DNA from: Eubacteriales bacterium
GTDB taxonomy: Bacteria; Bacillota; Clostridia; Lachnospirales; Lachnospiraceae
DNA length: 64,000 bases
Direction of reading: 5' to 3'
Assembly (NCBI GenBank): GCA_030524455.1
Contig: JAUNGT010000001.1
Span: 310,001 to 374,000 of the forward strand
The position numbers and the translations under genes are program-made. Shown here in pieces: positions 1-64,000 of the stretch. The notes under the pieces are model-generated. The model did not search any database. It saw nothing but the letters and a program-made list of their open reading frames with translations, and was not told the DNA's origin. Numbering within the stretch: position 1 is the stretch's first letter; each line of letters starts with the position of its first letter.

Positions 1-939
1 GTGACGCTGGGCAAGTACAAGGGCATCGAGGTAGAGAAGATCGACACCACCGTCACGGACGAGGAGGTGGACGAGGATCTGAAGAAGCAGCAGGAGAACA
101 ACGCCCGCACGGTGAGCGTTGACCGTCCCGTGCAGGATGGCGATACGGCAGTGATCGATTACGAGGGCTTTGTGGACGGCGTTGCCTTCGAGGGCGGCAA
201 GGGCACGGATCACAGCCTGGTGATCGGCTCCCATTCCTTTATCGACGGCTTCGAGGAGCAGCTGATTGGCAAGAAGGCAGGCGAGGAGTGCGAGGTCAAT
301 GTAACCTTCCCCGAGCAGTACCATGCCAAGGAGCTGGCAGGCAAGCCCGCTGTATTTAAAGTGACCGTCAAGGAGGTCAAGGAGAAGCAGCTTCCCGAGT
401 TAAACGACGAGTTTGCGGGCGAAGTGTCCGAGTTTGAGACGCTGGCGGAGTACCGGGAGGATATCCGCAAGAAGCTGACCGAGAAGAAGGAAGCGGATGC
501 AAAGAACGCCAAGGAGGACAAGGTGATCGACGCGATCATTGAGGACGCGAAGATGGATATCCCCGAGGCGATGGTGGAGACCCAGCAGAGACAGATGGTG
601 GATGAGTTCGGCCAGAGACTGCAGATGCAGGGCCTGACCATGGAGCAGTACTTCCAGTTCACCGGCTTAAACTACGACCACATGCTGACGCAGGTGAAGC
701 CTCAGGCAGAGAGAAAGATCAAGTCCAGACTGGTGCTGGAGGCGGTTGTGGCCGCTGAGAACATCACAGCCTCCGAGGAGGACTTCGAGGAGGAGGTCAA
801 GAAGATGGCCGACAACTACAAGATGGAGGCAGACAAGATCAAGGAGATCTTCGGCGAGCAGGGCAAGAAGCAGATCATGGAGGATCTGGCTGTGCGCAAG
901 GCGGCAGAGTTCGTTGTCAACGAGGCTGTTGAAAAATAG
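1..939 (+). CDS. tig: Trigger factor, 3' part (5' end outside window)
   Basis: Ribosome-associated chaperone and peptidyl-prolyl isomerase. The 312 residues visible begin in the linker just before the FKBP-like PPIase domain (VIDYEGFVDG, then FEGGKGTDHSLVIGS, about residues 50-80), followed by the long helical C-terminal chaperone arms rich in Lys/Glu. The family is usually about 430 residues, so the N-terminal ribosome-binding domain with its GFRxGK-type signature lies upstream of the window, and the GTG at base 1 is not a real start. The gene ends in TAG just ahead of clpP, the usual Firmicutes order. Confidence 0.95.
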   Translation: MTLGKYKGIEVEKIDTTVTDEEVDEDLKKQQENNARTVSVDRPVQDGDTAVIDYEGFVDGVAFEGGKGTDHSLVIGSHSFIDGFEEQLIGKKAGEECEVNVTFPEQYHAKELAGKPAVFKVTVKEVKEKQLPELNDEFAGEVSEFETLAEYREDIRKKLTEKKEADAKNAKEDKVIDAIIEDAKMDIPEAMVETQQRQMVDEFGQRLQMQGLTMEQYFQFTGLNYDHMLTQVKPQAERKIKSRLVLEAVVAAENITASEEDFEEEVKKMADNYKMEADKIKEIFGEQGKKQIMEDLAVRKAAEFVVNEAVEK

Positions 940-970
940 TTAAGAGTTTATAAAATATCACGGGCCTTCC

Positions 971-999
971 TTGCAAAAGCGGGGGGCCTGCGGTAAGAT
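971..999 (+). promoter_or_regulatory. Candidate clpP promoter
   Basis: TTGCAA at 971-976 and TAAGAT at 994-999 with a 17-nt spacer lie in the tig-clpP gap. The boxes are imperfect, but position and spacing fit a sigma-A promoter. No CtsR or HrcA operator was recognised. Confidence 0.4.
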
Positions 1000-1005
1000 A
1001 AAAAA

Positions 1006-1042
1006 GGCGGCTGCAGAGGGAGAGTTGTTGTCTGCAGCCGTC
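1006..1042 (+). promoter_or_regulatory. Stable hairpin in the clpP leader
   Basis: A perfect 10-bp stem (CGGCTGCAGA at 1008-1017 with TCTGCAGCCG at 1031-1040), extendable by two pairs, sits between the candidate promoter and the clpP ribosome site. No T-run follows, so it is more likely a leader or processing structure than a terminator. Confidence 0.5.
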
Positions 1043-1074
1043 GTCTAATATAGATGAAAGGAGTGTGCTTCATT

Positions 1075-1671
1075 ATGAGTTTAGTGCCTTATGTCATTGA
1101 ACAGACCAGCCGCGGCGAGCGTTCCTATGATATTTATTCCAGGCTGTTGAAGGAGCGTATTATTTTCCTGGGCGAGGAGGTCAACGATGTGACCGCCAGC
1201 CTTGTGGTGGCCCAGCTTCTGTTTCTGGAGTCGGAGGACCCGGATAAGGACGTGCACCTTTACATAAACAGCCCGGGCGGTTCCATCTCCGCGGGGATGG
1301 CAATCTACGACACGATGAAATATATCAAGTGCGATGTGTCCACCATCTGCATTGGTATGGCGGCCAGCATGGGCGCCTTTTTGCTGGCGGGCGGCACGAA
1401 GGGCAAGCGGATTGCGCTTCCCAACGCTGAGATCATGATTCACCAGCCTCTGGGCGGCGCGCAGGGACAGGCGACGGACATCGAAATCAACGCAAAGCAT
1501 ATACTGAGAATAAAAGAGAGAATGAACCGTATTCTCGCGGAGAATACTGGAAAAGAGTACGAGGTGATCGCGGCGGACACGGAGAGAGACAACTGGAAGA
1601 CCGCCCAGGAGGCGAAGGATTACGGTCTGATCGACATGATCATCACCTCCCACGAAGATTATCTCAAATAA
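1075..1671 (+). CDS. clpP: ATP-dependent Clp protease proteolytic subunit ClpP
   Basis: Serine peptidase that forms the tetradecameric chamber and degrades substrates fed by ClpX (next gene). The 198 residues match the family length. The triad is visible as Ser98 (MAASMGAF), His123 (MIHQP) and Asp172 (ADTERDNW). An ATG exists at 1054, but the AAAGGAG Shine-Dalgarno lies just after it (1057-1063) and would be buried in the coding region, so ATG 1075 is preferred; it also gives the normal [21 protein letters not shown]-terminus. It lies 14 nt upstream of clpX and is probably co-transcribed with it. Confidence 0.97.
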
Positions 1672-1685
1672 GATAGGAGAATAGC

Positions 1686-2960
1686 ATGGCAGGCAAAATT
1701 GCGGATGACCAGGTAAGATGTTCCTTTTGCCACAAGACCCAGGATCAGGTCCACAAGCTGATTGCGGGACCCGAAGGGGTTTATATCTGTGACGAGTGTG
1801 TGAATATCTGTTCCGAGATCATTGAAGAGGAAAATGAGGAGGAGTCCGAGCTGGACCCTCTGCAGATCAACCTTTTAAAGCCGGCCCAGATCAAGGAATT
1901 CCTCGACGACTATGTGATCGGTCAGGAGGAAGCCAAGAAGGTGCTTTCCGTCTCGGTGTACAATCACTACAAAAGAGTGACGGCCCGGGACGAGGGGGAC
2001 GGCGTGGAGCTTCAGAAGTCCAATATTATCATGCTCGGGCCCACGGGCAGCGGCAAGACCTATCTGGCGCAGACGCTGGCAAAGATCATTAACGTACCGT
2101 TCGCCATCGCGGACGCGACCACACTGACGGAGGCCGGCTATGTGGGCGAGGATGTGGAGAACATCCTGTTAAAGCTCATTCAGGCGGCGGATTACGACAT
2201 TGAGCGCGCCCAGCTTGGCATTGTCTATGTGGACGAGATCGATAAGATCACGAAGAAGAGCGAGAATGTCTCCATCACCCGCGACGTTTCCGGCGAGGGT
2301 GTGCAGCAGGCGCTCTTAAAGATTATGGAGGGCACGGTGGCCAGCGTTCCGCCTCAGGGCGGCCGCAAGCATCCCCAGCAGGAGCTGATCCAGATCGACA
2401 CGACGAATATTCTGTTTATCTGCGGCGGCGCCTTCGACGGCATCGAGAAGATCGTGGAGAGCCGTCTGGACAGAAAGAGCATCGGCTTTAACGCGGAGAT
2501 CACCTCGGTGGTCCAGCGCAGGGAAGGCGCCCTGTACGCGGAGGTGACGCCCCAGGATCTGGTCAAGTACGGCCTGATCCCGGAGTTTGTCGGGCGTGTG
2601 CCCATCAACGTATCTCTGGAGGGTCTGACCAGGGAAGCTCTGATCCAGATCCTGACAAAGCCCAAGAATGCCCTGGTGAAGCAGTACCAGAAGCTGTTTG
2701 GCTTTGACCATGTGAAGCTGAGCTTTGAGGAGGAAGCCATAGAAGCGATAGCGGACCGTGCGCTGGAGAGAAAGACCGGAGCCAGAGGCCTTCGTTCCAT
2801 TATGGAAAAGACGATGATGGACGTGATGTTCCAGATCCCTTCCGATCCGAGCATTACACAGTGCATCATCACGAAGGAATCGGTGGAGGGGACCAGCCTG
2901 CCCATGGTAGTGCGTAGAGAGAAACAGGGACTTTTAGACGGCTTCAAGGAGGCCAAGTGA
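1686..2960 (+). CDS. clpX: ATP-dependent Clp protease ATPase subunit ClpX
   Basis: AAA+ unfoldase of the ClpXP protease. The N-terminal zinc-binding domain has Cys12/Cys15 and Cys35/Cys38. Walker A GPTGSGKT is at 118-125, Walker B VYVDEID at about 180-186, and the family pore-region GYVGEDVE at about 151-158. Length 424 aa is typical. The ribosome site AGGAG precedes ATG 1686 closely. Transcription probably ends at the hairpin at 3000-3036, separating it from lon. Confidence 0.98.
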
Positions 2961-2999
2961 CCGGGGACCTACCGGGAGCGGCCTAATAGGATTGCGATG

Positions 3000-3036
3000 A
3001 AAACGCCGTTTCTCAAAACGGCGTTTTGTGTTTTGT
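3000..3036 (+). terminator. Intrinsic terminator after clpX
   Basis: AAAACGCCGTTT (3000-3011) pairs with AAACGGCGTTTT (3016-3027) over a 4-nt loop, followed by the T-rich GTGTTTTG. Structured repeat copy A begins at its downstream edge. Confidence 0.75.
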
Positions 3037-3168
3037 GCGATACGCCCTGCAAGCGGCTGCCGTGCTTGCACAGGCAGCCATTTGCAGGGCAACGGACAGC
3101 GAACAGCTTTGCTGTGAGCTGGCCGCGGTATCGCGGCGGATAGGGAAAGATTTTCTTCCCCTATCCGA
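3036..3168 (+). repeat. Structured intergenic repeat R1, copy A
   Basis: About 133 nt, nearly identical to 40308-40444 and, inverted, to 44266-44400. It contains successive hairpins: CCCTGCAA...TTGCAGGG enclosing GGCTGCC...GGCAGCC, then ACAGC TTT GCTGT, then CCGCGGTATCGCGG, and a last stem CGGATAGGG...CCCTATCCG. Not coding in any convincing way. It fills most of the clpX-lon gap. Confidence 0.85.
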
Positions 3169-3220
3169 TTCAGAAAAAAGCCCCGGAGGCAAGGCCGGGG
3201 CGGACGGCGGGGACGGATGA

Positions 3221-5554
3221 ATGGAAATACTTGAAAGAATACCGGCGGTAGCACTGCGGGGCATGACTGTCCTGCCGGATACCATGATACATTTCGACCT
3301 GGTGCGGGAAAAATCCATCTGTGCGGTGGAAAGGGCCATGTGCATGGATCAGCAGGTTTTTTTGGTGACCCAGAAAAGAGCGGAGGTCGAGGACGTGGCG
3401 GAGGAGGATCTGTACCGGATCGGCTGCATCGCCAAAGTCAAGCAGGTGACCCGGCTGCCGGACAACCTGGTGCGGGTGCTGGTGGAGGGAAGCTGCCGCG
3501 GCAGGCTTTTGTCCCTCGAGGAGGAGCGGGAGGAGGAACGCAGCTGGTTCGTGGCCCGGGTGGAGCAGGCGGACGCAGAGCCTCTTTCCGATGTCAACGA
3601 GGAGGAGGCCATGACCCGGAGCATCCGGGAGCAGTTTGTGGCCTACTGCAATATTTACCCCCGGACGGGACGGACGCTCCTGCGCCATATGGATGAGATC
3701 CGCGGCCTGGGAAGGCTGCTGGACCAGATTGTGGAGAATATCCCGGTGGACTATACCCTGAAGCAGAAGGTGCTGGAGGCGGTGGAGCTGGGCGAACGCT
3801 ATGAGACGCTGGCCGGCATTTTGTCCAACGAGATCGAGGTGGCCAAGATCCGCTCGGAGCTGTCCGAGAAGGTGAAGGCCCGGGTGGATAAGAACCAGAA
3901 GGATTACATCCTGCGGGAGCAGCTTCACTATATTCAGGAGGAACTGGGAGAGGAGGAGCTTTCCGACAGCGCGGTGTTTGAAAATCAGCTCGCGCAGCTG
4001 AAAGCGCCGAAGGAGGTAAAGGAGAAGATTTCCAAGGAGATCTCCCGCTTTAAGCGCATCGCCTCAAACAGTGCGGAGGCCAGCGTGCAGAGAGGGTATC
4101 TGGAGACGCTTCTGGAGCTGCCCTGGGATAAATGCTCCCGGGACAACACGGACATCGGTCGGGCGGAGAAGATTCTGGCCCGGGACCACTACGGGCTGGA
4201 GCAGGTCAAGGAGCGGATGCTGGAGTTTCTGGCGGTGCGGGCGCTCAGCAAGCGCAGCGACAGCCCGATTATCTGCCTGGTAGGCCCTCCCGGCACCGGT
4301 AAGACCTCCATCGCCCGCAGCGTGGCGGAGGCGCTCAACAAAAAATATGTGCGCATCAGCCTTGGCGGCGTGCGGGATGAGGCGGAGATTCGGGGCCACA
4401 GAAGGACCTATGTGGGCGCGATGCCGGGCCGGATTGTGGCCGGCTTAAAGCAGGCCGGGGTGAAGAACCCGCTGATGCTGTTGGACGAGGTGGATAAGGT
4501 TTCCAGCGATTATAAGGGAGACACCTCCTCCGCCCTTTTGGAGGTGCTGGACGGGGAGCAGAACAGCCACTTCCGCGATCACTATGTGGAGATTCCGGTG
4601 GATTTGTCGGAGGTGCTCTTTATCGCCACGGCCAACTCCACCGAGACGATCCCGCGCCCGCTTCTGGACCGGATGGAGCTGATCGAGGTCAGCAGCTACA
4701 CGGCAAACGAAAAGTTCCATATTGCCAAGGAGCATCTGCTTCCCAAGCAGCTTGTCAAAAACGGGATGGACGACGGGCGGCTGGATATCACCGACAGCGC
4801 GGTGCGGGAGATTATCGTCTCCTACACAAGGGAGGCCGGCGTGCGGGAGCTGGAGCGCAAGCTCGGGGAGGTTTGCCGCAAGGCCGCGCGGGAGCTTTTG
4901 AAGCGGAAAAAAACCGCCATCCGCGTGACCGGGCGCAACCTGGAAAAATATCTGGGCAAGCGCAGGTATCATTCCATCAAGGCCAACAAGACCGACGAGG
5001 TGGGAATTGTCCGCGGCCTGGCCTGGACCAGCGTGGGCGGCGATACGCTTCAGATCGAGGTGAATATGATGCCCGGGAAGGGCGAGCTGGAGCTGACAGG
5101 TCAGCTGGGAGATGTGATGAAGGAGTCCGCCATGACGGGCTTAAGCTATATCCGTTCCGTCAGCGCCCGCTACGGGATCGGCGCGGAGGTATTCCAGAAA
5201 AACGACTTCCACATCCATATCCCGGAGGGGGCGGTGCCCAAGGACGGCCCCTCCGCGGGGATTACGATGGCGACGGCGCTTTTGTCGGCGCTGACCAACA
5301 CACCCGTGCATGCGGACCTGGCGATGACCGGGGAGATCACCCTGCGGGGTCGGGTGCTGCCCATCGGCGGCCTGAAGGAAAAGACGCTGGCGGCCAAAAA
5401 CGCGGGGATCCGCACGGTGCTTGTGCCGGCGGGAAACCGGCCGGATGTGGAGGAGATCCCGTCGGAGATCAAGGGCGGGCTGGACATTATTTTTGTGGAG
5501 AGCATGGACGAGGTGATCGCATGCGCCTTTGCGAACGGGAAAGGAACAACCTGA
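3221..5554 (+). CDS. lon: ATP-dependent protease Lon
   Basis: Homo-hexameric AAA+ serine protease that removes misfolded and regulatory proteins. The 777 residues comprise a LON substrate-binding N-domain (1 to about 200), a helical linker, an AAA+ module with Walker A GPPGTGKT (355-362) and Walker B MLLDEVDK (about 419-426), and a C-terminal protease domain with Ser678 (KDGPSAGIT) and Lys721 (GGLKEK), the Ser-Lys dyad. Start ATG 3221 follows a weak GGGGACGG ribosome site; a small GC-rich hairpin (3180-3201) without T-run stands just before it. Its stop is 1 nt from the engB start, so the two are translationally coupled. Confidence 0.97.
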   Translation: MEILERIPAVALRGMTVLPDTMIHFDLVREKSICAVERAMCMDQQVFLVTQKRAEVEDVAEEDLYRIGCIAKVKQVTRLPDNLVRVLVEGSCRGRLLSLEEEREEERSWFVARVEQADAEPLSDVNEEEAMTRSIREQFVAYCNIYPRTGRTLLRHMDEIRGLGRLLDQIVENIPVDYTLKQKVLEAVELGERYETLAGILSNEIEVAKIRSELSEKVKARVDKNQKDYILREQLHYIQEELGEEELSDSAVFENQLAQLKAPKEVKEKISKEISRFKRIASNSAEASVQRGYLETLLELPWDKCSRDNTDIGRAEKILARDHYGLEQVKERMLEFLAVRALSKRSDSPIICLVGPPGTGKTSIARSVAEALNKKYVRISLGGVRDEAEIRGHRRTYVGAMPGRIVAGLKQAGVKNPLMLLDEVDKVSSDYKGDTSSALLEVLDGEQNSHFRDHYVEIPVDLSEVLFIATANSTETIPRPLLDRMELIEVSSYTANEKFHIAKEHLLPKQLVKNGMDDGRLDITDSAVREIIVSYTREAGVRELERKLGEVCRKAARELLKRKKTAIRVTGRNLEKYLGKRRYHSIKANKTDEVGIVRGLAWTSVGGDTLQIEVNMMPGKGELELTGQLGDVMKESAMTGLSYIRSVSARYGIGAEVFQKNDFHIHIPEGAVPKDGPSAGITMATALLSALTNTPVHADLAMTGEITLRGRVLPIGGLKEKTLAAKNAGIRTVLVPAGNRPDVEEIPSEIKGGLDIIFVESMDEVIACAFANGKGTT

Positions 5555-5555
5555 T

Positions 5556-6149
5556 ATGGTGATAAAATCGGTCAATCTGGAGACGGTGTGCGGCATCACC
5601 AGCAAGCTGCCGGAAAATACGCTGCCGGAGATTGCCTTTGCGGGAAAGAGCAACGTAGGCAAGTCCTCGCTGATCAACGGGATTATGAACCGCAAAAGCC
5701 TGGCGCGCACCTCCTCCCAGCCGGGCAAGACCCAGACCATCAATTTTTATAACGTAAACGACGCTTTTTACCTGGTGGACCTGCCGGGCTACGGCTACGC
5801 CAGGGCGAACGAGCAGGTAAAGGCCCAGTGGGGGAAGATGATCGAGCGCTATCTGCACAGCTCCAAGCGGCTGACCGCCGTGTTTTTGCTGGTGGATATC
5901 CGCCACGAGCCCTCGGCCAACGACCGGCAGATGTATCAGTGGATGCTCCATTACGGCTATCATCCGATCCTGATCGCCACCAAGCTCGACAAGATCAACC
6001 GCAGTCAGGTGGCCCGGCATGTGAAAATGCTGCGGGAGGGCCTGGAGGCGGAGAAGGATGCGGTGGTGATCCCCTACTCCTCTCTGTCAAAGCAGGGCAG
6101 AGAGGAAATCTATGACCTGATGGACCGGCTGTTGGAGACGGAGGAATGA
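5556..6149 (+). CDS. engB: Ribosome biogenesis GTP-binding protein EngB (YsxC/YihA)
   Basis: TRAFAC-class GTPase needed for late 50S ribosomal subunit assembly. G1 is GKSNVGKSS, G3 DLPGYG and G4 TKLDK; 197 aa is the usual length. ATG 5556 is chosen because AAAGGA (5540-5545) is correctly spaced; an upstream in-frame ATG at 5529 lies inside lon. The stop overlaps the next ATG (ATGA), placing it in one operon with lon and the permease. Confidence 0.96.
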   Translation: MVIKSVNLETVCGITSKLPENTLPEIAFAGKSNVGKSSLINGIMNRKSLARTSSQPGKTQTINFYNVNDAFYLVDLPGYGYARANEQVKAQWGKMIERYLHSSKRLTAVFLLVDIRHEPSANDRQMYQWMLHYGYHPILIATKLDKINRSQVARHVKMLREGLEAEKDAVVIPYSSLSKQGREEIYDLMDRLLETEE

Positions 6150-7312
6150 TGAGAGATTCGCATAAAAAATATGTGAAGGTAGTGCTGAACCTGCTGACCG
6201 CGCTGGCCGGTCTTTTGGTGCTGATTTTTGCGGTGCCCCGGGTGGTGGGCTTTTTCATGCCCTTTGTGATCGGCTGGATTGTGGCGGCGGTGGCCAATCC
6301 GCTGGTGCGCTTTCTGGACGAAAAGCTTAGGATCCGCAGAAAGGCCGGTTCCGCCATCGTGATTGTCTCGGTGATCGCGGCCATCGTGGGACTGTCCTAC
6401 TGGGGCATCAGCCTGCTGGTGCGCCAGGCGGTGGGCTTTGTGGAGGAGATCCCGCAGCTTTGGGCCTCCCTGGAGCAGGATGTGAATCACGCCGGCACCT
6501 GGCTGGAAAGCTTTTCCAAATTTCTGACGCCGCAGCTTCAGGGGCAGATTGAAAACATCACCTCCGCCCTGTCCGGCTTTGTCTCCAATCTGGTAAACGA
6601 CCTGGGCAGCCCTACGGCGATTGCGGTGGGCAATCTTGCGAAAAATATTCCCACGATTCTGGTGGGGACCATCATGTGCCTTCTTTCCTCCTACTTTTTT
6701 GTGGCCCAGAGGGAGGAGGTCCTGCGGTTCCTGCATCGCTATGTGCCGGAGGACTTCCGGGCGAAGTGGGCGGTGATGTACCGCGGCCTGACCGGGGCGG
6801 TGGGCGGCTATTTTAAGGCCCAGCTAAAGATTGAGGTATGGATGTATCTGCTTTTGCTGATCGGCTTTCTGATCCTGCGGGTGCGCTACAGCGTGCTGAT
6901 CGCCCTGGTGATCGCGGCCCTGGATTTTCTGCCGGTGTTCGGCACCGGGGCGGTGCTGTGGCCCTGGGCGGTGATCAAGCTGTTGGGCGGCGATTTCAAA
7001 ATGACCCTGGGCCTTTTGATTCTGTGGGGCGTGGGACAGCTGGCGCGCCAGCTCATCCAGCCCAAGATCGTGGGGGATTCCATCGGGGTGCCGGCCCTGC
7101 CCACGCTGTTTTTATTGTTTATCGGCTACAAGATGGGGAGCGTGGCGGGCATGATCCTGGCGGTGCCTGTGGGCATCATCATTGCCAAAATGTATCAGGC
7201 GGGCTTTTTTGACACCACCATCGACAGCGTGCGGATTTTGGTGCACGGCTTCAACCGGTTCCGGCGGCTGACCGATGAGGACAAAAAGGACCTGCCGGGG
7301 AAAAAGGAGTAG
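6146..7312 (+). CDS. AI-2E family (UPF0118/YtvI-like) membrane permease
   Basis: Integral membrane protein of 388 aa with about eight hydrophobic segments: two near the N-terminus (about 12-55), one at about 72-92, a long amphipathic middle, and a C-terminal cluster (about 230-350) including the family-like PKIVGDSIGVPALPTLF stretch. Family members include the autoinducer-2 exporter TqsA and Na+/H+ antiporters; the substrate here cannot be told. The start overlaps the engB stop by 4 nt, and truA follows 5 nt after. Confidence 0.85.
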   Translation: MMRDSHKKYVKVVLNLLTALAGLLVLIFAVPRVVGFFMPFVIGWIVAAVANPLVRFLDEKLRIRRKAGSAIVIVSVIAAIVGLSYWGISLLVRQAVGFVEEIPQLWASLEQDVNHAGTWLESFSKFLTPQLQGQIENITSALSGFVSNLVNDLGSPTAIAVGNLAKNIPTILVGTIMCLLSSYFFVAQREEVLRFLHRYVPEDFRAKWAVMYRGLTGAVGGYFKAQLKIEVWMYLLLLIGFLILRVRYSVLIALVIAALDFLPVFGTGAVLWPWAVIKLLGGDFKMTLGLLILWGVGQLARQLIQPKIVGDSIGVPALPTLFLLFIGYKMGSVAGMILAVPVGIIIAKMYQAGFFDTTIDSVRILVHGFNRFRRLTDEDKKDLPGKKE

Positions 7313-7317
7313 GAGAG

Positions 7318-8097
7318 GTGCGCAATTTCAAGATTGTGATTCAGTATGAGGGAACACGCTATCAGGGCTGGCAGAGACAGGGCAGCACGGAGAACACGCT
7401 GCAGGGAAAGTTTGAGAGCCTGCTGAGCCGGATTGCGGGCGCGCCGGTGGAGATTGCCGCCTCCGGGCGGACAGACGCCGGGGTGCATGCCTACGGTCAG
7501 ACGGCCAGCTTCCATATGGATACACAGCTGACGCAGGAAGAGCTTTTGGAGCGGATAAACCGGTATCTGCCGGAGGATGTGGGCGTGATTTCCTGCCGGG
7601 AAATGCCGCCCCGCTTTCACGCCCGGCTGAATGCAAAGGCCAAAACCTACCGTTACCGGATCTGGAACAGCTCGCTGCCGCCGGTGTTTGAGCGGCGGCT
7701 GGTCTGGCAGGTGGAGGAGCGCCTGGATGCAGAGCAGATGCGGCGGGCGGCCGCGTTTCTGACCGGCACCCATGATTTTGCGGCCTTCACCTCCGCAAAG
7801 AACAAGAAAAAGTCCACGGTGCGCACGATTCATGAAATCCGGGTGGAGCCCTGTCAATCGGAGCTTGTGCTGACCTTTACGGGGGACGGCTTTTTGTATC
7901 ATATGGTGAGAATTTTGGTTGGGACGCTGACTGAGGTGGGGCTTGGAAAACGGGAGGCGGTCGATATGGAGCGCATCCTGGCGTCGGGGGACCGGCAGCG
8001 GGCGGGAATGCTTGCGCCTGCCCAGGGGCTCGCCCTGATGGAGGTATTTTATGAAGATTTGGGAGAACTTAAAGCACGGCCTGTTTACGGAGGATGA
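7318..8097 (+). CDS. truA: tRNA pseudouridine(38-40) synthase TruA
   Basis: Isomerises U38-U40 in the tRNA anticodon arm. The catalytic Asp53 lies in SGRTDAGVHA; the N-terminal IQYEGTRYQGWQRQ and the later HDFAAFTSAKNKKK and FLYHMVRILVGTL are family signatures. Length 259 aa is normal. It starts with GTG 7318 after AGGAG. Its 3' end overlaps the VanZ-like gene by 47 nt. Confidence 0.95.
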   Translation: MRNFKIVIQYEGTRYQGWQRQGSTENTLQGKFESLLSRIAGAPVEIAASGRTDAGVHAYGQTASFHMDTQLTQEELLERINRYLPEDVGVISCREMPPRFHARLNAKAKTYRYRIWNSSLPPVFERRLVWQVEERLDAEQMRRAAAFLTGTHDFAAFTSAKNKKKSTVRTIHEIRVEPCQSELVLTFTGDGFLYHMVRILVGTLTEVGLGKREAVDMERILASGDRQRAGMLAPAQGLALMEVFYEDLGELKARPVYGG

Positions 8098-8572
8098 GAG
8101 CGGCAGAAAAGCAAGGCGAATCCTGTGGGCCGTGTTTTTTGTTTATATGCTCGTGCTGCTGCGGGTGATCGTCTTTAAATACCCCTTTGAGCGGCTGGAG
8201 GCCATCGCCCGTTCCTGGACCAGGGAGGTATTCTGGGAGGGGCTGGACAGTGCCAACTTTACGCTGTTTAAGACCATCCGCATGTATATTCGCTACTGGG
8301 GACGCCTAAACAGCTTCGAGAACCTGTTCGGCAACGTGCTGGCCTTTGTGCCCTTTGGGTTCCTTGTTCCCTGTCTGCAGAGAGAGAGCCGGAGATGGTG
8401 GGTGCTCTTTCTGGATTCCTTTGTGCTGGTCTGCTGCATCGAGCTGTTTCAGCTTTTCACCGCCTTCGGGGCCTTTGATGTGGATGATATTCTGCTAAAC
8501 TGCGTGGGTGCGCTGATGGGCTACGGGGTATTTTGGGCCGCTTTTCTCCGGCAGAGGGGAGGAAGGCGATGA
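8051..8572 (+). CDS. VanZ-like membrane protein
   Basis: 173 aa with four to five hydrophobic segments (about 25-42, 95-112, 118-140, 148-165). The pattern NLFGNVLAFVPFGFLVP followed by ELFQLFTAFGAFDVDDILLNCVGALMGYG is the VanZ/RDD-type family signature. VanZ was named from a teicoplanin resistance cluster, but chromosomal homologs are widespread and mostly uncharacterised. ATG 8051 has GGAGG 6 nt upstream even though it lies inside truA, so the long overlap seems real. The next gene starts on its stop (ATGA). Confidence 0.85.
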   Translation: MKIWENLKHGLFTEDESGRKARRILWAVFFVYMLVLLRVIVFKYPFERLEAIARSWTREVFWEGLDSANFTLFKTIRMYIRYWGRLNSFENLFGNVLAFVPFGFLVPCLQRESRRWWVLFLDSFVLVCCIELFQLFTAFGAFDVDDILLNCVGALMGYGVFWAAFLRQRGGRR

Positions 8573-9240
8573 GTAAAAAGCAGGCGCTGCTTCTGGAAGA
8601 GAGGGAGCAGGCGGCGCGAAAGGTGCTGGAAAAGTACCATTTTGCGGCGGAGGATGAGGAGCTTTTGCAAAGCGTGGCGCGACAGCTTTGGCAGGCCGCA
8701 GAGGGGAAGGCGGGCTTCTGGTTTGCGCCACAGCGCAGGGAGGGGAGCAGACAGGAGCTGGTCGCGGCCATGACACTGGGGGCAGAGGTGGACCGGCTTC
8801 AGGAGGCTTACAGCGGCAGCGGACGGCTTTTGGAGTGCTATATGGCCGAGATGCTGGCCGGGGAGCTTCTGATGCGGGGATACGCCGCCTTTGAGCGCTG
8901 TGTGCTGCGGCAAACAGGCCGGTATGTGGCGGACTACCGTTTTTTCGGCGGGGAGGACTGTCCGCTGGAAGGGATCCGGGAGGCGCTTTGCGAGCTGGGA
9001 ACCGGGGAGCTGCGCTGCAATAGCGCCTTTTGTCTGATCCCGAAAAAGAGCGTGGTGTTTCTGGCCGGGCTGACGGAGCAGGAGAAGCTTCGCTGCGCCG
9101 GTGTGTGCGCCGGCTGCGCCCGGAGGGATTGTCCAAACCGGTCGGGAGGCAAAAGCGCAGAGCCGGTCCGGTGGCCGGATCTGGCAGGGCGTCCCCTGCC
9201 CTACGGCTATATGCGGATTCTGGAAAAACGAGGAGGATGA
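8569..9240 (+). CDS. Vitamin B12-dependent methionine synthase activation domain-like protein
   Basis: 223 aa, soluble. The stretch TLGAEVDRLQEAYSGSGRLLECYMAE, the later CNSAFCLIPKKSVVFLAGLT and the terminal Cys cluster CAGVCAGCARRDCPNR resemble the separate clostridial reactivation subunits of cobalamin-dependent methionine synthase, which supply SAM for reductive methylation of cob(II)alamin. The assignment rests on remembered family patterns and no metH is in the window. ATG 8569 is preferred over 8533 because it has GGAGG and overlaps the previous stop by 4 nt. Confidence 0.6.
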   Translation: MSKKQALLLEEREQAARKVLEKYHFAAEDEELLQSVARQLWQAAEGKAGFWFAPQRREGSRQELVAAMTLGAEVDRLQEAYSGSGRLLECYMAEMLAGELLMRGYAAFERCVLRQTGRYVADYRFFGGEDCPLEGIREALCELGTGELRCNSAFCLIPKKSVVFLAGLTEQEKLRCAGVCAGCARRDCPNRSGGKSAEPVRWPDLAGRPLPYGYMRILEKRGG

Positions 9241-9245
9241 GGGCT

Positions 9246-11006
9246 GTGAGAAAGCTTTTGTATTATTTAAAGGGCTATGAAAGAGAGACGGTCCTGGCGC
9301 CGTTATTTAAAATGCTGGAGGCGCTTTTTGAGCTGTTTGTGCCGCTGGTGATGGCGGCGGTCATCGACCGGGGAATCGCCGGTCAGGACCGTCCCTATAT
9401 TGTGCGGATGTGCCTGCTTTTGGTGGTGCTTGGGGTGATCGGGCTGGTCTGCTCGATCACTGCCCAGTATTTTGCGGCGAAGGCGGCAACCGGGTTTTCC
9501 ACCCGGCTGCGCCACGCGCTGTTTGCCCACATTCAGGGGCTGTCCTACACGGAGCTGGATCAGATGGGAACCTCCACGCTGATCACCCGCATGACCAGCG
9601 ACATCAATCAGGTGCAGTCCGGCGTCAATCTGGTGCTGCGGCTGTTTCTCCGCTCGCCCTTTATCGTGTTCGGCGCCATGATCATGGCCTTTACGGTGGA
9701 TGTCCGGGCCGCTCTTGTGTTTGTGGTGGCGATTCCGCTGTTGTCCCTGGTGGTGTTCGGTATCATGCTGTTTACCATGCCGCTGTATAAGCGGGTGCAG
9801 GGGGCGCTGGACCGGGTGCTTGGGCTGACCCGGGAGAACCTGACCGGCGTGCGCGTTATCCGTGCCTTCAACAAGGAGCAGGAGGAATGGGAGAGTTACC
9901 GGGAGAAAAATGAAGCCCTCACCGGCCTGCAGAAGTTTGTGGGGGGCATTTCCGGCCTGATGAACCCGCTGACCTATGTGATCGTCAATGTCTCCATCAT
10001 CGCCCTGCTCTATGCAGGGGCGCTGCGGGTGGACAGCGGGGCGCTGACCCAGGGCCAGGTGGTGGCGCTGGTCAATTATATGTCCCAGATCCTGGTGGAG
10101 CTGGTGAAGCTGGCGAACCTGATCATCACGGTGACCAAGGCCATCGCCTGCGGCAACCGGGTGGAGAGCGTGCTGGAGCAGAAAAACAGCATGAGCACCG
10201 GCCGGAAGGCCGCTGCGGACAAAAGCGGCGCGCCGGAGGAGGGCTGTGTGGTATTCGACCGGGTGGGGCTGACCTATGCCGGGGCCGGCAGCGCTTCTCT
10301 GACCGGGATCAGCTTTTCCGCAAAAAAGGGCGAGACGGTGGGCATCATCGGCGGCACCGGCTCCGGAAAGACCAGCCTGGTCAATCTGATCCCCCGTTTT
10401 TACGATGTGACGGAGGGCGCGGTTTATGTGAATGGGAAGGACGTGCGGGAACAGGAGCCGGAGAGGCTGCGCAGCGGCATCGGCATCGTTCCGCAGAAGG
10501 CGGAGCTGTTTGCGGGCACCATCGCGGATAACCTGCGCTGGGGGAAAAGGGATGCTGCGGACAGCGAGCTGTGGGAGGCGCTGGAGTTGTCCCAGGCCAG
10601 GGAGTTTGTGGAGAAAAAGCCGGAGGGCCTGGCATCTGTGGTTGCCCAGGGCGGCAAAAACCTCTCCGGCGGCCAGCGGCAGCGGCTGACGATTGCCCGG
10701 GCGCTGGTGCGAAAGCCCTCGATCCTGATTCTGGACGACAGCGCCTCGGCGCTGGATTTTGCCACGGACGCGGCGCTGAGGCGGGCGCTGGGCGGGATGG
10801 AGGATCGGCCCACCACCTTTATCGTTTCCCAGCGGACCTCCTCCATCCGGCACGCGGACCGGATCCTGGTGCTGGAGGACGGGCGGATGGCCGGTCTTGG
10901 AACGCATCAGGAGCTTCTGGAAAGCTGTCCGGTGTATCAGGAAATTTATTATTCCCAGTTTGAGAAAAAAGCGGCGCCCTCCGGCGCGGCGGAAGGGAGG
11001 CGCTGA
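9246..11006 (+). CDS. ABC exporter half-transporter, subunit with degenerate ATP site
   Basis: Type IV (ABCB-like) exporter half: six membrane helices (about 1-310) and an ATPase domain with Walker A GGTGSGKTS and signature LSGGQRQ. The residue after Walker B is Asp (ILILDDSASALD) instead of the catalytic Glu, and the H-loop is SQR instead of AHR, as in the non-hydrolysing half of heterodimeric exporters; the partner is the next gene. GTG 9246 is preferred: AGGAGG (9231-9236) is 9 nt upstream, whereas ATG 9237 directly abuts it. Substrate unknown; drugs or peptides are typical for this class. Confidence 0.88.
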   Translation: MRKLLYYLKGYERETVLAPLFKMLEALFELFVPLVMAAVIDRGIAGQDRPYIVRMCLLLVVLGVIGLVCSITAQYFAAKAATGFSTRLRHALFAHIQGLSYTELDQMGTSTLITRMTSDINQVQSGVNLVLRLFLRSPFIVFGAMIMAFTVDVRAALVFVVAIPLLSLVVFGIMLFTMPLYKRVQGALDRVLGLTRENLTGVRVIRAFNKEQEEWESYREKNEALTGLQKFVGGISGLMNPLTYVIVNVSIIALLYAGALRVDSGALTQGQVVALVNYMSQILVELVKLANLIITVTKAIACGNRVESVLEQKNSMSTGRKAAADKSGAPEEGCVVFDRVGLTYAGAGSASLTGISFSAKKGETVGIIGGTGSGKTSLVNLIPRFYDVTEGAVYVNGKDVREQEPERLRSGIGIVPQKAELFAGTIADNLRWGKRDAADSELWEALELSQAREFVEKKPEGLASVVAQGGKNLSGGQRQRLTIARALVRKPSILILDDSASALDFATDAALRRALGGMEDRPTTFIVSQRTSSIRHADRILVLEDGRMAGLGTHQELLESCPVYQEIYYSQFEKKAAPSGAAEGRR

Positions 11007-11007
11007 T

Positions 11008-12756
11008 ATGGCGAAGAAATTTGATGCGGCGCAGTGGCAGACCATACGGAAGATTCTGCGGTATATGAAGCCATACCGGCACTTTTTGCTGCTTTCGATC
11101 GTGCTCGCGGCCGTTTCCGTGGCCGCCACGCTGTATCTGCCTCTGCTGATCGGCAACGCGGTGGACTGCGCGGTGGGAAAGGGACGGGTGGATTTTGCCG
11201 GGCTTTTTGCGGTGCTTGGACGGATGGCCGCAGTGATCCTGGTCACGGCCCTGGCCCAGTGGCTGATGAATGTGTGCAATAACAAGCTGACCTATCAGAT
11301 TGTCCGGGATATCCGCAACGAGGCGTTCCGGAAGATCGAGATTTTGCCCTTAAAATATATCGACGGGCATCCGCACGGGGAGATTGTCAGCCGGGTGATC
11401 GCGGACGCGGATCAGTTCGCGGACGGCCTTTTGATGGGCTTTACCCAGCTCTTTACGGGGGTGATCACGATCCTGGGGACCATCGGCTTTATGCTCTCGG
11501 TCAACGCCGGGATCACACTGGTGGTGCTGGTTGTCACGCCGGTGTCTTTGTTTGTGGCCTCCTTTATCGCAAAGAAAACCTTCCGGATGTTCAAGGCTCA
11601 GTCCGAGACGAGAGGCGAGCAGACCGGGCTGGTCGATGAGATGATCGGAAGCCAGAAGGTGGTGCAGGCCTTCGGCTACGGGAAGGAGGCGCTGGAGCGC
11701 TTCGACGAAATCAACGGCAGGCTGCAGAAATGCTCCCTGCAGGCGATCTTTTTTTCCTCCATCACAAACCCGGCCACCCGGTTCGTCAACAGCCTGGTGT
11801 ATACCGGAGTGGGCATCTTCGGCGCGCTGGCGGCTATCAACGGCCGTCTGAGCGTGGGACAGCTGACCAGCTTTTTAAGCTATGCCAACCAGTACACCAA
11901 GCCCTTCAATGAGATTTCCGGCGTGGTGACGGAGCTGCAAAACGCCATCGCCTGCGCCGGGCGTGTGCTGGAGCTGATTGAGGAAAAGCCCCAGGTCCCG
12001 GACCGGGCGGACGCGATTTGCCTGTCGGACATAAAGGGCAGGGTGGAGCTGAAAAATGTCAGCTTTTCCTATCAGCCCATGCAGCGGCTGATCGAGGGCT
12101 TAAACCTCTCGGTGCAGCCCGGCCAGCGGGTGGCCATCGTGGGGCCCACGGGCTGCGGCAAGACGACGCTGATCAATCTGCTGATGCGTTTTTATGATGT
12201 GACCGGCGGGGCAATCTGCGTGGAAAACACCGATATCCGGGAGCTGACAAGGCACAGCCTGCGGGCGGGCTTTGGCATGGTGCTGCAGGAAACCTGGCTG
12301 CGGGCGGGGACCATCCGGGACAACATTGCCGTCGGAAAGCCGGAGGCCTCCCGGGAGGAGATTGAGGAAGCCGCCCGCGCCTGCCACGCCCACAGCTTTA
12401 TCATGCGGCTGCCCCAGGGCTATGACACGGTGATCGGGGAGGACGGAGGCGGACTCTCCCAGGGGCAAAAGCAGCTTCTGTGCATCACCCGCGTGATGCT
12501 GTGCCGTCCGCCCATGCTGATTTTGGACGAGGCAACCTCCTCCATCGACACCCGCACGGAACTGAAAATCCAGAACGCCTTCGCAAGGCTGATGGAGGGC
12601 CGGACCAGCTTTATCGTGGCCCACAGGCTTTCCACCATCCGCAGCGCGGACGTGATCCTGGTGATGCGGGACGGCCGGATCGTGGAGCAGGGAAACCACG
12701 AGACGCTGCTGGCAAAGGACGGCTTCTACGCAAAGCTTTACAACAGCCAGTGGTAA
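11008..12756 (+). CDS. ABC exporter half-transporter, catalytically complete subunit
   Basis: 582 aa; six membrane helices, then an ATPase domain with Walker A GPTGCGKTT, signature LSQGQKQ, Walker B MLILDEATSSID with the catalytic Glu, and H-loop VAHRLST. It completes the exporter with the preceding gene, one nucleotide away. ATG 11008 has GGGAGG at good distance; in-frame upstream ATGs lie in the previous gene. No terminator is obvious after its stop; the folT promoter begins 8 nt later. Confidence 0.92.
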   Translation: MAKKFDAAQWQTIRKILRYMKPYRHFLLLSIVLAAVSVAATLYLPLLIGNAVDCAVGKGRVDFAGLFAVLGRMAAVILVTALAQWLMNVCNNKLTYQIVRDIRNEAFRKIEILPLKYIDGHPHGEIVSRVIADADQFADGLLMGFTQLFTGVITILGTIGFMLSVNAGITLVVLVVTPVSLFVASFIAKKTFRMFKAQSETRGEQTGLVDEMIGSQKVVQAFGYGKEALERFDEINGRLQKCSLQAIFFSSITNPATRFVNSLVYTGVGIFGALAAINGRLSVGQLTSFLSYANQYTKPFNEISGVVTELQNAIACAGRVLELIEEKPQVPDRADAICLSDIKGRVELKNVSFSYQPMQRLIEGLNLSVQPGQRVAIVGPTGCGKTTLINLLMRFYDVTGGAICVENTDIRELTRHSLRAGFGMVLQETWLRAGTIRDNIAVGKPEASREEIEEAARACHAHSFIMRLPQGYDTVIGEDGGGLSQGQKQLLCITRVMLCRPPMLILDEATSSIDTRTELKIQNAFARLMEGRTSFIVAHRLSTIRSADVILVMRDGRIVEQGNHETLLAKDGFYAKLYNSQW

Positions 12757-12763
12757 TGGGGGA

Positions 12764-12792
12764 TTGTACTTTTAAAAACATACTGCTATAAT
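12764..12792 (+). promoter_or_regulatory. Promoter of the THF-riboswitch/folT unit
   Basis: TTGTAC (12764-12769), 17-nt spacer, TATAAT (12787-12792) with an extended TGC before the -10. The start point would fall just before the riboswitch aptamer. Confidence 0.75.
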
Positions 12793-12802
12793 AGGCAATC
12801 AT

Positions 12803-12942
12803 ATGCAGAGTAGGTTCGCACGCGTCAAGTGCCGGCAGGACAGAGAGTTGCCTGCGGGACGAAAAGCGCTGCCGTGCCGGGAGCGGGGAGAGCCCTGCGT
12901 CCGGCGGCAGGCTTGCGGTGTGCGGGCCGCATCTCGCTGCAG
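12803..12942 (+). promoter_or_regulatory. Tetrahydrofolate (THF) riboswitch
   Basis: The 5' part GCAGAGTAGGTTCGCACGCG followed by TCAAGTG matches the folate aptamer opening (GAGTAG..TTCGCG..TAAGTG), and the 3' part GGTGTGCGGGCCGCATCTC, closing with CGCTGC, matches its end; P2 pairs TTCGCAC with GTGTGCGG. The P3 arm is longer than usual. Its position in front of a FolT-type folate transporter supports the call. Confidence 0.8.
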
Positions 12943-12974
12943 AGATTCAGGTGTTTGACCGGATTGGTCAGCCT

Positions 12975-13007
12975 CTCCTTCCTGCAGCGCGATATCTGTG
13001 GAAGGAG
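12975..13007 (+). promoter_or_regulatory. Shine-Dalgarno-sequestering hairpin of folT
   Basis: CTCCTTCC (12975-12982) is fully complementary to GGAAGGAG (13000-13007), the folT ribosome site. CTGCAGCG (12982-12989), in the loop, is complementary to CGCTGCAG (12935-12942), the 3' end of the riboswitch closing stem, so the two structures can compete. This suggests translational shut-off when THF is bound. Confidence 0.65.
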
Positions 13008-13013
13008 GAAAAT

Positions 13014-13634
13014 GTGAGGAAGAAATTCGCAGTCCTTTTTACAGATTCCGCGCGGGAGTTCAAAAAGGTGCGCACGGTTACGGCATGCGGTCTTTTTGCG
13101 GCTTTGGCGCTGGTTCTGAATTCATTCAGCATCCAGCTGGGCCCCTATCTGCGGATCGGTGTGTCCGGTCTGCCAAACGAGATGGTGGATGTGCTTTTCG
13201 GCCCGGTGGCGGGCGGCCTGTTCGCGGCGGCCATGGATTTGCTCAAGCTGATGATCTACCCAAGCGGCGCCTGGATTCCGGGGCTGACCTTAAACTGCCT
13301 GCTGGCGGGGCTGATTTATGGCAGCTTCCTGTACAGGCGGCCCACCAGCTTCTGGCGGATCCTGGCGGCGGAGCTTACGGTGGCGCTGCTTGTCAACGTA
13401 GCGCTGGGCACCTTCTGGCTGTCTCAGTTTTACGGGAAGGCGTTTCTTGTCATGCTGCCTGCCAGGCTGATCAAAAATCTGGTGAAGGCTCCGGTGGATG
13501 CCCTGATTCTGTACCTTGTGATGCGGGTACTGGAGCGGGCGGGCGTGTTCCGGATGCTGAAAATATTTCGCCCGGCGCCCCGCAGTGTGTGGGGCCGGAC
13601 CAAGATTCGAGGGACAGAGAAAAATGGCGATTGA
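13014..13634 (+). CDS. folT: ECF-type folate transporter substrate-binding component FolT
   Basis: Membrane S-component that binds folate and docks to a shared energy-coupling module (EcfAA'T, not in this window). 206 aa with six hydrophobic segments; ALALVLNSFSIQLGPYLRIGVSGLPNEMVDVLFGP fits FolT (only parts quoted: LRIGVSGLPN). It starts at GTG 13014 behind AAGGAGG; the overlapping ATG at 13012 hits a stop at once. Controlled by the upstream THF riboswitch. The 3' end overlaps the deacylase gene by 11 nt. Confidence 0.85.
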   Translation: MRKKFAVLFTDSAREFKKVRTVTACGLFAALALVLNSFSIQLGPYLRIGVSGLPNEMVDVLFGPVAGGLFAAAMDLLKLMIYPSGAWIPGLTLNCLLAGLIYGSFLYRRPTSFWRILAAELTVALLVNVALGTFWLSQFYGKAFLVMLPARLIKNLVKAPVDALILYLVMRVLERAGVFRMLKIFRPAPRSVWGRTKIRGTEKNGD

Positions 13635-14133
13635 GAGAGTAAAACAATATTTTGCCCAGTATGGCATGGAGGGGCGGATCCGGGAGTTTTCCGTCTCCTC
13701 GGCCACGGTGGAGCAGGCGGCCCGGGCGCTGTCGGTGGAGGAAAAGCGGATTGCAAAATCCCTTGCCTTCTGGGTGCACGAACAGCCAATCCTGATTGTG
13801 ATGGCCGGGGATGCCCGGGTGGACAATGCCGCCTATAAGGCGCGTTTTCATGTAAAGGCCAAAATGATGGATTATGATGAGGTGGAAAAAACGGTAGGTC
13901 ACGGGGTGGGCGGTGTTTGCCCGTTCGGGATCAATCCGGGGATCGAAGTGTATCTGGACGAGTCCTTAAAGCGCTTTGACACGGTGTTTCCCGCCTGCGG
14001 CAGTTCCAACAGCGCCATCGGGCTGACGCTTGGGGAGCTGGAGCGCTATTCGGGCGCAAAGGGCTGGGTGGACGTGTGCAGAGGCTGGCGGGAGGAAGCG
14101 CCGTCCGGGCCAGAGCCGGCCAGAACGGCCTGA
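13624..14133 (+). CDS. YbaK/EbsC-family aminoacyl-tRNA deacylase
   Basis: 169 aa, single editing domain. Members hydrolyse mischarged tRNA (for example Cys-tRNAPro) in trans. Visible family features: IAKSLAFWV with the conserved Lys, IVMAGDARVDNAAYK, GHGVGGVCPFGINPG and the terminal SSNSAIGLTLGELE. Substrate specificity cannot be read. ATG 13624 lies inside folT, so the pair is probably co-translated. Confidence 0.88.
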   Translation: MAIERVKQYFAQYGMEGRIREFSVSSATVEQAARALSVEEKRIAKSLAFWVHEQPILIVMAGDARVDNAAYKARFHVKAKMMDYDEVEKTVGHGVGGVCPFGINPGIEVYLDESLKRFDTVFPACGSSNSAIGLTLGELERYSGAKGWVDVCRGWREEAPSGPEPARTA

Positions 14134-14188
14134 GCATTGACGGGGAGACCGGAAGAACACAAGACCGGGAGCAACGGAGGAAAAAGAA

Positions 14189-15379
14189 ATGGAGCTTTCA
14201 GAAAAGGTGAGCGCGGTCCTGCGCCGGGCCGTGGACGAGGGCCTGGTGGCGGGCGCAAATGTGTTGGTGGAAAAGGACGGCAGGGAGCTGTGCTACTGTC
14301 AGGAGGGCATGGCGGACCGGGAAAAGGGACGGCCCATGAGCCGGGATACCATTTTTCGCCTGTATTCCCAGACAAAGCCGGTGACAGCGGTGGCGGCCAT
14401 GATTTTGATGGAGCGCGGGCTGCTGGATCTGTGTCAGCCGGTTTCCGATTATCTGCCCTCTTTCCGGGGACAGAAGGTTTGGCGGAACAAAACGGCAGAG
14501 CCGCTGGCGGCCGGGGAGCGGGAGATGCTGGTGCAGGATCTTTTGCGGATGACCTCGGGCTTAGTCTATGAGGATAACGAGACGGAGCCGGGGCGCCGGG
14601 TGGGCGCCGTGTTTGCGGAGCTGGAGCGCCGGATGGAGACGGACCGGCCCATGACCACCCGACAGGTGGCGGATGCTCTGGCGGCCTGCCCTTTGGCCTT
14701 TGCGCCGGGGACGAGCTGGCGGTACGGCACCTCGGCGGATGTGCTGGGAGCGGTGATCGAGGTTGCTTCCGGCATGAGCTTTGCGGAGTTTCTGCGGCAG
14801 GAGCTGTTTGTTCCGCTCCGGATGGAGGACACGGCCTTCTGGGTGCCCAGGGAAAAGCAGGGGCGTTTGGCTGCGGTCTATGAGACGGTGAAGGAAGCGG
14901 ACGGAAGCAGCCGCGTAAAGCGCTACGAGGAGGATCATCTGGGCATCAACCGGATGATGGACCGGGAGCCTGCCTACGCGGCGGGAGGAGCCGGACTGGC
15001 TTCCACGCTGGACGATTATATGCGCTTTGCCCGGATGCTTCTGCAGGGCGGGAGCCTGGACGGGGCCAGGATCCTGCAGAAAAGGACGGTGGAGTTTCTC
15101 ACCGGCGCGGAGCTGATGCCCTGCCAGCAGCAGAGCTTTTACAGCTGGATCGGCCTGGACGGCTACAGCTACGGCAATCTGATGCGCGTCTGCAAAAGGC
15201 CCGGGCAGGCGGGATTTTTGACCGGGGAGGGAGAGTACGGCTGGGACGGCTGGCTGGGCGCCTACTTTGCCAATTTCCCCAGGGAAAATATGACCATCCT
15301 GATGGGAATGCAGAAGAAGGACGCGGGAACCTTTTCCCTGACCCGCAAGCTGCGGAATACGATTTTGCAAATGGTGTGA
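14189..15379 (+). CDS. Serine hydrolase, beta-lactamase class C/PBP4-like family
   Basis: 396 aa without a signal peptide, so probably cytoplasmic. The catalytic S-x-x-K is SQTK at 60-63 in FRLYSQTKPVTAVAAMIL; the second motif appears as RYGTSADVLGAVIE (Tyr with Ser in place of Asn). Homologs in Lachnospiraceae are generic beta-lactamase-related esterases or peptidases; true beta-lactamase activity is unlikely for a cytoplasmic protein. GGAGGAAAAAGAA precedes ATG 14189. Confidence 0.85.
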   Translation: MELSEKVSAVLRRAVDEGLVAGANVLVEKDGRELCYCQEGMADREKGRPMSRDTIFRLYSQTKPVTAVAAMILMERGLLDLCQPVSDYLPSFRGQKVWRNKTAEPLAAGEREMLVQDLLRMTSGLVYEDNETEPGRRVGAVFAELERRMETDRPMTTRQVADALAACPLAFAPGTSWRYGTSADVLGAVIEVASGMSFAEFLRQELFVPLRMEDTAFWVPREKQGRLAAVYETVKEADGSSRVKRYEEDHLGINRMMDREPAYAAGGAGLASTLDDYMRFARMLLQGGSLDGARILQKRTVEFLTGAELMPCQQQSFYSWIGLDGYSYGNLMRVCKRPGQAGFLTGEGEYGWDGWLGAYFANFPRENMTILMGMQKKDAGTFSLTRKLRNTILQMV

Positions 15380-15415
15380 GCCCAAACGGCCGCATTTGGA
15401 AAAGAGGTAAGGAAA

Positions 15416-17791
15416 TTGAGAAAACGGATGTCAATAAAGATGGTAACGACGGCGTTGCTGACGCTTTCCCTGCTTGCAGGGAGCGGCTGCAGCGCTTTCC
15501 CTTTTCAGAACGGCGCTTCGGGGGAGCGTGGCGTAGCGGCAGAGGAGCTTTCCGCCAACATTGATCCGGAGCGTTACAGTCTGCAGGAGCCTATGGAGGG
15601 GCTGGACTGCAAATATGAGTTTGAGCTTCCGATTCAGGAGGGCGCAGATCCGGGGGAGCTGACGGCGGCCCGGGTCTATGCCGACGCGGCTTTCACCCAG
15701 GAGGTGCCCAGCGAGGTGATCCGGGAGGACGGGGAGGACGGCCCCTGCCTGAAGGTGCTGCCCGCAACCGTCGAGGCGGAGGATGAAACGATCGGCGCGG
15801 CGGACTCCTTTGTCGATATGTTCCATCGGGAAACCGTGGACGACTACAACTACGCGAACGCGGGGCGCTGGTACGGCTACGGCGGCTATTACCTGGTCCG
15901 CTATGTGGGAGAGGACGGCGGAGAGCTGGAAAAGCCGGAGGTCACCTATTTCACGGTGGAGGACGATGTGGACAGTCAGGAGAACCGGATGGCAGAGCCG
16001 CTCAACGTCAGCATGAGCGTTACGGAAAACGGTTCCCTTTTTGTGACCTGGGATCCGGTGGAGGGAGCAGATCATTACGAGGTCTGGCTGCAGGCGGTCA
16101 ACGAAAATACGAACGACACCCTGGAGCGCTACCAGTATAAGCTGCTGGACCGGACGCAGGAGACTTCCTATGATTCCTGGGATTACGATCAGGCGGCAAA
16201 CGAGGAGTTTCATGACAGCCGGAACACCGGGGAGGGGGAGGACATGTTCGTAGGGATGGATCTGCGGCAGAACCGGCAGTTTGAGGATCTGGTGATCGGC
16301 GATTCGGAGGATGTTATTTTCTTCAACCGGAAACAGGCCCTCGAGGGCATACAGGGACTGGATCTGTCCGATTACATTCCAAACTCGGCTCACGTCAGGA
16401 AAGCTTCCGTCGCGGTTGTGGCGGTGGGAGCCGGGGAGGATCAGCAGTCGCCGTTCCGTTTTCAGTCTGTCAACAGTTATTTAAACCAGATGCCGGTCAG
16501 TATGGCCTCCGGCGCGGATCCCTCCCTGTTCGGCCTGGGAGAGGAGCCGGATGCAGAATCGGATCCGGTGGGCTATATGAAGTACCATTTGTACGACTAT
16601 CTTCTGATGGCCGACGGCACGGTGGCAAGCCAGCTCCGTATCCTGGATCCGGACAGCATGAGCGAGAAGCCGATTAAACTGACGCACGGGCCGGATGAGG
16701 GACATGCCGTGACCGAGGCGGCGACGAGCTGGGAGATTCCTTACCGGGTGAAAAACACCGGGATCCGGGGAAATATGGATTTTATTGATCTTTATTGGGG
16801 CAGCGTCGAGAACGTGCTCTCCGCCGCAGAGCAGGCGCAGCAGGAGCTTCAGGCCATGAACCGGCCTGCCGGAACGCCTGTCAGGGTAACGGCAGATGCC
16901 TCCGGTATCGACTGGGAGGCATTGGAGGTGACGGAGCCTTCGGCGACGGTGCCCGACATCCCCTACCAGGTCAACGGCACGACCGAATATGTGAAATTCG
17001 TGGCCGCGAACCTGCTGGCCGGAAACCGCTATCTGGACATTACAAAATATGACAGCCAGACGGGCGCGCCGGAGTTTTATGATGTGCTCTGGGAGGCCTG
17101 CAGCCAGAATCCTCTGATTTTGATGATTGCAGCTCCGAACTATCACATTTCGGAGAAGGACGGCCACACCTATGTGTCGGTTTACGATCCTCTCAACAGC
17201 CAGAACAATGATTTGGAGATCACGAAGACGCTCCGGGAGCAGGTAAATGCGAAGGCGGAGGAGATTGTGGCCTCCGTGATCACGGAGCAAATGACGGATG
17301 CAGAGAAGACGGACGCCTTAAACGATTATCTGGCGAACGCGGTTTCCTATGACTGGGATTATTATAATACCCACTTTTCCGCTGCCACGGGAGCCTTTAT
17401 TGATACGGAGGACACCCGGAACCCGTTCACGGCGCAGGATCTGCTCAGCAGCGGGGACGGACGGATGATCTGTTCCGGCTATACGGCCGCCTTCAAGCTT
17501 TTAGCGGACAAGGCGGGGCTGGAATGCGTCGCGATGAGCAGGCATGTTGCCTCCCGGCCGGGACAGGGAAACAACGGCCATGCCTGGAACCTGGTCAAAA
17601 TCGACGGAAGCTGGCGGGTGGTGGATGTGACCTGGAACGACCGCGACAACGGGACACAGGCCCAGTCGGACGACAGCTATCTGCTGCTGGATCAGAAGGA
17701 TGAGAAGCTCTCGGACAGAACCTACGACGCGGACACGGTGTTGGACTCTGTGCTCCGGGAATACGTGGATCCGGAATTGATTGCGGGATGA
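15416..17791 (+). CDS. Lipoprotein with C-terminal transglutaminase-like domain
   Basis: 791 aa. A hydrophobic leader ends in LLAGSGC (Cys25), a plausible lipid anchor. The middle carries an Ig/Fn3-like stretch (SVTENGSLFVTWDPVEGADHY). The C-terminus has the transglutaminase/protease triad Cys686 (ICSGYTAAF), His722 (GHAWNLV) and Asp737 (VVDVTWND). These proteins act outside the membrane on wall or surface proteins; substrate unknown. TTG 15416 is the likely start (AGAGG 8 nt upstream); ATG 15428 is the alternative. The stop codon is at the edge of repeat element E1. Confidence 0.85.
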   Translation: MRKRMSIKMVTTALLTLSLLAGSGCSAFPFQNGASGERGVAAEELSANIDPERYSLQEPMEGLDCKYEFELPIQEGADPGELTAARVYADAAFTQEVPSEVIREDGEDGPCLKVLPATVEAEDETIGAADSFVDMFHRETVDDYNYANAGRWYGYGGYYLVRYVGEDGGELEKPEVTYFTVEDDVDSQENRMAEPLNVSMSVTENGSLFVTWDPVEGADHYEVWLQAVNENTNDTLERYQYKLLDRTQETSYDSWDYDQAANEEFHDSRNTGEGEDMFVGMDLRQNRQFEDLVIGDSEDVIFFNRKQALEGIQGLDLSDYIPNSAHVRKASVAVVAVGAGEDQQSPFRFQSVNSYLNQMPVSMASGADPSLFGLGEEPDAESDPVGYMKYHLYDYLLMADGTVASQLRILDPDSMSEKPIKLTHGPDEGHAVTEAATSWEIPYRVKNTGIRGNMDFIDLYWGSVENVLSAAEQAQQELQAMNRPAGTPVRVTADASGIDWEALEVTEPSATVPDIPYQVNGTTEYVKFVAANLLAGNRYLDITKYDSQTGAPEFYDVLWEACSQNPLILMIAAPNYHISEKDGHTYVSVYDPLNSQNNDLEITKTLREQVNAKAEEIVASVITEQMTDAEKTDALNDYLANAVSYDWDYYNTHFSAATGAFIDTEDTRNPFTAQDLLSSGDGRMICSGYTAAFKLLADKAGLECVAMSRHVASRPGQGNNGHAWNLVKIDGSWRVVDVTWNDRDNGTQAQSDDSYLLLDQKDEKLSDRTYDADTVLDSVLREYVDPELIAG

Positions 17792-17975
17792 ACAGTTCAT
17801 CCCGCGCCATTCGCAAAGCCGCGCTAACGCGCTTTCCGCCGCTTCGCGGCTATCTGTGGAATAAGGCGGAACGCTGTTTCCTGCTCATAATCGGGCGCTC
17901 CCTCAGCCGGGCGTGATAGGCCCAAATTCGTGCGAGCACGATTCGGGCCCATTACGCCCGGCTGGATGAACTGTT
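17791..17975 (-). repeat. Terminal-inverted-repeat structured element E, copy E1
   Basis: 185 bp bounded by perfect 12-bp inverted repeats AACAGTTCATCC (17791-17802) and GGATGAACTGTT (17964-17975). On the minus strand an 11-bp stem CAGCCGGGCGT/ACGCCCGGCTG encloses a second hairpin around CGTGCTCGCACG; conserved blocks CTGAGGGAGCGCCCG and AGCGCGTTAGCGCGGC follow. Copy E2 (24026-24185) has the same blocks with compensatory stem changes. No convincing ORF. MITE-like or a structured RNA element. Confidence 0.85.
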
Positions 17976-18004
17976 GAAAAACATACTTACATACTATGTT
18001 TATA

Positions 18005-18033
18005 TTGACAAAGCGGTCGGGGGTCTGTAAAAT
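18005..18033 (+). promoter_or_regulatory. Promoter of the cystathionine/PLP operon
   Basis: TTGACA (18005-18010), 17-nt spacer, TAAAAT (18028-18033), just downstream of element E1 and 47 nt before the first ATG. Confidence 0.75.
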
Positions 18034-18079
18034 GTGTGTCATAGCATTTTAAGAGAATGGCGCGCAGGCGCGGGAGGAA

Positions 18080-19261
18080 ATGATGATGAGCAGGCATTTG
18101 GAGACGCAGTGTATTCATGGAAACCAGGATTTTTCCTGGCAGGATCCCACCAGGGCGGTGAGCTTTCCGATTTATCAGACGGCCACCTTCGGCCATATCG
18201 GGCTGGGGCAGTCCACGGGCTTTGACTACACCCGGGAGAAGAATCCCACCCGGCAGCGGCTGGAGGAGACGGTGGCCGCATTGGAGCAGGCAAACGGCAC
18301 GGTCGCCTTTTCCTCCGGCATGGCGGCGGTGAGCGCCTGTTTCGAGCTGTTTTCGCCGGGGGATCATATCATTTGCTCCGAGGATCTCTACGGCGGCGTG
18401 ACGCGGCTGATCAATACGGTGGGAAAAAAGAACGGACTGACGGCGGATTTTGCGGATACCGGCGATCTGGAGCGGGTGGAGGCGCTGCTGCGTCCCGAAA
18501 CCCGGGCGCTGTATGTGGAGACGCCCAGCAACCCGATGATGGAGATCACCGACCTCAGAGCCTGCGCGGAATTTGCGAAGCGCCACGGACTGCTTCTGAT
18601 TGCGGACAACACGTTTCTCTCCCCCTATCTGCAAAATCCCATCGCCCTGGGGGCAGATCTGGCGGTGCACAGCGGCAGTAAGTTCCTGAGCGGTCACAAC
18701 GATACGATCGCGGGCTTTGTCTGCACGGCCACGCAGGAGCTGACGGACCGGATCCGACTGATTGAAAAGACCACCGGCGGCTGTCTGTCCCCCTTTGACA
18801 GCTGGCTGGTGCTGCGCGGCATCAAAACGCTGGCGGTGCGCATGGAGCGGCAGCAGGAAAACGCGGGGAAGCTGGCCCGGTGGCTGGAGCAAAATCCCAA
18901 AGTGAAACGGGTATATTATCCGGGGCTTTGCAGCCATCCCGGACATGAGATCAACGCTTCCCAGGCCAGAGGGGCGGGCGCGATGATTTCTTTTTGCACG
19001 GATACGGAGCAGACGGCCCGGCAGGTGCTGGAGCGGGTGCGGCTGATTACCTTCGCGGAGAGCCTTGGAGGGACGGAATCTTTGATTACCTATCCGATGG
19101 TACAGACCCACGCGGACGTGCCGAAGGAGCAGCGCGACCGGCTGGGGATCACGGAGACGCTGCTGCGGCTGTCTGTGGGACTGGAGAACGCAGAGGATCT
19201 GATGGCGGATCTGGAGCAGGCCTTTGACGGGGAGCCCGGAGGAACGGCAGATGAAGTATGA
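18080..19261 (+). CDS. Cys/Met metabolism PLP enzyme (cystathionine gamma-synthase/lyase-like)
   Basis: 393 aa, fold-type I gamma-family PLP enzyme. Markers: YDYTRxxNPT-like FDYTREKNPTRQRLEE, FSSGMAAVSA, EDLYGGVTRL, ETPSNPMMEITD, and the PLP Lys near residue 200 in HSGSKFLSGHND. Gamma-synthase, gamma-lyase and homocysteine-forming activities cannot be separated by motif; with PatB next door, cystathionine formation followed by beta-cleavage to homocysteine is an economical reading. Three tandem ATGs (18080, 18083, 18086) follow GGAGG at 18073-18077; the second or third is best spaced. Confidence 0.9.
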   Translation: MMMSRHLETQCIHGNQDFSWQDPTRAVSFPIYQTATFGHIGLGQSTGFDYTREKNPTRQRLEETVAALEQANGTVAFSSGMAAVSACFELFSPGDHIICSEDLYGGVTRLINTVGKKNGLTADFADTGDLERVEALLRPETRALYVETPSNPMMEITDLRACAEFAKRHGLLLIADNTFLSPYLQNPIALGADLAVHSGSKFLSGHNDTIAGFVCTATQELTDRIRLIEKTTGGCLSPFDSWLVLRGIKTLAVRMERQQENAGKLARWLEQNPKVKRVYYPGLCSHPGHEINASQARGAGAMISFCTDTEQTARQVLERVRLITFAESLGGTESLITYPMVQTHADVPKEQRDRLGITETLLRLSVGLENAEDLMADLEQAFDGEPGGTADEV

Positions 19262-20435
19262 TTTTGATGAGAGAATCGACCGGCACAACACAAACAGCCT
19301 GAAATATGATTTTGCCCTGCAGAGAGGGCACGGGGAGGACGAGCTTCCCCTGTGGGTGGCCGATATGGATTTCCGTGCGCCCACGCCCGTGCTGGAGGCC
19401 CTTGAAAAAGCGGTGCGGCACGGCATTTTCGGCTACAGCGAGGCGAAAGAGGCCTATTTTGAGGCGCTTTCCGGGTGGTTTTCGTCCCGCTTTGGCTGGG
19501 AGCCGCACCGGGAGTGGCTGGTCAAAACGCCGGGTGTCGTGTACGCCCTGGCGATGGCGGTGCGGGCCCTGACACAGGAAGGGGACGGCGTGCTGATTCA
19601 GACGCCGGTCTACTATCCCTTCTATGAGGTGATCCGGGACAATAACCGGAAAATTGCGGAAAACCCGCTGCTGTACCAAAATGGCCGCTATGAGATTGAT
19701 TTTGAGGATCTGGAAAAAAAGATGGCGGCAGGGGAGGCAAAGCTGCTGCTGTTGTGCAGTCCCCACAATCCGGTGGGACGCGTATGGACGGCGCGGGAGC
19801 TGCAGAAAATCGGCGAGCTCTGCGATACCTACCATATTTGGGTTGTGTCCGATGAGATCCACTGTGATTTTGCGTTTCCGGAGCACCCGCATACGATGTT
19901 TCTGAGCGCCTGCCCACATCTTGCCGGGCGGACGGTGCTGTGTACCGCACCCAGCAAAACCTTCAACCTGGCGGGGCTGCAGGTGTCCAACATCTGGATC
20001 CCGGATAAAGGACTGCGGGAGAGGTTTGAAAGGGAGATCGCCAAAAGCGGCTATTCCCAGTTAAACTGTCTGGGGCTGACGGCCTGCCAGGCCGCCTATG
20101 AGCAGGGCGGCGAGTGGCTGGAGGAGTGCCGGGCCTATCTGCGGGAAAATCTGGACTATCTGCGGGATTTTCTGGGAAAGCGGCTGCCGCAGCTTCGGCT
20201 GGTGGAGCCGGAGGGAACCTATTTTGCCTGGCTGGACTGCTCCGGGCTTGGGATGTCCTGGCAGGAGCAGGAGCACTTTTTTCGCCGGGAGGCGAAGCTG
20301 TGGCTCGACGGCGGCCATATTTTCGGAAAGGCCTCCGGACAGTTTGAACGGATCGTGCTGGCCTGCCCCCGGGAGACGCTTCGGGAGGCGCTTTTGCGGC
20401 TGGAGAAGGCCTGCCGGGAAAGGAACGGCCGATGA
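19251..20435 (+). CDS. patB: PatB/MalY-type cystathionine beta-lyase (aminotransferase class I/II fold)
   Basis: 394 aa PLP enzyme that splits C-S bonds of cystathionine or cysteine. Family features: LPLWVADMDF at the N-terminus, SPHNPVGRVWT, VSDEIHCDF and PLP Lys236 in APSKTFNLAGLQ. The start overlaps the previous gene by 11 nt and its stop overlaps the next ATG, so three genes form a tight operon. PatB enzymes can also act as cysteine desulfhydrases. Confidence 0.9.
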   Translation: MKYDFDERIDRHNTNSLKYDFALQRGHGEDELPLWVADMDFRAPTPVLEALEKAVRHGIFGYSEAKEAYFEALSGWFSSRFGWEPHREWLVKTPGVVYALAMAVRALTQEGDGVLIQTPVYYPFYEVIRDNNRKIAENPLLYQNGRYEIDFEDLEKKMAAGEAKLLLLCSPHNPVGRVWTARELQKIGELCDTYHIWVVSDEIHCDFAFPEHPHTMFLSACPHLAGRTVLCTAPSKTFNLAGLQVSNIWIPDKGLRERFEREIAKSGYSQLNCLGLTACQAAYEQGGEWLEECRAYLRENLDYLRDFLGKRLPQLRLVEPEGTYFAWLDCSGLGMSWQEQEHFFRREAKLWLDGGHIFGKASGQFERIVLACPRETLREALLRLEKACRERNGR

Positions 20436-21052
20436 AAAATCCGCTGCGTTATCAGATTTCGGAATATGACTGCGGGCCGACAGCCCTTTTGGACGGGATC
20501 AGCTATTTGTTCGAGCGGGAGCAGATTCCGCCGGAGCTGATCCGCAATATCATGCTCTACTGTCTGGACTGCTACAGTCCGGAGGGGGAGAGCGGCAAAA
20601 GCGGAACCTCCTGCACGGCCATGATGTTTCTGAGCAACTGGCTGGACGGCTTCGGACGGGCGGGACAGCTTCCGGTTTCCAGCGGCTATCTGTCCGGCAG
20701 CCAGGTCCATATGGGACAAAACGGCGGCGTCTGCGATGCGCTCAGACGGAAGGGCGCTGCCGTGGTGCGGCTCTTTTTCGATATTCCCCATTATGTGCTG
20801 CTCACCGGAATCGAGGGGGACAGCATCCGGATGTTTGATCCTTACTATATGGACCGGGCTTACGCGCCGGCGGACGTACGCATGGTGGAGGACGCTCCCT
20901 TTTCCCACAACCGGCTTGTGCCGGTGCGGTATTTTGAGCGGGAGAGCGAGGAGCTTTATTCCCTGGGGCCAATGGACGGACGGGAGGCTGTGCTTCTGTT
21001 TAATGAGGCGACAAAGCTGACCTCGGAAAAAACAATCGAATATTTTATCTGA
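20432..21052 (+). CDS. C39-like intracellular cysteine peptidase homolog, paralog 1
   Basis: 206 aa, no signal peptide or membrane segment. Cys14 (SEYDCGPTALLDGI), His120 (IPHYVLLTG) and Asp136 (MFDPYY) line up with the Cys-His-Asp set of C39 bacteriocin-processing peptidases, but there is no ABC transporter around them. The start overlaps patB by 4 nt, so it is co-translated with sulfur amino acid genes. A paralog of equal layout lies on the other strand at 24222-24833. Function unknown; possible roles are intracellular peptide processing or amide hydrolysis. Confidence 0.75.
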   Translation: MKNPLRYQISEYDCGPTALLDGISYLFEREQIPPELIRNIMLYCLDCYSPEGESGKSGTSCTAMMFLSNWLDGFGRAGQLPVSSGYLSGSQVHMGQNGGVCDALRRKGAAVVRLFFDIPHYVLLTGIEGDSIRMFDPYYMDRAYAPADVRMVEDAPFSHNRLVPVRYFERESEELYSLGPMDGREAVLLFNEATKLTSEKTIEYFI

Positions 21053-21079
21053 AAAAGGGATTGACAAATCCCTTTTTTT
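21052..21079 (+). terminator. Terminator of the PLP/C39 operon
   Basis: AAAAAGGGATT (21052-21062) pairs with AATCCCTTTTT (21067-21077) across a 4-nt loop and ends in T7. The stop codon of the C39-like gene directly precedes it. Confidence 0.85.
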
Positions 21080-21089
21080 GTTTTAAACT
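21061..21089 (+). promoter_or_regulatory. Candidate cysK promoter embedded in the upstream terminator
   Basis: TTGACA (21061-21066) is formed by the stem/loop of the terminator; 17 nt later stands TAAACT (21084-21089). The start point would be about 40 nt ahead of the cysK ATG. The -35 is perfect, the -10 moderate. Confidence 0.55.
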
Positions 21090-21136
21090 TTAAACATACA
21101 AAACAAGTAGGTAATTAGGAATAGGAGGATAATACA

Positions 21137-22069
21137 ATGGGAAAATATTACACATCCGCAGATCAGCTCATCGGGGGCACACCGCTTTTGGAGCTGTCCC
21201 GCCTGGAGAAAGCGGAGGGCTTAAAGGCACACGTTTTTGGGAAGCTGGAATACTTTAACCCGGCGGGCTCCGTCAAGGACAGGATCGCGAAGGCCATGAT
21301 TGAGGATGCCGAGAAGAAGGGGCTTCTCAAGCCCGGCTCCGTGATCATCGAGCCCACCTCCGGCAATACCGGGATCGGGCTGGCCAGCGTGGCGGCGGCC
21401 AGGGGCTACCGGACGATTATCGTAATGCCGGAGACCATGAGCGTGGAGCGACGTCAGCTGATGAAGGCCTACGGGGCGGAGCTGGTGCTGACGGAGGGGA
21501 CGAGAGGCATGACCGGCGCGATTGAGAAGGCCGACGAGCTGGCAAAGCAGATTCCGGACAGCTTTATCCCGGGCCAGTTTGTGAATCCGGCCAACCCGGA
21601 GGTGCATTTTGCAACCACCGGCCCGGAGATCTGGGAGGATCTGGACGGAAAGGTGGATATCCTGGTGGCGGGCGTGGGAACCGGCGGCACCATCACCGGC
21701 ACCGGCGAATATTTAAAGAGCAAAAATCCGGAGGTAAAGGTAGTGGCGGTGGAGCCTGCGTCCTCCCCGGTACTCAGCCAGGGCAAGGCGGGCGCGCATA
21801 AGATTCAGGGCATCGGCGCCGGCTTTGTGCCCAAGGTGCTGGACACGAAGGTGTACGACGAGATCATCACGGTGGAGAATGACGACGCCTTCGCGACGGG
21901 ACGCCGGATCGGGCACACGGAGGGCGTGCTGGTGGGCATCTCCTCCGGCGCGGCGGTGTGGGCGGCTCTGCAGCTGGCGAAGCGCCCGGAAAACGAGGGC
22001 AAAAATATCGTGGTAATCCTGCCGGATACCGGGGACCGTTATCTTTCCACGCCTCTTTTCGCGGAGTAA
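21137..22069 (+). CDS. cysK: Cysteine synthase A (O-acetylserine sulfhydrylase)
   Basis: Makes cysteine from O-acetylserine and sulfide. 310 aa, beta-family PLP enzyme with Lys47 in [11 protein letters not shown], the substrate loop [11 protein letters not shown], and the phosphate-binding [26 protein letters not shown] before ATG 21137 is a strong ribosome site. It follows the cystathionine-cleaving genes and precedes asnB, giving a locus for sulfur and asparagine assimilation. Confidence 0.96.
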
Positions 22070-22082
22070 TCCGAAAAAATGA

Positions 22083-22111
22083 TTGACAGCAGCGCGCTGA
22101 TGTGCTATTTT
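22083..22111 (+). promoter_or_regulatory. Promoter of the asnB T-box transcript
   Basis: TTGACA (22083-22088), 17-nt spacer, TATTTT (22106-22111), 13 nt after the cysK stop. Confidence 0.7.
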
Positions 22112-22127
22112 GTTAAAAAGTCAAAAG

Positions 22128-22364
22128 CGATGACGGAGAAAAGTAATGCGGCGGTCCGGCACAGAGAGCGGGGGACGGGTGAGAGCCCTGCGCGGCGGCC
22201 GCATGAAAGAACACTTCCGAGCTGCGAGCTGAACGCACTCTGCGCTGTGGGCAGGGGAGGCAAGTAGGCGAGCCGGAGTCCCACGTTACAGGGATAGCGT
22301 TTCATGAGAACGCGAAAAAGGGGTCGTACAAGGAAGTGCGGCAAGTTAGGTGGCACCGCGGATA
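22128..22364 (+). promoter_or_regulatory. T-box leader, asparagine-specific
   Basis: Stem I carries AGTAA on its 5' side, AGAGAGC..GGGTGAGAGCC at the distal region, and GAAAG-AAC-ACTTCCGAGC on the 3' side; by alignment with known T-boxes the specifier triplet is AAC (22210-22212), an Asn codon. AAGTAGG and CGTTACAG follow in the linker/stem III part. The T-box bulge AGGTGGCACCGCGG is at 22348-22361; its TGGC would pair with the GCCA end expected of tRNAAsn. Uncharged tRNAAsn should allow read-through into asnB. Confidence 0.92.
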
Positions 22365-22366
22365 TA

Positions 22367-22421
22367 AGCAGCAGCTATTCGTCCTATCAGAGGGAGGAAC
22401 AGCTGCTGATTTTATTTTCGG
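22367..22421 (+). terminator. T-box-controlled terminator
   Basis: CAGCAGCT pairs with AGCTGCTG, with an inner GTCCT/AGGGA stem, followed by ATTTTATTTT. It competes with the antiterminator formed around the T-box bulge. Confidence 0.85.
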
Positions 22422-22438
22422 GAAAAGGAGAGAAGCTT

Positions 22439-24022
22439 ATGTGTTCAATTCTGTGCTACGCGGGAAAGGATGTCACCAAAAAGACGATGGAGGCCTATCT
22501 GGAGAGGACAAAGCTGCGGGGGCCGGATGCCCAGCAGGTGGTGGAGACACCCTTTGGCTATCTGGGCTTTGCCCGGCTGGCGATCATGGGGCTGACCCCG
22601 GACGGAATGCAGCCCTTTTGCAGGGACGAAAGCTGGGTGGTGTGCAATGGAGAGATTTACGGCTTCCGCCGGATCAAGAAGGAGCTTTCGGAGCGGGGCT
22701 ATTCCTTTCAGAGCGGCTCTGACTGCGAGGTGCTGCTGCCGCTGTTTGAGGAGTACGGACTGGAGATGTTTTCTCATCTGGATGCGGAGTACGCCTGCGT
22801 GATTTATGACCACCGGAGCGGACAGCTGATCGCTGCCCGGGATCCCATCGGGATCCGGCCGCTGTTTTACGGCTATTCGGAGAGCGGAAAGATCGCCTTT
22901 GCCAGCGAGGCCAAAAACCTGATCGGCTGGGTGGACGAGGTGCGGCCCTTCCCGCCCGGCAGCTATTACTGCGACGGGAAGTTTGTGAAATACGAGGATA
23001 TCGGAGCGGTGCGCGGCTATGTGCACGACGATCTGGCGCAGATCACGAAAAACATTCACGACAAGCTGACGGAGGGGGTGAGAAAGCGGCTGGACGCGGA
23101 CGCGCCGATGGGCTTTTTGCTCTCCGGCGGACTGGATTCCAGCCTGGTGTGCGCGATTGCGGCAAACATTTTGAAAAAGCCCATCAAAACCTTCGCCATC
23201 GGTATGGATAAGGATGCCATCGATTTAAAATACGCCCGGGAGGCGGCGGAGTTTATCGGGGCGGAGCACACGGAGGTCATCATGACCCGGGACGAGGTGC
23301 TTCAAAGCCTGGAGACGGTGATCGAGGCGCTGGCCACCTACGATATCACCACCATCCGTGCCAGCATGGGAATGTATCTGGTGTGCAGGGCGATCCATCT
23401 GGCGACGGATATCAAGGTGCTTTTGACCGGGGAAATTTCCGACGAGCTGTTCGGCTACAAGTACACGGACTTTGCCCCCAGCGCGGCGGCCTTCCAGGAG
23501 GAGGCGGCAAAGCGGATGCGGGAGCTGTACTGTTATGATGTGCTGCGGGCAGACCGGTGTCTGGCGGCAAACAGCCTGGAGGCCCGCGTCCCCTTCGGAG
23601 ATCTGGATTTTGCGCGCTATGTGATGTCCATCGATCCGGCCCGCAAGCTCAACACCTACGGAAAGGGAAAATATCTGCTGCGAAAGGCCTTCGAGGCGGA
23701 TCAGATCCTGCCGGAGCACATTTTATGGCGGGAGAAGGCGGCCTTCAGCGACGCGGTGGGACACAGCATGGTGGACGACCTGAAGGAATACGCGCAGAGC
23801 CTTTATACAGATGACGAATACGAGGAAAAGAGAAAAAAATATGACTTTGCTCAGCCCTTCACGAAGGAGAGCCTTCTGTACCGGGAGATCTTTGAAAAAT
23901 ATTATCCGGGACAGGCGAAGATGATTCCCGGCTTCTGGATGCCAAACAGGGAATGGGAGGGCTGCAATGTGGACGACCCCAGCGCACGGGTGCTGTCCAA
24001 CTACGGAGAAAGCGGGAAGTAA
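22439..24022 (+). CDS. asnB: Asparagine synthase (glutamine-hydrolysing)
   Basis: Converts aspartate to asparagine using glutamine and ATP. 527 aa. The start must be ATG 22439, which leaves Cys2 exposed as the glutaminase nucleophile (MCSILCYAG) and has AAAAGGAGAG upstream; an earlier in-frame ATG (22304) lies in the T-box. The N-terminal class II amidotransferase domain includes RLAIMGL and VVCNGEIYG; the synthetase domain has the PPi loop LLSGGLDSS and GEISDELFGYKYT. Regulated by the T-box leader. Repeat element E2 begins 4 nt after its stop. Confidence 0.96.
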   Translation: MCSILCYAGKDVTKKTMEAYLERTKLRGPDAQQVVETPFGYLGFARLAIMGLTPDGMQPFCRDESWVVCNGEIYGFRRIKKELSERGYSFQSGSDCEVLLPLFEEYGLEMFSHLDAEYACVIYDHRSGQLIAARDPIGIRPLFYGYSESGKIAFASEAKNLIGWVDEVRPFPPGSYYCDGKFVKYEDIGAVRGYVHDDLAQITKNIHDKLTEGVRKRLDADAPMGFLLSGGLDSSLVCAIAANILKKPIKTFAIGMDKDAIDLKYAREAAEFIGAEHTEVIMTRDEVLQSLETVIEALATYDITTIRASMGMYLVCRAIHLATDIKVLLTGEISDELFGYKYTDFAPSAAAFQEEAAKRMRELYCYDVLRADRCLAANSLEARVPFGDLDFARYVMSIDPARKLNTYGKGKYLLRKAFEADQILPEHILWREKAAFSDAVGHSMVDDLKEYAQSLYTDDEYEEKRKKYDFAQPFTKESLLYREIFEKYYPGQAKMIPGFWMPNREWEGCNVDDPSARVLSNYGESGK

Positions 24023-24025
24023 GTC

Positions 24026-24185
24026 AACAGTTCAGCCAGACAGGAGTGAACGGCCAAAATCGTGCTCGCACGAATTTTGGCTGGTTGCTCCTGTCTGAGG
24101 GAGCGCCCGGTTATGAGCAAAGAGAGCCGCGAAGCGGCGGAGAGCGCGTTAGCGCGGCTTTGCGAATGGCGCGGGCTGAACTTAT
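24026..24185 (+). repeat. Terminal-inverted-repeat structured element E, copy E2
   Basis: 160 bp, opposite orientation to E1. Ends AACAGTTCAGCC (24026-24037) and GGCTGAACTTAT (24174-24185). The stem CAGACAGGAGT/GCTCCTGTCTG differs from E1 at three positions per arm, each compensated. Shared blocks: CGTGCTCGCACGAATTT, CTGAGGGAGCGCCCGGTTAT, AGCCGCGAAGCGGCGGA, GCGCGTTAGCGCGGC, TTTGCGAATGGCGCGGG. About 25 bp shorter than E1 in the middle. Confidence 0.85.
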
Positions 24186-24221
24186 GAAAGAAGAAAAAGA
24201 ACGGGAAGCAAGCCGCAGGGC

Positions 24222-24833
24222 CTACTTCCCGTCCGTTCTTTTCATGATGAGGGCCTCCCGGCAGGGAAAATCGCCCATCTCGTAATAGCCTTTGGTGAGG
24301 CGGTTTAAACGCTCCAGACTCACGGCCCGGTTGGCCCGCTTGGGCTGCCCGTTTATGAAGCGGATGCCCTTGGAGTAATATTCCGCGTCAAATTCCGGGG
24401 TGCCCTCCTCCTCGTAGTAGGGATCAAAAAGAAGCGCCTCGCCGTTGTCCGAAAGACCGGTGAGCAGCACATAGTGGGGGACCTCCAGAAAAACATGGAG
24501 TACCGTCACGGCCCCTTCCTCCAGTGCCTGGTGAATCCGGCTGCCGGGCAGGACGGTCACCGCCTCTTTGGACAAAAATTCACAGGAAAAGGGCAGCCGG
24601 CGCACCTGGCTTGTCTGGTTGAGCCAGCTGCCGATGAACTTCATGGCGGCGGCGGAGGTGCCGTGCTTGCAGGGTTCGCCGGATTCATTGTAGGTATCCA
24701 TACAGTAGAGCATGATGAACTTGATAATGTCCGGGCTGATCTCCTCCCGCTCGAACAGATAGCGTATCCCATTAATTAAGGAAACGGGGCCGCAATCATA
24801 TTCGGAGGACTGATAATTCAGATAATTTTTCAT
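24222..24833 (-). CDS. C39-like intracellular cysteine peptidase homolog, paralog 2
   Basis: 203 aa; paralog of the protein at 20432-21052 with collinear sequence: Cys14 (SEYDCGPVSLINGI), His120 (VPHYVLLTG), Asp137 (LFDPYY), plus RYLFERE and IMLYCMD blocks shared with paralog 1. No leader peptide. Start ATG 24833 is chosen because homology to paralog 1 begins there (MKNYLNYQSSEYDCG); the longer frame to 24932 would overlap its own promoter. Monocistronic, transcribed opposite to asnB. Function unknown. Confidence 0.75.
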   Translation of the reverse strand: MKNYLNYQSSEYDCGPVSLINGIRYLFEREEISPDIIKFIMLYCMDTYNESGEPCKHGTSAAAMKFIGSWLNQTSQVRRLPFSCEFLSKEAVTVLPGSRIHQALEEGAVTVLHVFLEVPHYVLLTGLSDNGEALLFDPYYEEEGTPEFDAEYYSKGIRFINGQPKRANRAVSLERLNRLTKGYYEMGDFPCREALIMKRTDGK

Positions 24834-24897
24834 TTTTCTCTGTACCTTTTCCTTAAATCGTGTAAAATAGACTGAGACACGTCGGACTCTGCTGACG

Positions 24898-24926
24898 AAT
24901 ATAACGCGAATATTGTATTTTGTCAA
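24898..24926 (-). promoter_or_regulatory. Promoter of C39-like paralog 2
   Basis: On the minus strand TTGACA (24926-24921), 17-nt spacer, TATATT (24903-24898). The leader is about 60 nt. Confidence 0.75.
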
Positions 24927-24943
24927 GAACATACATATATGGC

Positions 24944-24972
24944 TTGACAGGAGCGGGAAAGTGTATTATTAT
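24944..24972 (+). promoter_or_regulatory. Promoter of the peptide transporter operon
   Basis: TTGACA (24944-24949), 17-nt spacer, TATTAT (24967-24972). It is back to back with the minus-strand promoter, their -35 boxes only 17 nt apart. Confidence 0.75.
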
Positions 24973-25035
24973 CCCTATAACATATCAAATAAATAGGAAT
25001 TTGAAATGTGGGTTTGCTGTGAAAGGAGGAGCATT

Positions 25036-26706
25036 ATGAAAAAAAGAAAAAAGCTTTTGGGACTGCTTTTGGCCGGTGCGATGGCCCTGGGGCTGACGGC
25101 CTGCGGCGCAGCCGGCGCGGGAGCGGAGCAGACGGGCTCTGCAGCCCAGGAGCAGGGAACAGAGGCGGCGGGAGCGACAGCGCCTGCAGCGGCTCCCGGC
25201 GAGAAGGTCATCAATGTGGGCGTTACGGATACGCTGGGTACGCTGAATCCGTTGCTGCTGGACGGCGGCGAAATCAACAAGTATGCCACAGGACTGATGT
25301 TTCTGCCCCTGATGGAGCTGGATCAGGATCTGAATTTCCAGCCTATGCTGGCGGATTCCATCACCACCGAGGACAATAAGAATTTCGTGGTGCATATCGA
25401 CGACAATGCCACCTGGTCCGACGGCACTCCGGTGACGGCGGATGACGTGCTCTACACGGCGCTTCGGCTGTGCAGCCCGGTGATAAACAATACCTCCATG
25501 ATGTACTATGTGTTCGAGGGCGTGGGGGACGACGGCTATGTGGAGGCCGGGGCGGACAGCGTGGCCGGTATCCAGAAGGTGGACGACAAGACCGTGCAGT
25601 TTACCACCAAGAACGAGATGCCGCTTTCCACCTTCGAGAGCACCTATGCCAGGTATCTGCTGACCCTGCCCAAGCATGTGATCGAGCAGTACAGCGAGGA
25701 GGAGCTTTCCACGGCGGACTGGTTCAATCATCCCGATGTGGTCAGCGGCCCCTTTGTGGTGACGGAGTTTGATCAGGATCACTACATTTCCTATGAGGCC
25801 AACGAGAATTACTGGAAGGGCGCGCCGAAGCTGGATAAGCTCAACATCAAGATCGTGGACGGCAGCCAGCTCTACGCGGGCTTACAGTCCGGCGAGATCG
25901 ATATCACGCAGCATACCATGAGCGTGATTCCGCTGGAGGATTACGACAGTGTGGAGGCGCTGGAAAATGTGGAGGTGGTTTACGGCGATCCTGTCACCAA
26001 CCAGTCTGTGTTTATCCAGACGGCCAACGTGTCGGATGTTCGGGTGCGTCAGGCGATGCTGTGCGCCATCGACCGGGAGCAGATCCTGCAGGGACTGCTG
26101 AACGGTCACGGGGAGATCATCGACGGCTTCCTCTCCAGCGCAAGCCCCTTCTTTGACGACACGATCACGCCGGTGGCCTACGATCCGGAGAAGGCAAAGT
26201 CCCTTCTGGAGGAGGCCGGCTGGGACGGCTCCCAGACGCTTCGCTTTTACGTGAACTCCGGCGACAACACCTTCATCAACGCGGCCAATATTATCGTTGC
26301 CCAGTGGGCGGCGGTGGGCATCAAGGCGGAGATCCAGACGGTGGACTTTGCGACGCTGATGTCGGTGGCCGGCGGAGATGATTATGATGTGCTGGCGGTG
26401 CAGTACACCTACGCGCCGGTTGACCCGTATCCGGATATGTCCTGGCTGCTTGGCGGCGAGGGAAGCTGGACCGGCTACGGCAACGACGAGGTCAACGACG
26501 CTCTGGCAAAGAGTCAGAAGACCAGCGATCCGGAGGAGACCAAGGAGCTGTTCTCCATCGTGGACCGCAGGGTACAGGAGGATGTCCCCATGTTTTCCGC
26601 CTACGTCATCAGCGCGCAGGGCGCGGTGAATAAGCGGGTGATCGGGGCAAAGCCCAGCGTGTACGGATTTTTCAATGACGTACAGAACTGGGATGTGAGC
26701 GAGTAA
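25036..26706 (+). CDS. Peptide ABC transporter substrate-binding lipoprotein (DppA/OppA family)
   Basis: 556 aa, SBP family 5. The signal peptide ends at LGLTACG, giving lipid-modified Cys; a low-complexity Ala/Gly/Glu linker follows to about residue 55. Family motifs: NVGVTDTLGTLNPLL, FVVHIDDNATWSDGTPVTADDV, VRQAMLCAIDREQIL and the C-terminal DVPMFSAYV. It captures di- or oligopeptides or similar ligands for the permeases downstream. ATG 25036 follows GAAAGGAGGA. A large hairpin after the stop separates it from the ATPase genes. Confidence 0.93.
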   Translation: MKKRKKLLGLLLAGAMALGLTACGAAGAGAEQTGSAAQEQGTEAAGATAPAAAPGEKVINVGVTDTLGTLNPLLLDGGEINKYATGLMFLPLMELDQDLNFQPMLADSITTEDNKNFVVHIDDNATWSDGTPVTADDVLYTALRLCSPVINNTSMMYYVFEGVGDDGYVEAGADSVAGIQKVDDKTVQFTTKNEMPLSTFESTYARYLLTLPKHVIEQYSEEELSTADWFNHPDVVSGPFVVTEFDQDHYISYEANENYWKGAPKLDKLNIKIVDGSQLYAGLQSGEIDITQHTMSVIPLEDYDSVEALENVEVVYGDPVTNQSVFIQTANVSDVRVRQAMLCAIDREQILQGLLNGHGEIIDGFLSSASPFFDDTITPVAYDPEKAKSLLEEAGWDGSQTLRFYVNSGDNTFINAANIIVAQWAAVGIKAEIQTVDFATLMSVAGGDDYDVLAVQYTYAPVDPYPDMSWLLGGEGSWTGYGNDEVNDALAKSQKTSDPEETKELFSIVDRRVQEDVPMFSAYVISAQGAVNKRVIGAKPSVYGFFNDVQNWDVSE

Positions 26707-26766
26707 AACGAAAAACGGGCTTCCCGGCAGGCGGACGCAGGCCGGGAAGCTCAGCGTTTTTCGTTT
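26706..26766 (+). terminator. Long hairpin between binding protein and ATPase genes
   Basis: Outer arms AAACGAAAAACG (26706-26717) and CGTTTTTCGTTT (26755-26766) are fully complementary, as are inner arms GCTTCCCGGC (26719-26728) and GCCGGGAAGC (26741-26750). Probably a partial terminator or 3' stabiliser that gives more binding protein than ATPase. Confidence 0.75.
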
Positions 26767-26806
26767 CATGAAAAATATGTCCGATAGAGTAAGCGAGGAA
26801 ACGAAA

Positions 26807-27784
26807 ATGGCGCATTTGCTGGAGGTAAAAGGGCTGACGACGGTTTTTCAGGGGGATCAGGGAACGACGGTCAGCGTGGATCATGTAAACTTTACGGTGG
26901 ACGAGGGCGAAGTGGTCTGTATTGTCGGAGAATCCGGATGCGGCAAGAGCGTCACCTCGCTTTCCATTATGGGGCTTCTGGGAAAGGGAGGAAAGGTAGC
27001 GGAGGGAAGCGTCCTGTTTGACGGCAGGGATCTGCTTGGGATGCCGGAGAAGAAGCTGGATGAGGTGCGGGGAAACCGCCTGTCCATGATTTTCCAGGAT
27101 CCCCTCACCTCCCTGGATCCGGTTTTTACGGTGGGAAGCCAGATTGTGGAGAGCCTGCGCAGGCATCTGCACCTGTCCCGGGCCGAGGCCCGGCAGCGGG
27201 CGGAGCAGATTCTGGAGAAGGTAGGGATGCCGGATCCTCACGGGACGATGAAAAAATATCCGCACACCCTTTCGGGCGGGATGCGGCAGCGCGTGATGAT
27301 CGCCATGGCGCTCTGCTGCAGCCCGGCCCTTCTGATTGCCGACGAGCCCACGACGGCCCTGGATGTGACAATTCAGGCGCAGATCATGCAGCTTTTGCGG
27401 CAGCTGGGGAAGGAGACGGGGATGTCCATCATCCTGATTACGCACGACATCGGCCTGGTAGCCAGCATGGCGGACCGGGTGATTGTGATGTATGCGGGCC
27501 AGATTATCGAGGAGGCTCCGGTGAAGGAGCTGTTTTCCTCCCCGGCCCATCCCTATACCAGGGCCCTTTTGGATACGGTGCCCGGGATTTACGACGACGA
27601 GGACCGGACGCTGGTGTCCATTCCCGGCATGGTGCCGGAAAATTATGACTCGATCAGCGGCTGCCGCTTTGCGGACCGCTGCGCGCTTTGCCGGGAGGAG
27701 TGCAGAAAGCCTCAGGCAGAGCGGATACTGGGCGGCGGACGCCGCGTAAGATGCCTTATGGCGGACGGAAAGGCAGGTGCGTGA
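26807..27784 (+). CDS. Peptide ABC transporter ATP-binding protein (DppD/OppD)
   Basis: 325 aa. Walker [11 protein letters not shown]-loop [20 protein letters not shown], signature LSGGMRQR, Walker [13 protein letters not shown], and the OppD/F C-terminal extension with the Cys motif [14 protein letters not shown] that in this family can bind an Fe-S cluster. ATG 26807 (GAGG 8 nt upstream) is chosen; an in-frame ATG at 26768 touches the preceding hairpin. Confidence 0.93.
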
Positions 27785-27785
27785 G

Positions 27786-28796
27786 ATGGAAAAGGAACGG
27801 CAGGCGGCACAGCCGTTAATCCGGGTGGAAAACCTGAAAAAATATTATCCGATCCGGGGCGGGATTATCACGCATACCACGGGCTATGTGCGGGCGGTGG
27901 ACGGCGTGAGCTTTTCCATCGCGGAGGGGGAAACGCTGGGGCTTGTGGGCGAGTCAGGCTGCGGAAAATCCACCGTTGGGCGTCAGCTTGTGGGACTGGA
28001 AAAGCCGACCGGCGGAAGCTTTTTTTATGACGGAAGGGATATGGGAAAGCTGCGCGGAAGGGAGGAGAGAGCCCTGCGCACGCAGCTGCAGATGGTGTTT
28101 CAGGATCCCTATTCTTCCTTAAATCCCCGGCGGCACATTTATGAGATCCTGTCTCAGCCCATGCTTTATCATGGGATTTCCACCAGGGACACGGTGCGGC
28201 AGGACGTGGACCGGCTGCTGGATATGGTGGGGCTTCCGAAGAAGGTGCTGGGACGCTATCCTCACGAGTTTTCGGGCGGGCAGCGCCAGCGCATCGGCAT
28301 CGCCCGGGCGCTGTCCTTAAATCCGCGCTTTCTGGTCTGTGACGAGCCGGTGAGCGCCCTGGATGTGTCGATTCAGGCGCAGATTCTGAATCTTTTGCTG
28401 GGCCTGCAGCGTGATCTTGGCCTGACTTGCGTGTTTGTGGGGCACGGGCTGGGCGCGGTCAACTATGTGAGCGACCGGATTGCCGTGATGTATCTGGGAA
28501 AAATCGTGGAGATCGGCCCTGCCCGGGAGGTGTTCCACCATCCGGTGCACCCCTACACCCGCGCGCTGATCGACGCGGTGCCCGTGGCGGATCCGAACCG
28601 GCGGGAGAAGAAGGCAGCGCTCTCCGGAGAGATCGGCTCCAGCACGAATCCGCCGGCAGGCTGCCGGTTTCACCCCCGCTGTCCTTATGCGACCGAGGCG
28701 TGCAAAAGCAGCGAGCCCCGGATGAGGGAGACTGCGCCGGGCAGCGGCCATCTGGCTGCCTGCCCGGTGGTGATGGGAAAGGAGGCACAGGCGTGA
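27786..28796 (+). CDS. Peptide ABC transporter ATP-binding protein (DppF/OppF)
   Basis: 336 aa. Walker [11 protein letters not shown]-loop [14 protein letters not shown], signature FSGGQRQR, Walker [14 protein letters not shown]-terminal [14 protein letters not shown]. The H-loop reads [14 protein letters not shown], keeping His. ATG 27786 is 1 nt after the dppD stop. It forms a heterodimeric motor with the preceding protein. Confidence 0.93.
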
Positions 28797-29740
28797 GCAA
28801 ATATATTATCAAGAGAATCCTGATCGCCATTCCGGTGCTGATCGGGATCACGATTATCGATTACGCGATCATGTGCCTGGCGGGAAGCCCGCTGGAAATG
28901 ATCCAGGGCCCCCGGGTGTCGGAGGCCGCGGTGCAGGCCAAGGAGATTGCGCTGGGCCTGGACAAGCCCTTTTATATTCAGTATTTTGTCTGGCTCAAGC
29001 AGCTTCTGCAGGGGAATATGGGCTACTCCATCAAATCCTATCAGCCGGTGAGCGGGATGATCGCAAGCCATCTGGGGCCGACTCTGCTGCTGATGGGGAC
29101 TTCCCTGCTGGTGAGCCTTCTGATGGCGGTGCCCGCGGGCATTTACAGCGCCATCAAGCAGTATTCGGCGGGGGACTACACGGTGGTGACGCTGTCCTTT
29201 CTAAGCAGCAGCATCCCCGGTTTTTTCCTGTCTCTTTTGCTGATCTTTTTCTTTACGGTAAAGCTGGGCTGGCTGCCCTCCAGCGGGATGAGCACGCTGG
29301 GGACGGGAGGAGGAGCGATGGATGTCGCGCGGCACATGGTGATGCCGGTGCTGGTGCTTTCCACCTCCATGGCCGGAACGAATATCCGGTACATCCGCAG
29401 CGCCATGCTGGAGATTTTGCAGCAGGATTATTTGCGGACGGCGAAGGCCAAGGGGATCGGGCGCTTTCTGGTTATCAACAAGCACGCGCTGAGAAATGCG
29501 CTGATCCCGATTATCACGGTGATCGGCATGGAGATCCCGGTGCTTTTCGGCGGGCAGGTGATCATCGAGCAGGTGTTTTCCTGGCCGGGGCTGGGACTGA
29601 TGACGATGAGCGCGATCACCAGCCGGGACTATCCGGTGATCATGGGCGTCTGCCTGTTGTCTGCCATTGTGGTGCTGGCGGGTAATCTGATCACTGATAT
29701 TTTGTATGCGCTGGCGGACCCCACCATACAGCTGAAATAG
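28793..29740 (+). CDS. Peptide ABC transporter permease (DppB/OppB)
   Basis: 315 aa, six membrane helices, N-terminal [20 protein letters not shown] and EAA loop DYLRTAKAKGIGRFLVINKHALRNA. GTG 28793 overlaps the previous stop by 4 nt and has AAAGGAGG 7 nt upstream; a longer open frame beginning at 28427 lies inside dppF and is not used. Confidence 0.93.
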   Translation: MSKYIIKRILIAIPVLIGITIIDYAIMCLAGSPLEMIQGPRVSEAAVQAKEIALGLDKPFYIQYFVWLKQLLQGNMGYSIKSYQPVSGMIASHLGPTLLLMGTSLLVSLLMAVPAGIYSAIKQYSAGDYTVVTLSFLSSSIPGFFLSLLLIFFFTVKLGWLPSSGMSTLGTGGGAMDVARHMVMPVLVLSTSMAGTNIRYIRSAMLEILQQDYLRTAKAKGIGRFLVINKHALRNALIPIITVIGMEIPVLFGGQVIIEQVFSWPGLGLMTMSAITSRDYPVIMGVCLLSAIVVLAGNLITDILYALADPTIQLK

Positions 29741-29752
29741 GAGCAGGCGGAT

Positions 29753-30643
29753 ATGAAGAAACCCAATTTCAACCGGAAATATTCCGATGATATTACACGA
29801 GAGAGTTACCTGCAGACGGTGATGCGCCGCTTTCGGCGCCACCATCTGGCAGCCGTCAGCCTGGCGATTGTGGCGCTGATCGCGCTGGCGGCCCTGCTTG
29901 CCCCGCTGATTGCGCCCTTTGATCCGGATGAGATCACGGGGAGCTTCGCCAAGGGGCCCAGCCTGGAGCATTGGCTGGGAACGGACCAGATCGGCCGGGA
30001 TGTGTTCAGCCGGCTCTTATATGCCACCCGTATTTCCCTGCTGGTGGGACTTTTGGCGACGGCGATTTCCACCGCGATCGGCGTGGTGCTGGGCCTGATC
30101 GCCGGGTATTTCGGCGGTGTGGCGGATATGCTGATCATGCGGTTTACGGACATGGTGATGTCCTTTCCCTATATCCTGCTGGTGCTGGTGGCGGCTTCCA
30201 TCTTTAAGCCGGGCCTGTGGAGCATCATCCTGATCCTGGGCTTTGTGGACTGGCCGGGCATTGCCCGCCTGGTGCGGGGCAACGTGCTGAGCCTGCGGGA
30301 GAGCAATTTTGTAAAGAGCGACCTGGTGGCCGGGATGCCGCTGCGATACATCCTTTTTTCGGAGATTTTGCCCAACACGGCGGCCCCGATTCTGGTCTAT
30401 GCCACCTCCGTGCTGGCGCTGTCCATGCTGGACGAGGCGGCCTTGAGCTTTCTGGGCATGGGCGTACAGCCGCCCACGGCCAGTCTGGGGAACATGTTAA
30501 ACGGGGCGCAGTCCATGACAGTGCTGACCAAACAGCCCTGGCTGTGGCTTCCGCCCGGGCTGATGATCGTGGTGCTGGTAATCGCGATCAACTTTATCGG
30601 GGACGCGCTGCGGGATGCGCTGGATCCCAACAGTGGGAGGTAA
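29753..30643 (+). CDS. Peptide ABC transporter permease (DppC/OppC)
   Basis: 296 aa, six membrane helices. HWLGTDQIGRDVFSRLLYATRISL is the OppC-family start of the permease domain, and the EAA loop reads ESNFVKSDLVAGMPLRYILFSEILPN (partly quoted). AGGAGCAGGCGGAT precedes ATG 29753. Pairs with DppB to form the channel. Confidence 0.93.
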   Translation: MKKPNFNRKYSDDITRESYLQTVMRRFRRHHLAAVSLAIVALIALAALLAPLIAPFDPDEITGSFAKGPSLEHWLGTDQIGRDVFSRLLYATRISLLVGLLATAISTAIGVVLGLIAGYFGGVADMLIMRFTDMVMSFPYILLVLVAASIFKPGLWSIILILGFVDWPGIARLVRGNVLSLRESNFVKSDLVAGMPLRYILFSEILPNTAAPILVYATSVLALSMLDEAALSFLGMGVQPPTASLGNMLNGAQSMTVLTKQPWLWLPPGLMIVVLVIAINFIGDALRDALDPNSGR

Positions 30644-30648
30644 GAGGC

Positions 30649-31758
30649 ATGAGAGAAGATTTGCTGGAGCTGTTTTACTGGTTTCACCGGCATCCGGAGC
30701 TTTCCTATGAGGAGTTTGGAACGACGGAAAAAATCCGGGAGGTTTTGAACGGGATGGGAGTCGGGCTTTTGCCGGTCGGGCTGGAGACGGGGCTTGTCGC
30801 AGAGGTTCGCGGCGCGCTTCCGGGGCCGGTGCAGGCGCTTCGGTGCGATATCGACGCTTTGCCGATTGCCGAGCAGTCGGGGCTTTCCTATGCTTCGGAG
30901 ACGCCGGGAAAGATGCACGCCTGCGGGCATGATTTCCATATCACGGCGGGCCTTGGGGCGATTGGGCTCTTGCTGGAGAATCGGGAACGGCTCTGCGGGA
31001 GTGTGCGCGTCTTTTTCCAGCCGGCGGAGGAGTCCTCCCTGGGAGCGCTGAAGGTGCTGGAAAAGGAGGAAGCCATGGCGGGAGTGGAGCGGATCTGGGG
31101 CTTTCACGCGGATCCCACCAACCCGGTGGGGACCTTCGGAATCCGGGAGGGCAGTGTGACGGCTGCGGTGGACCGGTTTGTGATTACGGTGACCGGCAGG
31201 GGCTGTCACGGAGCGCATCCGGATGACGGCGTGGATCCGATCCCCGCAGCCGCTGCGATGGTGCAGGCCTTCCAGACCATCGTGACCCGCAATATCAATC
31301 CGTTTCACCCGGCGCTGATCAGCGTGACCCGGCTGGAGGCAGGCAATACCTGGAATGTGATTCCGCAGACCGCCCAGCTGGAGGGAACGGTGCGGACGAT
31401 GGAGAAGGCCGATCGGGAGCTGTTTGAGCGAAGGGTGCGGGAGATTGCGGAACGCACGGCGGCCGCTTACGGAGCGGCAGCATCTGTCGAGTGGATCCCC
31501 GGCCCGCCTGCGGTGTGCAATGACCGCGGGATGGCGGAGTTTGCGGAGAAAAAAGCGAAGGAGCAGGGCTTTTTGGTGGTGCCGGAGGAGCAGTCACTGG
31601 GCGGAGACGATTTTTCCTTCTACATGGAAAAGGTGCCGGGCTGCTATGTGAAGGTCGGAACCGGCGTGGGCCCTACGATCCATCAGCCGGATTTTAAGGT
31701 GGACCCCCGCGCCATCGAGGTGGGAAGCAGGTATCTGGCGGGGGTATTGCTGGGATAG
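30649..31758 (+). CDS. M20-family metal-dependent amidohydrolase
   Basis: 369 aa, hippurate hydrolase/IAA-amino acid hydrolase-like. Metal ligands appear in MHACGHDFHIT (Cys-x-His), the acidic pair FQPAEESSLGA, HGAHPDDGVDPIPAAAAMVQ in the dimerisation lid and GGDDFSFYMEKVPG near the end. Such enzymes hydrolyse N-acyl or N-aroyl amino acids and some dipeptides in the cytoplasm. Encoded 5 nt after dppC, it probably cleaves the imported ligand. ATG 30649 follows GGGAGG. Confidence 0.9.
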   Translation: MREDLLELFYWFHRHPELSYEEFGTTEKIREVLNGMGVGLLPVGLETGLVAEVRGALPGPVQALRCDIDALPIAEQSGLSYASETPGKMHACGHDFHITAGLGAIGLLLENRERLCGSVRVFFQPAEESSLGALKVLEKEEAMAGVERIWGFHADPTNPVGTFGIREGSVTAAVDRFVITVTGRGCHGAHPDDGVDPIPAAAAMVQAFQTIVTRNINPFHPALISVTRLEAGNTWNVIPQTAQLEGTVRTMEKADRELFERRVREIAERTAAAYGAAASVEWIPGPPAVCNDRGMAEFAEKKAKEQGFLVVPEEQSLGGDDFSFYMEKVPGCYVKVGTGVGPTIHQPDFKVDPRAIEVGSRYLAGVLLG

Positions 31759-31776
31759 TTGTAACAGTTCAGCTAA

Positions 31777-31811
31777 ACTTTATTGCAATAAAGTGAAAGA
31801 TGTGCTACTAT
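31777..31811 (+). promoter_or_regulatory. argH promoter with palindromic operator on the -35
   Basis: TTGCAA (31783-31788), 17-nt spacer, TACTAT (31806-31811) with an extended TGC. The -35 box is the centre of a perfect 18-bp palindrome ACTTTATTGCAATAAAGT (31777-31794), a likely repressor site. The AT-rich, ArgR-box-like composition would fit an arginine repressor, but the regulator is not shown. The rest of the gap holds three purine-rich AGAAATC repeats before AGGAGG. Confidence 0.6.
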
Positions 31812-31872
31812 CAATTTTAAATCTGAGAAGAAATCGAAAAAGAAATCAGAAAAGAAATCAGGAGGATCGCTC

Positions 31873-33252
31873 ATGGCGCAGCTTTGGGGCGGGCGCTTCA
31901 CAAAGGAAACGGACAAGCTGGTATATCAGTTTAACGCGTCGATTTCCTTTGACAAGCGTCTGTTACAGGAGGATATCGAGGGCAGCATCGCCCATGTAAA
32001 AATGCTGGCCCGGCAGGGCATTTTGACACAGGAGGAGAAGGACCGGATTGTGGATGGCCTGACGGGGATCCGCAGGGACGCAGAGGACGGATCGCTGGCC
32101 GTCACGGAAGAATATGAGGATATTCACAGCTTTGTGGAGGCCAATCTGATCGACCGGATCGGGGAGGCGGGCAAGAAGCTTCATACCGGGCGGAGCCGCA
32201 ACGATCAGGTGGCCCTGGATATGCGGCTGTATGTGCGCCGCCAGGTGGAGGAAACGGACGGGCTTTTAAAGGAGCTTTTGGAGACGCTGCTTTGCCTGAT
32301 GGAGGACAACCTGGAAACCTATATGCCGGGCTTTACCCATCTGCAGAAGGCCCAGCCCACCACGCTGGCCCACTATATGGGCGCGTACTTTGAGATGTTT
32401 CGGAGGGACCGGCAGCGGATGAGCGATATCCGGGAGCGGATGAACTACTGCCCGCTGGGAAGCGGGGCCCTGGCGGGAACCACCTACCCGCTGGACCGGG
32501 AGTATACCGCCTCCCTTCTGGGCTTTGCCGGGCCGACCTTAAACAGCATGGACTCCGTGTCCGACCGGGACTATGTGATCGAGTATCTGGCGGCATTGTC
32601 CACGATTATGATGCATTTAAGCCGTTTTTCGGAGGAAATCATCCTCTGGAACAGCAACGAATACCAGTTTGTGGAGATTGACGACGCCTATTCCACCGGC
32701 TCCTCGATCATGCCGCAGAAAAAAAATCCTGACATCGCGGAGCTGGTGCGGGGCAAGACCGGACGGGTTTACGGGGCGCTGACGAGCCTTCTGACGACCA
32801 TGAAGGGGCTGCCTCTGGCCTACAACAAGGACATGCAGGAGGACAAGGAGCTGACCTTTGACGCCATCGATACGGTGAAGGGCTGCCTGCAGCTGTTCAA
32901 CGGCATGGTTAAAACCATGAAATTCCGCAGGGACGTGATGGCCAGATCTGCCATGAGAGGCTTTACCAATGCCACCGACGCGGCGGATTATCTGGTGGGG
33001 AAGGGAATGCCCTTCCGGGATGCCCACGGAGTGATCGGACGGCTGGTGCTTTACTGCATCGGGCAGGGCAAGAGTATCGAGGAGTGCTCTCTGGAGGAGC
33101 TAAAGGAAATCAGCCCTGTGTTTGAGAAGGATATTTACGACGCGGTCAGCTTAAAGACCTGCGTGGAGAAGCGCCTGACGGTGGGCGCGCCGGGGCCGGA
33201 GGCGATGAAAAGGGTGATCGCCCTCCACCGGGAATATTTGGAGAAGCACTGA
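31873..33252 (+). CDS. argH: Argininosuccinate lyase
   Basis: Last step of arginine synthesis: argininosuccinate to arginine plus fumarate. 459 aa with the superfamily signature [11 protein letters not shown] at 276-286, the N-terminal [11 protein letters not shown], and THLQKAQPT around residue 155-163 with the conserved His. AGGAGG lies 7-8 nt before ATG 31873. argG is not adjacent. asd follows after 40 nt with no terminator, so argH-asd-topB may be one transcript. Confidence 0.97.
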
Positions 33253-33292
33253 TAATCACGATAAAACGGAGTGCAGGAGAGGAGAAAAAAAC

Positions 33293-34378
33293 ATGAGTGA
33301 GAAACTGAAGGTAGGCGTACTGGGCGGAACCGGAATGGTGGGACAGCGTTTTATTTCGCTGCTGGAGAATCACCCCTGGTTCGAGGTGACAACCATCGCG
33401 GCAAGCCCCCGTTCCGCGGGCAAGACCTACGAGGAGGCGGTGGGCGGCCGCTGGAAGATGGACACGCCCATGCCGGAGCGGGTCAAGAGCATCGTGGTGA
33501 TGAATGTCAACGAGGTGGAGCAGGTGTCCCGGCAGGTGGATTTTGTGTTCAGCGCCGTGGATATGACAAAGGATGAGATCAAGAAGATCGAGGAGGCTTA
33601 CGCAAAGACCGAGACCCCTGTGGTCTCCAACAATTCGGCGCACCGCTGGACGCCGGACGTTCCCATGGTAGTGCCGGAGATTAATCCGGAGCACATGGCG
33701 GTGATCGAGTCCCAGAAAAAGCGCCTGGGCACCACCCGGGGCTTTGTTGCGGTAAAGCCCAACTGCTCCATCCAGAGCTATGCGCCGGCGCTGACCGCAT
33801 GGAAGGAGTTTGAACCCTATGAGGTGGTTGCAACCACCTATCAGGCGATCTCCGGCGCGGGCAAGACCTTCGCCGACTGGCCGGAGATGGTGGGCAACAT
33901 CATCCCCTACATCGGCGGCGAGGAGGAAAAGAGCGAGAAGGAGCCTCTGCGCATCTGGGGCAAGGTGGAGGACGGCGTGATCAAGCCCGCCGAGGGCCCG
34001 GTGATCACCTGCCAGTGTATCCGTGTGCCGGTGTTAAACGGACATACGGCGGCTGTTTTTGTGAAATTCCGCAAAAAGCCCACGAAGGAGGAGCTGATCG
34101 ACCGCCTGGTGCATTTTTCCGGCGAGCCTCAGAGACTGCAGCTTCCCAGCGCGCCCAAGCAGTTCATTCAGTACCTGGAGGAGGACAACCGTCCCCAGGT
34201 GGCGCTGGACGTCGACTATGAGAAAGGCATGGGAATTTCCGTGGGCCGCCTGCGCGAGGACACGGTGTACGACTGGAAGTTCGTGGGCCTTTCTCACAAC
34301 ACGGTCCGCGGCGCGGCAGGCGGAGCGATCCTGTGCGCGGAGCTTTTAAAGGCCCAGGGCTATATCACAAAGAAATAA
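33293..34378 (+). CDS. asd: Aspartate-semialdehyde dehydrogenase
   Basis: NADPH-dependent reduction of aspartyl phosphate in the lysine/threonine/methionine pathway. 361 aa; Rossmann GGTGMVGQRF at 11-20 and catalytic Cys158 in VAVKPNCSIQ. Length and the KPNCSIQ form resemble the archaeal/fungal-like branch rather than the E. coli type (which has an N-C-T motif). Ribosome site GGAGAGGAG before ATG 33293. Confidence 0.95.
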   Translation: MSEKLKVGVLGGTGMVGQRFISLLENHPWFEVTTIAASPRSAGKTYEEAVGGRWKMDTPMPERVKSIVVMNVNEVEQVSRQVDFVFSAVDMTKDEIKKIEEAYAKTETPVVSNNSAHRWTPDVPMVVPEINPEHMAVIESQKKRLGTTRGFVAVKPNCSIQSYAPALTAWKEFEPYEVVATTYQAISGAGKTFADWPEMVGNIIPYIGGEEEKSEKEPLRIWGKVEDGVIKPAEGPVITCQCIRVPVLNGHTAAVFVKFRKKPTKEELIDRLVHFSGEPQRLQLPSAPKQFIQYLEEDNRPQVALDVDYEKGMGISVGRLREDTVYDWKFVGLSHNTVRGAAGGAILCAELLKAQGYITKK

Positions 34379-34384
34379 GGTGTA

Positions 34385-36529
34385 ATGGGAAAAAAGTTAT
34401 TTATTGCGGAGAAACCGAGCGTGGCCCAGGAGTTCGCCAGGGCGCTCAAGTACAATATGAGCCGGCGGGACGGATACCTGGAATCGGAGGAAGCCGTGGT
34501 GACCTGGTGCGTGGGGCATCTGGTCACCATGAGCTATCCGGAGGTTTACGATATCCGGTATAAGCGCTGGTCCGAGGAGACGCTGCCCTTCATCCCGGAA
34601 ACCTTCAGGTATGAGGTGATCCCCGGTGTGAAAAAGCAGTTTGATATCGTAAGCTCCCTGCTGAACCGCCCGGATGTGGACACGATTTATGTCTGCACCG
34701 ACTCCGGGCGGGAGGGGGAGTATATTTACCGGCTGGTGGAGCAGCAGGCCGGCGTGACGGGGAAGACCCGTAAGCGGGTCTGGATCGATTCCCAGACGGA
34801 AGAGGAGATTCTGCGCGGCGTGCGGGAAGCCAAGGATCTGTCGGCCTATGACAGCCTTTCCGACGCCGCTTATCTGCGTGCCAAGGAAGACTATCTGATG
34901 GGCATCAACTTTTCCCGGGCGCTGACCCTAAAGTACGGCAACAACGTAAAAAATTATCTGCGCCGGGACCGGGCCGTGATCTCCGTGGGCCGGGTGATGA
35001 CCTGCGTGCTGGGCATGGTGGTCAACCGGGAAAGGGAGATCCGTTCCTTTGTCAAAACCCCATTTTACCGGGTGACGGGGAACTTCGGCATTCCCATGCA
35101 GGATGGAAAAAACAGGCCCTTTGAGGGAGAATGGCGGGCCGTCGAGGGCAGCGCCTACTTTGCGTCGCCGCTTTTGTATAAGGACAACGGCTTTCAGGAA
35201 AAAAAGTCCGCGCAGCAGCTGATGGAGCGGCTGGGCGCAGTTTTGCCCGAGGGAAGGCCGGGAGAGGGCTTTGAGGGCGCTTTTCTGGAAAAGTGCGAGA
35301 AGAAAAAGGAGCAGAAAAACCCGCCCCTTCTATACAACCTGGCGGAGCTGCAAAACGACTGCTCCCGGATGTTCAAGCTCAGTCCGGACGAGACGCTGCG
35401 GATCGCCCAGGAGCTCTACGAAAAAAAGCTGACCACCTACCCCCGGACGGACGCCCGCGTGCTTTCCTCTGCGGTGGCCAAGGAAATCCGGAAAAATATC
35501 GGCGGCTTAAAGGGCTTTGCCCCGGTGGCGCCCTTTGCCGCGCAGATTCTGGAGGAGGGGAGCTTCCGGGGACTGGCAAAGACCCGCTATGTCAACGACA
35601 AGCAGATCACGGATCACTATGCCATCATTCCGACGGGCCAGGGTCTGTCCGCCCTGCGCAGCCTTTCCCCGGCGGCGGGAAAGGTCTACGAGGTGGTGGC
35701 GCGGCGCTTTTTGAGCATTTTTTATCCGCCTGCGGTCTATCAGAAGGTGGCGCTGACCGTACTGGTCAAATCCCGGGCGCTGCCCCGGGGAGAACGGTTT
35801 TTCGCCTCCTTTAAGGTGCTGACCCAGGAGGGCTACCTGGCGGTGAGCCGCCCCTCCTTCCAGCGCCAAAAGGAGGAGGACAGGGCAGGAAGCGGGAGCG
35901 GCGAGGAGGAGGAAAACCGGTGCGACGAAGCCTTTCTCCAGGTGCTCCACGGCCTGAAAAAGGGCGCCTCTCTTCCGCTGGAAAGCCTGGCGATCCGGGA
36001 GGGAGAGACCTCTCCGCCCAAGCGCTACAATTCGGGAACGCTGATTCTGACGATGGAGAACGCGGGACAGTTTATCGAGGACGAGGAGCTGCGGGCCCAG
36101 ATCAAGGGAAGCGGCATCGGCACCTCCGCCACCCGGGCGGAGATTTTAAAAAAGCTTGTGACGATCGAATATCTGGCGCTGAACAAAAAAACCCAGATCA
36201 TCACGCCGACCCTGATGGGAGAGATGATCTACGACGTGGTTTCGGATTCCATCCGGCCCCTGTTAAACCCGGCGCTGACGGCCAGCTGGGAGAAGGGGCT
36301 GACCGGGGTGGCGGAGGGAACCATCTCCCCGGAGGAATACATGGGGAAGCTGGACGATTTTGTGCGGCGGCGCACCAATATCGTAAAGACGCTGCACAAC
36401 CAGTCCGTGCTGTACCGCCAGTTCGACGCGGTATCCGGTTTTTACCGAAAAAAGGAAACGCCGGCCAAAAGCCGGAGCAAGAAGGAGGAGACAGAGCATG
36501 GAAGCAATGAAAATAAGCAGCCTGTATAG
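34385..36529 (+). CDS. topB: Type IA DNA topoisomerase (topoisomerase III, TopB-like)
   Basis: Relaxes negative supercoils and decatenates DNA. 714 aa: Toprim domain with KLFIAEKPSVAQ and the acidic DSGREGEY (D-x-G-like metal site), then the cleavage/ligation fold with Tyr352 in TTYPRTDARVL, and later GSGIGTSATRAEI. No C-terminal zinc fingers. Begins 6 nt after asd. The 3' end overlaps the next gene by 32 nt. Confidence 0.95.
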   Translation: MGKKLFIAEKPSVAQEFARALKYNMSRRDGYLESEEAVVTWCVGHLVTMSYPEVYDIRYKRWSEETLPFIPETFRYEVIPGVKKQFDIVSSLLNRPDVDTIYVCTDSGREGEYIYRLVEQQAGVTGKTRKRVWIDSQTEEEILRGVREAKDLSAYDSLSDAAYLRAKEDYLMGINFSRALTLKYGNNVKNYLRRDRAVISVGRVMTCVLGMVVNREREIRSFVKTPFYRVTGNFGIPMQDGKNRPFEGEWRAVEGSAYFASPLLYKDNGFQEKKSAQQLMERLGAVLPEGRPGEGFEGAFLEKCEKKKEQKNPPLLYNLAELQNDCSRMFKLSPDETLRIAQELYEKKLTTYPRTDARVLSSAVAKEIRKNIGGLKGFAPVAPFAAQILEEGSFRGLAKTRYVNDKQITDHYAIIPTGQGLSALRSLSPAAGKVYEVVARRFLSIFYPPAVYQKVALTVLVKSRALPRGERFFASFKVLTQEGYLAVSRPSFQRQKEEDRAGSGSGEEEENRCDEAFLQVLHGLKKGASLPLESLAIREGETSPPKRYNSGTLILTMENAGQFIEDEELRAQIKGSGIGTSATRAEILKKLVTIEYLALNKKTQIITPTLMGEMIYDVVSDSIRPLLNPALTASWEKGLTGVAEGTISPEEYMGKLDDFVRRRTNIVKTLHNQSVLYRQFDAVSGFYRKKETPAKSRSKKEETEHGSNENKQPV

Positions 36530-37163
36530 CCTGGAGGAGACGGTGGCGGCTCCTTATCTGGAGAAGTTTACCTATCCCTGGGAGGCGCTGGCCGGGATCC
36601 GGGAGTTTATCGTGGCGCTCGGCGAAAGCCTGCCGGAGGACCGCTTTGAAAAAAGGGGAGAAGACGTCTGGGTGGCAAAGAGCGCCAAGGTAGCCCCCAC
36701 CGCCTGCTTAAACGGCCCCTGCATCGTGGACGAGGAGGCGGAGGTGCGCCACTGCGCTTTTGTGCGGGGCAGCGCCATCATCGGAAAGGGCGCGGTGGTC
36801 GGCAATTCCACCGAGCTAAAGAACGTGATCCTGTTTAATAAGGTGCAGGTGCCCCACTATAACTATGTGGGCGACAGCATCCTGGGCTACCGGGCGCATA
36901 TGGGAGCGGGCTCCATCACCTCCAACGTAAAGAGCGACAAGACGCTGGTGGTGGTAAAGGGCGGCGGGGAGGAGATCGAAACCGGCCTCAAAAAATTCGG
37001 CGCCATGCTCGGCGACTGCGTGGAGGTAGGATGCAACAGCGTCTTAAATCCCGGCACCGTGATCGGCAAAAACACGAACATCTACCCGCTTTCCCGCGTG
37101 AGAGGCTATGTCCCCGCCGGCAGCATCTATAAGGATAAGGGTGAGGTTGTAAGCAAGCGGTGA
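36498..37163 (+). CDS. Left-handed beta-helix (hexapeptide-repeat) protein, nucleotidyltransferase-associated type
   Basis: 221 aa. From about residue 60 the chain shows hexapeptide repeats (VAKSAKVAPTACLNGPCIVDEEAEV quoted in part, then IIGKGAVVGNSTELKNVIL and MGAGSITSNVKSDK), as in the C-terminal domain of GlmU-like proteins; no nucleotidyltransferase domain precedes it. Such proteins are often labelled UDP-GlcNAc pyrophosphorylase-related or acyltransferase; the activity is not known. ATG 36498 with GGAGGAGACAGAGC lies inside topB. Confidence 0.8.
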   Translation: MEAMKISSLYSLEETVAAPYLEKFTYPWEALAGIREFIVALGESLPEDRFEKRGEDVWVAKSAKVAPTACLNGPCIVDEEAEVRHCAFVRGSAIIGKGAVVGNSTELKNVILFNKVQVPHYNYVGDSILGYRAHMGAGSITSNVKSDKTLVVVKGGGEEIETGLKKFGAMLGDCVEVGCNSVLNPGTVIGKNTNIYPLSRVRGYVPAGSIYKDKGEVVSKR

Positions 37164-37194
37164 GCAAGCGCAGGCGCTGAGAAAAAATTTTGTC

Positions 37195-37255
37195 TTGACG
37201 GATATGCGGCCGCGGTGTATCATTGTCTCAATGAATTAACGCTTGCACGCGTTAA
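37195..37255 (+). promoter_or_regulatory. Promoter and candidate operator of the TrpX-type transporter operon
   Basis: TTGACG (37195-37200), 17-nt spacer, TATCAT (37218-37223). Just past the expected start point is the inverted repeat TTAACGC-N6-GCGTTAA (37236-37255), a plausible repressor site. The regulator is unknown. Confidence 0.65.
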
Positions 37256-37284
37256 AGCGTTGCAGAGCGAGAGGAGGAGACATT

Positions 37285-38364
37285 ATGAAAAAGTTGGCGG
37301 CAATTTCTCTGTGTCTGGCGATGACGGCGGCTTCCCTGGCGGGCTGCGGCGCTTCGACGGATGCTTCCACACAGGCGGCGCCGGAGAGCGCGGCGGCAGA
37401 CACATCCGCGCAGGCGGCAACGGAGAGCGCAGAAACCGGGGCGGCAGAGAGCGAGGCAGCGCAGGCGACGGGCGCAGCGGACGGCAGGGTGTACAATATC
37501 GGCATCTGCCAGCTGGTGCAGCATGAGGCGCTTGACGCGGCGACCCAGGGCTTTCAGGACGCCCTGACCGAGCTTTTGGGCGAGGGCAACGTGACCTTTG
37601 ATTTACAGAACGCTTCCGGTGATCCCGCGACCTGCGCGACGATTGTGAATCAGTTCGTTTCGTCGGATGTGGATCTGATCCTGGCAAACGCGACAGCTTC
37701 CCTTCAGGCTGCTGCGGCGGCGACCAGCGAGATCCCGATCCTGGGAACCTCCATCACGGATTATGCGACGGCGCTCGATATCAGCGACTGGAACGGCGTG
37801 ACCGGCAAAAATATTTCCGGCACCTCGGATCTGGCTCCCCTGGATCAGCAGGCGGCGATGCTGAACGAGCTGTTCCCGGATGCGAAGACCGTGGGGATCC
37901 TGTACTGCTCCGCGGAAGCCAATTCCGCTTATCAGTCCAACGTTATTCAGGAGTCCCTGACCGGTTACGGCTATACCTGTGAGGAGTACACCTTCGCGGA
38001 TTCCAATGATCTTGCCTCCGTGGTAAACAGTGCGGTGGCTTCCTGCGACGTGATTTATATCCCCACAGACAACACGGCGGCCTCCAATACGGAGATTATC
38101 CAGAATATCTGCCAGCCGGCGGGCATTCCGGTAATCGCGGGCGAGGAAGGCATCTGCAAGGGCTGCGGCGTGGCGACGCTGTCCATCAGCTACTATGATA
38201 TCGGCTACAAGGCGGGCGAAATGGCCTACGATATCCTGGTAAACGGCGCGGATATCACCTCCATGGCGATTGAGACGGCTCCCAACGTGACCAAGAAATA
38301 TAACGCGGCCAACTGCGAAGCGCTCGGCATTACGGTGCCCGACGATTATGTGGCAATCGAGTGA
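37285..38364 (+). CDS. ABC transporter substrate-binding lipoprotein, TrpX-like (ABC_sub_bind family)
   Basis: 359 aa. Lipobox SLAGCG at the end of the signal peptide, Ala/Ser/Glu-rich linker to about residue 70, then the periplasmic-binding fold of the family seen in TrpX: IGICQLVQHEALDAATQGF, and later VGILYCSAEANS, ASCDVIYIPTDN and GVATLSISYYDIGYKAGEMA. Homologs bind aromatic amino acids or other small ligands; specificity not determined. ATG 37285 after GAGGAGGAGA. Confidence 0.88.
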   Translation: MKKLAAISLCLAMTAASLAGCGASTDASTQAAPESAAADTSAQAATESAETGAAESEAAQATGAADGRVYNIGICQLVQHEALDAATQGFQDALTELLGEGNVTFDLQNASGDPATCATIVNQFVSSDVDLILANATASLQAAAAATSEIPILGTSITDYATALDISDWNGVTGKNISGTSDLAPLDQQAAMLNELFPDAKTVGILYCSAEANSAYQSNVIQESLTGYGYTCEEYTFADSNDLASVVNSAVASCDVIYIPTDNTAASNTEIIQNICQPAGIPVIAGEEGICKGCGVATLSISYYDIGYKAGEMAYDILVNGADITSMAIETAPNVTKKYNAANCEALGITVPDDYVAIE

Positions 38365-38406
38365 GCCTGCAGCTGACCGGAAAAGAAATCTGACATAGAA
38401 CCGGAG

Positions 38407-38455
38407 ATGGAGAGACTGCATACCGCAGACACAGAGCGATATGCAGCCTCTCCAT
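38407..38455 (+). terminator. Intercistronic hairpin after the binding-protein gene
   Basis: ATGGAGAG/CTCTCCAT and inner CTGCATA/TATGCAG form a 15-bp stem with one mismatch. No T-run follows, so it probably protects the upstream mRNA and lowers, not stops, downstream expression. Confidence 0.6.
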
Positions 38456-38497
38456 ATGGCGTTTTGAAGTCCGGAAAAAACAACGGAGGATGGATTG

Positions 38498-39427
38498 GTG
38501 AATATTCTGACACTGTTCAACGCACTGCCGGGAGCCTGCGCCCAGGGACTGATCTGGGGCATTATGGCGATCGGCGTGTATATTACCTACACAATTCTGG
38601 ATCTGGCGGACCTGACGGTGGACGGCACCATGTGCACCGGCGGCGCGGTCTGTATCGTGATGATGTCCACCGGGCATTCCGTGGGCGTGTCGCTTCTGTG
38701 CGCTTTTCTGGCGGGAATGCTGGCGGGACTGGTGACGGGCGTGTTCCACACGGCCATGGGAATCCCGGCGATCCTGGCGGGGATTCTGACCCAGCTGGGG
38801 CTCTATTCCGTCAACCTGCGCATTATGGGAAATAAGTCCAATATGGCGATCAGCGCGGACAAGTATGACCTGCTTGTTTCCCTGCGCTATATCAAGAACG
38901 TGGCATTTTATAAAAATACGCTGTTTGTGGTGGCGGTGGTTACCGTGATCCTGATCGCGGTTTTGTACTGGTTTTTCGGAACGGAGCTGGGCTGCTCCAT
39001 TCGTGCCACGGGCTCCAATCCGAACATGTCCCGCGCGCAGGGCATCAACACGGATTTTACAAAAATACTGGGACTGATGATTTCCAACGGAATCGTGGCC
39101 TTTTCCAGCGGGCTTTTGGTCCAGTACCAGGGCTTTGCGGACATTAATACGGGACGGGGAGCCATCGTCATCGGCCTGGCGGCGGTGATTATCGGCGAGG
39201 TGGTATTCGGCAGGATCAGCCGCAACTTTGCCTTTCATCTGCTCACCGTATCCTTCGGGGCGATTATTTATTACGCGGTCATGCAGGTGGTGCTGTGGCT
39301 GGGCTTAAATCCCAACGATCTGAAACTGCTCTCCGCCCTGGTGGTGGCGGTGTTCCTGGCCCTGCCCTATATGAAGCGGAAATATTTTTCCAGGCCTGTA
39401 AAAAAAGGAGGTGCCGGACGTGCTTGA
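38498..39427 (+). CDS. ABC transporter permease, TrpY-like (BPD_transp_2 family)
   Basis: 309 aa, eight or more hydrophobic segments. GLIWGIMAIGVYITYTILDLADLTVDG and the loop STRATGSNPNMSRAQGI-like region (RATGSNPNMSRAQGINTD) mark this permease family. GTG 38498 has GGAGG 8 nt upstream; TTG 38495 is a possible alternative. The 3' end overlaps the ATPase gene by 8 nt. Confidence 0.88.
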   Translation: MNILTLFNALPGACAQGLIWGIMAIGVYITYTILDLADLTVDGTMCTGGAVCIVMMSTGHSVGVSLLCAFLAGMLAGLVTGVFHTAMGIPAILAGILTQLGLYSVNLRIMGNKSNMAISADKYDLLVSLRYIKNVAFYKNTLFVVAVVTVILIAVLYWFFGTELGCSIRATGSNPNMSRAQGINTDFTKILGLMISNGIVAFSSGLLVQYQGFADINTGRGAIVIGLAAVIIGEVVFGRISRNFAFHLLTVSFGAIIYYAVMQVVLWLGLNPNDLKLLSALVVAVFLALPYMKRKYFSRPVKKGGAGRA

Positions 39428-40214
39428 TATCAAATCCATCAGCAAAACCTTCAACGCAGGGACGGTGAATGAAAAGACTGCCTTAAACGGCCTTTCCCTG
39501 CATCTGGACGAGGGGGATTTCGTGACTGTAATCGGCGGCAACGGCGCGGGCAAATCCACCATGCTGAACGCGGTGGCCGGCGTATGGCCCGTGGACGAGG
39601 GCGTGATTGAGATCGGCGGCGTCAATGTGACCCGCCTGCCGGAGCATAAGCGCGCCAAATATCTGGGCCGGGTGTTCCAGGATCCCATGACGGGTACGGC
39701 GGCCAATATGCAGATCGAGGAGAATATGGCGCTGGCAGCCCGGCGGGGGCAGTTTCGCGGCTTAAAACCCGGAATCACCAGGAAGGAGAGGGAGTTTTAT
39801 AAGGAAAAGCTCGCCGAGCTGGGACTTGGCCTGGAGAGCCGTATGACCTCCAAGGTGGGACTTTTGTCCGGCGGACAGCGCCAGGCGCTGACCCTTTTGA
39901 TGGCGTCCCTGAAAAAACCGAAGCTCCTTTTGCTGGACGAGCATACGGCGGCCCTGGATCCCAAGACGGCGGCCAAGGTGCTGGAGGCCACCGACCGGAT
40001 CGTCGGCCAGGACAGCCTGACCACTCTGATGATCACCCATAATATGAAGGATGCCATCGCCCACGGAAACCGTCTGGTGATGATGTACGAGGGACGAATC
40101 ATCTACGACGTGGCGGGCGAGGAGAAGAAAAAGCTGCATGTGTCCGATCTTTTGGAGAAGTTTGAGCAGGTCAGCGGCGGGAAGTTTGCGAACGACCGGA
40201 TGATGCTCGCGTAG
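39420..40214 (+). CDS. ABC transporter ATP-binding protein, TrpZ-like
   Basis: 264 aa. Walker A GGNGAGKST, Q-loop RVFQDPMTGTAA, signature LSGGQRQA, Walker B LLLLDEHTAALD (His instead of Pro after Glu), H-loop ITHNMKDA. GTG 39420 is preferred: GGAGG is 8 nt upstream, whereas GTG 39411 overlaps the ribosome site. Confidence 0.9.
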   Translation: MLDIKSISKTFNAGTVNEKTALNGLSLHLDEGDFVTVIGGNGAGKSTMLNAVAGVWPVDEGVIEIGGVNVTRLPEHKRAKYLGRVFQDPMTGTAANMQIEENMALAARRGQFRGLKPGITRKEREFYKEKLAELGLGLESRMTSKVGLLSGGQRQALTLLMASLKKPKLLLLDEHTAALDPKTAAKVLEATDRIVGQDSLTTLMITHNMKDAIAHGNRLVMMYEGRIIYDVAGEEKKKLHVSDLLEKFEQVSGGKFANDRMMLA

Positions 40215-40307
40215 GGTACGCGCAGGCGCATGGGCGTTTTGAAAAAAATACTGGATTTTTAGCGAAAAATGTGAGAAAATAGCATCAGCGTGCAGCTGGT
40301 GCTTTTT

Positions 40308-40444
40308 TGCGCGATATGCCCTGCAAGCGGCTGCCGTGCTTGCACAGGCAGCCATTTGCAGGGCAACGGACAGCGAACAGCTTTGCTGCGAGCTGGCCGC
40401 GGTATCGCGGCGGATAGGGGAAGAAAATCTTTCCCTATCCGCGC
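40308..40444 (+). repeat. Structured intergenic repeat R1, copy B
   Basis: Near-identical to copy A (3036-3168) over its whole length, including the four hairpins and the last stem CGGATAGGGG...CCCTATCCG. It occupies most of the 286-nt gap between the ABC ATPase and the NifU-like gene; the remaining 90 nt upstream show nothing recognisable. Confidence 0.85.
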
Positions 40445-40500
40445 CTTTTTGGCGTGCCCGCTGCCGAAATTTTTCACACACAAGATGAAAGGAGATACAC

Positions 40501-41193
40501 ATGATTTATTCACACGAAGTTGAACAGATGTGTCCGGTAGCACAGGGCGTTAACCATGGCTGTGCTCCCATCCCGGAAGAAGCAAATTGGGTAAAAGCCA
40601 AAGAGATCAAGGACATATCCGGTCTGACTCACGGTGTTGGCTGGTGTGCGCCTCAGCAGGGCGCCTGTAAGCTGACGCTGAACGTTAAGGAAGGCGTAGT
40701 GCAGGAAGCGTTGGTTGAGACTATCGGATGTTCCGGTATGACCCACTCCGCAGCGATGGCTGCTGAGATTCTGCCCGGCAGAACCATTCTGGAGGCGTTG
40801 AACACCGACCTTGTCTGTGATGCAATCAACACGGCCATGAGAGAGCTGTTCTTACAGATCGTTTACGGCCGTACCCAGTCCGCTTTCTCTGAGGACGGTC
40901 TTCCGATCGGCGCAGGCCTGGAGGATCTGGGCAAGGGTCTCAGAAGCCAGGTTGGCACGATGTACGGCACCTTAAAGAAGGGCCCCCGTTACCTCGAGAT
41001 GGCCGAAGGCTATGTAACCGGTATCGCTCTGGATGCAGAGGATCAGATCATCGGCTACAAGTTCGTCAACTTCGGCAAGATGACAGACTTCATGAAGAAG
41101 GGCGACGATGCCCAGACGGCATATGAGAAGGCTTCCGGCCAGTACGGACGCGTGGATGACGCCGTAAGGATCATCGATCCCAGACAGGAATAA
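40501..41193 (+). CDS. NifU/IscU N-terminal-like Fe-S scaffold homolog, partner of GGGtGRT protein
   Basis: 230 aa. The central part ETIGCSGMTHSAAMAAEILPGRT with EAL after it resembles the IscU/NifU_N core (GCGxxxAxxSxxxxxxxGKTxxEAL). Cysteines at 11, 21, 49, 56, 77 and 106 could ligate a cluster; 77 and 106 correspond best to IscU positions. AAAGGAG precedes ATG 40501. The pairing with a GGGtGRT gene 18 nt downstream is conserved in anaerobes as far as I know. Codon choice is narrower than in its neighbours, suggesting high expression. Confidence 0.75.
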   Translation: MIYSHEVEQMCPVAQGVNHGCAPIPEEANWVKAKEIKDISGLTHGVGWCAPQQGACKLTLNVKEGVVQEALVETIGCSGMTHSAAMAAEILPGRTILEALNTDLVCDAINTAMRELFLQIVYGRTQSAFSEDGLPIGAGLEDLGKGLRSQVGTMYGTLKKGPRYLEMAEGYVTGIALDAEDQIIGYKFVNFGKMTDFMKKGDDAQTAYEKASGQYGRVDDAVRIIDPRQE

Positions 41194-41211
41194 AAGGAGG
41201 AGGTAACGAAC

Positions 41212-42222
41212 ATGGCATTATTTGAGTCTTATGAAAGAAGAATCGACAAGATCAACGCTGTTTTGAATAGCTATGGGATTGCTTCCATCGAAGAAGCTGA
41301 GAAAATCACCAAGGATGCCGGCCTGGACGTTTACAATCAGGTAAAGAAGATCCAGCCCATCTGTTTTGAGAACGCATGCTGGGCCTACACGGTGGGCGCA
41401 GCCATCGCGATCAAGAAGGGCTGCCGCAGAGCTGCTGACGCAGCAGCTGCCATCGGCGAGGGCCTGCAGGCTTTCTGTATCCCCGGCTCCGTTGCCGATC
41501 AGCGTAAGGTAGGCCTTGGCCACGGCAACCTGGGCAAGATGCTGCTGGAGGAGGAGACCGACTGTTTCTGCTTCCTGGCAGGACATGAGTCCTTTGCGGC
41601 TGCAGAGGGCGCAATCGGTATCGCAGAGAAGGCGAACAAGGTTCGTAAGAAACCCCTTCGCGTTATCTTAAACGGCCTGGGCAAGGACGCTGCACAGATC
41701 ATTTCCAGAATCAACGGCTTTACCTATGTGGAGACCGAGATGGACTACCACACCGGCGAACTCAAGGAAGTGTTCCGCAAGTCCTATTCCACCGGCCTTC
41801 GCTCCAAGGTAAACTGCTACGGCGCAAACGACGTAACCGAGGGCGTTGCGATCATGTGGAAGGAAGGCGTTGACGTTTCCATCACCGGGAACTCCACCAA
41901 CCCGACCAGATTCCAGCATCCCGTTGCAGGCACCTACAAGAAGGAGTGCGTGGAGAAGGGCAAGAAGTACTTCTCCGTTGCATCCGGCGGCGGCACCGGC
42001 CGTACCCTGCATCCCGACAACATGGCTGCAGGCCCCGCTTCCTATGGCTTCACCGACACCCTGGGCCGTATGCACTCCGACGCGCAGTTCGCAGGATCCT
42101 CCTCCGTACCCGCGCACGTTGAGATGATGGGCCTGATCGGCATGGGCAATAACCCGATGGTAGGCGCTACCGTCGCAGTGGCTGTGTCCGTGGAAGAGGC
42201 CGCAAACGCTGGGAAATTCTGA
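41212..42222 (+). CDS. GGGtGRT protein
   Basis: 336 aa, soluble. It carries the name-giving motif GGGTGRT at 259-265 (SVASGGGTGRTLHPDN), with GLGHGNLGKMLLEEETDCFCFLAGHESFAAAEGA and VILNGLGKDAAQIISR as further conserved blocks (quoted in part). Biochemical role unknown; linkage to an IscU-like scaffold suggests Fe-S or redox chemistry. AAAGGAGGAGG precedes ATG 41212. A strong terminator ends the two-gene unit. Restricted codon use suggests an abundant protein. Confidence 0.85.
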   Translation: MALFESYERRIDKINAVLNSYGIASIEEAEKITKDAGLDVYNQVKKIQPICFENACWAYTVGAAIAIKKGCRRAADAAAAIGEGLQAFCIPGSVADQRKVGLGHGNLGKMLLEEETDCFCFLAGHESFAAAEGAIGIAEKANKVRKKPLRVILNGLGKDAAQIISRINGFTYVETEMDYHTGELKEVFRKSYSTGLRSKVNCYGANDVTEGVAIMWKEGVDVSITGNSTNPTRFQHPVAGTYKKECVEKGKKYFSVASGGGTGRTLHPDNMAAGPASYGFTDTLGRMHSDAQFAGSSSVPAHVEMMGLIGMGNNPMVGATVAVAVSVEEAANAGKF

Positions 42223-42264
42223 GTTCTATAGTATTTTAAAGCAATAAAGGATTGTACAAAAGCG

Positions 42265-42303
42265 AAGGAGATATTCTGTGACGTTGGAATATCTCCTTTT
42301 TCA
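42265..42303 (+). terminator. Terminator of the NifU-like/GGGtGRT unit
   Basis: AAGGAGATATTC (42265-42276) and GAATATCTCCTT (42287-42298) are fully complementary; a T-run follows. Confidence 0.9.
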
Positions 42304-42382
42304 TTCTTGATTATTTACATTTTTTTCGGTAATATTCTCTTTGAAGCTATGGGAAGTTCAGGAAGGGAGCCGCTTTGTTGAG

Positions 42383-43009
42383 ATGATAGTATATAAAAAT
42401 AATGGAGTGGAATTAAAATTTCAAACAAATGATAAAGTATTTTCGCCAAAAGCAATTGATGCCGGAACGATCAGTATGTTATCTAAAGTGAATTTTGCAC
42501 CTACAGATAAGGTGCTTGATTTAGGATGCGGCTATGGGTTCGTTGGCATTTATGCGGGACAATTTATCAGCCCATCGAGAATAACAATGAGTGATATTTC
42601 TGAGGATGCACTGGAGCTTGCGAAAGAAAATATTGCTCTGAATCATGTGAATGGGATTAAAGTCGTAAAAAGTAACGGATTGGATCATATTGAGGATTCC
42701 GGATTTACTTTGATTTTGGCGAACCCTCCATATCATGAAGATTTTTCCGTACCGAAAAACTATATCGAAAAAGGGTATAAGAAGTTGACGGTAGGGGGGG
42801 CAATGTATCTCGTCACGAAAAGAAAAGAATGGTATAAAAAGAAATTAATAGCAGTTTTTGGCGGTACGAAAATTTATGAAGTGAACGGATATTATGTATT
42901 TATGGCTGAAAAAAAAGAATACAGGAAACAGACGGATAAGAAAAACGAAAATCATTTATCAAAAAAATTAGCAAGGAAAAAATCGCGGAATCGAAAGGAG
43001 GACGTGTAG
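42383..43009 (+). CDS. SAM-dependent methyltransferase with NPPY motif (RsmC/TrmN6-like)
   Basis: 208 aa. Motif I VLDLGCGYGFVGIYAG and the N-methylation motif ILANPPYHEDF place it with small RNA (or DNA) N-methyltransferases. The core ends near residue 172 (YYVFMAE); a very basic tail follows whose last eight residues (SRNRKEDV) are read from a repeat also found inside rpn. The region is AT-rich against its neighbours. ATG 42383 is the best start, though GGAAGGGAG is 13 nt upstream; TTG 42341 lacks a ribosome site. Confidence 0.8.
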   Translation: MIVYKNNGVELKFQTNDKVFSPKAIDAGTISMLSKVNFAPTDKVLDLGCGYGFVGIYAGQFISPSRITMSDISEDALELAKENIALNHVNGIKVVKSNGLDHIEDSGFTLILANPPYHEDFSVPKNYIEKGYKKLTVGGAMYLVTKRKEWYKKKLIAVFGGTKIYEVNGYYVFMAEKKEYRKQTDKKNENHLSKKLARKKSRNRKEDV

Positions 43010-43187
43010 ATATGTGCAAAGGCTGGGATGATTATGCAGAAGATCGTGTAAAATCAAGCGCCAGAGATACTGTTGTCAGGATGATACGAAAAGGCTTGCC
43101 TGTGGAGGTAGCGATCGATACAGTAACCGGCTTGTCCAAGGAGGAGATTCGGGAGATTTACGAGCAGGAATTGTTGGTAAAATAATT
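42985..43187 (+). repeat. Direct repeat, first copy (3' end of an rpn gene)
   Basis: About 203 bp, matching 44054-44256 inside rpn. The first 120 nt are almost identical; a block of substitutions lies at about 43094-43116. It contains the methyltransferase stop, a Shine-Dalgarno and the 57-codon frame. Confidence 0.9.
43012..43185 (+). CDS. Free-standing 57-aa homolog of the Rpn C-terminal domain (RpnS-like candidate antitoxin)
   Basis: 57 residues beginning MCKGWDDYAEDRVKSSARD and ending EIYEQELLVK; 50 of 57 are identical to residues 255-311 of the Rpn nuclease encoded 134 bp downstream. Five of the seven changes fall in a six-residue window (29-34: LPVEVA here, AQLEFI in Rpn). AAAGGAGG (42994-43001) lies 10 nt before ATG 43012. 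In E. coli the equivalent C-terminal fragment, made from an internal start, inhibits full-length Rpn; by analogy this could be a separate inhibitor. A terminator follows. It could also be a decayed rpn remnant. Confidence 0.7.
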   Translation: MCKGWDDYAEDRVKSSARDTVVRMIRKGLPVEVAIDTVTGLSKEEIREIYEQELLVK

Positions 43188-43206
43188 CTGACAGAATGGA
43201 AAGAGG

Positions 43207-43238
43207 GGCTGCTTCACAAAAGCAGCCATAATTTTTAT
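43207..43238 (+). terminator. Terminator after the 57-aa gene
   Basis: GGCTGCTT (43207-43214) and AAGCAGCC (43220-43227) form the stem, followed by ATAATTTTTATT. Confidence 0.75.
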
Positions 43239-43318
43239 TGCAGGTAAAGTAAAACGGACGTATAATAAGACCAAAGGAGACGTCCATTTGCCATTATGCA
43301 GAAGGAAGGAATGAGAGA

Positions 43319-44254
43319 ATGGGGCGTAAGGATGCAATAACAAAGGAATATACTTCCGATAACAGGATCTTTGCAGACCTGTTCAATTTTTTCTTATACG
43401 GCGGAAGGCAAGTGATACGGCCGGAGGCGCTGAAGACGCGTGATTCAGCGGAAGTGGCCATCCCGTATGGGACAGATCAAAAATCGGTTCCGGCGCAGAA
43501 GCAGCGGGATGTGCTGAAGGTCTATGCGGCAAAAGAGGCCGGAGGCGTTACCTATCTGCTTTTGGGATTGGAGAACCAATCTGACCAGCATTACGCGATG
43601 CCCTGTAAGAATATGATGTACGATGCAATGAATTATAGCTCCCAGGTAAGTCAGGCAGGGAAGAGCCATAGATCTGATCATAAGGCAGATCGGGCAGAGT
43701 ATCTTTCCGGTTTTACAAAAGATGATCGGTTGATGCCCGTGGTAACGCTGGTGTTGTTCTGGGGTGCTGGAGAATGGGATGCACCGCGCAGTCTGCATGA
43801 GATGTTTGGGGATGTGGATGAAGAGGTATTAAAATATGTCCCGGATTATCGGATTAACCTGATTGTGCCGGCAGAGATCGATAATTTTGAAAAATTTACA
43901 TCAGAGATTGGGCCGGTGTTAAAATTTATCAGAGAGTCACAGGATAAGAAACGGCTCAAGGAATTGGTTTATACGGATGAACGTTACAAGAGCATGGATC
44001 CGGAGAGCGCCCGGTTGCTGAATGAGGTGGCCGGCTTAAAGCTGGATCTTACTGCGGAATCGAAAGGAGGACGTGTGGATATGTGCAAAGGCTGGGATGA
44101 TTATGCAGAAGATCGTGTAAAATCAAGCGCCAGAGATACTGTTATCAGGATGATACGAAAAGGTGCTCAACTTGAATTTATAATTGATACAGTAACCGGC
44201 TTGTCCGAGGAGGAGATTCGGGAGATTTACGAGCAGGAATTGCTGGTAAAATAA
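43319..44254 (+). CDS. Rpn-family recombination-promoting nuclease/putative transposase
   Basis: 311 aa. The N-terminal FADLFNFFLYGGRQVIRPEAL, RDVLK with Asp64, LLGLENQSDQHYAMP with Glu85-x-Gln87, and EWDAPRSLHEMF with PDYRINLIVPAEI are the marks of the Rpn/YhgA-like PD-(D/E)XK family in Lachnospiraceae. Family members cut DNA and are toxic; some act against phage. The last 57 residues form a separate helical module with its own ribosome site (next entry). Start ATG 43319 follows GAAGGAA. AT-rich compared with the surrounding chromosome. Confidence 0.88.
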   Translation: MGRKDAITKEYTSDNRIFADLFNFFLYGGRQVIRPEALKTRDSAEVAIPYGTDQKSVPAQKQRDVLKVYAAKEAGGVTYLLLGLENQSDQHYAMPCKNMMYDAMNYSSQVSQAGKSHRSDHKADRAEYLSGFTKDDRLMPVVTLVLFWGAGEWDAPRSLHEMFGDVDEEVLKYVPDYRINLIVPAEIDNFEKFTSEIGPVLKFIRESQDKKRLKELVYTDERYKSMDPESARLLNEVAGLKLDLTAESKGGRVDMCKGWDDYAEDRVKSSARDTVIRMIRKGAQLEFIIDTVTGLSEEEIREIYEQELLVK

Positions 44255-44256
44255 TC
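44054..44256 (+). repeat. Direct repeat, second copy (within rpn)
   Basis: Same unit as 42985-43187; here it is read in frame as the C-terminus of Rpn. The spacing of the two copies (about 1.07 kb) would allow deletion of rpn by recombination. Confidence 0.9.
44081..44254 (+). CDS. Internal in-frame ORF of rpn (RpnS-like intragenic protein)
   Basis: Met255 of Rpn is preceded by a textbook AAAGGAGG (44063-44070) at 10 nt, a signal with no purpose inside a coding region unless translation restarts there. It would yield the 57-residue C-terminal module alone. In-frame GTG 44075 is a second possible start. This is the layout described for E. coli rpn genes, where the short product neutralises the long one. 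Expression here is inferred. Confidence 0.65.
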   Translation: MCKGWDDYAEDRVKSSARDTVIRMIRKGAQLEFIIDTVTGLSEEEIREIYEQELLVK

Positions 44257-44265
44257 TTTACGGGG

Positions 44266-44400
44266 TCGGATAGAGAAAGATCTTCTTCCCCTATCCGACG
44301 CGATACCGCAGCCAGCTCACAGCGAAGCTGTTCGCTGTCCGTTGCCCTGCAAATGGCTGCCCGTGCAAGCACGGCAGCCGCTTGCGGGGCGTATCGCACA
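44266..44400 (-). repeat. Structured intergenic repeat R1, copy C
   Basis: Reverse complement of copies A and B, with a few substitutions. It lies 12 nt past the rpn stop, between convergent rpn and sulfatase genes. Confidence 0.85.
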
Positions 44401-44402
44401 GA

Positions 44403-44438
44403 AAGAGGAGAGTTCTGCGTAAGCGGAACTCTCCTCTT
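44403..44438. terminator. Symmetric hairpin between convergent genes
   Basis: AAGAGGAGAGTTC (44403-44415) pairs perfectly with GAACTCTCCTCTT (44426-44438) over a 10-nt loop. Without a clear T-run, but strong enough to end transcription or protect both 3' ends (rpn and sulfatase). Confidence 0.55.
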
Positions 44439-44493
44439 AGAAGTTCGGGCAGCTGTTTTGGCCGAGCCGGCCGATCGGTTTCTTGCCGCGTAG

Positions 44494-45879
44494 TCAGTGC
44501 TGGTGGTTATCTGCCGCTGCGGTTTGATAGTCGGCCATGACGCTGTCAAACCATGAATCGAAGGCGGCAGAGAGCTTTTGCACCAAATCCGGGTGTTTGG
44601 AAGCAAGATCGTTTCGCTCCAGAGGGTCGTCCTCCAGACGGTACAGCTGCGGCGGATGGGGCGCAGGGATGCATCGGAAGGAATCGTCGAAGGGATAAGG
44701 ACGGTCCGGCAGCGTTTCCATTTGCTTGATGCGTTCATCCAGTGCGATGACTTCGGGCGGAACCTGATGCGCCTCCTCGATGGGGGGCCATACAAGCTTC
44801 CAGGGACCCATTCGCACAGCCGCATTGCATCGGGAGACCGGAGTGAAACGGTTATATTGCCAAAATTGCGGATACGCGGGGAAGGGATCCTTGCTCAGAA
44901 GATCGGTCAGGCGGCTCGTTCCGTCCAGAGCCAGTTTTTGGGGCACAGGAATGGAGCAGGCTTCGAGCAATGTGGGAAACCAGTCGCAGCCGTGGAAAAA
45001 GGCGTGACAGCGGCTGTCCGGCGGCAGGTGTCCCGGCCAGCGGATGACGGCCGGCACGCGGATACCCCCCTCGAAGACCTCCCCTTTTTCGCCGTGAAGA
45101 CAGCAATTATACCGTGCCGTATCCCCGTAAAGCTGAGGGCCGTTGTCGCTGGAAAAGACCACGATTGTATTTTCTGCAAGGGAGAGCTCATCAAGGTGCT
45201 GCAGAATCTGTCCAATGCCCTCATCCATGCAGGCGATCATGCCGTAGAGCGTAGCCAGTGTGGGATGGAAGCGCCCGGTTTCGGAAAAAGGGCGAACATA
45301 CTCCTTGGGGCACTGGAAGGGAAAGTGAGGAGCGTTATAGGCAACATGCAGGAAAAAGGGCTTGTCTGCGTTTTCATCCAGAAAACGGATGGCTTCCCGG
45401 GTAATGACGTGGGTCATATAAGAACCGTCGGAGGGCTCAGACGTACCGTTGCGGTCTATTTTATATTGATAGTAATCGCTCCAGCCTCCACGAAATCCGA
45501 CAAAGGTATCAAAGCCGCGCTGATTTGGATGATATTGGCTGCCGATCAGCCCGAGATGCCATTTGCCGATCAGGCCGGTGCGATAGCCGTTTGCCCGGTA
45601 GACATCGCCGAGCGTGACCTCGCGCAGCGCCATGCGGTCGCCGCCGATGGCCTCATAGGTATCGACGGCGCCGGTGCGCTGCGGATAACGTCCGGTTAAA
45701 AGGGAAGCTCTCGCAGGGGCGCATACGGGAGAGGCGCTGTAGCAGTGGGAGAGCGTACAGCCCTCAGCCACGAGCCGGTCAAGCTGTGGAGTCCTGGAGC
45801 TGCCGTCTCCAAAGATTCCAAAGTCCCCATAGCCCATATCGTCTGCGAGAATGAAAATTACGTTGGGAGATTGAGTCAT
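44494..45879 (-). CDS. Sulfatase (arylsulfatase A-like, Cys-type)
   Basis: 461 aa of the alkaline phosphatase superfamily. NVIFILADDMGYGD supplies metal-binding Asp13/Asp14; the modification motif is Cys53-Ala-Pro-Ala-Arg (SPVCAPARASLLTGRYP), so Cys53 must become formylglycine. VFSSDNGPQLYGD holds the later metal Asp-Asn. No signal peptide, suggesting cytoplasmic action on imported sulfated sugars. No anaerobic maturase gene lies in the window. ATG 45879 has AGGAGG 7 nt upstream. The 5' leader has a hairpin (about 45911-45936) made of GCAGAG/CTCTGC arms. Confidence 0.92.
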   Translation of the reverse strand: MTQSPNVIFILADDMGYGDFGIFGDGSSRTPQLDRLVAEGCTLSHCYSASPVCAPARASLLTGRYPQRTGAVDTYEAIGGDRMALREVTLGDVYRANGYRTGLIGKWHLGLIGSQYHPNQRGFDTFVGFRGGWSDYYQYKIDRNGTSEPSDGSYMTHVITREAIRFLDENADKPFFLHVAYNAPHFPFQCPKEYVRPFSETGRFHPTLATLYGMIACMDEGIGQILQHLDELSLAENTIVVFSSDNGPQLYGDTARYNCCLHGEKGEVFEGGIRVPAVIRWPGHLPPDSRCHAFFHGCDWFPTLLEACSIPVPQKLALDGTSRLTDLLSKDPFPAYPQFWQYNRFTPVSRCNAAVRMGPWKLVWPPIEEAHQVPPEVIALDERIKQMETLPDRPYPFDDSFRCIPAPHPPQLYRLEDDPLERNDLASKHPDLVQKLSAAFDSWFDSVMADYQTAAADNHQH

Positions 45880-46021
45880 AACAGATCCTCCTAGATCCAT
45901 TGATGGTAGCAGAGGCAAAAGGCTTTTTGTCTCTGCTATTATAATAATATGATATAGAAAATAAAGCCATAGAGTATTTTAAGATATGGAGCTTATATTT
46001 TGATGTGGATACGATCAAGAT

Positions 46022-46062
46022 CATCGCGGCGGATAGGGGAAGAAAATCTTTCCCTATCCGAT
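46022..46062 (+). repeat. Partial R1 repeat (terminal hairpin only), copy D
   Basis: Contains only ATCGCGGCGGATAGGGGAAG to CCCTATCCGAT of the R1 unit. It lies 34 nt beyond the end of the iron-uptake operon, read on the minus strand, where the hairpin may serve as its terminator. The rest of the 45880-46095 gap is AT-rich leader of the sulfatase gene. Confidence 0.75.
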
Positions 46063-46095
46063 TGCTGTTTCCCGGCATTATGACCGCGGAATGAA

Positions 46096-46899
46096 TTAAG
46101 CCAGAGCGTTCTCAGCGTGATGCCGACCGATGGGCACAATCAGGGGTGTCTGGGACACCGGATCTGTCAGAACGGTGCTGCGAATGCCGAATACCTCGTG
46201 CAGCAGCGCCGGGCAGATCACGTCCTGCGGTGTGCCCTCCGCGATCAGAGTGCCCTTTTTCATGGCAAAAATGTAATCCGCATAGCGGGCGGAAAGATTT
46301 ATATCATGCAGGACCATACAGATTGTGGTCCCTTTTTTTCTGTTTAAATCCGTCAAAAGATCCAGAATTTCCACCTGATAGGCAATATCCAGATAGGTGA
46401 TCGGCTCGTCCAGCAGGAGGATATCCGTTTCCTGGGCGAGAGCCAAAGCGATCCAGACACGCTGACGCTGCCCGCCGGACAGCTCGTCCACACAGCGATC
46501 GGCAAGCTCTGTGATGCCCATGATTTCCATGGCCTCCTGCACGGCCCGAAAGTCCTCCCGGGACATGTTGCGGGCAAACTGGCGATAGGGGAAGCGGCCC
46601 CTGGATACCAGGTCCGTCACCCGGATGCCGTCCGGCACGATGGGAGACTGGGGCAGCAGGCCCAGCCGCTGAGCTACGCTTTTGGATGGCTGACTGTTGA
46701 TTTCCTTGCCGTCTAAAAGGACCTGCCCGTCACTGGGGGAGAGCAGGCGGGCGAAGGTTTTGAGCATGGTGGACTTGCCGCAGCCGTTGCCGCCGATGAT
46801 GACGCTGATTTTCCCCTTGGGAAGAGTCAGGGAAACCTGGTTTACAATGATGTTATGGTCGTAGCCTGCCACCAGGGCAGATGCTTCCAGGGTTGCCAT
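46096..46899 (-). CDS. Ferric-siderophore ABC transporter ATP-binding protein (FecE/FhuC-like)
   Basis: 267 aa. Walker A GGNGCGKST, signature LSGGQRQR, Walker B ILLLDEPITYLD, H-loop VLHDINLSARYAD. Last gene of a four-gene uptake operon (binding protein, two permeases, ATPase), 1 nt after the second permease. Confidence 0.93.
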   Translation of the reverse strand: MATLEASALVAGYDHNIIVNQVSLTLPKGKISVIIGGNGCGKSTMLKTFARLLSPSDGQVLLDGKEINSQPSKSVAQRLGLLPQSPIVPDGIRVTDLVSRGRFPYRQFARNMSREDFRAVQEAMEIMGITELADRCVDELSGGQRQRVWIALALAQETDILLLDEPITYLDIAYQVEILDLLTDLNRKKGTTICMVLHDINLSARYADYIFAMKKGTLIAEGTPQDVICPALLHEVFGIRSTVLTDPVSQTPLIVPIGRHHAENALA

Positions 46900-46900
46900 A

Positions 46901-47914
46901 TTATTGTTCTCCTTTTCGATTGATGGAAAGCAGCAGCCAGATCAGGTAAGGCGCGCCCAAAATACCGGTGACAACGCCCACGGGATAGCGGGCGGGCAGC
47001 GCATACTGAGCGACCAGATCCGAAGCCACCACCAGGATTGCGCCCACCAGGCCGGAGCAAAGCAGGTTGGTCTGTCCGCTGCGGGAGAGACGGGCGGCAA
47101 TGGGGCCGGATAAAAAAGCCACCGAAGCGATGGGGCCGGATACCGCGGTGGAAAAGGCGATCAGCAGCAGGGAAAACAGGATCAGCCCGATCCGGCTTGC
47201 AAAAACGGGCAGCCCCAGCGTAACGGCATGGCTTGTACCCAGCTGAAGCACCGCCAGATGTCTGTGCAGTAAAAACAGGGCAAAGCCGGAGAGGAACACG
47301 ATAGCTGCCAGCCGCGGGATGTCGGACAGAGAAACGCCGTTTAAGCTGCCGCTGAGCCAGCGAAGCGCGTTGCCTACGTCATATTCGGAAGCCTTAAGCA
47401 GCATCCAGGAGATCAGCGCGTTTAAAAAGGCCTGTGCGCCGATACCGGTCAGGATTAACTTTCCGTTGGAGTAGCCGCCGCTGCGCGCCAGCAGGTAGAT
47501 GAGGGCGGAGACAAGAAGTCCGCTGGTCACCGCCAGGGCGGAAACCCATGCGCCGCTCAAATGCAGGAACAAAATGGCGAATACGGCTGCCGCGCTGCTG
47601 CCTGCGGTGACGCCGATAATATCCGGGCTGGCCAGAGGATTGCCCAGCAGTTTTTGAAACGTATTGCCGGCCATGCCGAAGGCAAGCCCGCAGAGGACGC
47701 CGGCCAGGGTGCGGGGCAGGCGCAGCGTCAGGATGGTGAAGGTAGCGCCCTGGATGCTTTCGCCGGACAGTACCCGGAAAATGGTTTGCGGATTGTAAAT
47801 CGTATTGCCGTAAATCATGGAGACCGCAGCCAGGACCGCCAGCAGGAGCGCAAGAAACGCCGTCAAAATCCAGTAGGCGCGCTGGCGCCGCCGATAACCG
47901 TTGATGATTGTCAT
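46901..47914 (-). CDS. FecCD-family iron-siderophore permease, second subunit
   Basis: 337 aa, about nine to ten membrane helices, with the family features LRLPRTLAGVLCGLAFGMAGNTFQKLLGNPLASPDIIG (parts) and GLVGAILVVASDLVAQYA. The start overlaps the first permease stop by 4 nt. Confidence 0.92.
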   Translation of the reverse strand: MTIINGYRRRQRAYWILTAFLALLLAVLAAVSMIYGNTIYNPQTIFRVLSGESIQGATFTILTLRLPRTLAGVLCGLAFGMAGNTFQKLLGNPLASPDIIGVTAGSSAAAVFAILFLHLSGAWVSALAVTSGLLVSALIYLLARSGGYSNGKLILTGIGAQAFLNALISWMLLKASEYDVGNALRWLSGSLNGVSLSDIPRLAAIVFLSGFALFLLHRHLAVLQLGTSHAVTLGLPVFASRIGLILFSLLLIAFSTAVSGPIASVAFLSGPIAARLSRSGQTNLLCSGLVGAILVVASDLVAQYALPARYPVGVVTGILGAPYLIWLLLSINRKGEQ

Positions 47915-48921
47915 AAGCCGTACACCTTTCCCTTTCGGATGATCAGGATAAATACCGGCGCGCCCATCAGGGCAGTGATAATGCCGGATTCAATTTCGCC
48001 GGGGCGTCCCAGGATTCTGCCGGCCAGATCCGCGATCAGCAAAAGGCAGCTGCCAAGCAGAGCGGAGAAGGGGAGCAGAACCCGCATATCCGGACCAAGC
48101 ACCAGCCGGACCAGATGAGGAATCATCAGACTGATAAAGCCGATGGGGCCGGCCAGCGCCGTGGTGGAGGCGCACAGCAGCACACCGGCCAGAGCGGACA
48201 GCCCCCGCACGGCCGTCACATTGACGCCCAGAGAGGTGGCTGTCTCATCGCCCAGCGCCAGCGCATTGAGAAACGGCGCCATGCAGATGCTTAACAGAAA
48301 GCCCGCCGCAAAATAGGGCAGCAGCAGACGGATGTCGCTCCAGGAAGCGCCGCCGATATTGCCGGTCTGCCAGAAGCGGAACTGATCCATGACCTGGGAA
48401 TCGGGCAGCATCACGGTGTTGACCAGCGACTGCAGCGCGGTTCCGGCCGCTGTGCCCGCCAGCGCAAGCTTCATCGGCGTAGCGCCGCCATGTCCGGTGG
48501 AGGCAAGTCCGTAAACCAGCAGGGCCGTCAGGGCAGCGCCCGCGAAGGCGCACCAGATATACTGGTTGGGGCTGGTAATGTGAAAAAAGGACATGCCGCA
48601 GACCACAAACAGGGAGGCTCCGGTGTTGACGCCAAGAATGCTGGGATCCGCAATCGGATTGCGGGTGACGGACTGCATCATCGCGCCGGAAATGCTCAGG
48701 GCAGCTCCGGCGATCACGCCGAAGACCATGCGGGGAATCCGGCTCTGTACCACGCTGGTCTGATAATTTTCCAGACGGATCCCCTGCAGGGCATCCAGGA
48801 TATTCTGATAACCGACGGACTTTGTGCCGAAGGTAATCGAAAGAATCATACAGATACAAAGTCCTGACAGGCTCAAAAGGCCTGTCAGGATCATTTTTTT
48901 ACGGTTATTGAATGTTTTCAT
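47911..48921 (-). CDS. FecCD-family iron-siderophore permease, first subunit
   Basis: 336 aa, about nine to ten membrane helices; VQSRIPRMVFGVIAGAALSISGAMMQSVTRNP (part) and SLMIPHLVRLVLGPDMRVLLP are family blocks. The assigned start lies 17 nt inside the binding-protein gene with a weak ribosome site; Met10 is an alternative. Forms a heterodimeric channel with the next permease. Confidence 0.92.
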   Translation of the reverse strand: MKTFNNRKKMILTGLLSLSGLCICMILSITFGTKSVGYQNILDALQGIRLENYQTSVVQSRIPRMVFGVIAGAALSISGAMMQSVTRNPIADPSILGVNTGASLFVVCGMSFFHITSPNQYIWCAFAGAALTALLVYGLASTGHGGATPMKLALAGTAAGTALQSLVNTVMLPDSQVMDQFRFWQTGNIGGASWSDIRLLLPYFAAGFLLSICMAPFLNALALGDETATSLGVNVTAVRGLSALAGVLLCASTTALAGPIGFISLMIPHLVRLVLGPDMRVLLPFSALLGSCLLLIADLAGRILGRPGEIESGIITALMGAPVFILIIRKGKVYGL

Positions 48922-50026
48922 GGGCAGCGTTTAATAAAGAAAGATATTCATCGATGCACGCGGGGATGGAAAGGATCGAGGGGGTCGTGGCTGCAGCCAT
49001 ATCCGTGGTGGCATCCAGCAGCATGACGGCGCCATTCTTGATCGCGGGAATCGAGGACATCAGCGGATCTGCCTGCAGAGCAGTAAGCAGTTCTTCGTCG
49101 CCGTACACGATAATCATTTCCACATCGCTTAAGGTATCCGCATTTTCACGGCTGATGGTGACGGAGAAATCATCCGCATTTTCAGCCAGGTCCAGAATGC
49201 TCTGGGGAACCTCCAGTCCCAGATCCAGCAGGAAGTTTGCTCTGGGATCGGTGGGCAGGTATGCGTAAAAGGTGCTGAAATCATCGGGGCTGATCCACAA
49301 AAATGCGGTCTTGGTGCCTGCAAGCTCCGGATACTGCGCCAGCTTCTCCTGAATCAGCGCGTCCACCTCGGCTACCTTGGCCTCGCCCTCGGGCTTCATG
49401 CCCATGCCCTCAGCGTTTAAGATGGTCTGCTCTCTCCAGGTGGTCTGCCAGGGGGCAGTCTGATAGGTCACAACCGGCGCGATCTCGCTGAGCAGGTTGT
49501 ATTCCTCCTCCGTCATACCGGAGTAAGCGGCCAGAATCACATCGGGAGCCGCATCGTTGATGGCCTCGTAATCAAAACCGTCGGTATCGTCAAATACCAC
49601 CGGATTGTCCTCGCCGAGAGCGGCGAAGGCTGCATCCGTCCAGGTGTGAAGATTTTTATCCGTCACCTTACCGTAGTTGGCAGCGGAGCAGCCTACCGGC
49701 ACAACGCCCAGCGCCAGAGGCGTATCCTGATTTTCCCAGCCAAGTGTGACGATGCGCTCAGGCTTTTCCTCAATGACGGTTTCTCCAAAGGCGTGAGTGA
49801 TCGTGATCGGATAGCTCACCTCGCTGTCCGCTGCAGTCTCGGTCTCAGCAGAGACGGAAGTATCCGCTGAGGCCTCCTCCGTCGCAGCCTGGCTGCTCTC
49901 GGAAACGGAAGCGCTCTCGGCCGCGCTCTGGGTCGAAGCGGTATCGGAAGCTGTCGAGCCACAGCCTGCCAGCAGCGCTGCGGACATCGACAGACAAAGC
50001 AAACCGGTCAGTAAATTTTTCTTCAT
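48905..50026 (-). CDS. Iron-siderophore ABC transporter substrate-binding lipoprotein (FecB/FepB-like)
   Basis: 373 aa. Lipobox LLAGC (Cys22), Ser/Glu-rich linker to about residue 72, then a class III binding fold: ITHAFGETVIEEKPERIVTLGW, PDVILAAYSGMTEEEYNLL, VEMIIVYGDEELL. Such proteins bind ferric siderophores, heme or cobalamin; catecholate or hydroxamate preference cannot be told. ATG 50026 follows AGGAGG. Controlled by the promoter at 50093-50121. Confidence 0.93.
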   Translation of the reverse strand: MKKNLLTGLLCLSMSAALLAGCGSTASDTASTQSAAESASVSESSQAATEEASADTSVSAETETAADSEVSYPITITHAFGETVIEEKPERIVTLGWENQDTPLALGVVPVGCSAANYGKVTDKNLHTWTDAAFAALGEDNPVVFDDTDGFDYEAINDAAPDVILAAYSGMTEEEYNLLSEIAPVVTYQTAPWQTTWREQTILNAEGMGMKPEGEAKVAEVDALIQEKLAQYPELAGTKTAFLWISPDDFSTFYAYLPTDPRANFLLDLGLEVPQSILDLAENADDFSVTISRENADTLSDVEMIIVYGDEELLTALQADPLMSSIPAIKNGAVMLLDATTDMAAATTPSILSIPACIDEYLSLLNAAHENIQ

Positions 50027-50069
50027 AACTCCTCCTTATGAATAGAATATAAGTGTATTGATACTTTAA

Positions 50070-50121
50070 TTAGCATTAACTAACCGCGGTTCAATATATC
50101 ATAAGAAAGATAGGGTGTCAA
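50070..50121 (-). promoter_or_regulatory. Promoter of the iron-uptake operon with DtxR-like operator
   Basis: Minus strand: TTGACA (50121-50116), 17-nt spacer, TATATT (50098-50093). Next to the expected start point is TTAGTTAATGCTAA (50083-50070), an imperfect palindrome with the TTAG...CTAA arms of DtxR/IdeR-type iron-repressor boxes. The promoter is strong by sequence; the operator identity is inference. The remaining gap to 50373 is AT-rich, with a possible iclR promoter (TATAAT at 50288) but no good -35. Confidence 0.6.
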
Positions 50122-50373
50122 TCTTTTTGTGAAAGGTATTGCATGAAAAAGAAAAAAGGAAAAAAGGAGGCGACGGTGTAATAAATGAAGATGCACTAAA
50201 GTATCCAGGCGTGATGATCTGGGTGTTTTTGATGGATGGTAAACAGGGAAATCTGCTTATTGCTTTTCGAAGCATGGTCGTATAAACTATAATAAAAGTT
50301 TCCCTTTTATGTATAGATTTGATAGTGAAGGATAGGAAGCGTCTGTGAGAACTGTTTGAAAGGAGCTTTTGAA

Positions 50374-51129
50374 ATGGCAGAGGTGGAAATAAAAGTAAAG
50401 AGCCTTTATAAAGCGCTGGAAATTTTGAATTGTTTTGTTAAAAAGCCACGGTTGGGGGTGACGGAACTGAGCGAGATGCTGGATTTGAATAAAAGTAATG
50501 TACATAATATTTTGACAACTTTTAAAGCAATGGATTATGTGGAACAGGATGAAGAAAGCGGAAAATATTGTCTGGGAGTAGGGATTTTTCAGTTATGTCA
50601 GGCAGCAGGAGATCGCTTCAGCATTCGCAGTATTGCTATGCCCTTTATGCAGGAGATTGCGGATATGACGGGAGAGATGGTTTATTTGGCAGTTCCCCAT
50701 GAGGACGAGGTAATTTATTTGGAAGCGATTTATCCGGTGGAATCCTTTAATTTGATGCGTGTGATTTTAGGTGAACGGGCACGAATGTTTTGTACGGGAA
50801 TTGGGAAGGCTATGCTGGCAAATATGCCGATACAGATCCAGGAGGAGTATATTAGCAGGCCGTTGCCGTCCTACACGGAGAATACGATTACGGATCAGGA
50901 TGAGTTGCGCAGAGAATTAGCACGGATACGTGAAAAGGGATATGCGGTCGATAATATGGAACATGAATTTGGCGTGAAGTGTGTGGCCATGCCGTTGTTT
51001 GGACGAAAAGGGACGGTGGAAGGAGCGATTAGTGTTAGTGGACCGTCCCTGCGGTTTTCGGAGAAAAGGATACTGGAAATTGTAGAAATTATGAGAAATC
51101 GTGTGGAAAAAATAAAAGTACGGTTGTAA
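50374..51129 (+). CDS. IclR-family transcriptional regulator
   Basis: 251 aa. Winged helix at the N-terminus (SLYKALEILNCF, LGVTELSEMLDLNKSNVHNILTTF) and a C-terminal effector domain (GEMVYLAVPHEDEVIYLE, ARMFCTGIGKAMLA, GYAVDNMEHEFGVKCVAMPLF). Effectors are usually small acids or sugar-acid intermediates. AAAGGAGC precedes ATG 50374. It sits at the head of an AT-rich carbohydrate cassette and probably controls the inverted-repeat array at 51225-51303. Confidence 0.92.
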   Translation: MAEVEIKVKSLYKALEILNCFVKKPRLGVTELSEMLDLNKSNVHNILTTFKAMDYVEQDEESGKYCLGVGIFQLCQAAGDRFSIRSIAMPFMQEIADMTGEMVYLAVPHEDEVIYLEAIYPVESFNLMRVILGERARMFCTGIGKAMLANMPIQIQEEYISRPLPSYTENTITDQDELRRELARIREKGYAVDNMEHEFGVKCVAMPLFGRKGTVEGAISVSGPSLRFSEKRILEIVEIMRNRVEKIKVRL

Positions 51130-51194
51130 AGTAAGCAAAATAGATAAAAAAGAAGGTGGAGAATTGGCATTTATTGGGGGTTGCTGAAATTGTG

Positions 51195-51303
51195 TTGACG
51201 TGCTATAGTGAGTATGTAAATAAAAAGAACTAAGTTCTTCATTTAAGAACGAAAGTTCTTTTTAAAACACCAATATAGAGAACGATGTTCTATAATAAAG
51301 AAC
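51195..51303 (+). promoter_or_regulatory. Promoter and AGAAC/GTTCT operator array of the aldolase operon
   Basis: TTGACG (51195-51200), 16 nt, TAAATA (51217-51222). Directly downstream: AAGAACTAAGTTCTT (51225-51239), AAGAAC-N4-GTTCTT (51245-51260), AGAAC-N3-GTTCT (51279-51291) and a half-site AAGAAC (51298-51303). Site centres are about 20 and 32 bp apart, near whole helical turns. Probably bound by the IclR regulator encoded just upstream. Confidence 0.65.
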
Positions 51304-51318
51304 GGAATGGAGGAGAAA

Positions 51319-52311
51319 ATGAAAAACCCATTTCCTGGGGGTGTGTGGCCGGTTATGCTGACACCCTTTACAGAAGAGAATCGAGTGGATTTTGCTGGAC
51401 TAGAAGCTTTAATTGAATGGTATATTCGTCAGGGAGTCGACGGATTATTTGCTGTTACACAGTCGAGTGAGATGTTCTTTTTATCACTGGAAGAAAGGGT
51501 ACAAATTGCAACTTTCGTGAAAGAGAAAGCGGCGGGGAGAGTGCCGGTGATTGCTTCCGGACACATTGCGGATAGTATAGAGGAGCAGGTGCTTGAGGTG
51601 AGACGAATGGCACAGACTGGTGTAGATGCGGTGATATTGATTACCAATCGCCTGGCAAAAGAGGGAGAGGATGATGGAATATGGATGAAAAACATGGAAA
51701 AGCTTTTGGAGAGAATACCTGATGGTATTAGGCTAGGCTTATACGAATGCCCTTATCCATATAAAAGAGTGTTGAACAGAAAACTTACGGAGTGGTGTGC
51801 ACAATCTGGGAGATTTTATTTTCTGAAAGATACAAGTTGTGACTTGGAAAATATTCGTATGAAATTGAAGGTGTGTGAAGGAAGTTTATTAAAGCTATAC
51901 AATGCGAATACGGCTACGTTGCTGGAATCCCTGAGAGAAGGCGCAGCCGGCTATAGCGGTGTCATGGCAAATATGCAGTGTAAGTTATATGTAAAACTTA
52001 TGAAGGATTTTGAGCGTACAGATATGGAAGCACTTGCAGAGCGGCTCACAATATGCGCATTAATTGAAAGACAATGGTATCCATCTAACGCGAAGTATTA
52101 TTTGAGTTTGGAAGGGCTGCCAATTTTGATGAAATGCAGGGTGCAGGATGCCAGCCGGTTGACCTCCACATGGAAGAAAGAGGTGAGAATGTTAAGAAAT
52201 ATAACAGGATGGTTGGAGGATGAGTATTTGCAGCGCAGAGACGGCAAAAAATATGAAGGAAATTTGCAGATATCTGCAGAAAAAGAGAAGGGACGGGGAA
52301 TATATGCATGA
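51319..52311 (+). CDS. Dihydrodipicolinate synthase/N-acetylneuraminate lyase family aldolase
   Basis: 330 aa, class I aldolase of the DapA superfamily. GGVWPVMLTPFTEENRVDF at the N-terminus, GVDGLFAVTQSSEMFFLSLEER, LYECPYP with the Tyr region, and Schiff-base Lys170 in FYFLKDTSCD. It lacks the standard GTTGE of DapA (here VTQSSE), so lysine synthesis is unlikely; cleavage of a 2-keto sugar acid fits the operon. ATG 51319 has GGAGGAG 6 nt upstream; ATG 51307 precedes that site. Confidence 0.82.
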   Translation: MKNPFPGGVWPVMLTPFTEENRVDFAGLEALIEWYIRQGVDGLFAVTQSSEMFFLSLEERVQIATFVKEKAAGRVPVIASGHIADSIEEQVLEVRRMAQTGVDAVILITNRLAKEGEDDGIWMKNMEKLLERIPDGIRLGLYECPYPYKRVLNRKLTEWCAQSGRFYFLKDTSCDLENIRMKLKVCEGSLLKLYNANTATLLESLREGAAGYSGVMANMQCKLYVKLMKDFERTDMEALAERLTICALIERQWYPSNAKYYLSLEGLPILMKCRVQDASRLTSTWKKEVRMLRNITGWLEDEYLQRRDGKKYEGNLQISAEKEKGRGIYA

Positions 52312-53344
52312 TAAAGATGTCAGAGAAGAAAAGTCACTGAGATATGCAGGATCACCACAAGGGATAAAGGTGCAAGTGGTACATCGTGCAGATGAAGAAT
52401 ATCCATTTTTGCACGATACGATGGTTGTGCCGCTTCTAGGGAAGTTGTTTATGGCTTGGTATAACTGCAGTGAAGCAGAAATTGTAGGGAAAACTGTTAT
52501 CAGAGGGTGCTGGTCGCAAAACGGAGGGAGAAGTTGGTCAGAGCCTGAGATTGTGGCGGAAGACATTTCTGAACAAATTCATTATGTTCCGGTAACATTT
52601 CAGGAGCGTAATGGGGAGGCATATGCTTATATTACAAGAATGGAAGGGCATGACAGACCGGTGGGTTATGAATGCAGGAAATATAGAGAAGGAAAATGGA
52701 TTGAGATAAAAAGTTATGAAGATCCGCTGTTGTTTAATACTTTAGTTATGCCGTTCAGGGAAAATCATCTGATTGCGGGAGGGCGGATGGCGGCTGAAAG
52801 GGGAGAGCTTCCTTTAATTCCTGTTGTGATGATTTCAGAAAATATCGCACCTGCGGAGTGGCAGATCAAATCACTTCCCGGGCCGTGGAAGAAGGGGGAA
52901 TACCCATTTCCATATCCTGAGACTGCCTTGATTACGGAGCATAACAGAATTACGGCAATTATTCGGGGAGAGGAGGATACTTTATATTGTTATAGTGTAG
53001 ATGGCGGTAAAAGTTGGAAGGGGCCGATGCCGTTTCAGATACAGGCAGAAGGATCCAAAATGTATGGGGGTGTTTTGAAAAATGGAAAGAAATATTTTGT
53101 TTTTAATCAGCGTACAGAGCGGCGAGATCGCAGCCGATTGGTAATGGCTGTAGGAGAAGAATATTTTGACAGGCTTTATGTTTTGAGAGATGGATACGAT
53201 GAAGGATTGGATGCAGGGCCGTTTTGGCACTATCCTTGCGTATGCGAGTGCGGAGATATTCTTTGCATTTCATGTACCTCATCTTCAAAGGAACCCAATG
53301 TAAGACATGGAATTCTCATCCAAATTCCAATAGACAGTATATGA
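52304..53344 (+). CDS. BNR/Asp-box sialidase-like protein
   Basis: 346 aa without signal peptide. Two Asp-box motifs are visible, SQNGGRSW and SVDGGKSW, plus beta-propeller-like repeats and a late YGGVLKNGKKYFVFNQR. The fold is that of sialidase-like BNR_2 proteins, but the full catalytic set (Arg triad, Asp, Tyr/Glu) cannot be confirmed, so sialic acid is only one candidate substrate. The start overlaps the aldolase stop by 8 nt, implying coupled translation. Confidence 0.72.
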   Translation: MHDKDVREEKSLRYAGSPQGIKVQVVHRADEEYPFLHDTMVVPLLGKLFMAWYNCSEAEIVGKTVIRGCWSQNGGRSWSEPEIVAEDISEQIHYVPVTFQERNGEAYAYITRMEGHDRPVGYECRKYREGKWIEIKSYEDPLLFNTLVMPFRENHLIAGGRMAAERGELPLIPVVMISENIAPAEWQIKSLPGPWKKGEYPFPYPETALITEHNRITAIIRGEEDTLYCYSVDGGKSWKGPMPFQIQAEGSKMYGGVLKNGKKYFVFNQRTERRDRSRLVMAVGEEYFDRLYVLRDGYDEGLDAGPFWHYPCVCECGDILCISCTSSSKEPNVRHGILIQIPIDSI

Positions 53345-53354
53345 GGTGAAGCAT

Positions 53355-54308
53355 ATGACAAAAGATCAAAATATGAAGTGTCAAGTCAAGAAGACAAATT
53401 CCAGAAGATTTTCCGGAAAAAGTATTTGGAACAATTGGGAATTATATTTATTTATGCTGCCTGCCTTATTATACATTTTATTGTATTGCTACTATCCCAT
53501 GTATGGGGTGCAGATTGCTTTCAAAAATTTCCGGGCAAGCGCGGGAATCCAGGGAAGTGAATGGGTGGGGATGGAGCACTTTGTAAAGTTTTTGGGAAAT
53601 CCTGTAAGCTGGGAGTTGATTAGAAATACATTATCGATTAGTATTCTGGCACTGGTGATTGGGTTTCCTGCACCGATCATATTTGCTCTTATTGTAAACG
53701 AGTTGAAATCAAAAAGATTTCAGAAAATGGTGCAAACAATATCCTATGCGCCGCATTTTATTTCCACGGTGGTACTTGTGAGCATGTTGACCTCCTTGTT
53801 GGATCCGTCTACGGGAATTATCAATAAGATTTTAGGAATTGTCGGAGGTGGTCCTTATGATTTCATGAGCCGTGCTGATTGGTTTGCGGGAATATATGTA
53901 ATTAGTGATATATGGCAGCATGTAGGGTGGAATGCGGTAATTTATCTGGCGGCATTAGCTGGGATTGATTATGAATTACATGAGGCGGCAATGATGGATG
54001 GTGCAAGTAGATTGAAAAGAATATGGCACATTAACTTGCCAGGTATTTTACCTACAATTGCTATTTTATTAATTTTACAGACGGGAAATTTGATGAGCGT
54101 TGGATTTGAAAAAGTGTTTCTGATGCAAAATCCATTAAACCTGGAAACATCGGAAATCATTTCTACATTTGTCTATAAAATGGGTTTGCAATACAGACAG
54201 TATAGCTATTCCACCGCAATAGGTTTATTTAATTCCATTATCAATTTGGTACTTCTTGTTTCAGTTAATTTCTTTGCAAAAAAAGCGAGTGGACACGGGC
54301 TTTGGTAG
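53355..54308 (+). CDS. Carbohydrate ABC transporter permease (LplB/YteP-like)
   Basis: 317 aa, six membrane helices. YPMYGVQIAFKNFRASAGIQGSEWVG is typical of the LplB/aldouronate-type subfamily; the EAA loop is ELHEAAMMDGASRLKRIWHINLPGI. GAGGTGAA before ATG 53355; the weaker in-frame GTG 53346 overlaps that site. Uses the binding protein at 55260 and the permease that follows; no ATPase is in the operon, so a shared MsmX-type ATPase is presumably used. Confidence 0.9.
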   Translation: MTKDQNMKCQVKKTNSRRFSGKSIWNNWELYLFMLPALLYILLYCYYPMYGVQIAFKNFRASAGIQGSEWVGMEHFVKFLGNPVSWELIRNTLSISILALVIGFPAPIIFALIVNELKSKRFQKMVQTISYAPHFISTVVLVSMLTSLLDPSTGIINKILGIVGGGPYDFMSRADWFAGIYVISDIWQHVGWNAVIYLAALAGIDYELHEAAMMDGASRLKRIWHINLPGILPTIAILLILQTGNLMSVGFEKVFLMQNPLNLETSEIISTFVYKMGLQYRQYSYSTAIGLFNSIINLVLLVSVNFFAKKASGHGLW

Positions 54309-54318
54309 GAGGAAGAAA

Positions 54319-55212
54319 ATGAAGAAAAATCCGATTGATGACAAAGTATTTGATATACTTGTGATACTTTTGAGTGTAGCTCTTCTGATTCTGACACTAT
54401 ATCCGCTACTCTATGTGTTAAGCGCTTCTTTTAGCGATCCGGTGGCGGTAACGAAGGGAGAACTATGGTTACTGCCGAAGGGGTTTACCTTGGATGGATA
54501 TGAAGCGATTTTCGATTATGAGCCCATTTGGATTGGGTACAGAAATACAATTTTTTATTCAATAGCAGGAACAATCCTGAGCCTTTTCTTTACGCTTCCC
54601 TGTGCCTATGCCTTGTCCCGAAAGGACGTGAAGGGACGTAATATATTTATGTTTTTGTTTTTATTTACAATGTTTTTTAATGGAGGCATGATTCCGACTT
54701 ATCTGGCGATGAAGCAGTTTCGGCTTCTGGATACAATTTGGGCTGTATTGATTCCGGGAGTTGTGGGTGTTTCGAATGTGATTATAGCAAGGACATATTT
54801 TGCAACCAGTGTACCATGGGAGATTCAGGAAGCTGCCATTGTAGATGGTTGTTCAAATACGAAGCTGTTTTTGAAAATTGTATTGCCGCTCTCCATGCCG
54901 ATTGTCGCTGTTTTGACATTATATGCCTTTGTATACCAGTGGAATCAATTTTTCAATGCATTGATTTATTTATCGGACAGCAATCTGTATCCGTTACAGC
55001 TTTATTTGAGAAATATTTTGCTGATGGATCAGATGAATGCGCTTTTGGAAGGGGATAGTGAAGCGAGGCAGGCACTGCTGGAACGGATTCAATTAAAGGA
55101 GAGTATGAAGTATGGTATTGTTGTGGTTTCATCTCTTCCGGTATTGATCATATATCCGTTTCTGCAAAAATATTTTGCGAAAGGAGTGATGATGGGGGCG
55201 ATAAAAGGATAA
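54319..55212 (+). CDS. Carbohydrate ABC transporter permease (LplC/YtcP-like)
   Basis: 297 aa, six membrane helices, N-terminal YPLLYVLSASFSDPVAVTKGE and EAA loop EIQEAAIVDGCSNTKLFLKIVLPLS. Ends MMGAIKG, as usual for this subfamily. AGGAGGAAGAAA precedes ATG 54319. Partner of the preceding permease. Confidence 0.9.
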   Translation: MKKNPIDDKVFDILVILLSVALLILTLYPLLYVLSASFSDPVAVTKGELWLLPKGFTLDGYEAIFDYEPIWIGYRNTIFYSIAGTILSLFFTLPCAYALSRKDVKGRNIFMFLFLFTMFFNGGMIPTYLAMKQFRLLDTIWAVLIPGVVGVSNVIIARTYFATSVPWEIQEAAIVDGCSNTKLFLKIVLPLSMPIVAVLTLYAFVYQWNQFFNALIYLSDSNLYPLQLYLRNILLMDQMNALLEGDSEARQALLERIQLKESMKYGIVVVSSLPVLIIYPFLQKYFAKGVMMGAIKG

Positions 55213-55259
55213 AATTACAGGTACATGGTGATTGAGGATTGTAGAATGGAGAAGATAAT

Positions 55260-57005
55260 ATGAAAAAAAGAATAATTTCGGTGTGGTTGTCACTTGCAAT
55301 TTCCGCAACAGTTATTGCCGGGTGTGCAAATCAGCAGCAAAATCAGGATGAAACGGTCGCTCAGCGGGAAAATACAGAAGAGAATGAAAATGAGGAGGCG
55401 GCAGAAGCGGCTAAGACAGAACTTTTGGAACAGGATCCTGAGGAGATGGCCAAAAAATTGGATGATGTGGTTCTGCCAACGCCTGATATGCCCTTGGTTG
55501 ATGAGCCGATAACGTTATCTGTGCTGTATCCGAAGGAAACTCTTCATGGGAACTTTGAAGATATGTTTTATATGAAAGCGGTACAAGAACTGACCAATAT
55601 AGAGTTGGATGTACAGGCTATTGAAAAGCAGGCATGGACAGAGAAGGTGGGGTTAATGTTTGCGTCTGGGGATTACGGAGATATTTTTTTGGCAGGAATC
55701 AATTTTACAGACGCTGCGGCTTACGGACAGGCAGGAATGCTTCTTCCGTTGGAGGAGCTTTTGGAAGAATATGCGCCGAACGCGATGAAAATATTGGATG
55801 AGCTTTTGCCGGAATCCAGGAGAAATGTAACGGCGGATGATGGTCATATATATGCGATGCCTGCCTATGACGGAACACCGCGGGATATGCTGATGAATTA
55901 TACACAGATGATCAATTATGATTGGATGAATAAAGCGGGAATAGAAGAGATGCCGGAGACAACAGAAGATATGTATCAGGTACTCAAGGCATTTAAGGCA
56001 TCAGATCCAAACGGAAACGGAAAAGAAGATGAAATTCCGTATAGCAAGGTGTATGATGGAGATGGTTATGATCCTTTTATTAGTGCATTTGGATTTGTGA
56101 ATTTGCGCCATGATATCATAGATGGAGAATATGTTTATGTTCCTGCTGAAGAGAATTTTAGGCACTATTTAGAGTATATGAATCGTCTGTATGAAGAAGG
56201 TTTGATTGACCCGGAAATGTTTACGCAGACAGAAGAGGACTATTTGGCAAAACGAACGGAAAAACTGGTTGGCGTGGGAGATTCCCTGCAGGATCCGCTG
56301 TCCTATGAAGAATATGAGGCAACACTGAAAACACTTTCTCCAATGACAAGTGAATATAACGCAGAAAAAATGACTCCCGGACGTTTTCAGGAGGTAAACT
56401 CTTATAGCTTATGTATTACCGACAAATGCGATGAAGAAAAGGCGATTGCAGCGGTAAAGCTTTTGGATTATTTTTATAGCCAGGAAGGCACCTATTTGAT
56501 TAAATGCGGACCAGAGGCCGGAGTATGGGGAGATTTGGTAGACGGTGGATATGTTCGAAATGAAGAAGCTGATGGAACTGTATCCTACGAGCTGGAATAT
56601 GACCGTGAAAAATACAATGATAGTTATTATAACTTCCGCATGGAAAATGGTTTGATGATTATGCCTTTCTTTTATACGAATGCGCATGCACAGGTAATTG
56701 TAGGAAGTGATCGAAAAAATGCTCGTGTGACAGAAGGTGTATATGAGGCCGGATTATTGGAAGCACGTCGCGTGGGATTTCCTACAACTGTGACATTCAC
56801 AGAGGATGAACAGGATATTTTAGCTACATTCGTTTTGATGGATAATTATGTAGATCAAATGGTAGCGAAATTTATTACTGGCGAAGAAGCATTGGATGAT
56901 GCAAACTGGAATGCGTATCTGGAACGGTTGGAAAGCATGGATTTACAGATGCTGAAAGAAACTCGTCAGAGCGCATATGACAGATGGATCAATAAGGCGG
57001 TATAA
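55260..57005 (+). CDS. Carbohydrate ABC transporter substrate-binding lipoprotein (LplA/YtcQ-like)
   Basis: 581 aa, SBP family 1. Signal peptide with lipobox VIAGCA (Cys22), acidic linker to about residue 60. FASGDYGDIFLAGINFTDAAAYGQ and ASDPNGNGKEDEIPYS (calcium-type DPNGNGKED loop) are typical of the LplA/aldouronate group. Presumed ligand: an oligosaccharide whose breakdown uses the aldolase and BNR protein of the same operon. Ended by the terminator at 57060. Confidence 0.9.
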   Translation: MKKRIISVWLSLAISATVIAGCANQQQNQDETVAQRENTEENENEEAAEAAKTELLEQDPEEMAKKLDDVVLPTPDMPLVDEPITLSVLYPKETLHGNFEDMFYMKAVQELTNIELDVQAIEKQAWTEKVGLMFASGDYGDIFLAGINFTDAAAYGQAGMLLPLEELLEEYAPNAMKILDELLPESRRNVTADDGHIYAMPAYDGTPRDMLMNYTQMINYDWMNKAGIEEMPETTEDMYQVLKAFKASDPNGNGKEDEIPYSKVYDGDGYDPFISAFGFVNLRHDIIDGEYVYVPAEENFRHYLEYMNRLYEEGLIDPEMFTQTEEDYLAKRTEKLVGVGDSLQDPLSYEEYEATLKTLSPMTSEYNAEKMTPGRFQEVNSYSLCITDKCDEEKAIAAVKLLDYFYSQEGTYLIKCGPEAGVWGDLVDGGYVRNEEADGTVSYELEYDREKYNDSYYNFRMENGLMIMPFFYTNAHAQVIVGSDRKNARVTEGVYEAGLLEARRVGFPTTVTFTEDEQDILATFVLMDNYVDQMVAKFITGEEALDDANWNAYLERLESMDLQMLKETRQSAYDRWINKAV

Positions 57006-57059
57006 GTATAGTCAGGACAGAATAGGTAACAGAAATTCTCAAACATTGGGATTGTATAA

Positions 57060-57120
57060 AAAGCCAGCAGCCATATGTTTTTTGTAGCATATTGGTTGTT
57101 GGCTTTCTTTTGCTTTTTGC
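57060..57120 (+). terminator. Terminator of the IclR/LplABC cassette
   Basis: AAAGCCAGCAGCCATATG (57060-57077) pairs, with G-U wobbles, to CATATTGGTTGTTGGCTTT (57088-57106); CTTTTGCTTTTT follows. Confidence 0.8.
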
Positions 57121-57212
57121 CAAAATCCATTCCACATATATTTATTTGTTCGCCCACACATGCATAGTAAAAAAGGATCAGAAGACAGAATCAAAAAGCC
57201 TAAAAAATCCGG

Positions 57213-57240
57213 TTGCATTTTATATCGGTTCTGATATCAT
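57213..57240 (+). promoter_or_regulatory. Candidate promoter of the MATE gene
   Basis: TTGCAT (57213-57218), 16 nt, TATCAT (57235-57240). The leader then holds GACAGGC...GCCTGTC, a weak 7-bp stem; no known riboswitch was recognised. Confidence 0.5.
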
Positions 57241-57315
57241 AGAAAGGAAAGACAGGCGGCAGGAATCCGGGATGTAGCCTGTCAATTTGAATGGACGAGG
57301 GGATATGGGAAACGA

Positions 57316-58671
57316 ATGAAACGCAGACATTTTTTTCAGGACAGGGAATTTTACGGGAAGCTGTGCCGGCTGACGCTGCCGATCGCGCTGCAGAGTCTGA
57401 TGCTGGCGTCGGTGGCGGCAGCGGATGCCATGATGCTTGGATACATAGAACAAAATTCCATGGCCGCGGTTTCTCTGGCGACGCAGATCCAGTTTATCCA
57501 AAATATGGTATTAGGGGCGATTGTATCCGGTATCGCGATTTTGGGCGCGCAGTATTGGGGAAAGGGAGATAAGCATACGCTGAACGATATCTTTTGTATG
57601 AGCCTGCGGCTCAGCGGTATTGTGAGTCTGCTGTTTTTTGTGGCCTGCGTGTTTTTTCCCCGGCAGCTGATGCTGATTTTTACCAACGAAGAGGTGCTGA
57701 TCCATATCGGAATCCGGTATTTGAAGATCGCCGGCTTTTCGTACCTGCTCACCGGTATTTCCCAGTGCTATCTGGCGATTATGAAGGTCAGCGAGCATGC
57801 GGCCCAGACGGCCAAGATCAGCGTGGGTGCGGTGCTGCTGAATATCGTGTTAAATGCGGTGTTTATTTTCGGCCTGTTTGGGGTGCCGGCGATGGGCGCG
57901 GAGGGCGCGGCGCTGGCAACGCTGATTGCCCGTATCATCGAGCTTGTCTGGGCGATTGTCTCCTCCTATAAACAGGATTATGTGCATCCGGACTGGAGTC
58001 GCTTTTTTGTCCGCAATGCGCTTTTGGAGAAGGACTTCTTCAAATGCACGGTGCCGATTCTGGGGGCGTCCCTGGCCTGGGGAATCGGCTTTACCTCCTA
58101 TTCGGCATTTATGGGACATATGGGGACCGATGCGACGGCCGCCAATTCGGTGGCAGCCGTGGTGCGGGATCTGGTTTGCTGTCTTTGTAACGGTCTGGCC
58201 AGCGGCGGCGGGATTCTGGTGGGCAACGAGCTGGGCGCAGGAGATCTGCAGAAGGGAAAGCGCTACGGCGACCGGCTGGTGAAGATCGCCTTTATCACGG
58301 GTTTTCTTTCCACGGCTGTGATGCTGGCTCTGACGCCGCCGATCATGCGTTTTGTGAAGCTGACCGACGGGGCCAGAACGTATTTGCTTGGGATGATGCT
58401 GATTATGGCCTTCTACATGATTGGCCGGGCGGTCAATTCAATTGTGATCAACGGTATTTTTGCGGCGGGCGGCGACACGATGTTTGACATGTACAGTCTG
58501 GTGGTCATGATGTGGTGTCTCGCGGTGCCGCTCGCTGCGGCGGGAACCTTTTTCCTGGACTGGCCGGTATTGGTGGTGTATGCCTGCACCTGCCTGGACG
58601 AGGTTGGGAAAATTCCCTGGGTCATGTATCATTACCGGAAAAACAAGTGGGTAAAGGATCTGACCCGATAA
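57316..58671 (+). CDS. MATE-family efflux transporter
   Basis: 451 aa, twelve hydrophobic segments in two related halves. LPIALQSLMLASVAAADAMMLGYI and GIAILGAQYWGKGD at the N-terminus are MATE signatures; VPAMGAEGAALATLIARIIEL is the family's mid-region. It exports cationic drugs or metabolites using Na+ or H+ gradients. GC content returns to the chromosomal norm here, marking the right edge of the AT-rich cassette. Confidence 0.92.
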   Translation: MKRRHFFQDREFYGKLCRLTLPIALQSLMLASVAAADAMMLGYIEQNSMAAVSLATQIQFIQNMVLGAIVSGIAILGAQYWGKGDKHTLNDIFCMSLRLSGIVSLLFFVACVFFPRQLMLIFTNEEVLIHIGIRYLKIAGFSYLLTGISQCYLAIMKVSEHAAQTAKISVGAVLLNIVLNAVFIFGLFGVPAMGAEGAALATLIARIIELVWAIVSSYKQDYVHPDWSRFFVRNALLEKDFFKCTVPILGASLAWGIGFTSYSAFMGHMGTDATAANSVAAVVRDLVCCLCNGLASGGGILVGNELGAGDLQKGKRYGDRLVKIAFITGFLSTAVMLALTPPIMRFVKLTDGARTYLLGMMLIMAFYMIGRAVNSIVINGIFAAGGDTMFDMYSLVVMMWCLAVPLAAAGTFFLDWPVLVVYACTCLDEVGKIPWVMYHYRKNKWVKDLTR

Positions 58672-58685
58672 CAGGAAGCAGCAGT

Positions 58686-59750
58686 TTACAGGTGATATCT
58701 GTTTCGATAGCCCATCAGCTGCTGCCAGTCATAGCGGCAGAGAAAATGGCCGCCCGGGCGCACATGGAAGCCGATTGCGCCGTCCTGCAGCGGCCGGCTG
58801 ACGGCAGGCCAGCGGTCCGGCGCTGATAAGCCTTCCATTTCGTAAAGACGATAGGCAGGGGAGGCGGCGCAGCAGGCCAGAAATTCATTGTGATAATCCA
58901 CAAAGGGATCCGATTCTCCCATGCAGGTATAGAACCGTTTCGGCGCACACAGCGCAATCAGCGTGTGGGAATCAAAAAACAGATTGTCTGCGCTGCCCGT
59001 CCGGGCGGCAAAATCTGCGCAAAACCAGTAAGGAAAATTCGCAAGCAGCCGTTTGAGCGTTTCCTTTTCATTGCCGCGATAGAGAGAGACGCCGCCGGTG
59101 CCAGAAAAGGCAGGGATCACAAGGCTGAACCGGCGGTCGTTTGCAGCCGTCCACAGCACGGTTTTTCCAAGCCTGGATTCGCCGAGCAGGGCGATTCTTC
59201 CGGCGTCGATATCCGGCACCGTTTCCAGATAATCCATGATCCGGGACAAACCGAAGGCCCATTTGGCGATTTTGCCCCAGGTATAGCGCTCGGTCGTTTC
59301 AAAAAGCCCCGCGTCCGTCTGGGCGGAATCCAGGGCAATATCCTGATAATAGCAGACAGCCAGTCCGTAGCCTGCATCCAGAATTTCCTCCGCCGGATAA
59401 AAGCCGGTATCCAAAGACGACTGGAAGCGGGGCCACAAAAAGACCGGAACCGGCCGGTTGGCAGGAGGGAGCAGGAGCGTGAGCGGGAGGGAGGTGCTTT
59501 TTCCTTCCGCGCTGCGCAGTGTCAGGAGCACTCTGTATTCCGTGGCCTGACCGCCGAGTGCCTGCGGGTCGCAGTCAAGCTGTTTTGCCTGAACTTCACA
59601 GGGGACATCGCAGGCTTTTCCGTAGCAGCATTCTGCCAGCCGATTCAGCAGCGCGGGCCGGTTCGCCTCCCAGGCGGCCGGGTCAGCCGGGTCAGCAGCG
59701 CCTGACCAGAGCAGGGGAAGACGCCGGGCGGAAAGCAATTCTTGTATCAT
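58686..59750 (-). CDS. Alpha/beta hydrolase, glucuronoyl esterase (CE15)-like
   Basis: 354 aa without leader peptide. GESRLGKTVLWTAANDRRF places nucleophile Ser192 in the G-x-S-R-x-G-K form typical of CE15; SGTGGVSLYRGNEKET, FPYWFCADF, HTLIALCAPKRFY and RPGGHFLCRYDWQQ (His335) follow the family layout. CE15 enzymes cleave esters between lignin and 4-O-methyl-glucuronoxylan; an intracellular member may act on imported glucuronoyl or acetylated sugars. Near the YesMN-type pair and an LplB-type permease. Confidence 0.75.
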   Translation of the reverse strand: MIQELLSARRLPLLWSGAADPADPAAWEANRPALLNRLAECCYGKACDVPCEVQAKQLDCDPQALGGQATEYRVLLTLRSAEGKSTSLPLTLLLPPANRPVPVFLWPRFQSSLDTGFYPAEEILDAGYGLAVCYYQDIALDSAQTDAGLFETTERYTWGKIAKWAFGLSRIMDYLETVPDIDAGRIALLGESRLGKTVLWTAANDRRFSLVIPAFSGTGGVSLYRGNEKETLKRLLANFPYWFCADFAARTGSADNLFFDSHTLIALCAPKRFYTCMGESDPFVDYHNEFLACCAASPAYRLYEMEGLSAPDRWPAVSRPLQDGAIGFHVRPGGHFLCRYDWQQLMGYRNRYHL

Positions 59751-59841
59751 GAAAAATCTCCTTCTTTCTTTTTTTCCATCTTAGCACGCACACGGGGATC
59801 TTACAATCGTAACGCGGAAGGAAAGTGCGTTTGGCTTGGAA

Positions 59842-59914
59842 GTGAATTTTCACTCTGCGGGGTGAATAAAAAGTGAAAATTCACTCTGAGCTATTGAAAA
59901 AAGTGAAAATATGA
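59842..59914. promoter_or_regulatory. Phased GTGAAxxTTCAC sites upstream of the esterase gene
   Basis: GTGAATTTTCAC (59842-59853), GTGAAAATTCAC (59873-59884) and GTGAAAATATGA (59903-59914) begin 31 and 30 bp apart; a fourth GTGAA lies at 59862. The first two are reverse complements of each other. Probable operators for a regulator of the minus-strand esterase. A plus-strand TTGAAA-N16-TATAAT (59894-59921) overlaps the third site and would point antisense into the kinase gene. Confidence 0.5.
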
Positions 59915-59958
59915 ATATAATACGGGAAAAAATACAAATTGAAGTAATTTTCCTCCCC

Positions 59959-61785
59959 TCACCCCTCCCTGCGCACCGCCGGAATCCGCACCGTCACCAG
60001 GGTGCCGCCGGGTCGGCTGCTTTGGTAGGAGAGCCCGTAGGAGGGGCCAAAGTACAGCCACAAACGCTCGTTGACGTTTTTGACGCCGTAGCCGGAATCG
60101 GGGTGGGCGCAGTTTTCCTGCAGGATTTTCTTCATCTTTTCGGCGGACATGCCGACGCCGTCGTCCCGGACAAGGATGTGGATTTCTTCCCGGCCGGCGG
60201 CGTCGGTGTGCAGAAGAAATTGGAGGTCGAGGCGGCCGGTTTGGGACTCCGTTTCCAGAATACCGTGCAGGATGGCGTTTTCGGCCAGCGGCTGCAGTGT
60301 GATTTTGGGAATCAGATAGTCGTCCAGCCACGGCACCTCCCGGCAGGTAAAACGGATTTTATCCTGAAAACGGATATTTAAAATATGGACATAGGTTTTG
60401 ACGTGGAGCAGCTCCTGACGGAGGGTTACCACGTCTTTTCCGTTGCTTAGGCCAAGCTTGTAAAAACGGACAAGCGCCGTGGCCATCTCCGTGATCTGGG
60501 GCACCTTTTTCTGAATGGCGATGCAGTTGATCAGATCCATCGAATTGTAGAGGAAATGCGGATTAATCTGGGCCTGGAGCGCATGCAGCTCGGCGCTTTT
60601 GATGGCCTGCCCCATCTGGTAGCGCTCCTCGATCATCGTTTTCATGCGGCGGTTCATGGACAGAAAGCTGCTCATAATTTCGCCGATTTCATCCTTTCCT
60701 GCAGGCTGCAGGCGGATATGAAAATCCCCCTGCTCCATCTTTTTGATTTCCCGATTGAGATCATAAAGTCTTTTTAAGCTGGAATTCACCGTAAGGCAGG
60801 CCAAAATATAGGAAATCAGGCCGATCAGCAAAAGGCCGATCAAAAGCTCCCGGTACAGCTGGCGCTGCGCGGCAAAGATCGCGTGCCGGGGCAGAAGCAC
60901 CGTTAAGTGCCAGCCCGGCAGCAGAGGCGCAGAGCGCATCAGGCAGTCCGCGCCCTCGTGGCGCACGGAGACCCAATCGGAATTGTCAGACACGGCGGCC
61001 CAGTCGGAATCGTCGGATCCGGAGGCGTCCGGGACAATCCCCGCAGGCCCGGCGTTTTTGATCGTTCCCTCGCGGGTAAAAAAAGCGCCGGTCTGGTCGC
61101 GCAGACAGACCAAAGTATCGGCGGGGAAAGGCGCGTCCTGCAGGATGCGCTGGATTTTTTTGGCGGAAATGTCCACGCGCAGAAGGCCGGCGGGGGTGGT
61201 CAGGCTGTCCGGGGCATAGAGAATGCTGACGTAGGAAAAAGAGTCGGAGGCTTTTCCGTCCGGCTCCCGCAAATAGCCGGGCGGCAGCCAGAAGCGGCTG
61301 GCGTTTTGATCAAGCAGCGCCTGATACCAGCCGGCCTGCTCTGCGCTCCGGAAGGGCAGCAGAAGCCGGTCGTCCTGGGGAAAGCCGGAGTCGTTTGGCA
61401 CATAGAGAAAAATCTGATCCACATCGGAGACCGTTTGCATATAGCCGAACATCTGCCGGATGCGCTTATAGCGCGCCTGCTGCACAAAGAGCCCGTTTGC
61501 GCCGGCGGCAGCTTCGGAGGGATACAGATCCTGGTTCGAGAGCAGATTTTCCGTCGCGTTGGACATGCTGTAAAAATGGCGTTCCAGGATGGCGACGGAT
61601 TCCTCGTAGGACTGGCTCATATGGGAGAGCGTCTGCGTGAGGATCAGCCGGTTGGTCTTTCGGTAGGAGATCAGCGTAAACAAAAGCAGCGGCACGATCA
61701 AAAAGAGGAAAAAGACCAGCTGAATTTTGATCTTCAGGGAAATATTGTCCGTGAAATGGGCGACGGCATTTTTAAACCGATGCAT
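59959..61785 (-). CDS. Sensor histidine kinase, YesM type
   Basis: 608 aa. Two membrane helices (about 21-42 and about 330-350) flank a large extracellular sensor; a HAMP segment follows, then the His_kinase domain with phospho-acceptor His410 in QAQINPHFLYNSMDL, and an HATPase end with ENAILHGI, VRDDGVGMS and GYGVKNVNERL. ATG 61785 follows AAAGGAGC. Encoded 13 nt after its response regulator; such pairs sense extracellular sugars and control adjacent ABC transporter operons. Confidence 0.93.
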   Translation of the reverse strand: MHRFKNAVAHFTDNISLKIKIQLVFFLFLIVPLLLFTLISYRKTNRLILTQTLSHMSQSYEESVAILERHFYSMSNATENLLSNQDLYPSEAAAGANGLFVQQARYKRIRQMFGYMQTVSDVDQIFLYVPNDSGFPQDDRLLLPFRSAEQAGWYQALLDQNASRFWLPPGYLREPDGKASDSFSYVSILYAPDSLTTPAGLLRVDISAKKIQRILQDAPFPADTLVCLRDQTGAFFTREGTIKNAGPAGIVPDASGSDDSDWAAVSDNSDWVSVRHEGADCLMRSAPLLPGWHLTVLLPRHAIFAAQRQLYRELLIGLLLIGLISYILACLTVNSSLKRLYDLNREIKKMEQGDFHIRLQPAGKDEIGEIMSSFLSMNRRMKTMIEERYQMGQAIKSAELHALQAQINPHFLYNSMDLINCIAIQKKVPQITEMATALVRFYKLGLSNGKDVVTLRQELLHVKTYVHILNIRFQDKIRFTCREVPWLDDYLIPKITLQPLAENAILHGILETESQTGRLDLQFLLHTDAAGREEIHILVRDDGVGMSAEKMKKILQENCAHPDSGYGVKNVNERLWLYFGPSYGLSYQSSRPGGTLVTVRIPAVRREG

Positions 61786-61798
61786 GTGGCAGCTCCTT

Positions 61799-63358
61799 TC
61801 AGGCACGCTTCAGCTCTTCCCGGTAGGCCTTCGGGGAGAAGCCGGTCTCGCGCTTAAATACCTTGGAAAAATAGTTGGCGTCGTGATATCCCGTCCGCTG
61901 GGCGATGAGATGCAGGGAAAGGCTTCTGTCCGCCAAAAGCTGTCTGGCCCGGCTGATCCTGGTTTCCGTCAGGTACTGGTTGATCGTTTTGCCGGTTTCC
62001 TTTTTGAACAGCAGGGAGAGATAGCCCGGGGACAGATAGAGCTGGGCGGCCAGCCGGGGGATGTTGAGCGTCTCGTCGGCGTAGTTTTCCCGGATATAGC
62101 GCAGCGCCCGGTCGGCCAGCCGGGAATTTTCGGAGGGCAGAGGCTGACGGAAAAAGCATTCCGCCGCCTCCGACAGCGTTTCCGTCAGATCATCCAGGCA
62201 GCAGGCCTGTCCCAGCGCCTCCACAAAGGAGGCGGAAAGCGTGGACAGGACCGTGCCGGGCCGCTCCTCCTGGCGGCGCAGCAGCAAAAGCAGCAGCCGG
62301 ATATAGTAATGGCGCACCTGCTCCGGCGGCGTGTCATTGTACTGGCGCAGCGTATGCTGCAGCTGCAAAAGGGCCAGCCGGATCTCCTGATAGCTGCCCT
62401 GACGCAGGGCAAACAGGGCGCGGCTGCAGCAGCTGTCCCGGTCGCGGAAGAGAAAGCAGCCGGTGCCGGGGGCGGAGAAGCAGACGGGGCCGGAGGAGAA
62501 AAAGCCCCTTTTTCGGGCCAGGGCCGCGTGGGCGCAGGCCCGCGACAGCAGATCGGTATGCTCCGCCACGGAGCCGATGCCGGCCAGCACGCGGTGGATT
62601 TGCGGGAACTGTCGGATCAGATCTTCCTGAAGGAGCTCCAAAAGCTCCGCAAACTGTGTCTCCGCGTCCTGTGCGGGGCCCGTAAACTGCCGGTAGATCA
62701 GCAGATGCGCCGGATCCCGGAGGGCAAACAGGCAGCTGTCATCCAAATATTTTTCCCGCAGGAAGGAAAGCAGCGCTTTCTCCTCGTATTCCGGCCAGGG
62801 GATGGACTCGTTGGGATAGAGCCGGACGGAGGCGGTCAGAAAGGGGCCTGTCAAAACGGGAAGGCCGGCGGCCCTGGCTTCCTCCTCCAGAGGGCCGATG
62901 TGACCGGATTCATAGGCCAGACAGAGCCGGGTTTGCAGGTCATAGAGGAGCTGCTGGCGGTATCTGCGCCGCGACAGCACCTCCTGGGAGGCGGTGGAGG
63001 CGGCAAGCAGCAGCTCGGCCTCGTTGATGGGCTTTTCCACATAGCTGACCGCGCGGATCTGGATGGCGGATTTTAAATATTCCCGGTCCGTATAGGCACT
63101 CAGGAAAATGATCATACAGTCCTTCCGGATTTCCCGGATCCGGCGGGCCAGCGCGATCCCGTCCATCCGGGGCAGCCGGATATCGGTGAGCAGGATATCC
63201 GGCAAAAGCTGTCGGGCCAGCTCCAGCCCGGCCCGGCCGTCCGCCGCCTCGCAGACCTGTCCGATGCCCGCCTGATGCCACGGAATATAGTGCATCAGCA
63301 CCTCTCTTGTGTGGGGCTCGTCCTCCACGATCAGCATGCAAATCGTTTGATTTTCCAT
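61799..63358 (-). CDS. Response regulator with AraC-type DNA-binding domain, YesN type
   Basis: 519 aa. The receiver domain has acidic pocket VEDEPH, phospho-acceptor Asp59 (DILLTDIRLPRMDG) and YVEKP; a long middle region follows, and the C-terminal AraC helix-turn-helix pair (LYLSPGYLSLLFKKETGKT and TGYHDANYFSKVFKRETGFSP). Partner of the kinase downstream; likely activates the divergent permease operon starting at 63584. Confidence 0.93.
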   Translation of the reverse strand: MENQTICMLIVEDEPHTREVLMHYIPWHQAGIGQVCEAADGRAGLELARQLLPDILLTDIRLPRMDGIALARRIREIRKDCMIIFLSAYTDREYLKSAIQIRAVSYVEKPINEAELLLAASTASQEVLSRRRYRQQLLYDLQTRLCLAYESGHIGPLEEEARAAGLPVLTGPFLTASVRLYPNESIPWPEYEEKALLSFLREKYLDDSCLFALRDPAHLLIYRQFTGPAQDAETQFAELLELLQEDLIRQFPQIHRVLAGIGSVAEHTDLLSRACAHAALARKRGFFSSGPVCFSAPGTGCFLFRDRDSCCSRALFALRQGSYQEIRLALLQLQHTLRQYNDTPPEQVRHYYIRLLLLLLRRQEERPGTVLSTLSASFVEALGQACCLDDLTETLSEAAECFFRQPLPSENSRLADRALRYIRENYADETLNIPRLAAQLYLSPGYLSLLFKKETGKTINQYLTETRISRARQLLADRSLSLHLIAQRTGYHDANYFSKVFKRETGFSPKAYREELKRA

Positions 63359-63429
63359 TTCCGTATCCTTTCCCCTGCAAAACGGCAGATTTGTCGGTTA
63401 TTTACATATTTTTTGTGAAAAGCATTTTC

Positions 63430-63458
63430 ATTATAAGCTTCATGGACATAAAAGACAA
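63430..63458 (-). promoter_or_regulatory. Promoter of the response regulator/kinase operon
   Basis: Minus strand: TTGTCT (63458-63453), 17-nt spacer, TATAAT (63435-63430); leader about 65 nt. Confidence 0.65.
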
Positions 63459-63529
63459 ACAAAACGGGCGCATTTTTATGCAAAACAAAAAAGAGAATCG
63501 GATATTACCCGTATCTCAGGATATTACGA

Positions 63530-63557
63530 TTGTATCAGCTGCCGGAAGCGGTACAAT
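63530..63557 (+). promoter_or_regulatory. Candidate promoter of the divergent sugar permease operon
   Basis: TTGTAT (63530-63535), 16 nt, TACAAT (63552-63557), 26 nt ahead of the ATG. The weak -35 would suit activation by the AraC-type regulator. Confidence 0.5.
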
Positions 63558-63583
63558 GGTGACGAAAGGGAAAGGAGGAGGCA

Positions 63584-64000
63584 ATGAGGAAAAAAAGAAA
63601 TGCAAGACGCAACCAGGTGCTCTTTTTCATGCTGCTGCCGGCCATTCTGTATTTTATCGTTTTTGCGTACATCCCGATGACGGGAATCGTGCTGGCATTC
63701 AAAAACTACAATTATGTGGACGGTATTTATTTCAGCCCCTGGAACGGGCTGAAAAACTTTCAGTTTTTGTTCAGCGGCGGCAAAATTTTTCGGGTGGCCT
63801 GGAATACGCTGGCCTACAACGCGGTATTTATCGCGGTCAACCAGTCGCTGCAGATTATCACGGCGGTATTTCTGACGGAGATCGGTTCCCGGTATTTCCG
63901 GAAAATCTCGCAGTCGGCGATTTTTTTGCCCTATTTTATTTCCTGGGTCATTGTGGGCGGCTTCGTCTACAACCTGTTTAACTTTGAGTACGGCTCCGTC
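63584..64000 (+). CDS. Carbohydrate ABC transporter permease (LplB-like), 5' part
   Basis: Open to the window end, 139 residues seen; the family is about 300-320. It starts MRKKRNARRNQVLFFMLLPA with a first membrane helix, then YIPMTGIVLAFKNYNYVDGIYFSPWNG, the LplB subfamily pattern, and a second and third helix. ATG 63584 follows AAAGGAGGAGGC. Divergent from the YesMN-type pair that probably regulates it; the second permease and binding protein should lie beyond the window. Confidence 0.88.
   Translation, partial: MRKKRNARRNQVLFFMLLPAILYFIVFAYIPMTGIVLAFKNYNYVDGIYFSPWNGLKNFQFLFSGGKIFRVAWNTLAYNAVFIAVNQSLQIITAVFLTEIGSRYFRKISQSAIFLPYFISWVIVGGFVYNLFNFEYGSV

Follow-up and report, generated by a model that had tools for sequence, protein, structure and literature searches.

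Toxin-antitoxin pairs encoded as a gene within a gene, with a long protein RpnL and a short protein RpnS, have been described for E. coli, and internal translation also for C. difficile (Zhong et al. 2023, PMC10327210). The E. coli short forms prevent growth inhibition as well as SOS induction and DNA cleavage, and RpnA-S was reported to be a three-helix bundle (PMC10327210). Separate rpnS genes occur downstream, near rpnC and rpnE, and inhibition breaks down when the repeats are mismatched (PMC10327210). The long forms belong to the YhgA-like transposase_31 proteins studied by Kingston et al. 2017 (PMC5350276), in whose work mutation of D63, E82 or Q84 of RpnA abolished activity and the short form went unrecognised. 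Here we analyse an rpn gene in a window of 64,000 nucleotides from a gut-type Eubacteriales bacterium of the Lachnospiraceae (GCA_030524455.1, contig JAUNGT010000001.1, positions 310,001-374,000, forward strand). The features of the locus are collected in Table 1.

Table 1. Features of the rpn locus, in window coordinates.
Feature	Position	Strand	Basis or remark
Duplicated cassette matching 44054-44255	42985..43186	+	19 mismatches over 202 nt; codons 28-35 hold 15 of these
SD AAAGGAGG of the free-standing copy	42994..43001	+	lies in the 3'-terminal codons of the methyltransferase
Free-standing rpnS copy, 57 aa	43012..43185	+	88% identical to internal RpnS
Replaced block, codons 28-35	43093..43116	+	GLPVEVAI (copy) vs GAQLEFII (rpn, 44162-44185); maps to loop and helix 2
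Intrinsic terminator 3' of free-standing rpnS	43207..43239	+	stem 43207-43227 and T-rich tail; z -4.2
Possible rpn promoter, TTGCAG-17-TATAAT	43238..43266	+	weak -35, perfect -10; read from sequence; absent from consensus scan, hence weak
rpn, long form RpnL, PD-(D/E)XK-type nuclease, YhgA/Transposase_31 family	43319..44254	+	PF04754, catalytic residues
Internal Shine-Dalgarno AAAGGAGG	44063..44070	+	sequence; conservation vs synonymous null
Internal ORF, RpnS, 57 aa, MCKGWDDYAED...	44081..44254	+	predicted three-helix bundle

The window gene is an Rpn relative by sequence

The rpn ORF runs from an ATG to a TAA and encodes 311 residues. Its product scores 23.5 bits (E 4.8e-5) against the PF04754 profile, above the curated cut-off of 21, and matches none of the NCBIfam profiles. 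For comparison we drew relatives from 13 genus genomes, 299 family genomes and 80 loci of named assemblies, mostly Lachnospiraceae, and arranged them as set 1 (99 distinct loci of the same family or genus) and set 2 (71 loci of named assemblies), which merge to 166 loci. Residues D64, E85 and Q87 of RpnL are invariant in 50 relatives and pair in an hhalign comparison with D63, E82 and Q84 of E. coli RpnA, although overall similarity between the two proteins is low (probability 49%, E 2e-4, for this single comparison). Neither a PDB sequence search with RpnL as query nor a Foldseek search of the PDB with its full-length AlphaFold model (pLDDT 87.8, pTM 0.82) returned a relevant or significant match. 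Since the RpnS model gave no significant PDB match either, the fold assignment is sequence-based. On these sequence grounds we place the gene among the PF04754/Rpn relatives, with RpnA's catalytic residues conserved, in line with its designation as an Rpn nuclease gene in the first-pass annotation. It has the PF04754 nuclease domain and catalytic D/E/Q in common with E. coli RpnA/B/C/D/E and RpnP2, and with the proteins of Kingston et al.

A strong internal SD precedes Met255

The SD lies 10 nt before the in-frame ATG of Met255, from which 57 residues remain to the stop; the first-pass annotation had placed the SD, spacing, start and product exactly. Among the 27 in-frame ATG, GTG or TTG codons of rpn, the strongest predicted anti-SD pairing is found at codons 253 (GTG) and 255 (ATG), which have this one SD in common (-15.8 kcal/mol, against -9.3 for the next-best in-frame start); GTG253 is spaced only 4 nt from it. 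When synonymous codons of rpn were permuted, 3.6% of trials produced an equal SD at Met255 and 6.4% produced one at any of the in-frame starts, so that, judged from this single gene alone, the internal SD is no more than suggestive. In the E. coli RpnA control, AAGGAG precedes Met244, the residue at which the RpnA-S crystal entry 7TH0 begins.

A short rpn transcript from an internal promoter is a feature of E. coli; a consensus scan for such a promoter inside the window rpn found nothing above shuffled expectation. Masking of the internal SD by RNA structure was rejected, as predicted folding is close to the shuffled mean, and an Rfam search near the locus found no family.

Free-standing rpnS copies begin at or near the SD

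A second, free-standing rpnS cassette, absent from the first-pass annotation, lies 1,069 bp upstream of the one inside rpn. The copied unit extends from 9 nt 5' of the SD to 1 nt 3' of the stop. Only four scattered bases differ outside codons 28-35, compared with 15 of 24 bases inside. Point drift accounts less well for this clustered eight-codon block than local replacement does, through gene conversion with a divergent tail. The ATG of the copy stands 2 nt past the TAG (43007-43009) of an RsmC-like methyltransferase ORF, a gap that makes translational coupling possible. We rejected the idea that the duplication had shortened the methyltransferase: a relative with 56% identity stops at a similar point, so the gene at whose end the cassette came to lie is intact. 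Here the free-standing gene is upstream and carries a swapped block, whereas those near E. coli rpnC and rpnE are downstream.

Two further pairs were found in the same genome, at the rpn loci L223 (reverse strand) and L224, at the end of contig C36 and at the start of contig C53, where each rpn is followed downstream by a free-standing rpnS whose homology to its parent begins exactly at the SD AAGGAAGGGAA. The two copies have a common flank and may go back to one event that was later duplicated. Parent and copy tails are both 93 aa in one pair; in the other they are 93 and 78 aa, with fewer repeats in the shorter. Similar free-standing or truncated tails, most retaining SD and start, accompany about 10 of the 166 scanned loci.

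The upstream copy could instead be all that is left of a tandem rpn duplicate in decay. We regard this as a plausible but less probable origin: arrays of rpn genes occur often, as do tails truncated at the N-terminus, and all four scattered differences are compatible with drift, but the copy is cut off just ahead of the SD and at the stop, its frame is intact, a terminator is present, and the C36 and C53 copies begin precisely at the SD.

Two more distant loci were noted. A distant rpn paralogue of the same genome (L003, contig C69, 2257-2281) has an internal SD AGAAGGAGG before an ATG and a tail with four-residue repeats, and a relative about 30% identical on an IMG/VR contig (L209) has GGAGG before an internal ATG-Cys. 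We dismissed phage carriage of rpn, as L209, with its low identity, was the sole viral-contig relative found.

The internal start coincides with a predicted domain boundary

In the full-length AlphaFold model, a low-confidence linker at about residues 241-250 is followed by a helical bundle from residue 255. Modelled alone, the 57 residues of RpnS form predicted helices at 3-26, 31-36 and 43-56 (pLDDT 85.8). In these models a distinct C-terminal bundle of three helices begins at Met255, and the internal start coincides with the domain boundary, as in the E. coli Rpn proteins, where internal SD and ATG stand just 5' of such a bundle. The Foldseek search of the PDB with the RpnS model did not return RpnA-S (7TH0); its weak matches, none significant, include Trp-repressor-like and sigma region 4 folds.

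The window tail lacks four-residue repeats in helix 1, unlike E. coli Rpn; they are present in the tail of a paralogue in the same genome and in most relatives. Since some known RpnS also lack them, the repeats count as a feature that varies among RpnS proteins, not as a strict one. When the 57-aa tail was searched by itself, strong matches came only from the two window copies; rpn tails diverge fast. Hypervariable tails, repeats in most relatives and extra rpnS genes near rpn are likewise found in E. coli.

Residue 2 of RpnS (44084-44086; Cys256 of RpnL) is cysteine in 157 of the 166 loci (TGT 104, TGC 53), against a cysteine background of about 1% overall and 0.6% in the remaining tail. The anchor pattern for set 2 demanded Cys after the start and rejected six loci (four M-R, one M-D-T-C and one truncated); counting loci left out in this way, the share is about 157 of 171, still above 90%. 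Trp (TGG) was never seen at this position, which points to a constraint on the protein. Near-invariant Cys2 thus marks RpnS in this branch, whereas E. coli RpnA-S has Thr. Methionine aminopeptidase removes Met before Cys, and such removal would expose an N-terminal Cys on RpnS only. Our hypothesis for Cys2 is a role in redox- or modification-controlled release. The main text of Zhong et al. does not mention cysteine (PMC10327210).

A more far-reaching reading of the copies and of Cys2, which we consider rather unlikely as a whole, is that the internal antitoxin of this branch, from SD to stop, is a mobile cassette repeatedly copied from rpn and re-diversified. Those copies in which the helix-2 block is exchanged or the repeat number differs would be specificity variants or decoys, and Cys2 would act as a switch, operated by redox state or modification, to release the nuclease.

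Promoter region and neighbourhood

An inverted repeat, GGACGT/ACGTCC (43256-43261 / 43280-43285), brackets the -10-like TATAAT (43261-43266) of rpn and is a possible operator. A dispersed palindrome, GGATAGRGRAAGAT..., occurs at 3138-3166, 40412-40440, 44268-44296 and 46031-46059 (8 matches against 0.14 expected), and three of these four places lie near a second shared motif, TGCAAATGGCTGCCYGTGCAAGCA.

The short product might be a DNA-binding autoregulator, or else a structural or stoichiometric subunit, rather than an inhibitor. The HTH-like three-helix fold predicted for the RpnS tail and the inverted repeat around the -10-like element would suit a regulator, but the documented activity of the E. 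coli short forms against growth inhibition, SOS induction and DNA cleavage makes us consider such roles very unlikely.

Around rpn lie genes for metabolism, transport and housekeeping, among them amino-acid, methyltransferase, sulfatase and siderophore-uptake genes, with no defence island in this neighbourhood. PADLOC had no model match for rpn, and its matches among the neighbours look generic (ATPase, methyltransferase, topoisomerase). Because the neighbours are non-defence genes and the PADLOC matches only generic, a part in phage defence, as put forward in the first-pass annotation, is the weakest step and speculative.

The internal start is conserved beyond the needs of the protein

We anchored the relatives on the position homologous to Met255 and compared the predicted anti-SD duplex energy upstream with a null obtained by synonymous codon resampling of identical residues. 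The mean in set 1 was -13.4 kcal/mol, against a null of -9.7 (SD 0.26) and against -4.0 kcal/mol for other internal in-frame Met codons of the same set; the mean in set 2 was -13.0 kcal/mol, against a null of -8.4 (SD 0.36). In each of the two sets, predicted ribosome binding thus exceeds the synonymous null by about 13-14 null SDs, a formal significance that is overstated because the relatives are not independent; both sets agree nonetheless.

The start codon itself is ATG in 139 and GTG in 24 of the 166 merged loci (163 together), GTT in two and GTA in one, and all three loci with GTT or GTA offer an ATG or GTG in frame, two codons further upstream. Of the 27 loci that encode Val at the start position, 24 use GTG, compared with a share of about 32% elsewhere (P ~1e-9). 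Relatives encode the SD core through differing residues and codon phases (KGG, EGG, EEE, KEE), as would be expected if selection acts on the RNA and not on the protein. We regard this comparison as decisive: judged by their conservation, the internal SD and start are not due to chance and are kept far beyond the requirement of the protein sequence. Comparison of homologs with the synonymous expectation was the check that the first-pass annotation had proposed, and the SD is retained. We give very little credence to the reading in which a conserved acidic and glycine linker (KGG, EGG, EEE) before Met-Cys yields the SD-like stretch incidentally and no separate protein is made: the protein-only null is already fairly strong (-8.4 to -9.7 kcal/mol) because E, G and K codons resemble an SD, but both sets lie well past it, Val starts are mostly GTG, the SD is retained while linker residues vary, and free-standing copies, some behind unrelated sequence, are homologous from the SD onward and retain SD and start.

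Discussion

The best explanation of the locus, and in our judgement a highly probable one, is an Rpn toxin-antitoxin gene within a gene in which RpnS inhibits RpnL and the free-standing rpnS is a second source of antitoxin. Full translation would yield RpnL, a non-specific DNA endonuclease of the PD-(D/E)XK type that ends in a helical bundle. Ribosomes would also initiate at the internal SD and ATG and produce the bundle alone, RpnS, which would pair with the identical bundle on RpnL, hold the nuclease inactive and block DNA cleavage. The free-standing rpnS, probably translated on the methyltransferase message, would be a source of RpnS on a separate transcript; its product would either add to the antitoxin supply or, owing to the replaced helix-2 block, differ in specificity. 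For RpnS translation, RpnL toxicity, complex formation and inhibition we infer by analogy with experimentally studied relatives. The conserved start, the domain boundary, PF04754 membership with its catalytic residues and the E. coli precedent together support the proposal, already made in the first-pass annotation, that the same gene-within-gene logic operates here. By description the locus also resembles the C. difficile rpn that Zhong et al. tested in E. coli, a Gram-positive gene with an internal start giving RpnS.

The gene-within-gene arrangement is already published, and the window system with its free-standing copies is an extension of it, not a new phenomenon; what is added here is a quantitative start-site test, free-standing diversified copies and the Cys2 signature. 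The start-site test tells selection for the start site apart from selection for the protein, and the free-standing copies provide natural matched and mismatched toxin-antitoxin pairs within one genome. The conserved Cys2 suggests a release mechanism, release being an open question according to Zhong et al. In summary, the RpnL/RpnS logic would extend to a large branch centred on the Lachnospiraceae.
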